Part shown: positions 1 through 22,917 of the stretch, in pieces | Numbering within the stretch: position 1 is the stretch's first letter | Layout: every line of letters starts with the position of its first letter | Source: a virus | IMG/VR virus record: IMGVR_UViG_3300046467_001908 | Span: 1-22,917 of that record | Reading direction: 5' to 3' (one strand) | Length of the DNA: 22,917 nucleotides | Translations under genes and position numbers: made by a program | The notes under the pieces: model-generated | Told to the model about the DNA's origin: nothing | The model's database searches: none | The model's input: only the letters and a program-made list of their open reading frames with translations

Positions 1-185
1 GATCTACTCGCCAAGAAGGCGGAACAACCATGGTGGAAGACGACTTCCAGCTTCTCTGCTTTGACTTGGTTTCCGAACCAAGCACTACGGGTGCCTACCT
101 TGTAGCAGAAAGCCAAGTCAAAACCCATCTCACCAAAGCTGACCGCATCAACCGAGCCCTTAACGACGTACTGGGAGACGAATAA
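1..185 (+). CDS. Prohead core protease (gp21-like), C-terminal end, partial
   Basis: This frame is open from the left edge (first full codon at base 3) to a TAA at 183-185, giving the last 60 residues of a protein. The piece reads STRQEGG, then EDDFQLLCFDLVSEPSTTGA. That resembles the T4-type prohead proteases (gp21 family), which show an S-x-R-x-x-G motif and then a DDF-x-L-x-x-FD-x-VS-x-PST-x-GA stretch near the C-terminus. Such proteases sit inside the prohead and trim scaffold and capsid proteins during maturation. The position, upstream of the scaffold and major capsid genes, fits. The stop overlaps the next start (TAATG). The N-terminal part, including most of the catalytic domain, lies outside the window, so the call rests on one short motif and on context. 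Confidence 0.6.
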   Translation, partial: STRQEGGTTMVEDDFQLLCFDLVSEPSTTGAYLVAESQVKTHLTKADRINRALNDVLGDE

Positions 186-739
186 TGGCTTCAGCAGGCT
201 TCGGAGCCCTTGATAGCGGTGAGGGCACTTTTGGGTTCAAGGCAACTCCCGACGGGAAAGTAAGTCTCGGCAACACCTCTGACGACGTAATCCAAGTTAC
301 GGGATCATTGGACACCAATGGCGATGTGATTGTAAAGAAGCAATTCGCCCGAGGTGTTGGGACAATAGATCTTGGTTCTGGTACAACTTCCACTATAAAC
401 CCATCTAGTGTGGGAGCAGGAACTATCCTAGTAACTGCGTCGTCGGTCACCACTCCGAATGAGGAACCCAACGAAAACATACACGTTTGCACCATTGCTG
501 ACGGAACGATTGCTGGACAGATATTGACCGTGTGCGTCATCACAGATGCGCTTGATGGTTCAACCGGACTTGATACCGTGGGTATGATAATCTTCGCTAT
601 GAGCACTCCGATCCCAGCGTCCAGAGCCCTCACACTCATGGGATCAGCGCAGTTCGGCACACCACAGGGTGCCAGCTTTACCTTGTTGTGGACCGGGAGC
701 GGATGGATGGTATTGTCTACCTTCGGCGGACCAGTCTAA
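185..739 (+). CDS. Putative virion (head-associated) protein, beta-rich
   Basis: This 184-residue protein starts at an ATG overlapping the upstream stop, with GGGAG seven bases upstream. It is rich in Gly, Thr, Ser and Val, has no predicted membrane segment or signal peptide, and looks all-beta. The C-terminus (SFTLLWTGSGWMVLSTFGG) resembles the closing strand seen in many phage fibre, decoration and head-spike proteins. I do not recognise the full-length family. Its place between the protease and the scaffold suggests a head-associated structural part such as a decoration protein or head fibre. That role is inferred from context and composition only. A 166-codon antisense frame over it is a shadow. 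Confidence 0.6.
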   Translation: MASAGFGALDSGEGTFGFKATPDGKVSLGNTSDDVIQVTGSLDTNGDVIVKKQFARGVGTIDLGSGTTSTINPSSVGAGTILVTASSVTTPNEEPNENIHVCTIADGTIAGQILTVCVITDALDGSTGLDTVGMIIFAMSTPIPASRALTLMGSAQFGTPQGASFTLLWTGSGWMVLSTFGGPV

Positions 740-790
740 CTTGCGTGAGTACTATATAATAGGTGCATAAGGAGCACCAGAAAGAAACCA

Positions 791-1180
791 ATGAAAAAAT
801 CGGAACTAAAAAATATAATTAAAGAATGCGTGAAGGAGGTCATCTTTGAAGAGGGCGTCTTGTCGGGCATTATAGCGGAGGTTGCGCAGGGGCTTGGCAG
901 CATCCCGACACTAGTCGAAGCCAAAAAAACTCCATCCTCTACCTCTTCCCCCGAGAGGGAGAGGATCAGGGAAGCTCTCGTGGGAGACACGTCGCGACAC
1001 TCTTATGATGAAGCAAAAAAACGATTTGAGGACCCGAGCCTTTTTGAGGGGACCGCTCCAATCCCTAGCACGGATGGACACAACCCCATGTCAGGAGTAG
1101 CCCCAGGTGACCGGGGAGTGGAGATATCAAACATCCCTGGGTTCAGCAACTGGGGTACAGTTGCGCAAAACTTAAAATAA
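791..1180 (+). CDS. Small conserved-looking protein of unknown function in head cluster
   Basis: This 129-residue protein opens with a charged amphipathic helix (KKSELKNIIKECVKEVIFEE), then a Gly- and Pro-richer segment (GVLSGIIAEVAQGLG), then a low-complexity, probably disordered C-terminal half rich in Pro, Ser, Asp and Glu. Short proteins beginning with such a K-x-x-IIKE-x-V-x-E-V helix are common in aquatic phage genomes, but I know of no assigned function. It occupies the region where T4 carries its small prohead core genes (67 and 68), so an internal head or core role is possible but unproven. The AAGGAG at 769-774 lies 16 bases before the ATG, further than usual; a purine run (AGAAAGAAA) is nearer. 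Confidence 0.6.
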   Translation: MKKSELKNIIKECVKEVIFEEGVLSGIIAEVAQGLGSIPTLVEAKKTPSSTSSPERERIREALVGDTSRHSYDEAKKRFEDPSLFEGTAPIPSTDGHNPMSGVAPGDRGVEISNIPGFSNWGTVAQNLK

Positions 1181-1198
1181 AATAAAGAAAGAAAGAAA

Positions 1199-1486
1199 AT
1201 GTATAAATCTTATAGAAAGCAAAAAGGGCCAACGGGAATAGTCGAGGTGACGGCTCAAGAATGCGCCGGTAATGCTGAGAAAATGATTCGTCGATTTATG
1301 AAAAAGGTAAAAAAAGAAAGAATACTTGAGGAAGTGAGGGAGCGATCCCACTTTAAAAAGAAAACAATTATTAGAGCAGAAGCAAAAAGAAACAAAAGAA
1401 GACTAATTAATAAAGTTAACCAACAAAGAGATGCGCTTTCTAAACCTCACTCTTTTGGAAAACGAAGAGGGGCCGCCAGACGATGA
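1199..1486 (+). CDS. rpsU: Ribosomal protein bS21 homologue, phage-encoded
   Basis: The product is 95 residues and strongly basic. Residues about 14-75 follow the bS21 pattern: a short N-terminal strand (IVEV), then IRRF at 30-33, a Lys-rich helix, ILEEVRERSHFKKK at 42-55, and a basic RAEAKRNKRR helix. This matches the cellular LRRFKR...GVLAEVRRREFYEKP...RKRAKA layout in order and spacing. A basic tail (76-95, ending GKRRGAARR) extends beyond the usual cellular length of about 70. bS21 is a small-subunit protein near the anti-Shine-Dalgarno end of 16S rRNA that helps mRNA binding. Published surveys of viral genomes found bS21 to be one of the ribosomal proteins most often carried by phages. 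A role in biasing host translation towards phage mRNA is inference. The start has only a weak AGAAAGAAAG purine tract upstream. The stop overlaps the next start (ATGA). Confidence 0.8.
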   Translation: MYKSYRKQKGPTGIVEVTAQECAGNAEKMIRRFMKKVKKERILEEVRERSHFKKKTIIRAEAKRNKRRLINKVNQQRDALSKPHSFGKRRGAARR

Positions 1487-1956
1487 CCAGATCTTCAGAT
1501 AATACAAATTATTTTAAAGGATACTATAATCAATCGCCCGGCATTGCCGACGTCGGATCCTACCAAGTAGCGGGCTACCCCTGGATCACCGGGTCCATTA
1601 TTGTAGACGAGGAAGAGCACATCATCACTTTCCCTTCGGTGACAAAACAGATCAGCATCCAAAACAAAACCCTGGCCGGAGCCGGAGTGGACACTGACAT
1701 CAGAGTTCATTTTGCCACCAAAGTAGACTCTGGAGTATACGGCAATCACCAATATATTAAACTGGCTGGCGTCCCCACCGGGGGAATGATGGATGCCATG
1801 GGACAAATGACCCTTAGTGTCAAATGTGACACAATATATATTAGCGCCCCCGGCGGTACCGGCAATGACGCCACATATGAACTCCAAGCCCTGTTAACAG
1901 GAATTAGTTCAGCAAATATGTTTGAATTAACGGGCTCTGGTATCAGTTCCCGATAA
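1483..1956 (+). CDS. Small putative virion protein, tandem paralogue copy 1
   Basis: This 157-residue protein is clearly related to its downstream neighbour. Both share the N-terminal DNTNYFKGYYNQSPGIADVG stretch, a SYQV-x-GYPWITGSII segment, FPSVT, SIQNKTL, GNHQYIKLAG, ATYELQA-LTGIS-ANMF, and a LTGSGIS ending. The composition is Gly/Ser/Thr-rich, beta-like, without membrane segments or Cys-based metal motifs. The family function is unknown to me. The position between prohead protease and scaffold, the pairing and the composition suggest a capsid decoration or other minor head protein. The ATG overlaps the bS21 stop by four bases, with GAGGGG about 10 bases upstream, so translation is probably coupled to bS21. 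Confidence 0.65.
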   Translation: MTRSSDNTNYFKGYYNQSPGIADVGSYQVAGYPWITGSIIVDEEEHIITFPSVTKQISIQNKTLAGAGVDTDIRVHFATKVDSGVYGNHQYIKLAGVPTGGMMDAMGQMTLSVKCDTIYISAPGGTGNDATYELQALLTGISSANMFELTGSGISSR

Positions 1957-2059
1957 GAAATGGAGAAGCTAAATGGCTGAGTCATCCGATAATACAAATT
2001 ATTTTAAAGGATATTATAATCAATCGCCCGGCATTGCCGACGTCGGATCCTACCAAGTA
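1498..2059 (+). repeat. 72-bp near-perfect direct repeat pair (1498-1569 and 1988-2059)
   Basis: Bases 1498-1569 and 1988-2059 match at 71 of 72 positions; the only difference is C at 1524 against T at 2014. They lie 490 bases apart, in register within the two tandem paralogues, and encode the same 24 residues. Outside this block the two genes differ at many third positions. The sharp boundary suggests gene conversion, or selection on the nucleotide sequence itself. Confidence 0.9.
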
Positions 2060-2452
2060 TCGGGGTATCCATGGATCACGGGGTCTATTATTTTAGATGG
2101 ACAAGAGCACGAACTTAACTTTCCCAGCGTTACGAATTCGGTTTCCATCCAAAACAAAACTCTGGGAGGAGGGGCAGGTGCCAACACCGACATTCTGGTT
2201 CATTTTGAGACGAGCGTAGCTTCGGGGGTGAAGGGCAACCATCAATATATAAAATTAGCCGGAGCGACCGGTTTCCCAGGACAAGATGCGTCCTCGCAGC
2301 TTACCCTGGACACCCTTAAGTGCAAAAAAATATATATCAGCCACGGAAACCAAGGAGGAAACCCGGCGACCTATGAACTCCAGGCTGCGTTGACCGGCAT
2401 TAGTGCAGCAAATATGTTTGTGCTGACGGGATCTGGAATTAGTACCCGCTAG
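1973..2452 (+). CDS. Small putative virion protein, tandem paralogue copy 2
   Basis: This 159-residue protein is a paralogue of the preceding gene, aligned over its full length with only small indels (for example a GGGAGANTD loop and a TGFPGQDASS loop). The N-terminal 24 codons after residue 5 are almost identical in DNA to copy 1, whereas the rest has diverged at many silent and replacement sites. A GGAG lies seven bases before the ATG. The pair probably arose by tandem duplication and may build two variants of one capsid-surface component. That role is inferred from context, and no recognised domain supports it. Confidence 0.65.
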   Translation: MAESSDNTNYFKGYYNQSPGIADVGSYQVSGYPWITGSIILDGQEHELNFPSVTNSVSIQNKTLGGGAGANTDILVHFETSVASGVKGNHQYIKLAGATGFPGQDASSQLTLDTLKCKKIYISHGNQGGNPATYELQAALTGISAANMFVLTGSGISTR

Positions 2453-2563
2453 TTATTCTTTCCTTGGGAAGATTAGCGAAAATATCAGCCCTTTTGCATG
2501 GAGAGAGACTATTTACAAATGATGTAATATCATTTTTGCATTTTTACTGAGAGGAATGCCTAC
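2453..2563 (+). promoter_or_regulatory. Intergenic leader of the scaffold gene with a small AT hairpin
   Basis: This 111-base gap lies before the scaffold gene. It contains a perfect 7-bp inverted repeat, AAATGAT (2517-2523) and ATCATTT (2529-2535), with a 5-base loop and two more T residues. The stem is A/T-rich and weak, so it could be a poor terminator, an operator-like dyad or chance. GAGAGGA at 2549-2555 is the Shine-Dalgarno for the ATG at 2564. I see no convincing -35/-10 pair. Confidence 0.3.
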
Positions 2564-3523
2564 ATGAGCACGATGCTAGAGCAAGCGATAGTTGACGCAA
2601 AATCTTTGCGCGAGGCAGCGATTCAGAACGCCGAAGCCGCCATCGTCGAAAAATATTCGCACGAAGTAAAAGGCGTCGTCGAAAGATTGCTTGAGCAGGA
2701 TGAACCCCCGATGGACGCCCCGTCGGAACCAGAAGCAGATACTTCATTTATCGAAGAGGTCCCAATGGCTCATATAGATGATGAAGAGGATGATATTGTA
2801 GTCGTTGACCTTGATGACATTATCGCCGCAGCCGAAGACGACGACGAGGACGTCTCCCTTGATCGTGAAGAGGTGGCGGATGAAGTGGGTATAGAAATCG
2901 AGGACGAAGATATCCCCGCTAATCGCAGCGACGAAGCTGAGTTGAGCTTGAGTGAAGATGAACTTGTGAATATGTTTAAGGAAATGTTGGTTGTGGATGT
3001 TCCGAAAGAGGCGCTTGCCCAGTCGGAAGAACAACTGGAAAAAGAAGAAAAAGAAGAAGAAGAGAAGGTCGAAACTATCCGTACCGACGGCATGGATGAG
3101 GATGACATTGAAGAATATGAAAGAACCATGGCTAAAAACGAAGCCTTGATCCGAGAAAATAAAAACCTCAAAAAAATCCTGAGGGAATTTAAAAACAAAT
3201 TAGAAGAAACTAACTTGCATAACGCAAGGTTGTTATATGCGAATCGTGTATACTCTGACTCCTCCCTGAATGAGCAGCAAAAGAATAAAATTGCTGATAT
3301 GGTTGGGAAAGCGCGCTCCGTTGAAGAAGCAAAGACTATCTTTGAAACCCTTCAAAAGACATTGGCCAATGTTCATCCGAACAAGGCACAATCATTGTCT
3401 GAAGTTGTTACGAGAAAGTCTTCTGTGATCTTAACGGGCAATCGTCGAGAAGAAACATCTTCAGGCGATAGCAATCCAACTTACAGTAGATGGGCTACAC
3501 TCGCAGGTATGAAAAATAACTGA
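2564..3523 (+). CDS. Prohead core scaffolding protein (gp22-like)
   Basis: This 319-residue protein lies immediately upstream of the major capsid gene, the place of the T4 gene 22 scaffold. The N-terminal half is extremely acidic (Asp/Glu-rich from about residue 48 to 130). A charged coiled coil follows, from about 150 to 220 (EKEEKEEEEK, then NEALIRENKNLKKILREFKN). The C-terminal helical segment (ARLLYANRVYSDSSLNEQQK, then VEEAKTIFETLQKTL) is of the kind seen near the ends of T4-type scaffold proteins. Such proteins form the internal core around which the capsid shell assembles and are then degraded by the prohead protease. Several L/I-x-E tripeptides, the T4-type cleavage pattern, are present. 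T4 gp22 is 269 residues, so this one is somewhat longer. Confidence 0.85.
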   Translation: MSTMLEQAIVDAKSLREAAIQNAEAAIVEKYSHEVKGVVERLLEQDEPPMDAPSEPEADTSFIEEVPMAHIDDEEDDIVVVDLDDIIAAAEDDDEDVSLDREEVADEVGIEIEDEDIPANRSDEAELSLSEDELVNMFKEMLVVDVPKEALAQSEEQLEKEEKEEEEKVETIRTDGMDEDDIEEYERTMAKNEALIRENKNLKKILREFKNKLEETNLHNARLLYANRVYSDSSLNEQQKNKIADMVGKARSVEEAKTIFETLQKTLANVHPNKAQSLSEVVTRKSSVILTGNRREETSSGDSNPTYSRWATLAGMKNN

Positions 3524-3543
3524 TTAATAAGGAGAAATAATAA

Positions 3544-5373
3544 ATGTCAGTAATAGAAACCCTAACAGAGGGCATCAGAGCACGTTCTCTGGCCCATGAG
3601 GGTGAAGCACTTCTCGCGAAGTGGGAAAGAACTGGACTTCTAGAGGGATTGGACGATAATGCTCGTGGCACTATGTCTCGTCTTCTAGAAAACCAGGCTG
3701 CCCAACTTCTCAAAGAAACCAGTACCATGGGTGCTGGTGACGTTGAAGGCTTTGCCTCAGTTGCATTCCCAATTGTTCGCCGTGTATTCGGCAATCTTTT
3801 GGCACAAAAATTGGTATCGGTTCAACCGATGAGCCTCCCTAGTGGACTTATCTTCTTCCTAGACTTTACGTTTGGTAGCGGATCGTTCATGACCCAAAAC
3901 CCTGCTGCCGGCATGGGTGGGCGTTTGGCTGAACAGCAAGATACGTCGCTTTATGGCGGCGCAGTCGTTGCTGCTGGCTTGGTCAACGGTGTTGATCTTG
4001 CTGGAAACAACAGCCAGTTGAGCTTCTACAACCTTAATAATGGTTACTCTAGCCCAACCGGCTCGATGAACACGCTTCCTGGCGCAATCGGCAAAGCTGC
4101 CGCTACGGCAGGTACGATCGTGGTCGCCGATTCCGGAACTTTCTACACCGCGGCTCAAGACAGCCCCGGCGGTGAATTCTGGAATACGTTGTCTCGCGAT
4201 GCTGCCATGGTAAGTGGAACATCGACATATGTTGTTCTGGATGTCTCCCGTCACTTGTTGACAGGTATGCCCACAGGTAGTGAAGACCTCGCTGCTCTTG
4301 TCTTCTCCGGAAGTAATGGCTTGGGTGGACTGTTGGACGGCATGAACGCTGGTACTACTGCTGTTTCGAGCAGCTACTACTCGCGTGTAACTGCCCACTG
4401 GTCGGGCTCCGCTACGGACTACGTTCGCATGGCGGCTGTTTCGACTGATGGCGGATTGGGTGCTACCACTCTTGGATTGCAAATAATTGCTTCCTCGACA
4501 GCGGCTAGCTTCCCGGTGCAAGATAACTTTGTTGCTGGTGGCGCTCTTGGTTCGATCGTTGGAGCGGGCAACAACCAGATCCCAGGTTGGGGACTGGAAA
4601 ACAACCCGGCTATCCCCGAGATTGATATCAAGGTGGACAGCAGTGCTGTTACAGCGATCTCCAAGAAGCTTAAGGCTAAATGGAGCCCTGAGCTTGCTCA
4701 GGATTTGAATGCTTACCACAACCTCGACGCTGAAGTTGAGTTGACAAGCATTCTGTCAGAGCAGATCGCTCTTGAAATCGACCAAGAAATTCTTAATGAC
4801 TTGGTTGTCGGATCGAAGGAAGTTCTCTTCTGGAGCCGTATGCCCGGTAAGTTTGTGGATCGTGAAAACGGAACAGTTGTTTCGACTTCGCTTTTCCCCG
4901 CCTTTACGGGTACCGTTAGCGAATGGTATGAGACACTTCTTGAGACTATCAATGAAGTGAGTGCTCGTATTCATCGCAAGACACTTCGAGGTGGCGCAAA
5001 CTTTGTCGTCTGCTCGCCAGAAGTTGCTAACATCCTTGAGTTTACCAGTGGCTTCCGTGCGGCCGCCGCTGTTGACGAAGAGGGCGGAAGCTGGGGTGTC
5101 AAGCAGGTTGGTTCGATCAGCCGCAAGATGGACATCCATGTTGATCCTTACTTCCCACGAGCAGTCATTCTCGTAGGTCGCCGAGGCAACAGTTTCCTTG
5201 AGAGTGGGTATGTTTACGCTCCGTATGTTCCGCTGCAAGTCACGCCGACCATTTTTGGTACAGAAGATTTCGTGCCCCGCAAGGGTGTCATGACTCGCTA
5301 TGCCAAGAAGATGGTGCGTCCTGACATGTATGGACTTGTTATTTGCATGGATCTGGTTAACCAGAGCGCGTAA
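3544..5373 (+). CDS. Major capsid protein (gp23-like)
   Basis: This 609-residue protein shows the T4-type capsid landmarks. VQPMSLPSGLIFFLDFTFGS comes near residue 95. The segment IDIKVDSSAVTAISKKLKAK leads into WSPELAQDLNAYHNLDAEVE and then LTSILSEQIALEIDQEILND (about 360-420). FVVCSPEVANILEF follows near 490-505. It builds the hexameric lattice of the icosahedral head. T4 gp23 is 521 residues; the extra length is mainly a Gly/Ser/Thr-rich insertion between about 120 and 350. A candidate prohead-protease site, L-K-E at 56-58 followed by TSTMG, fits the T4 L/I-x-E rule and would remove the helical N-terminal 58 residues. AAGGAG lies nine bases upstream of the ATG. The codon use looks biased, as in a highly expressed gene, and a strong terminator follows directly. 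Confidence 0.95.
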   Translation: MSVIETLTEGIRARSLAHEGEALLAKWERTGLLEGLDDNARGTMSRLLENQAAQLLKETSTMGAGDVEGFASVAFPIVRRVFGNLLAQKLVSVQPMSLPSGLIFFLDFTFGSGSFMTQNPAAGMGGRLAEQQDTSLYGGAVVAAGLVNGVDLAGNNSQLSFYNLNNGYSSPTGSMNTLPGAIGKAAATAGTIVVADSGTFYTAAQDSPGGEFWNTLSRDAAMVSGTSTYVVLDVSRHLLTGMPTGSEDLAALVFSGSNGLGGLLDGMNAGTTAVSSSYYSRVTAHWSGSATDYVRMAAVSTDGGLGATTLGLQIIASSTAASFPVQDNFVAGGALGSIVGAGNNQIPGWGLENNPAIPEIDIKVDSSAVTAISKKLKAKWSPELAQDLNAYHNLDAEVELTSILSEQIALEIDQEILNDLVVGSKEVLFWSRMPGKFVDRENGTVVSTSLFPAFTGTVSEWYETLLETINEVSARIHRKTLRGGANFVVCSPEVANILEFTSGFRAAAAVDEEGGSWGVKQVGSISRKMDIHVDPYFPRAVILVGRRGNSFLESGYVYAPYVPLQVTPTIFGTEDFVPRKGVMTRYAKKMVRPDMYGLVICMDLVNQSA

Positions 5374-5383
5374 TAACTAAAGA

Positions 5384-5397
5384 GTTGTGAATACAAC
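5384..5397 (+). other. Small perfect hairpin before the terminator
   Basis: GTTGT (5384-5388) and ACAAC (5393-5397) pair perfectly around a GAAT tetraloop, just after the capsid stop and six bases before the terminator stem. It could protect the 3' end of the abundant capsid mRNA or aid termination. That is inference from position only. Confidence 0.4.
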
Positions 5398-5403
5398 CGA
5401 GAG

Positions 5404-5436
5404 AACCCCGTCCTAGTGGCGGGGTTTTCTTTTTTT
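5404..5436 (+). terminator. Rho-independent terminator after the major capsid gene
   Basis: AACCCCG (5404-5410) and CGGGGTT (5420-5426) form a GC-rich stem with a nine-base loop. A T-rich tract follows at 5425-5436 (TTTTCTTTTTTT), broken by a single C. This is a textbook intrinsic terminator. It ends the head operon 31 bases after the capsid stop codon and separates it from the neck and tail genes. It is the only strong terminator I can see in the window. Confidence 0.92.
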
Positions 5437-5499
5437 AGTTACAAGATTTGCCGAGACAAAAACTAATTACTCTAGAATTTTCTGAGGAGCACGCTATCA

Positions 5500-6768
5500 A
5501 TGCCAACTAATCTTCAACCCGCAAGTGTCTTAAGCGCAGTTGTTTTGCCCGCTACAGGAACTCATGATGATGTCAGTGCCCTTTTGGCGTATGGCATTTA
5601 TTCCTCTGTGCCCTCTTTTATTAGCGGTGCAGTCGATCAGGTGGCTTACACTTATAATAAACTGGGAGGCAATGTACTTGATATTGAACTTACAACTCGT
5701 AATGTATACAATGCCTATGAAGAAGCTTGCTTAGAGTATTCTTATTTAATAAACACGCACCAAGCTAAGAATGTATTATCTGACATGCTGGGTAATACTA
5801 CCGGGTCGTTTGATCAAGACGGGGAATTTACCGCCGGAGGGTATGCGAATGGCGACGATGTAAAACCAAACCTCAAATTTCCACGTTTTCAGCTAGGATA
5901 TGCTACCCATGTGGGTCGAGGGGCTTCTATGCATGCAGGAGTGGGAGCAAGTCAAACGATCTACTCGGCTTCATTTGCGACGGTTCCCAGGAAGCAAGAT
6001 TATGACTTACAGGACATTATTTATAGCGCATCCGTCGGCACCGCCAACGAGGACCGGGACTTCTATAATAAGGTTGGAAAAAATGCCGTCACTATTCAAC
6101 GTGTTTACTTTAAAACTCCCCAAGTAATGTGGAATTTTTTTGGAGGTAACGCTGTTGGGACAGTAGGGAACCTCTCCACTTATGGGATGTATGCCGATGA
6201 CAGCACTTTTCAGCTAGTTCCTGCTTGGCAAAATGTCTTACAAGCGTATACGTTTAAGGAAGATATGCATGTCCGGGCATCCCACTATTCTTTTAGGATA
6301 AATAATAATAAATTAAGAATTTTTCCGACACCTGACACTGGAACCCCTTCTAGTTTTTGGGTAGATTTCAGAACATCGGAAGACGCCTTTACTGAAGAAA
6401 AAGACCGCATGTATGGGGCAGATGGGGTGAATAATATGAACACCCTACCCTTTCCCAATGTTCCCTATGCTAATATTAATAGCATCGGCAAGCAGTGGAT
6501 TCGACGCTTTGGATTGGCTCTCACTAAAGAAACCCTTGGACAGGTAAGATCTAAACTTTCATCTATCCCCATCCCAGGCAATGAAATAACTCTTAACGGA
6601 CCCGCCTTGATCTCGGAGTCCAAGGAGGAACAGAGCAGCCTTCGGGAAGAACTTAAGACAGTCCTTGATGAGATGGCTTATGGCGCATTAGCAGAAGGGG
6701 ATGCAGCCATGCAAAACAGTATTAACGAGGTGGTGAACAAAATACCCACTGGTATTTATGTAGGATAA
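5500..6768 (+). CDS. Neck protein (gp13-like head completion protein)
   Basis: This 422-residue protein starts the unit after the terminator, with GAGGAG ten bases before the ATG. A helical segment near 65-95 (VYNAYEEACLEYSYLINTHQ) is followed by a mixed beta region. The C-terminal part has FGLALTKETLGQVRSKLSSI, then PIPGNEITLNGPALISE and an acidic helix (EEQSSLREELKTVLDEM). That ending resembles the T4-type gp13 neck proteins as I recall them: a helical K/R-x-x-LG segment, a PGG-x-x-x-NG loop, then an acidic helix. The gene order that follows (gp14-, gp15-, gp18- and gp19-like) supports this. gp13 and gp14 close the filled head and make the platform for tail joining. T4 gp13 is 309 residues, so this version is longer. 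A different head-tail connector is the main alternative. Confidence 0.65.
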   Translation: MPTNLQPASVLSAVVLPATGTHDDVSALLAYGIYSSVPSFISGAVDQVAYTYNKLGGNVLDIELTTRNVYNAYEEACLEYSYLINTHQAKNVLSDMLGNTTGSFDQDGEFTAGGYANGDDVKPNLKFPRFQLGYATHVGRGASMHAGVGASQTIYSASFATVPRKQDYDLQDIIYSASVGTANEDRDFYNKVGKNAVTIQRVYFKTPQVMWNFFGGNAVGTVGNLSTYGMYADDSTFQLVPAWQNVLQAYTFKEDMHVRASHYSFRINNNKLRIFPTPDTGTPSSFWVDFRTSEDAFTEEKDRMYGADGVNNMNTLPFPNVPYANINSIGKQWIRRFGLALTKETLGQVRSKLSSIPIPGNEITLNGPALISESKEEQSSLREELKTVLDEMAYGALAEGDAAMQNSINEVVNKIPTGIYVG

Positions 6769-6771
6769 TAA

Positions 6772-7317
6772 ATGGCTAACGACCCTCGTCTTAACAAATG
6801 GACACAGCCGGCACAACCACCCCCGCCTTTATTTGTGGGGCAAGCCGAGCGCAATTTTGTAAAACAGATTAATGACGAAGTCATTGAAAAAATAGTTGGC
6901 CAACAGCTTTTGTATTTCCCTATCGACATGGACCGAACAAACTATAACGTATATGGCGAGGCAATCCATAAAACATTTTTGCCCCCGGTGAGGGTGTATT
7001 GTTTAGTTGAATTTAATGGGTCTGACAGGACACAAACCCAGTTCGGCTTTGATAACCGATATAATATCACCGCCCACTTCCATAAACGCCGCCTCACGCA
7101 AGACCAGAACCTGTTTGCTCGTTTGGGAGATTTTGTCCAATACGACCAAATGTATTTTGAGATTGTAGACATCTTTGAACCCCGGTATCTTTTTGGGCAA
7201 GATAGCGATTTCTCCGACGGAACCTCGTTCGAGGTAACAACGGTATGCAAAGAAGCTCGGCGAGGGCTCTTTAACGCCTCTGACAAAGTGGGCACAGCCA
7301 GCAGGAGGAAGAGTTAA
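6772..7317 (+). CDS. Neck protein (gp14-like head completion protein)
   Basis: This 181-residue protein follows its neighbour with a three-base gap. Its landmarks occur in the same order as in T4 gp14: an E-x-x-x-x-x-x-x-LLYFPID segment near 40-53, NVYGEA near 58-63, a K-x-F helix start, the FGFD segment near 92-95, HFHKRRL, LFARLGDFVQYDQMYFEIVD near 114-133, and EPRYLFGQ near 137-144. In T4 the matching parts read YYVPR, IFGED, EGDLIYFP, LFEIN and FYQLGQ. gp14 joins gp13 to close the neck after packaging. T4 gp14 is 256 residues, so this is a compact version. The stop overlaps the next start (TAATG). Confidence 0.7.
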   Translation: MANDPRLNKWTQPAQPPPPLFVGQAERNFVKQINDEVIEKIVGQQLLYFPIDMDRTNYNVYGEAIHKTFLPPVRVYCLVEFNGSDRTQTQFGFDNRYNITAHFHKRRLTQDQNLFARLGDFVQYDQMYFEIVDIFEPRYLFGQDSDFSDGTSFEVTTVCKEARRGLFNASDKVGTASRRKS

Positions 7318-8198
7318 TGCCTATCCGCACCCCGGTGAATATTCAGCCCACTGGGTCTTATTCTCTAGTAGCCTCAACTCATGAAACAATTGATCAGGCT
7401 CTCATGAACTTTATCGACCAAGAATTGAACATTTCTTGCACAACCAACGATGGCTTTAAAAAGGTCCCGGTAATTTTTTCAATTCCTGAGCGCGCTTATC
7501 AGATCAAAAATGATCAGTTGTTGCGACCCAATGGGAGAACTTTGAATTACCCCTTAATTGCGATAGCTAAAACCGGCATGAATCGAAACCCCCAAAACCG
7601 GGGAAAATATGGAGTAGATGTATTTCCTTATTTTGGCTATTATAAGCGTGGCGGCGCTATAGAAACCGCCAGAATAATTCAACAGACGAAGACCCAAAAG
7701 TTTGCTAATGCCGCGGCTATCCGCAGATCAGCTTCCGGGGTGGATAAAAACCACCAGACTTTTCCGGAGGTAAATAAACAAATTGTTTATCAAACTTTGA
7801 GCGTTCCGATGCCCAAATTTGTAGAAATCTCCTATACTATCTCTGCGGTGACCGATTACCAACAACAAATGAACGAAATATTGCAAGTCTTTCAGGCATT
7901 TACTGGAACGCCAGCAATGTTTCATGTCAAGCATGAGGGAAACTCTTATGAAACCATTATCTCCCCAGATTTTACCATCGAGAACAACTCTTCTGGGTTA
8001 GATGTAGATGAGAGACTCTTTAAGGCAGACATTTCGATGACCGTTTTTGGTTATTTAATCGGGGAAGACGAAAATCAAGAAACCCCCAAGGTTGTTGTGA
8101 GAGAAACCGCAGTCAAGGTGCAGATTGGGAGAGAGCATGTGGTGTTGGAGGATGAGATACCTTATCACCATGGTTTGAAGCCCAAGTACCGCCCTTAA
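7317..8198 (+). CDS. Tail terminator / proximal sheath stabiliser (gp15-like)
   Basis: This 293-residue protein is close to the length of T4 gp15 (272). The layout matches as I recall it: an N-terminal helix (HETIDQALMNFIDQEL), a VPVIFSIPERAYQI strand, a LNYPLIAI strand, then PKFVEISYTISAVTDYQQQM followed by NEILQVFQAFTGTPA. The second half parallels the T4 segment with YELSIFTRYEDDM and a QILPYFQP helix. A DERLFKADISMTVFGYLIGE strand region closes the domain. gp15 caps the finished tail tube and sheath and binds the neck. Order after gp14-like and before sheath supports the call. The ATG overlaps the previous stop. Confidence 0.7.
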   Translation: MPIRTPVNIQPTGSYSLVASTHETIDQALMNFIDQELNISCTTNDGFKKVPVIFSIPERAYQIKNDQLLRPNGRTLNYPLIAIAKTGMNRNPQNRGKYGVDVFPYFGYYKRGGAIETARIIQQTKTQKFANAAAIRRSASGVDKNHQTFPEVNKQIVYQTLSVPMPKFVEISYTISAVTDYQQQMNEILQVFQAFTGTPAMFHVKHEGNSYETIISPDFTIENNSSGLDVDERLFKADISMTVFGYLIGEDENQETPKVVVRETAVKVQIGREHVVLEDEIPYHHGLKPKYRP

Positions 8199-8312
8199 TG
8201 GCTTTTTAAATACAAAGGAGTTTCGTCTTATCCCCTACTATTTATTAGTAGTGTAAATCCACCTCTAGAGGTAAACACCATCAAGTTTTGATATGAGGAG
8301 ACATTAATCAAA
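8199..8312 (+). promoter_or_regulatory. Sheath-gene leader with two perfect dyads
   Basis: This 114-base gap is the longest within the tail unit. It holds two perfect symmetries. CTACTA (8235-8240) and TAGTAG (8246-8251) enclose a TTTAT loop, and the 12-bp palindrome ACCTCTAGAGGT spans 8261-8272. Neither is followed by a T-run, so they do not look like terminators. They could be an operator, an RNA element protecting or gating the sheath mRNA, or an RNase processing site. GAGGAG at 8295-8300 is the Shine-Dalgarno, 12 bases before the ATG at 8313. No clear -35/-10 promoter was found. Confidence 0.45.
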
Positions 8313-11300
8313 ATGGCTGACGACGTAAGAAAGTTTAAATTTATTTCTCCTGGCGTTTTCGTCAATGAAATTGATCAATCAGAGTTACCTGCAACCCCCG
8401 GAGCTATCGGTCCCCTTTTAATAGGCTCCGCTCAATCTGGTCCCCTGATGCGACCGATCACGGTAAATTCCTTCAACGATTTTGTAACCATTTTCGGCTC
8501 ACCGCTACCTGGCGGAGTGGGAGGGGATGTGTGGAGAAACGGTAATAAGACCGCTCCTACTTATGCCCCTTATGCTGCCCAAGCGTATCTCGATACGCTG
8601 GGAGGACCACTAACATTTATTCGAGCAGGTGGACTTCAGAGTACCAGCGCCACCGCCGCCGGCTACGCCGGCTGGCAAGGAGGCTCTCTTAGTGCTACCG
8701 ATTCGGAAGGTGGTGCCTGGGGACTGGTTGTGTTCCCATCTAGCTCGGTGGATGAAACTGCTGGCGTTGATGCGACTAGCGTCCTTATTACAGATGGCAC
8801 CCCAGTAAACCCGGCGGACACAGGAAAAGAACTTATATTTACCAACTGGGATGCCACTACGCACACGATTACACTAACTAACGGTGGGGCGACCACCGCC
8901 ACTACGGTCGAAATTAGTCTAATTGGTAACCCCAACGATTTTGCTACCCAACTAAAAGCCTCTCTTGATGCGGCTGTCGTTGCGACCACGTTTAAGGGAA
9001 CTGTTGCAGCAATCGTTGACGACAGCAACGGTAATCCGCGTCTTATTTCTCTTACTTCGAGTGCGCCGGCTGATCAGGAGGCTTCTGGCAACCAAGATAT
9101 CACTGGCGATCTCCTGAGTGCCGGCGGCGATGAATTAAAGGTCAATCCAGCCGGCAACGATGGTACTGCCGCCTCGGGCGACGAAGCCTTTACAGGCGGG
9201 GTTAGCACTCAGTTCGTCTCTCCGGTAACCGGCGCTTTGGCGGGGGTTGTTTATTGCTCATCGGGACGCGTGCTTCTTTCGGGAACGCTTCCCGCAAATA
9301 CGAGTGTCATCTCGGCTTCGGCTTGTGAGCTAGTTGAATCTGATGCCAACGGAAATCTCCAGATGGTCGTTAGTTCGGATGGCACCGACGCTGCTGGAAA
9401 AATACACACAGTTAAGTTCAACTTTGACCCAAGCAGCAAGAACTTTATTCGCAGCGTTCTTAACACGGATCCCACTGTCACCAATAGTACTATTACTGAC
9501 ACTGATACCCGGACCTCCAACCAGGGGGGTAATTACTGGCTTGGCGAAACCTATGAAAATCTTTTAGCTCAAAATTCTCTTACTAGTATGGGCGTATTAG
9601 GGCGTTTTGACGATAGCGCAACCATCCTTAATACTAAATTCCTCGCAGCCGTCCTTCCCCTAGAGAACCACGCGGCTACTACCCAACAGCTTAATGACCG
9701 CCAATACGCGGCTCAAAAGGCAACGACTGGATGGTTTATTTCGCAGGACACAAATGTCGATCATACCGCGTATGTCTCAACTAACATGAAAAAGCTTTTC
9801 CGATTTGAGGCTCTAGATGCCGGTGAAAGCGTTCAGAGAAAAGTAAAAGTATCGATCTCAAGCATTAAATATCCTCAGGGTGACTTTGAGGAATACGGCT
9901 CATTTAGTATTCTTGTCCGCACCTTATCCGATTCAGATAGTCGCATGGATATTTTAGAGCGATTTGACCAAGTGAATTTGAACCCGAGTTCGGCCAATTA
10001 CATTGAACGTATCGTGGGGGATAAATATGTAGAATACAGCGAAAGCCAAGAAAGATTGATTGAATACGGAAAGTATCCCAATCAGTCCGCATATATTCGG
10101 GTGGTTGTATCGGATGCCGTCGCAGCGGGCGGCGAAGATGCTAGCCTCATTCCTTTCGGCGTTTACGGTCCAGTCTCCTATCGTCCGTTTAGTGTGATTA
10201 GCGGCTCAGGCGCACCTACACAGTTTGGTTCCTACCTAAATGTGTCTACCTCATTCGGAGCGACCACCGCCCCAGCAGTTATGACCATGCTAGCCGGAGG
10301 AGGCACAGACCGTTTTGGTACGCTTGGGGGGTCTACTCTTTCGGGCGCTCCCTGCGCTGGACTTATAAACCTTACTTCAGATCCTGCCTCGGCTCCTAAT
10401 ATGTCTTTCTCTGGCTCTGTTCTTTTCCCAGGCGTTCCTTTGAGAAAACAAAATACCTGGGGTTCTCCCAAAAATCTTAGGAGCACCTTCTGGGGAGCCT
10501 GGACAGGCAAGTCCACATCGAATGTTAATTTTAATAACGCTATTATTGATATGGTCAGAAACCAGGCCAGCGGAGTTCAGGGTAACCAGACTGCAACCAC
10601 CCTTTCTGTGGCGGTGAGCGGCAACTTAGTGGATGCACTATCGTCGCCCTTGGCAACTTCTTGGGTGTTTAGTCTGGATGACATTGTGTCGGTGGACGGT
10701 GTATCCTACAACTACATTTCCGGCTCCCGAGCCGACGGCACGAGCCTGTCTGCTGCGAGCGGATCCTACACCTATTCGATTGATGCGGGACTGGATCGGT
10801 TTACGGCGGTGATGTTCGGAGGTACAGACGGTCTCAATTTAACTGAGAAAAACGCTTTCCGAAACGCTCTGATGGACGATAAAACAGAAACCACAAGCTA
10901 TGAACTTTACAGCCTCAAGTCTGCCATCAACATGGTGGCTGACGTTGACGATTACCAGTACAACATTATTTCTGTCCCAGGTGTCACCCAACCTCTTGTC
11001 ACTGATCATCTAATAGATATGGTCGAAGACCGAGCCGATGCCCTGGCACTTATCGATATTCCTAATATCTATATGCCGGCATCTGATAGTAATGCCACGG
11101 AGCAAACTCGCCGCAATTATACTGTTGCGCAGATGATAAGCAATCTCCGAGGCAGAAACCTTAATAATAGTTACGCTGCCACATACTCGCCGTGGGTTAT
11201 GATACGGGATACTCGTACTAATCGCCTCGTGTGGGTGCCGCCGACGGTCCCGGCACTGGGGGCTTTAGCCACCACTGATAAGACCTCGGCTCCTTGGTTC

Positions 11301-11813
11301 GCTCCCGCAGGATTTAACCGAGGAGGGCTTTCCGACGGTGATGGAGGACTTCCGGTGCTTGATGTGAGCAAGAAGTTGAATGCGGACGATCGGGACGATC
11401 TTTACGAAGTCAATATTAACCCGATCGCCAAGTTCCCAGCAGAAGGTATTGTGATCTTTGGTCAGAAAACTCTTCAACAAACAGCATCGGCGCTGGATAG
11501 GATTAATGTTCGTCGCTTGATGATTTACCTCAAGCGTGAAATCTCATTCATTGCATCGAGATTATTGTTTGAACAAAACGTTCCATCTACCTGGGCCAAT
11601 TTTACGTCCCAGGCGCTCCCAATACTTGATAGTGTTCGAGCACAATTCGGCATCACCGACTTTAAGCTTGTTTTGGACGAATCGACAACTACGCCGGATT
11701 TGGTGGATAGGAACATTATCTATGCTAAGTTGTTCATCAAGCCCGCCCGATCGGTGGAATACTTCGCCATCGACTTCATTGTCACGCGTAGTGGTGCAAG
11801 TTTCGAGGACTAA
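8313..11813 (+). CDS. Tail sheath protein (gp18-like), oversized
   Basis: This 1166-residue protein begins with the sheath signature: FISPGVFVNEIDQS, then LPATPGAIGPLLIGSAQSGP, then VNSFNDFVTIFGS (residues about 10-63). It ends with the conserved sheath C-terminal domain: LNADDRDDLYEVNINPIAKF, GIVIFGQKTLQQT, INVRRLMIYLKREISFIASR, and the last strand VEYFAIDFIVTRSG. Sheath subunits surround the tail tube and contract to drive it through the cell envelope. T4 gp18 is 659 residues. Here roughly 500 extra residues lie in the middle, much of it Gly/Ser/Thr/Ala-rich beta sequence (for example about 135-310 and 630-860), which should decorate the outside of the tail. The frame is open throughout, with no sign of a fusion error. 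Confidence 0.93.
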   Translation: MADDVRKFKFISPGVFVNEIDQSELPATPGAIGPLLIGSAQSGPLMRPITVNSFNDFVTIFGSPLPGGVGGDVWRNGNKTAPTYAPYAAQAYLDTLGGPLTFIRAGGLQSTSATAAGYAGWQGGSLSATDSEGGAWGLVVFPSSSVDETAGVDATSVLITDGTPVNPADTGKELIFTNWDATTHTITLTNGGATTATTVEISLIGNPNDFATQLKASLDAAVVATTFKGTVAAIVDDSNGNPRLISLTSSAPADQEASGNQDITGDLLSAGGDELKVNPAGNDGTAASGDEAFTGGVSTQFVSPVTGALAGVVYCSSGRVLLSGTLPANTSVISASACELVESDANGNLQMVVSSDGTDAAGKIHTVKFNFDPSSKNFIRSVLNTDPTVTNSTITDTDTRTSNQGGNYWLGETYENLLAQNSLTSMGVLGRFDDSATILNTKFLAAVLPLENHAATTQQLNDRQYAAQKATTGWFISQDTNVDHTAYVSTNMKKLFRFEALDAGESVQRKVKVSISSIKYPQGDFEEYGSFSILVRTLSDSDSRMDILERFDQVNLNPSSANYIERIVGDKYVEYSESQERLIEYGKYPNQSAYIRVVVSDAVAAGGEDASLIPFGVYGPVSYRPFSVISGSGAPTQFGSYLNVSTSFGATTAPAVMTMLAGGGTDRFGTLGGSTLSGAPCAGLINLTSDPASAPNMSFSGSVLFPGVPLRKQNTWGSPKNLRSTFWGAWTGKSTSNVNFNNAIIDMVRNQASGVQGNQTATTLSVAVSGNLVDALSSPLATSWVFSLDDIVSVDGVSYNYISGSRADGTSLSAASGSYTYSIDAGLDRFTAVMFGGTDGLNLTEKNAFRNALMDDKTETTSYELYSLKSAINMVADVDDYQYNIISVPGVTQPLVTDHLIDMVEDRADALALIDIPNIYMPASDSNATEQTRRNYTVAQMISNLRGRNLNNSYAATYSPWVMIRDTRTNRLVWVPPTVPALGALATTDKTSAPWFAPAGFNRGGLSDGDGGLPVLDVSKKLNADDRDDLYEVNINPIAKFPAEGIVIFGQKTLQQTASALDRINVRRLMIYLKREISFIASRLLFEQNVPSTWANFTSQALPILDSVRAQFGITDFKLVLDESTTTPDLVDRNIIYAKLFIKPARSVEYFAIDFIVTRSGASFED

Positions 11814-11859
11814 AAAAAAATGTTGCACAGCCTATATATTATAACAGGAGACAGATAAG

Positions 11860-12429
11860 ATGGCAATATTTTGGAATGATGTCCAAATGGACCCCAAAAG
11901 ACAGTTTAGGTTTGTATTACGTTTTCCTCTAGCTACAGTAGGACTTAAGGTGCCCGAGTTTGTTATCAAGACTGTCTCAAAGCCAAAAGTCACTATAAGC
12001 TCCATTCCCCATACTTTTGTCGATCATGAATTTAAATTCCCAGGGCGCGTTACATGGGATCCAGTAACTTTAACCTTGGTGGATCCGGGCAATGATACCG
12101 AAGATATGGCACAGGTTCTTATGAATAAGCTTGGTAAGTCGGGATATAACTACCCCAACTCAGTCGCCCATTCCCTAGCATCCATGAGCAAAGAGAAGGC
12201 AAGCAACGCAGTGGGTCAAGTTCAAATTGCCCAGTTAGATGATAGGGGACAGGACACAGAGGTCTGGACCTTGACCAATCCTTTCATAACAAGCATGGAC
12301 TTCGGTGGACTGGATTATAGTTCTGACGAGTTGTCGGAGATAACCATAGAGTTGACTTATGACTGGGCCACTTTGAATAATTCTGTTACTGGTCCTGCTA
12401 AAGACAAGACCCCCACCATGATCAGATAG
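11860..12429 (+). CDS. Tail tube protein (gp19-like)
   Basis: This 189-residue protein directly follows the sheath gene, the standard order. It has tube-protein traits: an N-terminal RQFRFVLRFPL strand, a VPEFVIKTVSKPKVTISSI segment, the HEFKFPGRVTWDPVTLTLVD hairpin (about 55-74), and a C-terminal WTLTNPFITSMDFGGLDYSS then LSEITIELTYDWATL pair of strands. Hexamers stack to make the inner tube. T4 gp19 is 163 residues. AGGAG lies nine bases upstream of the ATG. Confidence 0.9.
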   Translation: MAIFWNDVQMDPKRQFRFVLRFPLATVGLKVPEFVIKTVSKPKVTISSIPHTFVDHEFKFPGRVTWDPVTLTLVDPGNDTEDMAQVLMNKLGKSGYNYPNSVAHSLASMSKEKASNAVGQVQIAQLDDRGQDTEVWTLTNPFITSMDFGGLDYSSDELSEITIELTYDWATLNNSVTGPAKDKTPTMIR

Positions 12430-12479
12430 AGAACAATTTAAATAATTAAAGTTTCTATAAAGAAAGGTTATAATAGAGT

Positions 12480-13361
12480 ATGAGTAGAAATGATAGCCGG
12501 ACTGGGCTCGATGAAACCCACGTCCCTCAAGATACCGACATCACAGCCCCAATTGCGGCGAGCACTCCTTCCACGGAGACTCGTCTCAATTGGGCTATGC
12601 CTACTGAAATAGTAGAGCTACCTTCTAGGGGGCGTTTTTACGGACCAGATCACCCTCTTCACGGACAAACTTCGGTAGAAATCACATATATGACCGCCAA
12701 GGAAGAGGATATAATAACCTCCCAAGCCCTCATCCGAGAAGGCGTGGCGGTTGACCGGATGATACAAAGTCTTTTGGTGGAGCGTAATATTGATGTGAAC
12801 ACATTGCTCCTTGGGGACAAGAACGCCCTGATTGTGGCTTCTCGTATTACCGGATATGGACCAGAATATAATACGACTGTCACATGCCCAGCTTGCACCG
12901 AGACAACGAGGCACACTTTTGACTTATTTGAGCAATCCCATGTGGAGTTTGAAGAGGCGATTGCAAGTGGGGATTGTTTTCTCGACGAAAATAATCACTT
13001 GGTGGTGACCCTCCCCTTTTCCCAAGTTGAGGTACGATGCCGGTTTATGACAGGCAAAGATGAAATGGACCAATTCAAAAAATCAAAAAGAAAAAGTAAA
13101 GCCAAACGAGATCAAAGTAATCTTACTGATACCTTCAAGAATTACATTGTTTCCGTGAATGGGAGTAGTGATGCGCTGGATATTCGAACCTTCGCAGAAG
13201 CTATGCCGGCAAGAGATTCGTTTTATCTACGCAGTTTATACGGCGCTGCAACACCAAACGTAGATATGACCCAGAACTTCGAGTGCGAAAATTGTGGACA
13301 CGAAGCGGACATGGAGGTTCCGCTTACCGTGGACTTTCTATGGCCTCGACGACAAGTATAA
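12480..13361 (+). CDS. gp26-like baseplate/tail assembly protein with split zinc ribbon
   Basis: This 293-residue protein contains the T4 baseplate (gp26/T4_baseplate) family core: EIVELPSRGRFYG near 43-55, VEITYMTAKEEDIITSQALI near 66-84, a VDRMIQSLLVERNIDVNTLL helix, GDKNALIVASRITGYGPEY near 112-130, and a region near 196-240 that ends in LRSLYG. Two CxxC pairs, C136/C139 and C269/C272, are set to form one zinc ribbon closed across the helical core. In T4, gp26 acts in baseplate hub assembly. Here, between tube and tape measure genes, a tail-assembly chaperone role is also plausible. The C-terminus overlaps another reading frame, and a candidate +1 frameshift site lies seven codons before the stop. 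Confidence 0.8.
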   Translation: MSRNDSRTGLDETHVPQDTDITAPIAASTPSTETRLNWAMPTEIVELPSRGRFYGPDHPLHGQTSVEITYMTAKEEDIITSQALIREGVAVDRMIQSLLVERNIDVNTLLLGDKNALIVASRITGYGPEYNTTVTCPACTETTRHTFDLFEQSHVEFEEAIASGDCFLDENNHLVVTLPFSQVEVRCRFMTGKDEMDQFKKSKRKSKAKRDQSNLTDTFKNYIVSVNGSSDALDIRTFAEAMPARDSFYLRSLYGAATPNVDMTQNFECENCGHEADMEVPLTVDFLWPRRQV

Positions 13362-13545
13362 ACTGGGCATTTACGAAGAATTCTTTCAGTTAAAATATTG
13401 GGGTGGATGGAGCTTTTTTGAGGCTTATAATCTCCCTGTACTTATGCGACGATGGTTCCTCAAGAGACTTTCTGAACAAAAGAAAGAAGAAGCCGATCAG
13501 ATGCAAGCGGCACAAAGAAAAGCAAACTCCTCTAGTCGTCGATGA
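13294..13545 (+). CDS. Short tail-assembly ORF overlapping the gp26-like gene; possibly made by +1 frameshift
   Basis: This frame is open from 13270. The first usable start is a GTG at 13294, 68 bases inside the previous gene, with no good Shine-Dalgarno. The first 15 residues from that GTG (Arg- and Trp-rich) look like an out-of-frame shadow. From about base 13339 the sequence becomes protein-like: GLDDKYKLGIYEEFFQLKYW, then GGWSFFEAYNLPVLMRRWFL, then a charged Lys/Glu/Gln tail. Short proteins with a YGG-x-SF-x-EAYNLP-x-x-x-R-x-WF motif follow gp26-like genes in many aquatic T4-like phages, as far as I recall. It may be translated from the GTG, or as a C-terminal extension of the gp26-like protein by +1 slippage at 13335-13338, giving a 354-residue fusion. 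Either way it resembles the paired tail chaperone arrangement before tape measure genes. Confidence 0.65.
   Translation: MDTKRTWRFRLPWTFYGLDDKYKLGIYEEFFQLKYWGGWSFFEAYNLPVLMRRWFLKRLSEQKKEEADQMQAAQRKANSSSRR
13332..13341 (+). other. Candidate +1 frameshift site (GAC UUU CUA)
   Basis: In the gp26-like frame the codons are GAC (13332-13334), UUU (13335-13337) and CUA (13338-13340). A Phe tRNA on UUU can move one base forward onto UUC, its exact cognate, while a leucine CUA codon waits in the A site. The next codon is then UAU in the downstream frame. The zero frame ends seven codons later at TAA 13359-13361. GGAGG at 13313-13317 is present but too far upstream to act as in prfB. No clear downstream structure was seen. 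This is a hypothesis. Confidence 0.4.
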
Positions 13546-13617
13546 AGTTTGTCCCCAAATCAAAGAAAAGTGTTTGAAGCGCCTATTTATTTGAGGGATA
13601 GTGCGAGGATATTTTTT

Positions 13618-13962
13618 ATGCAACAACTTAACGAAGAACAGTTAGAAGAACTAGTATTTGATCTAGGGGCAGCGCGCAAGGGAACTCTTAACGAAAACAT
13701 TTTACATGTGTTTGCTGCGTGGATTCAATACTTGTTGTCTAAAATGTTTAAAGGGCGCAAGGTCCCCGTCCGGGTGCGTGGCAGTCGTATCGAGATTTCT
13801 GCCTTCACCGACGCCTTGGTCAACGAAAAGCGATATATGACTTATATTAAAAAATATGGGCTTGACGACCCTATGACCTACCAACAAAAGGGAAAGCTAG
13901 ATTTAGCCATTCGCAAGTTTGAAAGAGAAGCAAAGATTAATTGGCCCATCCGAGGTCACTAG
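13618..13962 (+). CDS. Small conserved phage protein of unknown function
   Basis: I chose the ATG at 13618, preceded by GAGG at 13605-13608 with a nine-base spacer; it gives 114 residues. The longer frame from a TTG at 13549 lacks a ribosome site. The product has an N-terminal QLNEEQLEELVFDLG helix, a middle amphipathic helix (FAAWIQYLLSKMFKG), a VPVRVRGSRIEISAF strand, and a C-terminal KRYMTYIKKYGLDDPMTYQQ segment followed by KGKLDLAIRKFEREAKINWP. The closing GLDDP-x-TY...K-x-KL...FER-x-x-x-I-x-WP pattern is one I associate with a conserved hypothetical protein near tail genes of aquatic myophages. Function is unknown. The spot between tail chaperone-like genes and the tape measure suggests tail assembly. 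Confidence 0.75.
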   Translation: MQQLNEEQLEELVFDLGAARKGTLNENILHVFAAWIQYLLSKMFKGRKVPVRVRGSRIEISAFTDALVNEKRYMTYIKKYGLDDPMTYQQKGKLDLAIRKFEREAKINWPIRGH

Positions 13963-13973
13963 AGGACCTTTAA

Positions 13974-16460
13974 ATGGCATTAGATTTTGAAGAGTTCAAA
14001 GAATTTTTAGCGCAAATAGACGACGATGAGATCGCCAAACTAGCTCCTCTGTTTGATAAGGCTAGGGAGAGCGCGTCAAAGCTAACTGACAGCCTCGGTG
14101 CCCAAGCTAAACAGCTTAAAGAGATCAAAGCGCAGGAGCGAGACCTTCGCATTCTTCTACGAGAAAAAGAAGAAATGGAGAAACGCGGACTTGCCGTCGC
14201 TCCGGAGCTTCAAAAAAAGATAGATCAGCTTCAACAATCAGTTGGCGGCTACATCCAAAAACAAAAAATACTAAACGACTTGCAGAAAACCGGACAGGTT
14301 TTGATGGGCAAGTACGGGGCTGGACTAGACAAAGCTTTTGGTTCTTTGAGTGGATTCACTAGTAAGTTTACAGAACTTGTAGACCAGTTTGACGCCGCCG
14401 GCACGGACTTAGGTAAAACAACGGGATATGTTCATGCGTTTGAGGATGCCATGACCTCGGCTGCTAGTGGCACAAACGGAATGGCAGTATCTATGGCTGA
14501 GGCCGGGGCAGCCATTGGATCTCTGTCTACCAATATGACATTATTTAACACGCTAAGTGCCACGAATGTTCAACAAATTACTGACCTTACTGTTGCCATG
14601 GGCAAACTCGGCGTAGATGCTGCTTCTACAGCACAGGCTCTGGATACCATGACTCGGGGTATGGGGATGAGTGTAACGGCAGCAGGGGAAGCTGCTCGTA
14701 GCTTTGATCAATTAGCACAAAGTGTAGGACTTCCTACATCTGAGGTTATTGACGGCTTTAATACGATTAGCGGCGATCTTGCAAGGTTTGGGAAAGAAGG
14801 TAAAAAGGTTTTCGGAGGCTTGGTAAAAGAGGCTCGCTCCATGGGGATGTCAATCAAGGAAGCCTTTGACATTGCAGAGGCGTTTGATACGTTTGAATCG
14901 GCGGCTGAGTTAGCGGGCAAGTTAAACGCCCAAATTGGTCTTCAATTGAATTCCGTGACCATGATGAATGCATCTCACGAAGATCGAATTAAGATCCTGA
15001 GAGACGAGTTTAAATTGCGAGGCAAGAACTTTGAGGACATGTCTCAACGGCAACGCCAAGCGATAGCTGAAGTGATGGGGGTTGATGTGGACATGGCGTC
15101 TCGTTTGTTCGGCGATCCCGTGGCTTTGCGCAAATATCAAAAAGAACAAAAAACGTTGGAAGAAAGAGCCAAAGCAGTTACAACAGTCACAGAGGATTTA
15201 AAAAATATATTTGAAGATTTAATGTTGATGCTGGGTCCAGTAGTCAAAGGGTTCCGAAACCTTGTCAAGCTTATGACGGGCAACTGGATCGGCAAGACTA
15301 TATTGATCACGGCGGTGGTGGCTAAGTTGGCAGGGGGTTTTGGAAACCTTGCCACTAGCATCGTCTCCGTGGCTAAAAGCCCTATAAAAACTATCACGGG
15401 GGCTTTTAGTAAATTCTTTTCTGCGGGAGACAAAGCAACCGAAGCAGCCGACAACATGTCAAAAGGGCTGGATAAGACCGGAAAGGCTGCCCAAGGCAGT
15501 TTTGCCCAAATGGCAGGGATGGCATTAGTGATCGTGGCGATCGGCGCAGGTATTGGGATGGCAGCAGCAGGGGTAGGATATCTTGTGCAATCATTTAAAG
15601 ATCTGGGCGATAATGCGCCCTATGCGGTGTTGGGCATTTTAGCGTTCGGCGCAGCCGTAGTTGGCATAGTGCTGGCGCTGGGAGGCTTGGGACCCATCGG
15701 CTGGGTTGCGGTTGGAATTCTTGTCGCCATCGGTGCCGCTGCCGTTGCTATGGGGTATGGGGTGAAACTGGCGGCTGAAGGGATCGGGGGCATTGTCGAT
15801 AGCCTTACTGGACTCACAGACGGAAAAGGCGGCGAGATGGCATGGTCATTACTTAAAATTGCAGGGGGAGTAGGAGCATTAGCCCTTGCTGGCTCTGTGG
15901 GGGCCGTTCCGATCTTGGCTCTTAGTGTGGCGTTACTAGCTCTTGGCGGAGCGTTGTGGATCGTCGGTCCCGTTCTAGAGCGATTTGCTAAAATATTTGC
16001 TAGCGGGCTATCTTCCCTCGCTGATATTGCGAAAGGCATCGGAACTATGTTTTCGAGCTTGGCTCAAATGGGGGCATTCCAACTTCTTAAAATTGGTGCT
16101 GGTTTCGCTGCTTTATCTGCTTCGGTAATATCCATGATGGAAGATCTAGATGTCAACAAGACTAGGTCCCTTACTAATCTTTTGGAAGCCATCGGAGAAG
16201 CCGGCGTTGGAATTGAAAAAATTAGGGCTTCTGCGGATTCACTTAATGCGCTGGAGCGGGTAATAAAGGTCTCCTCGGAGCTTGACATGGGCGCAGGCGA
16301 AGATGTCCGAAGTGTTACCCAGCGAGGACTAGCCACAGCAGGTCCATCGGTTGCACCTAATTACACTATTCCAGTCACATTTAAGATCAACAATACTGAT
16401 ATGGAAAAATATGTAATTAAGATAGTTGATAAGAAATTTGATGTGACGAGGATTGAATAA
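13974..16460 (+). CDS. Tape measure protein
   Basis: This is an 828-residue protein. The N-terminal 110 residues form a charged coiled coil (LKEIKAQERDLRILLREKEE region), followed by a long Ala/Gly/Met-rich helical region. Three hydrophobic stretches lie at about 513-538, 548-600 and 626-668. Coiled coil plus an internal hydrophobic block is typical of tape measure proteins, which set tail length, are held inside the tube, and are ejected during infection. Using the usual ratio of about 0.15 nm per residue, a tail near 120 nm would be expected (inference). The gene follows the chaperone-like ORFs, as in most long-tailed phages. AGAGGA lies seven bases before the ATG, and its stop overlaps the next start (TAATG). 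Confidence 0.85.
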   Translation: MALDFEEFKEFLAQIDDDEIAKLAPLFDKARESASKLTDSLGAQAKQLKEIKAQERDLRILLREKEEMEKRGLAVAPELQKKIDQLQQSVGGYIQKQKILNDLQKTGQVLMGKYGAGLDKAFGSLSGFTSKFTELVDQFDAAGTDLGKTTGYVHAFEDAMTSAASGTNGMAVSMAEAGAAIGSLSTNMTLFNTLSATNVQQITDLTVAMGKLGVDAASTAQALDTMTRGMGMSVTAAGEAARSFDQLAQSVGLPTSEVIDGFNTISGDLARFGKEGKKVFGGLVKEARSMGMSIKEAFDIAEAFDTFESAAELAGKLNAQIGLQLNSVTMMNASHEDRIKILRDEFKLRGKNFEDMSQRQRQAIAEVMGVDVDMASRLFGDPVALRKYQKEQKTLEERAKAVTTVTEDLKNIFEDLMLMLGPVVKGFRNLVKLMTGNWIGKTILITAVVAKLAGGFGNLATSIVSVAKSPIKTITGAFSKFFSAGDKATEAADNMSKGLDKTGKAAQGSFAQMAGMALVIVAIGAGIGMAAAGVGYLVQSFKDLGDNAPYAVLGILAFGAAVVGIVLALGGLGPIGWVAVGILVAIGAAAVAMGYGVKLAAEGIGGIVDSLTGLTDGKGGEMAWSLLKIAGGVGALALAGSVGAVPILALSVALLALGGALWIVGPVLERFAKIFASGLSSLADIAKGIGTMFSSLAQMGAFQLLKIGAGFAALSASVISMMEDLDVNKTRSLTNLLEAIGEAGVGIEKIRASADSLNALERVIKVSSELDMGAGEDVRSVTQRGLATAGPSVAPNYTIPVTFKINNTDMEKYVIKIVDKKFDVTRIE

Positions 16461-17494
16461 TGGCAAAGAACCCTAAAGGCACAGGCTGGTTTACAATTCC
16501 TATGGGACCAGGGGTTTCAAACCTCTATAACAAAGGTTTTACCTTACACGTTACCCATATTCCAACCGGGCACGAGATAGAGTTCCCCGCTTTTATTACT
16601 GACCAATCGGATGCATATACCAGCAACTGGACCGAAGAAACAGTTTTCGGACGGATGGATCCTATTGCAACGTTTGAATCCACCAAACGCGTAGTCAGTC
16701 TAGGGTTTACGGTCCCTTCGCGGTCTCGCCACGATGCGTTGCATAACTTGGGTAAACTCAATACTCTTCTTAGTTTTTTGTACCCCACCTACGCTTCCGT
16801 TCCGGGTGCAACCGTAATGAACATGGGTCCGTTAGTGAGGGTAAAATATGCCAACTTGATTTGCAGCACCGAGAACCCCTCGCAAGGGTTGCTGGGGTAT
16901 ATCACGACAGGTATTACTCTCACCCCTGACCTAGAAGCGGGCGTATTGGCTCGATCGACCGGAGCGTCCACAGAGGACGAAAAGTCGTTGGCCGGCGGAC
17001 TGAGGGCGAACAGAAACAATCTAGAAAGCGCCAAGTTTAAGACAATGCGGCTGGACGCAAACCTCTTACAGCACGGCAGCGGCATTGATGGTGCTGAAAT
17101 TCTTTATAAGGCGTATAATCTAAATTTTGAATTGAGTGTCCTTCATGAGCACTCTCTGGGCTTTGAAAAGAGGCAGATAAAAGGAAAAGAGGTCTATGTC
17201 TTTCGGAATAAGACCGGGCGTTTTCCCTATAACACCGGACACCACACGAGCCCGAATCAGATTTTGAACAGGGGCGAGAGCGAGGCCCTACAACCGGTCC
17301 AGTCAGCCCCGGCTCCGACTGACGCCACCCCCCAAGACCCGGAAACTAGGGAGGAGTACTTGGAGCAAATTCGTAACAACGCGCAACTCAACTCAATGGT
17401 TGCTCAACTACTTAGTCAACTAGGTAAAACCATTGACACCGCTACTGACGCCGAGTTAGGCGAGGCTTATAACCAATCGGCCGCCAGGCTTTGA
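16460..17494 (+). CDS. Baseplate protein, probable tail tube initiator
   Basis: This is a 344-residue protein. The core comprises EIEFPAFITDQSDAYTSNWT, then EETVFGRMDPIATFESTKRV, then VSLGFTVPSRSRHDALHNLG, a LNTLLSFLYPTYA helix, and the segment with PLVRVKYANLICS, GLLGYITTGITLTPDLEAGV. A GRMDPI-x-x-x-x-x-T-x-R-x-x-SL-x-F signature with a later YP-x-Y is, from memory, a recurrent feature of baseplate/tube-base proteins in aquatic myophages. Directly after the tape measure gene, this is the place of T4 gene 48 (the tube-baseplate junction protein), so a tube initiator role is likely but inferred. The last 80 residues are Pro/Gln/Glu-rich and then helical, perhaps a flexible tether. The exact T4 counterpart is uncertain. 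Confidence 0.6.
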   Translation: MAKNPKGTGWFTIPMGPGVSNLYNKGFTLHVTHIPTGHEIEFPAFITDQSDAYTSNWTEETVFGRMDPIATFESTKRVVSLGFTVPSRSRHDALHNLGKLNTLLSFLYPTYASVPGATVMNMGPLVRVKYANLICSTENPSQGLLGYITTGITLTPDLEAGVLARSTGASTEDEKSLAGGLRANRNNLESAKFKTMRLDANLLQHGSGIDGAEILYKAYNLNFELSVLHEHSLGFEKRQIKGKEVYVFRNKTGRFPYNTGHHTSPNQILNRGESEALQPVQSAPAPTDATPQDPETREEYLEQIRNNAQLNSMVAQLLSQLGKTIDTATDAELGEAYNQSAARL

Positions 17495-17511
17495 TAGGAG
17501 GAGAATTTTAA

Positions 17512-17856
17512 ATGCCTTATTCCCGTATGAACAGTCGTACTATTTTTGTCAATGATGATAAAAACTACCAAAAAGAATTTTTTCAAGAGCGGGGTGTGAA
17601 CCGGGTGCCCCAATACAAAACCGGACGGTTTAAAGCCTTAACGCCACGACAAAGATCTCAACTAGAGGTTAATAGTATCACCTGGACTGCCGTAAGTAAT
17701 CTTACGAAGATAGCGTTTGACTTTTATGGGAGCCCACAATATTGGTGGATAATAGCATTATTCAATAATCGTCCCCTTGAAGCTGATTTTAAATTAGGAG
17801 AGATTGTTTATATCCCCACTCCTCTTGAAAAAGTGCTCAGTTATTACGGAGTTTAA
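17512..17856 (+). CDS. Baseplate wedge protein (gp53-like)
   Basis: This 114-residue protein has the strongest Shine-Dalgarno in the window (AGGAGGAG, eight bases before the ATG). The core is SITWTAVSNLTKIAFDFYGS, then PQYWWIIALFNNRPLEADFK, then LGEIVYIPTP. This is the YG-x-P-x-YWW-x-x-x-x-N segment and LysM-like G-x-x-x-x-IP ending of the gp53 wedge family and related small baseplate LysM proteins. T4 gp53 (196 residues) has the parallel YGNPQLYWVLLMCND. These proteins help hold the baseplate around the hub. The N-terminal 45 residues are basic and probably extended. Confidence 0.75.
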   Translation: MPYSRMNSRTIFVNDDKNYQKEFFQERGVNRVPQYKTGRFKALTPRQRSQLEVNSITWTAVSNLTKIAFDFYGSPQYWWIIALFNNRPLEADFKLGEIVYIPTPLEKVLSYYGV

Positions 17857-17858
17857 CA

Positions 17859-20624
17859 ATGCCGCCGCCCGTCAACCCTACTGAAAAGGCCAGCCTCGCT
17901 AGACAAAATGCCCAATGCTTGTTGGTGAATAATTTTGGCGTGGTCTTACAGAACTCCGATGTTCTCCTCCCGACGATGGGGGTTCGATCTGGGATCAAAA
18001 GCGCCCGCGATGTGCTGGCTGCACAGGCTAGCTCTAATCCCGAGCGCATACCTTTAACAACCCTTGAGACCCTCATTACTTATCATGGGCATCCAGATGA
18101 AGTGGTGAATGCTTTGACTATGGATACTCCCGACCTACCTCCAACAGCATTTATTAACGCCACGCCTGCACAATTATCCTTGTTGCAGCCTCGATTAGAC
18201 TTTTATATTCGGACTAATGTGGTGGACCCCAATAACCCTACACACTTCTTGCCCAAAGATAGAGCAATCCTCTTCAGCGATCATGTCTCGGCCGAGAAGC
18301 AAAAAGGTTTAGCAGGATTTCGAGCAGGGGAAAATAGTGACGTGATCTTGAGGGGAGCGGAGGGCTATAACGTAGGAATTAAAGAATTTACTTGGAACTA
18401 CGACAACAAGCACGAGGGCGACCGTATTATTAAAGCCCAACTCACCTTATATTTTGGATCTATGGCTGAGTTGACTAACCAGTATTATCTTGATTTCTTG
18501 TTTGCCGACGGGAAAAGAAATGTTAACCAACGCACGGCTTCAGAACATTCAACAACAACGGAGAAAATCAAAGAACTAAACAGCAGTTTGGAAAACCGAA
18601 AACGAGCCGTCCGTCAGGGCAGCTATAACGCCAGAAGCCAGTCAAACATCCTTCGAGATTCTCAGCAGCTTAAAGTGATTGTGGGCTGGGAGATGCCATC
18701 TCGGGTGGTGCCTGAGTTGTTTGAATCCGCAGAAGACCAAAAGCAATTCTACCAAGCTGTAAAGAATTCACAGCGTACATTGTTGCTCAACATTACTCAA
18801 TATGATATAAATTTTAATCAAAATGGATCATGCGAGGTAACTATAGAATATATAGCTAGCACTGATGCGTATATCGGAAGCCCCTCTGCTGATGTTTTCT
18901 CTCACCGTCACCTTCCCAACACGTCCGGACGCGATGAGCGTGATCAGGCTTGGGTAACTGCGGACGAGGGACTTTTAGATTGGGGTGGATTAGGTAACGA
19001 GGTTTGGCCTGAAGGATACCTTAAAAAGGAATACGAGGATCATAAAGGTGGAGTTGGTGGCAAGGAATTTGACGAGAATGATGGCGTCACAAAAATGATT
19101 ATCTATGTAGACGCTGTGATAGCGGAAGTAGAATGGCTGGAACAAAAGCTTCAACTTTTTGACTTACAGGGAGCCAACAATCCTAATGCCTCCAACTCCG
19201 AGGCGGCCAAGAATCATAAAAAATTCAAAGCTTATTTTGACAAGGCAACTGAGGTCCTCCAGCAAGCTTATACTTCCGCACGATCTCTTAAGTACCAAAC
19301 TTTTTTAACTCGAATTCTTGACGATGACAGAGTCTTTTTTCTTGATGCGAAGTATACGGATGTTCGCGGACGTGTTAACCGACAGGGACCCCCTCCTAAA
19401 TACATCCAAGTACGACGACCGAAGTATGAAGGCAACCCGGAAGAGGGGAGTCTCAATCAAAACAAGTATAACAGTTTTAAAAGAAGATTTGTAACGCTCG
19501 CTCAGGTCCAATCATTAGCCGCCACCGCTGGCACGACCGAGAGAGAGTTCCTCGACGCCTCCGCCAGAAACTATGTAGCTGGCTCCGGACAATTGAAAGC
19601 AGGACAGGTCCTCGAAGGCCACGCAAACCAGCAGGGTGGCCGCACAGTTAGGCTTTATTATGTACGACTGGGAGACGTAATACAGGCTGCTTCAGATGCT
19701 GCCGGTCTAAGTGTTGAGAATCAAATTCTGCTGGGCAGTTTTTTACCTCGCTTGTCTAAGTTTCGCTACGGTGGGACCGGCGGCCACCCTGGGGCGTTGA
19801 GCGATTTCCCTGAAACACTTGCAAATCTACCCATTTCTTTAGAATATTTTGGGAATTGGTTTTATGAAAACGTGATTTCCAAAGAGCGAGAGCAATATCC
19901 TTTCCGGAGATTTTTGGACGACTTCCTCAACGGACTCGTGCAACCTATTCTTACTACATTGTGCGGAGATCAAAAAGATTTAAGGATAGGATATACATTG
20001 CACACTGTTGCTGCGGATTTTTTATCACAGACACTGGAGCGAGCTTCGGATTCGTCCACGGCTTCATCTTCGATGCCCACCCGCGAGGGCAACCCTTGGT
20101 CGCTTCAGTTTGCGGGTCGCGACTTTCTGGAAATTGTTCGGAGCGCCGCCTACCGAGGAGCCCAAGCCGGCATCGATCTCCCGTTGAGCACTTTATTACT
20201 TATTCATGCAGAGCAGGTAAACGATACTCGAACGGGAGATGTTGATCACGACCAGAAAGACGGGGTGTACCACTTCTTTTTAGGGGCCGACCGAGGGCTC
20301 GTAAAACAATTTAATTTTTCGAAGAAACAGATGCCACAACTTAGAGCTATGAACATAGAAAGAGTAAACAAAGGAGCTACAAAGGCAGGCATCTTGGTCC
20401 TCCCTATGGATGTATCGCTAACGATGTTTGGAAACGGGCTACTGCGCAATGGGAGTATGATATTTGTTAATGCAGATTTTGGGCTCGGTACTCGGGTAGC
20501 TGACCAGCTAGCATTGGGCGGCTACTATAGAGTATATAAGTGTGCTCACACTATCCGTCCGGGCTTTTACGAGACTACTATTGAGTGCATATTTGAAAGA
20601 CCAAGGAATTTCCCTGATGGCTAA
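17859..20624 (+). CDS. Large baseplate hub-like protein
   Basis: This 921-residue protein starts two bases after the wedge gene. An early segment, NVGIKEFTWNYDNKHEGDRI then AQLTLYFGSMAELTNQYYLD, is followed near 310-340 by LLLNITQYDINFNQNGSCEV, a beta domain. The C-terminal 120 residues (VYHFFLGADRGLVKQFNFSK, then VSLTMFGNGLLRNGSMIFVN, then LALGGYYRVYKCAHTIRPGF plus YETTIECIFE) resemble the end of tail hub proteins (gp27/gpD-like), where a G-x-G-x-x-x-x-G strand leads to GGYY-x-V-x-x-x-x-H-x-I-x-x-G-x-Y-x-T. Hubs form the trimeric centre of the baseplate between tube and spike. T4 gp27 is 391 residues, so this one carries about 500 extra residues. I see no lysozyme motif. The stop lies eight bases inside the next gene. 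Confidence 0.6.
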   Translation: MPPPVNPTEKASLARQNAQCLLVNNFGVVLQNSDVLLPTMGVRSGIKSARDVLAAQASSNPERIPLTTLETLITYHGHPDEVVNALTMDTPDLPPTAFINATPAQLSLLQPRLDFYIRTNVVDPNNPTHFLPKDRAILFSDHVSAEKQKGLAGFRAGENSDVILRGAEGYNVGIKEFTWNYDNKHEGDRIIKAQLTLYFGSMAELTNQYYLDFLFADGKRNVNQRTASEHSTTTEKIKELNSSLENRKRAVRQGSYNARSQSNILRDSQQLKVIVGWEMPSRVVPELFESAEDQKQFYQAVKNSQRTLLLNITQYDINFNQNGSCEVTIEYIASTDAYIGSPSADVFSHRHLPNTSGRDERDQAWVTADEGLLDWGGLGNEVWPEGYLKKEYEDHKGGVGGKEFDENDGVTKMIIYVDAVIAEVEWLEQKLQLFDLQGANNPNASNSEAAKNHKKFKAYFDKATEVLQQAYTSARSLKYQTFLTRILDDDRVFFLDAKYTDVRGRVNRQGPPPKYIQVRRPKYEGNPEEGSLNQNKYNSFKRRFVTLAQVQSLAATAGTTEREFLDASARNYVAGSGQLKAGQVLEGHANQQGGRTVRLYYVRLGDVIQAASDAAGLSVENQILLGSFLPRLSKFRYGGTGGHPGALSDFPETLANLPISLEYFGNWFYENVISKEREQYPFRRFLDDFLNGLVQPILTTLCGDQKDLRIGYTLHTVAADFLSQTLERASDSSTASSSMPTREGNPWSLQFAGRDFLEIVRSAAYRGAQAGIDLPLSTLLLIHAEQVNDTRTGDVDHDQKDGVYHFFLGADRGLVKQFNFSKKQMPQLRAMNIERVNKGATKAGILVLPMDVSLTMFGNGLLRNGSMIFVNADFGLGTRVADQLALGGYYRVYKCAHTIRPGFYETTIECIFERPRNFPDG

Positions 20625-22182
20625 GAAACCACCTAATGGCGTAGTCCCGTTTTTTGTTAGCGGTGTTGGGGCTACCAATAGCACCAGCGCCAAAGTTAGC
20701 TTCGAAAATCGCAAAGCATACCGCACCCAAGTGTTTAGCGACGACTTGATCCCAAATGTAGCTTATACCTGGGGGAAGGACAGATTCTACGGAAAAATAA
20801 ATACCCGAGGGGAGGCTATTCTCCCTCGACAGGCTTTTTTAAAGTCTCTTAAATATACATCTAATAATCAAAATTATTTTGCTATGAATTTTGTAGCTGA
20901 TGCCTGGCGGGATTTCGCCGAAAAACTCAGAGAGCTTCGCGATAATAATGTGATCTATGCAGAAAGTCCTTGGTCCTCCCCTTTGATACATAAAGCCTAC
21001 CAAGATCCCGCCACTATATACAGTTCTTACATGAAGGAAGAAGTCTTCGGGACATTTACTAATATATACTTGGGTCGCTCCACCTCTGCGCGCAAAAGAG
21101 TGAAAGACTTTAATACCTTCCTTCAGGAATTTTCCCCGTTTTTTGAAAGAGTTGCCTCTAAGACCGGCTTTATCACCTACTCGGGGATGGTTGAGAGTGG
21201 GTGGACTACGCCTCTTATGTCTGGGCTCGTTATTGAGATCGCTACCGAATCTTATGACAAGGATGAGGACAAGGCAGCAAAGTTCGGGGACTTTAATTTT
21301 GGGGTGGTAGCCAACGTTGCCGCCCAATATGGATTTAAGATCGACCGCAACATTCCCTGGAGGCTCGTGGCTGATTTATCTAGTAAAGCCATGCAGGAGT
21401 ATATGATCGGGGTGCCTATCGCCGGAATAGAGGGGGAGTTTCAGAACCGCCTCGGTGAGTGCGGGGAGTTAATGCAAAGAGATCCTGGCTATATGCCTGA
21501 TTTTTATGGATACTCTCAAATCCCCGGACTGGAGAGTATCAAGCGGCATATTTCGGCGTATATAAACACCCAACGGGAGCTAACGCCCGGATATATAATT
21601 TATCGGAACATTAAAAACACGGCAGACCAACAAAAAATAGCAGCAATAGTTTTTGCCAATGCTTATATGACAAGTTGGACCCAAGATATGGCTCTTCTCA
21701 CCCCATATCTCCGTAACATGTATAATTCCTATGTCAAGGGAAATCCGGTAGTTTCTTCATATGTGCCCAACCCCACTTCTTCTCGGTCCCCAGGGCTCGG
21801 AATTAATTGTGCATCTAGGACGGTCTTGCATCGTAACGAACCTATTGATGCGACAACAATAGGGGGACCCGCCGCTCGTTATTACTACCGCTGGGCCTAT
21901 AAGTGCTTTTATACTCTGCGCTGCGGCGAGCGGCACCTGAAGTATGGGCGAGATGAAAGACAAAGACACCTTAGGGAAGCCACCAACCGCTTTGACTTCG
22001 GCGGGGGAGCCGCCTTTCAGAGATATGCCTCCACGATTCAATACATCCATGAAGAGTTTATAGGACCCTTTCAGACAAAATTCTTAAACATAGAGACAAT
22101 ATCAGATATGCTAGAAGAAGGAGAAAGTGATGCTCTTTCAAACTCTCGACGACAAAACCGAGTGCGTCGGGATTTATACTAA
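20617..22182 (+). CDS. Large protein of unknown function, probably virion or tail-associated
   Basis: I chose the ATG at 20617, with AAGGAA eight bases upstream; it overlaps the hub-like stop by eight bases and gives 521 residues. A start at 20542 would add 25 out-of-frame-looking residues. Recognisable blocks are FSDDLIPNVAYTWGKDRFYG, SKTGFITYSGMVESGWTTPL with MSGLVIEIATE, NIPWRLVADLSSKAMQEYMI near 250-270, and a basic, Tyr/Arg-rich C-terminus. I associate the PWRLVADLSS motif with large uncharacterised proteins near baseplate genes of aquatic phages. No catalytic, membrane or fibre motif is evident. Baseplate or virion location is inferred from the tight coupling to the hub-like gene. Its last 53 bases overlap the polymerase start. 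Confidence 0.65.
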   Translation: MAKKPPNGVVPFFVSGVGATNSTSAKVSFENRKAYRTQVFSDDLIPNVAYTWGKDRFYGKINTRGEAILPRQAFLKSLKYTSNNQNYFAMNFVADAWRDFAEKLRELRDNNVIYAESPWSSPLIHKAYQDPATIYSSYMKEEVFGTFTNIYLGRSTSARKRVKDFNTFLQEFSPFFERVASKTGFITYSGMVESGWTTPLMSGLVIEIATESYDKDEDKAAKFGDFNFGVVANVAAQYGFKIDRNIPWRLVADLSSKAMQEYMIGVPIAGIEGEFQNRLGECGELMQRDPGYMPDFYGYSQIPGLESIKRHISAYINTQRELTPGYIIYRNIKNTADQQKIAAIVFANAYMTSWTQDMALLTPYLRNMYNSYVKGNPVVSSYVPNPTSSRSPGLGINCASRTVLHRNEPIDATTIGGPAARYYYRWAYKCFYTLRCGERHLKYGRDERQRHLREATNRFDFGGGAAFQRYASTIQYIHEEFIGPFQTKFLNIETISDMLEEGESDALSNSRRQNRVRRDLY

Positions 22183-22917
22183 TAACCGGCTTATTTTTAG
22201 CCCACAGGAGTTCCCTACAGACCTGACTGGTACCTGGGCTTACACTCCTCATGTAAGGTCTCAAGACGTCGAATACGCTTCTTTATATTTGGAGGGAAAA
22301 GCTATTGAAGATGTGATACCGGAATACCTACAGGATGATTGGAGTGATGTTACTGAGAGGATCGCCGCCTTTAAGCGGTCTTTGCGTCTAGCCAAGGTTA
22401 GCCGATCCGAAAATTGTTTCTTCGATTTAGTCCCCAGTCGATTTTTGTCGGAATGGTGCGAAGTAAAAAACCAAATCACCGGACATGTCCTTGAGACAGT
22501 GCCCCGCCCTGAACGGTATGATTTCTATAAACACGTTGCGATGCTGATTGGGGACATAGCGACTCAAGAGGTGAAATTCGATCGGCGCTTTATAACCTCT
22601 TTCGTGGGGCATAATAAATTAGGAAATTACGCATCGAAAATGCTCGCTGTTAATCCCCGAGTATGCTATAACCAGTTTGGAACGAAGACGGGAAGGCTCA
22701 CCACCAAAAAGAACACCCTCCCAATTTTGACGCTACCTAAATCTTTTAAGAAAGCCATCACACCTCAGAACGATTACTTTTTAGAGATCGACTTCAACGG
22801 AGCCGAAGTCCGGACGTTACTTGGTATCTTAGAAAAACAACAACCCGCCGGGGACATTCACGAGTTTCATCTGCACCATGTATTCTCAAATTTTGACAGC
22901 CGATCCCAAGCAAAAGA
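22130..22917 (+). CDS. Family A DNA polymerase, 5' part (truncated by window edge)
   Basis: The ATG at 22130 has GAAGGAG six bases upstream and lies 53 bases inside the previous gene. The frame is open for 262 codons to the window end. Residues about 126-175 look like the thumb. TKTGRL at 185-190 matches the TATGRL block of Pol I. FLEIDFNGAEVR at 217-228 is motif A, with D221 as the catalytic metal ligand and E226 as the steric-gate Glu (Pol I D705 and E710). GDIHEFHLHHVF at 241-252 matches the DIH-x-x-x-A-x-x-x-F block. The enzyme copies the phage genome. Only about 180 residues precede the polymerase core, too few for thumb plus a usual 3'-5' exonuclease domain, so proofreading is either absent or encoded separately. 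Motifs B and C lie outside the window. Confidence 0.9.
   Translation, partial: MLFQTLDDKTECVGIYTNNRLIFSPQEFPTDLTGTWAYTPHVRSQDVEYASLYLEGKAIEDVIPEYLQDDWSDVTERIAAFKRSLRLAKVSRSENCFFDLVPSRFLSEWCEVKNQITGHVLETVPRPERYDFYKHVAMLIGDIATQEVKFDRRFITSFVGHNKLGNYASKMLAVNPRVCYNQFGTKTGRLTTKKNTLPILTLPKSFKKAITPQNDYFLEIDFNGAEVRTLLGILEKQQPAGDIHEFHLHHVFSNFDSRSQAK

Follow-up and report, generated by a model that had tools for sequence, protein, structure and literature searches.

Why should a gene for ribosomal protein bS21 lie among the head genes of a T4-like phage, and what would its product do there? The question is raised by a 22.9-kb IMG/VR virus record (IMGVR_UViG_3300046467_001908), a fragment of a T4-like phage. 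The whole stretch of 22,917 nt was analysed and is termed here the window. A preliminary description, made from the letters alone, had read positions 1199-1486 as a phage bS21 gene embedded in a late head cluster and coupled in translation to a putative decoration protein, with a product that might favour initiation on late phage mRNAs. The features that bear on the question are given below in their order along the window; the bS21 gene and its product are referred to as S21, and SD denotes the Shine-Dalgarno sequence.

3-185, + strand: C-terminal end of a prohead (head maturation) protease, gp21-like, cut by the window edge; PHROG 207, E 6.4e-4
185-739, + strand: ORF X, between protease and U; without Pfam or PHROG match
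791-1180, + strand: U, 129 aa, the upstream partner of S21; conserved N-terminus MKKSELKNIIKECVKEVIFEEG; without Pfam or PHROG match
1186-1191, + strand: AGAAAG element where a canonical SD would be expected, 7 nt ahead of the ATG of S21, from reading of the sequence
1199-1486, + strand: phage bS21 (rpsU homologue), 95 aa, ATG to TGA; PF01165, PHROG 21469, model and fold match
1467-1472, + strand: GAGGGG, candidate SD of D1 within the last codons of S21; -7.4 kcal/mol, 10 nt before the D1 ATG
1483-1956, + strand: D1, a beta-sandwich and possible capsid accessory (decoration) protein; ATGA overlap with S21; model pLDDT 77
1973-2452, + strand: D2, a tandem copy of D1, 72% identical to it
2564-3523, + strand: acidic protein, putative prohead scaffold/core, directly before gp23; without Pfam or PHROG match
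3544-5373, + strand: major capsid protein gp23; PF07068, E 1.7e-70; PHROG 138, E 1e-67

A bS21 gene in the prohead cassette

The bS21 identity first proposed was upheld by profile searches, if by a small distance. The Pfam family PF01165 (Ribosomal_S21) matches residues 24-68 of the window ORF with 27.5 bits and E 2.5e-6; at 0.5 bit above the cut-off of 27 this score is thin, and marginal for the window sequence alone. PHROG 21469, 'ribosomal protein S21', matches the same ORF at E 6.9e-5. Among eight tested relative records of 81-191 kb, seven give PF01165 scores of 28.9-42 bits and the eighth is without a match. The family pattern is maintained through 107 unique S21 sequences of the relatives, a set that includes the window's own and ranges from proteins near the usual bS21 length to long forms extended at both ends. 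Structure prediction, which had been suggested as a check, gave a helical AlphaFold2 model (pLDDT 78.7, pTM 0.42) with helices at residues 19-22, 26-39, 42-50 and 55-81. Only six PDB chains were ranked by Foldseek for this model, namely five mitochondrial S21 chains and one cohesin chain; the mitochondrial chains have VIA Z scores of 3.9-4.4 and rmsd values of 9.6-10.7 Å, which are weak, with the family correct. The core of S21 has a pN/pS of 0.29 in 42 close pairs, the mark of purifying selection, and between the window S21 and that of one relative (L002) dN is 0.17 and dS 0.73. At the level of sequence, these data confirm ORF 1199-1486 as a true phage bS21 homologue under purifying selection.

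The gene order in the window is prohead protease end, ORF X, U, S21, D1, D2, scaffold-like gene and gp23. The proposed place in a late head cluster therefore stands, as the protease end is upstream of S21 and gp23 downstream, each not more than four genes away, and all are on one strand. S21 is on the same strand as the structural genes in the window and in every tabulated locus. Sheath, tube, hub, tape-measure and wedge genes follow downstream of gp23, with PHROG matches to tail sheath and tail tube proteins; a gp23-type capsid protein together with sheath and tube genes is characteristic of a T4-like head cluster. The truncated protease end is 55% identical over 62 columns (E 3e-22) to the protease of a relative, L202, which itself belongs to PHROG 207 (E 2.5e-56). 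That relative has no gene at the ORF X position between protease and U. Matches to ORF X are found in 61 of 197 records (the window and its copy L001 counted), and matches to the scaffold-like protein in 162 of the 197. The assignment of the latter as prohead scaffold/core is suggested by its place and its acidic composition. By analogy with the internal proteins of T4, the strongly conserved N-terminus of U might be a peptide that directs it to the head. A search of the window for tRNA genes found none.

S21 and D1 share an ATGA overlap at 1483-1486, and the same overlap is present in the relative L002. Of the proposed coupling to a decoration protein, the coupling thus has good support; the decoration identity is less secure, since fold matches to D are a mixture of capsid and beta-sandwich proteins with query-normalised TM values of about 0.2-0.5, which are weak. 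Most relatives have a single D match, and two are present, as in the window, in five others (L123, L138, L156, L163 and L182). In the relative L005 (8265-13842), D matches are spread over two short ORFs and the 4.85-kb ORF that follows them; D there is perhaps split and also part of a fused or enlarged surface protein.

To collect relatives, viral contigs were scanned three times: the S21 query gave 36 loci, and from the capsid and U queries the best 80 of 490 and the best 80 of 101 were kept. Pooled, these scans gave 195 loci, with some contigs duplicated. Homologues were detected by phmmer at E 1e-3 with the window proteins, and S21 additionally by a profile of those matches; with this procedure, distant U and D proteins may be missed. 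The capsid set (best 80 of 490; 69 unique loci) was chosen independently of S21. Within it, S21 is found in 13 of 14 unique contigs that have at least 6 kb upstream, in 19 of 20 with at least 2.5 kb and in 24 of 28 with at least 1 kb, with the upstream length measured from the scaffold gene or, for loci that have no detected scaffold, from the capsid gene. The one long exception is L113, a record of 80.8 kb that has a related capsid protein but no S21. By these counts, S21 is shown to be near-universal among the nearest sampled capsid relatives, which are mostly uncultured T4-like phages.

The neighbours of S21 are also constant. In the pooled scans, S21 lies directly downstream of U and on the same strand for 67 of 68 unique U genes, the remaining U being near a contig edge. 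Among 110 unique S21 genes, U is within 1.5 kb in 105 and D within 150 nt downstream in 99, and both flank S21 in 94. The sampled loci thus show a U-S21-D triad on one strand as the usual arrangement in the prohead cassette. A tblastn search of a phage collection gave no match to the window S21, to the window U or to the S21 of one relative. These negatives are of low sensitivity, because a profile does find S21 in two phages, Microcystis phage Mel-JY01 and LR756508.1.

Start signals within and before S21

A basic C-terminal extension had been pointed out in the window S21. It is present, in a protein that has 31 Lys/Arg vs 9 Asp/Glu in 95 residues, and had been viewed as a possible phage-specific contact. 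Its coding sequence appears to have a second use. D was located for 95 of the 107 S21 sequences; in 71 loci the two genes abut (S21 stop to D ATG, -4 to 6 nt) and in 24 the gap is larger. In the 71 abutting loci, the window included, the SD of D is inside the final codons of S21. AGG accounts for 107 of 249 Arg codons in the tail (last nine positions) vs 114 of 1000 in the body of these genes (p 5e-27), and for 46 of 127 vs 55 of 504 in 37 less similar representatives (p 1.5e-10). The mean pairing energy of the tail in the abutting loci is -9.4 kcal/mol, vs -3.4 after synonymous resampling. The real tail pairs more strongly than the resampled one in 71 of 71 loci, and more strongly than at least 95% of resamples in 46 of them; for the 37 less similar representatives the real tail is stronger in all 37 and is beyond 95% of resamples in 20.

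The position of the signal is consistent with this. The distance from the SD to the D ATG has a standard deviation of 1.4 nt, smaller than the 2.6 nt of its distance to the S21 stop, and these two spreads are a fairer comparison than the rank correlation of -0.87 for SD spacing, which is partly arithmetic in that both quantities contain the gap. RR, KR or RK are the final residues of S21 in 69 of 71 abutting vs 6 of 24 separated loci, a contrast that is confounded with ancestry because most separated loci are short-S21 relatives. Along the protein, pN/pS rises from 0.29 in the core to 0.59 in the C-terminal helix and 0.78 in the tail (42 pairs), and the corresponding pS values are 0.50, 0.19 and 0.25. 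The low pS in helix and tail is expected if nucleotides are constrained there, and the high pN/pS of the tail implies that the tail protein itself is weakly constrained. The mean top-residue frequency is 0.64 in the helix extension, 0.62 in the core and 0.43 in the tail; the helix extension before the tail (about residues 69-82) is, by this measure, conserved as protein.

Since the SD of D is written over the end of S21, the basic residues there are, at least in part, the outcome of a nucleotide signal; the terminal Arg/Lys tail appears to double, in part at least, as the SD of D. Thus, a phage-specific contact is not needed to account for the last ~9 residues, and such a role may still be open to the helix extension. 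Among titles and abstract openings in one open literature library, no SD within a phage S21 tail was found, and no AGAAAG leaders (see below). A 'phage-specific basic tail' can be the disguised start signal of the next gene, and this calls for caution with the extensions of phage ribosomal proteins in general.

These data also bear on an alternative that we consider unlikely, in which S21 belongs to the virion or the inner head: as a basic protein it would be packaged together with U and D, then injected or bound to DNA in the head, its ribosomal role being lost or secondary. The position of S21 in the prohead cassette, with U and D on either side in 94 of 110 genes, and the excess of basic residues would fit such a component, and packaging is raised as a possibility in the available text of Chen et al. 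(2022; PMC9723584). However, the core is under purifying selection and the family pattern is kept in 107 sequences, and the terminal basic residues are at least partly explained by the overlapping SD. A function in the ribosome is the reading preferred here.

The start of S21 itself differs from that of D. Strong SDs had been claimed for most late genes, and the count agrees: an SD core (GGAG, GAGG or AGGA) precedes 15 of the 17 window starts examined (0.88 vs 0.19 in shuffles), a tally that omits the starts at 13549 and 22127 and the ORF at 20542. The only two of the 17 without an SD core are S21 and the hub gene. Across relatives, with starts chosen by alignment, AGGAG is present in leaders of the capsid gene (90/91), D1 (49/65), tube (29/37) and sheath (14/17), and in none of 84 S21 leaders. 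Any SD core is found before the neck gene in 90/91, the gene g7317 in 61/67, protease in 26/38, U in 46/90, scaffold in 37/74, X in 9/19, g6772 in 28/91 and S21 in 23/84. As judged from its leaders, the S21 start is SD-poor, though other genes share the scarcity of a plain SD. Scaffold leaders nonetheless pair well by energy, a fraction of 0.84 being at -6 or below.

In place of the plain SD, S21 leaders often have the AGAAAG element. It is present in 51 of 84 leaders with alignment-chosen starts and in 39 of 94 by the start rule, where some starts are wrong; the latter count compares with a shuffled mean of 4 and a maximum of 11 in 200 rounds. The same element is found before U (37/90) and hub (20/30), rarely before D1 (6/65), sheath (1/17) and tube (1/37), and in no leader of capsid (0/91), neck (0/91), g6772 (0/91), scaffold (0/74), g7317 (0/67), X (0/19) or protease (0/38). 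Before S21 it is mostly 7-9 nt from the ATG, the usual SD position, and in many leaders it shares letters with the end of U, final codons and stop, and so may partly mirror the U sequence. The element may act as a weak SD or pair with a longer 16S tail. With a hypothetical 16S 3' end CUUUCU, the pairing value is -6.1, vs -3.9 in shuffles with such a tail. Work on extended SD motifs of Staphylococcus aureus (PMC13009471) may bear on AGAAAG. In the window, the hub gene (12480-13361) has the AGAAAG type of leader, unlike its neighbours. Four Bacteroidota rpsU leaders (L210, L211, L219 and L220) contain AGAAAGTGGGTGA, which is partly like the AGAAAG of phage S21.

Host type and known phage bS21 genes

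The SDs of the late genes had further been taken as support for selection of phage mRNAs by bS21. That argument fails on two controls. The first, a Flavobacterium phage whose capsid protein is related and whose 160-kb record is free of S21, has no SDs (0.04 vs 0.06 expected, 26 starts). In the second, three contigs with a Bacteroidota-type S21, SDs are nearly absent (0.08, 0.18 and 0.07 vs 0.07, 0.09 and 0.08 expected). The proposition that strong SDs show bS21 action was rejected on these grounds, and both controls indicate that SD use probably follows the initiation mode of the host and not the possession of bS21. The S21-bearing Mel-JY01 has an SD fraction of 0.55 vs 0.14. Among loci of the relatives, 14 of 15 have 0.40-0.80 vs 0.12-0.22, and the other, L149, has 0.31 vs 0.19, all with crude gene calls. 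From these leaders, the host of the window phage most likely uses SD sequences.

Can the host be named? One phage contig with protease, U, S21 and D (L202, 1968-3699) is binned in a Flavobacteriaceae metagenome-assembled genome (MAG), which also has its own bS21. The contig itself is SD-rich (0.62 vs 0.14, 8 starts), and the strong SD use in the lineage argues against the host hint that the binning gives. A scan of genome contigs with the S21 alignment A1 gave 89 pattern stretches, with one relative, the MAG-binned phage contig, and no near cellular bS21. The S21 core, with 55 residues, would make a poor tree. At the position of Tyr54, the 107 phage S21 sequences in one MAFFT alignment have R in 88, K in 13, E in 2, a gap in 2, S in 1 and C in 1; the window has Arg, and there is an aromatic residue in none of the 107 (2 gapped). 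In Bacteroidota bS21 sequences the position is Tyr in 6 and Arg in 10 of the 16 loci, out of 30, that were recovered by a regular expression. Since Tyr occurs in only 6 of these 16, the Tyr54 residue alone cannot place the host.

Bacteroidetes phages described by Chen et al. (2022; PMC9723584) offer both likeness and difference. According to the available text, their bS21 genes are beside terminase, portal, prohead protease and major capsid genes, late transcription of bS21 was proposed and was seen in metatranscriptomes, and C-termini are conserved within clades; in 900 published phages, the protease is within ten genes of bS21 in 310 and the capsid gene in 154. The window bS21 is likewise close to prohead protease and capsid genes. 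In those phages, however, bS21 is on the reverse strand, whereas here it is on the same strand and coupled to D, and the Tyr54 position is aromatic in all 61 phage bS21s of that study, as against 0 of 107 here. SD use also differs, the window lineage being SD-rich and the three Bacteroidota-type S21 contigs almost without SDs.

Mel-JY01 (PP395634.1) is closer in gene order. It has protease, a hypothetical protein, an annotated RpsU (PF01165, 44.9 bits), two ORFs, a scaffold-like gene and the capsid gene on one strand, as in the window, but its S21 is shorter and the stretch searched has no D homologue and no U-profile match (E up to 1). The best capsid match in the phage collection is LR756508.1 (L197), a 484-kb phage record. 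Its S21 (169725-169877, 40.4 bits) is about 2 kb before the capsid gene and on the same strand, as in the window, but there is no U or D profile match in the stretch searched. For huge phages, the available text of Al-Shayeb et al. (2020; PMC7162821) describes rpS21 with basic, aromatic N-terminal extensions, proposed to favour phage mRNAs; the window S21 is instead extended at both ends, its C-terminal extension carrying the SD of the next gene. The bS21 of Pelagibacter phage HTVC008M (AGE60443) is of the same family, but its gene is between CobS and Hsp20, about 16 kb from the capsid gene. Thus, the existence of phage bS21, its head-gene context and the idea of late expression are already known from published work; the U-S21-D triad, the SD in the S21 tail, the SD-poor S21 start and the missing aromatic residue at the Tyr54 position are new.

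A possible role in the host ribosome

The explanation we favour, and regard as rather probable when taken whole, is that S21 is a real, late and near-universal phage bS21 that acts in the host 30S subunit, with a tail that doubles as the SD of D. The protein would be made late, together with the head proteins, and with slower synthesis per mRNA than for D or the capsid protein, this low dose being deduced from RBS strength as its sole basis. It would enter the host 30S, where it would replace or stand besides the host bS21, adjacent to the anti-SD, and would keep initiation efficient during virion protein synthesis. The tail of S21 would supply, at least partly, the strong SD for D. The most speculative step would be a preference of the modified ribosomes for phage mRNAs. 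Late expression of the window S21 is suggested by its position; for other phages, Chen et al. (2022; PMC9723584) measured it. Substitution of the phage protein into host ribosomes is likely by analogy. In the available text of Mizuno et al. (2019; PMC6375957), HTVC008M bS21 enters E. coli 70S ribosomes, which have ~5% of wild-type activity in vitro, a value that fits a poison or a mismatch equally well as a helper.

The two kinds of leader invite another reading, which we hold to be quite unlikely: a translational switch, in which the AGAAAG leaders of U and S21 would serve unmodified ribosomes and the strong SDs of D and capsid genes would serve ribosomes with phage bS21, so that S21 damps its own synthesis. 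AGAAAG is indeed confined to few genes (S21 51/84, U 37/90 and hub 20/30 vs capsid 0/91). There is also a precedent of reverse sign: the available text of McNutt et al. (2023; PMC9976891) describes rpsU autoregulation in Flavobacterium johnsoniae, where the bS21 level is linked to SD strength and bS21 controls initiation on its own mRNA via an exceptionally strong SD, whereas the phage rpsU here is without a plain SD and D and capsid genes have one. If true, the switch would be the mirror image of the Flavobacterium system, with ribosomes shifted to SD-rich virion mRNAs. However, 23 of 90 U leaders contain AGAAAG plus an SD core, and some head genes free of AGAAAG are also without a plain SD. 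In addition, short-S21 relatives often have SD-like pairing at S21 (with the start rule wrong in some loci), SD use in the controls tracks the presumed host type, and the hub gene, with the same AGAAAG leader, has no known link to S21.

Host shut-off is a further alternative. Late genes come after host shut-off in most lytic phages, and late phage proteins depend on the same ribosomes. It is very unlikely that phage bS21 displaces that of the host to leave ribosomes poor at host initiation, lowering host translation and not promoting phage mRNAs, as the ~5% activity of HTVC008M bS21 ribosomes (Mizuno et al., 2019; PMC6375957) might suggest, and that value came from a foreign host.

The lineage provides a simple test setting, with one strand, constant neighbours, a near-universal S21 and two kinds of start signal side by side, and an effect of bS21 on mRNA choice could thus be tested by few reporters.

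Two observations on the remainder of the window may be added. The tail sheath gene (8313-11813) encodes 1166 aa, and the first part of the protein is an apparent long addition, because the best PHROG sheath stretch begins at residue 713. Directly after the late structural genes is a DNA polymerase-like ORF (22127-22915; PHROG 17, E 6e-5), which overlaps the end of the preceding ORF.

Follow-up and report, generated by a model that had tools for sequence, protein, structure and literature searches.

Programmed frameshifts in the tail assembly chaperone genes of the G/GT type are mostly -1, with a -2 shift in Mu and a +1 shift inferred for HSTV-2, and T4 was named in 2016 as an exception to the G/GT arrangement (PMC5009743). 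According to PMC10885494 and PMC12846349, which cite their paper, Vladimirov, Gautam and Davidson (2022) accounted for T4 by one gene for the short protein and another for the long one; poly-T -1 sites of T4-like phages are referenced to that paper as well. Few bacterial +1 sites without a stop codon are known and no general motif has been established for them (PMC10885494). UUU_Ynn is reported as a sequence on which bacterial ribosomes are particularly liable to shift +1 (PMC5009743).

The DNA analysed here (the window) is the 22,917-nucleotide stretch of IMG/VR record IMGVR_UViG_3300046467_001908, and all features are given on its plus strand. The gene at 12480-13361 encodes a 293-aa protein, a gp26-like tail assembly chaperone corresponding to the short (G-like, TAC-N) product. 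In a profile search this protein matched PF12322 with an E-value of 4.7e-11 (43.2 bits against a curated cut-off of 24.5) and it also matched phrog_150 (E 5.3e-13). AlphaFold2 (AF2) predicted its structure with a pLDDT of 90.7, and the fold resembled that of an SP-15 hub subunit in a BFVD fold search (E 1.5e-17). Sequence and fold searches of the PDB gave no significant match, the HK97 chaperone 2ob9 appearing only at E 3.4 in the fold search. The gene is placed between those of the tail tube (11860-12429; phrog_4542, E 3.9e-23) and the tape measure protein (13974-16460; phrog_167, E 5.3e-11), which is the usual position of a tail assembly chaperone, and the local order is sheath, tube, gp26-like gene, +1 ORF, small ORF and tape measure. 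The small ORF (13549-13962) encodes a small protein; its listed start is a TTG, but an ATG near position 13620 looks likelier. Elsewhere in the window two tandem paralogous genes, 1483-1956 and 1973-2452, are 71% identical.

The original prediction described a +1 frame open from 13270 with a lone GTG start and no ribosome site, and this was borne out. The frame is open over 13270-13545, overlapping the gp26-like gene, and the only potential start ahead of the conserved domain is the GTG at 13294-13296, before which no Shine-Dalgarno sequence was found. This GTG arises when TGT GGA, which encodes Cys-Gly in a zinc finger, is read in the +1 frame, and a GTG at about equal distance is seen in many relatives, as expected from these codons. 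Because it can be explained in this way, and because no start at all is present in 64 of 127 relatives, we do not regard it as a genuine start.

The gp26-like gene ends in GTG GAC TTT CTA TGG CCT CGA CGA CAA GTA TAA (...VDF LWPRRQV*). The proposed slip tetranucleotide, UUU_C at 13335-13338, would allow the P-site Phe codon to change from UUU to UUC, and all relatives have TTT or TTC at this place. The predicted junction VDF-YGLDDK proved exact, with TTT at 13335-13337, C13338 skipped and reading resumed at TAT 13339. The +1 extension thus entered (13339-13545, 68 aa and a stop) encodes a domain, here called T, which is homologous in all relatives and has three predicted helices. From the frame relation and its conservation, a G-T fusion of 354 aa would be encoded by 12480-13337 joined to 13339-13542 (12480-13545 with the stop). 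The 12 bases TTTCTATGGCCT (13335-13346) form a conserved dual-coding motif with the consensus TTT TTT TGG CCT, which in the window reads TTT CTA TGG CCT. This 12-mer is unique in the window, and TTTYTWTGGCCT occurs there a single time and in none of 100 shuffles. In-frame TTT CTA is found once among the 6308 codons of the window, at the slip site itself, and CUA, the A-site codon there, is the least used leucine codon of the window. In-frame TTT C is also present outside the slip site, at 12978, and for this reason a code in which TTTC is read as F throughout the fusion was rejected.

About 160 loci were recovered in two scans of viral contigs; once duplicates had been removed, 133 motif-bearing loci remained, the window and three GenBank records included. 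The T ORF lies in the +1 frame in 130 of these and in the -1 frame in three. In the 130 loci the site follows the pattern TTT/TTC-YTN-TNN-CCN, the zero frame ends no more than 10 codons past the junction, and the +1 ORF continues beyond the zero-frame stop to the extent that the contig allows; where the contig does not end, the homologous extension has about 55-104 residues. Conservation of the slip site and of the frame relation in related phages, the check proposed with the original prediction, was therefore found in 130 distinct loci. Among the 127 +1 loci with enough flank for site statistics, TTT TTT TGG CCT is present in 91, TTT CTT TGG CCT in 12, TTT TTT TAC CCT in nine, TTT TTT TGG CCA in seven and TTC TTT TGG CCT in four, the other four having rare forms such as the TTT CTA of the window and of the huge-phage genome LR756508. 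Microcystis phage Mel-JY01 and Flavobacterium phage immuto, both sequenced, have the same +1 arrangement, and 12 loci from assembled microbial genomes agree with it. In Bacillus phage SP-15, Listeria phage LIS04 and Streptococcus phage GXN1 a +1 T ORF also follows E-FF; the sequence after it is different and there are possible starts upstream, so these are weaker cases, and a scan started from SP-15 recovered SP-15 itself only. As a separate observation, a +1 chaperone locus is found in assemblies labelled bacterial or archaeal (L263, a WOR-3 bacterium chromosome, and L264-L274); these are probably prophages or co-binned phage contigs.

Alternatively, the +1 ORF could be a small gene in its own right, with translation beginning at GTG 13294 or reinitiating once the zero frame has ended. 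In favour of this are the presence of that GTG upstream of the domain and two distant relatives with a separate T gene: in L086 its ATG lies just after the zero-frame stop, and in L181 the gene overlaps that stop. Such well-placed independent starts, which the original prediction had named as the finding that would speak against it, are absent from the +1 clade and were seen only in these two. In 64 of the 127 loci the +1 frame contains no ATG, GTG or TTG from its last stop to the site, and in many of these a +1-frame stop lies directly ahead of the site; a conserved downstream ORF that overlaps in another frame and has no start of its own is characteristic of G/GT genes, and this pattern is seen here. 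Moreover, the conserved T-side homology begins at the site itself, and codon-position conservation changes from the zero to the +1 frame exactly there. Upstream of the site the third position of the zero-frame codons carries 0.15 bits on average, whereas downstream it is the third position of the +1 frame that is least constrained (0.39 against 0.56 and 1.04 bits). The 12-base motif between them averages 1.82 bits per base over the 127 loci and is constrained in both frames; for its proline, CCT is used in 119 of 127 loci, against 31% of the proline codons upstream. A separate gene is thus quite improbable.

Two further explanations accept the fusion and differ in how the frame is changed. A Mu-like -2 slip would lead into the same frame with one extra residue, and RNA polymerase slippage on the T run would alter the mRNA so that standard translation makes the fusion. 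Seven consecutive T are present at the site in most relatives, which would permit both -2 re-pairing and transcriptional slippage. However, 18 of the 127 loci have a broken run, the window among them with at most three consecutive T at the site, and the variants TTT CTT, TTT CTA and TTC TTT give no sensible -2 re-pairing, while a +1 slip from a UUU codon works in each. Neither explanation fits the variants that break the T run, and we regard the -2 slip as very unlikely and transcriptional slippage as equally so. With a single metagenomic contig one might suspect gene decay or an error of sequencing or assembly, but the frame is broken in the same way in 130 distinct loci and in the sequenced phages Mel-JY01 and immuto, which refutes this.

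At the same junction the T ORF can also lie in the -1 frame. In the cyanophage-type gp26 genes (L182-L261) a T ORF without a start lies in the -1 frame at the same position in 79 of 79 readable loci, with U_UUU_UUC as the putative slip site (U_UUU_UUU in one of them), and Aeromonas phage Ah1 resembles these genes. The three -1 loci among the motif-bearing ones (L068, L092 and L094, all distinct) read TTC TTC TGG CCT TCC CGR TAG and hence cannot slip +1 on a UUU codon. At their junction A_AAT_TTC is conserved, and L092 and L094 have no start in the -1 frame before the zero-frame stop. A T ORF placed in the -1 frame after a slippery heptamer of the form X_XXY_YYZ is present only in these three loci and in the cyanophage-type genes; in the window the ORF is in +1. 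In the tree of the G part the three loci form one clade (100/99) nested among +1 members. The +1 site has therefore apparently been replaced by a -1 site, and this nested sub-clade appears to have switched from +1 to -1. Apart from these loci, Stenotrophomonas phage RAS14 (L089) has the sequence ACG AGT TTT TTT ATC followed in the -1 frame by a T-like ORF (3780-4037), which is annotated as a separate hypothetical protein and has no start in its frame before the zero-frame stop. A scan for relatives of RAS14 found none, so this arrangement rests on RAS14 and its near relative.

An alignment of 59 T domains contains one invariant proline, and AlphaFold2 predicted three helices for the extension of the window (pLDDT 88). 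DUF6760, of which no mention was found in the literature searched, matched 14 of the 59 (best E 1.6e-4), and phrog_634, 'baseplate hub assembly catalyst', matched six (best E 0.0015); the best hit of a fold search in BFVD had an E-value of 0.57. T4 gp26 and gp51 both belong to PF12322 (E 8.8e-64 and 3.9e-52), gp51 having an extra C-terminal tail of about 45-50 residues. In single hhalign comparisons the cyanophage T profile matched this tail with a probability of 97 (E 4.6e-11), or 98 for the tails alone, and the cyanophage -1 and +1 T profiles matched each other with a probability of 90-93 and a score of 36.7 against a shuffled maximum of 22.9. No significance was reached when the +1 T profile was compared directly with the gp51 tail, or when direct homology between the +1 T domain and T4 gp26 or gp51 was sought. 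For this reason the link to gp51 is indirect, the +1 extension being probably related to the gp51 tail through the cyanophage gp26 -1 extension as an intermediate.

Taken together, we think it highly likely that a single tail assembly chaperone gene, made up of the gp26-like gene and the +1 ORF overlapping it, uses a programmed +1 shift at UUU_Y and gives products of 293 and 354 aa. The site, the frame relation, the two-frame coding constraint, the lack of starts and the homology chain all come from the sequence alone. They support the three elements of the original prediction, namely a +1 slip at UUU_C, its occurrence in a gp26-type gene and the G/GT logic. Most ribosomes would end in the zero frame and yield the G-like product, and a fraction would slip with tRNA-Phe on UUU, while a sense codon (CUA in the window, usually UGG in relatives) waits in the A site, and yield the G-T fusion. 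The re-pairing would be UUU to UUC in the window; for relatives it would be UUU to UUU, or else CUU to UUU. On UUU CUA and UUU CUU the P-site tRNA-Phe would shift from UUU to UUC, UUU UUU U could slip at either codon, and at CUU U a prfB-like slip may occur. The predicted UUU-to-UUC slip fits the window; it does not hold as a fixed slip codon for the clade, because the UUC UUU U variants require a slip at the second codon. By analogy with lambda G/GT, binding of the tape measure protein would fall to the G part, and recruitment of tail tube subunits to the T part of the few fusions. We infer that slippage takes place, at which codon and how efficiently, and that the protein acts as a chaperone. 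No common RNA helix was found (mean z-scores mildly negative, -1.35 upstream and -1.09 at +12; 0.24 for the window), nor any conserved Shine-Dalgarno stimulator at the site in relatives, the GGAGG of the window (13313-13317, 17 nt upstream of the site) being not generally conserved. The efficiency of the shift is not predictable for lack of such conserved elements.

The link between gp26 and the chaperones, which the original prediction drew from the frameshift, had already been published (Vladimirov et al. 2022, as cited in PMC10885494 and PMC12846349), and according to PMC10885494 so had the reading of T4 gp26 and gp51 as a pair. It is therefore the +1 direction that is new. No report of the +1 clade was found in the literature searched, in which Vladimirov et al. 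2022 is represented by the papers citing it. What looks new is a large, almost uniformly +1 clade, a 12-base dual-coding site and a change of direction. In the uncultured T4-like phage of the window it is very probable that a second domain is added when some ribosomes pass over a single base close to the end of a gp26-type gene. More broadly, we lean towards the view that an undescribed large T4-related clade makes its long chaperone by +1 shifting on a sense-codon site (UUU_Y, in most cases followed by UGG CCU) with no evident structure or Shine-Dalgarno sequence, and that the G-T junction of one family may be served by +1, by -1, by translational coupling or by gene duplication, with a switch from +1 to -1 in a nested sub-clade. 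With well over 100 naturally occurring versions of a single site, the clade makes visible the tolerated bases and one change of direction, and the rules can therefore be tested with a simple reporter. In addition, the T domain is unannotated or given a wrong start in the GenBank phages Mel-JY01, immuto, SP-15 and LIS04, and no fused product is annotated.

Compared with known systems, prfB shares with this clade the re-pairing by the P-site tRNA (CUU_U or UUU_U), and some relatives have CUU UGG C where prfB has CUU UGA C. Unlike prfB, the clade has a sense codon in the A site (CUA or UGG) and lacks a conserved nearby Shine-Dalgarno sequence, and neither the A-site stop nor an adjacent stimulator is present in the window. 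The haloarchaeal myovirus HSTV-2 also has an inferred +1 shift in its tail chaperone gene (PMC5009743), but it is a single archaeal virus and is likened by description only. T4 gp26 and gp51 share PF12322 with the clade, and the gp51 tail probably corresponds to the T domain, but in T4 these are two separate, divergently oriented genes without a frameshift. The cyanophage-type gp26 genes (T_TTT_TTC) agree in gene family, junction position and a related T domain without a start, and differ in that their shift would be -1, at a classical heptamer. Finally, lambda G/GT (PMC5009743) has the same placement between tube and tape measure genes, and a short product accompanied by a minor long one that gains a C-terminal T domain through a frameshift close to the 3' end. 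Lambda and most others shift -1 and Mu shifts -2, whereas in the clade of the window the shift would be +1 on UUU_Y and the G part belongs to the PF12322 family.
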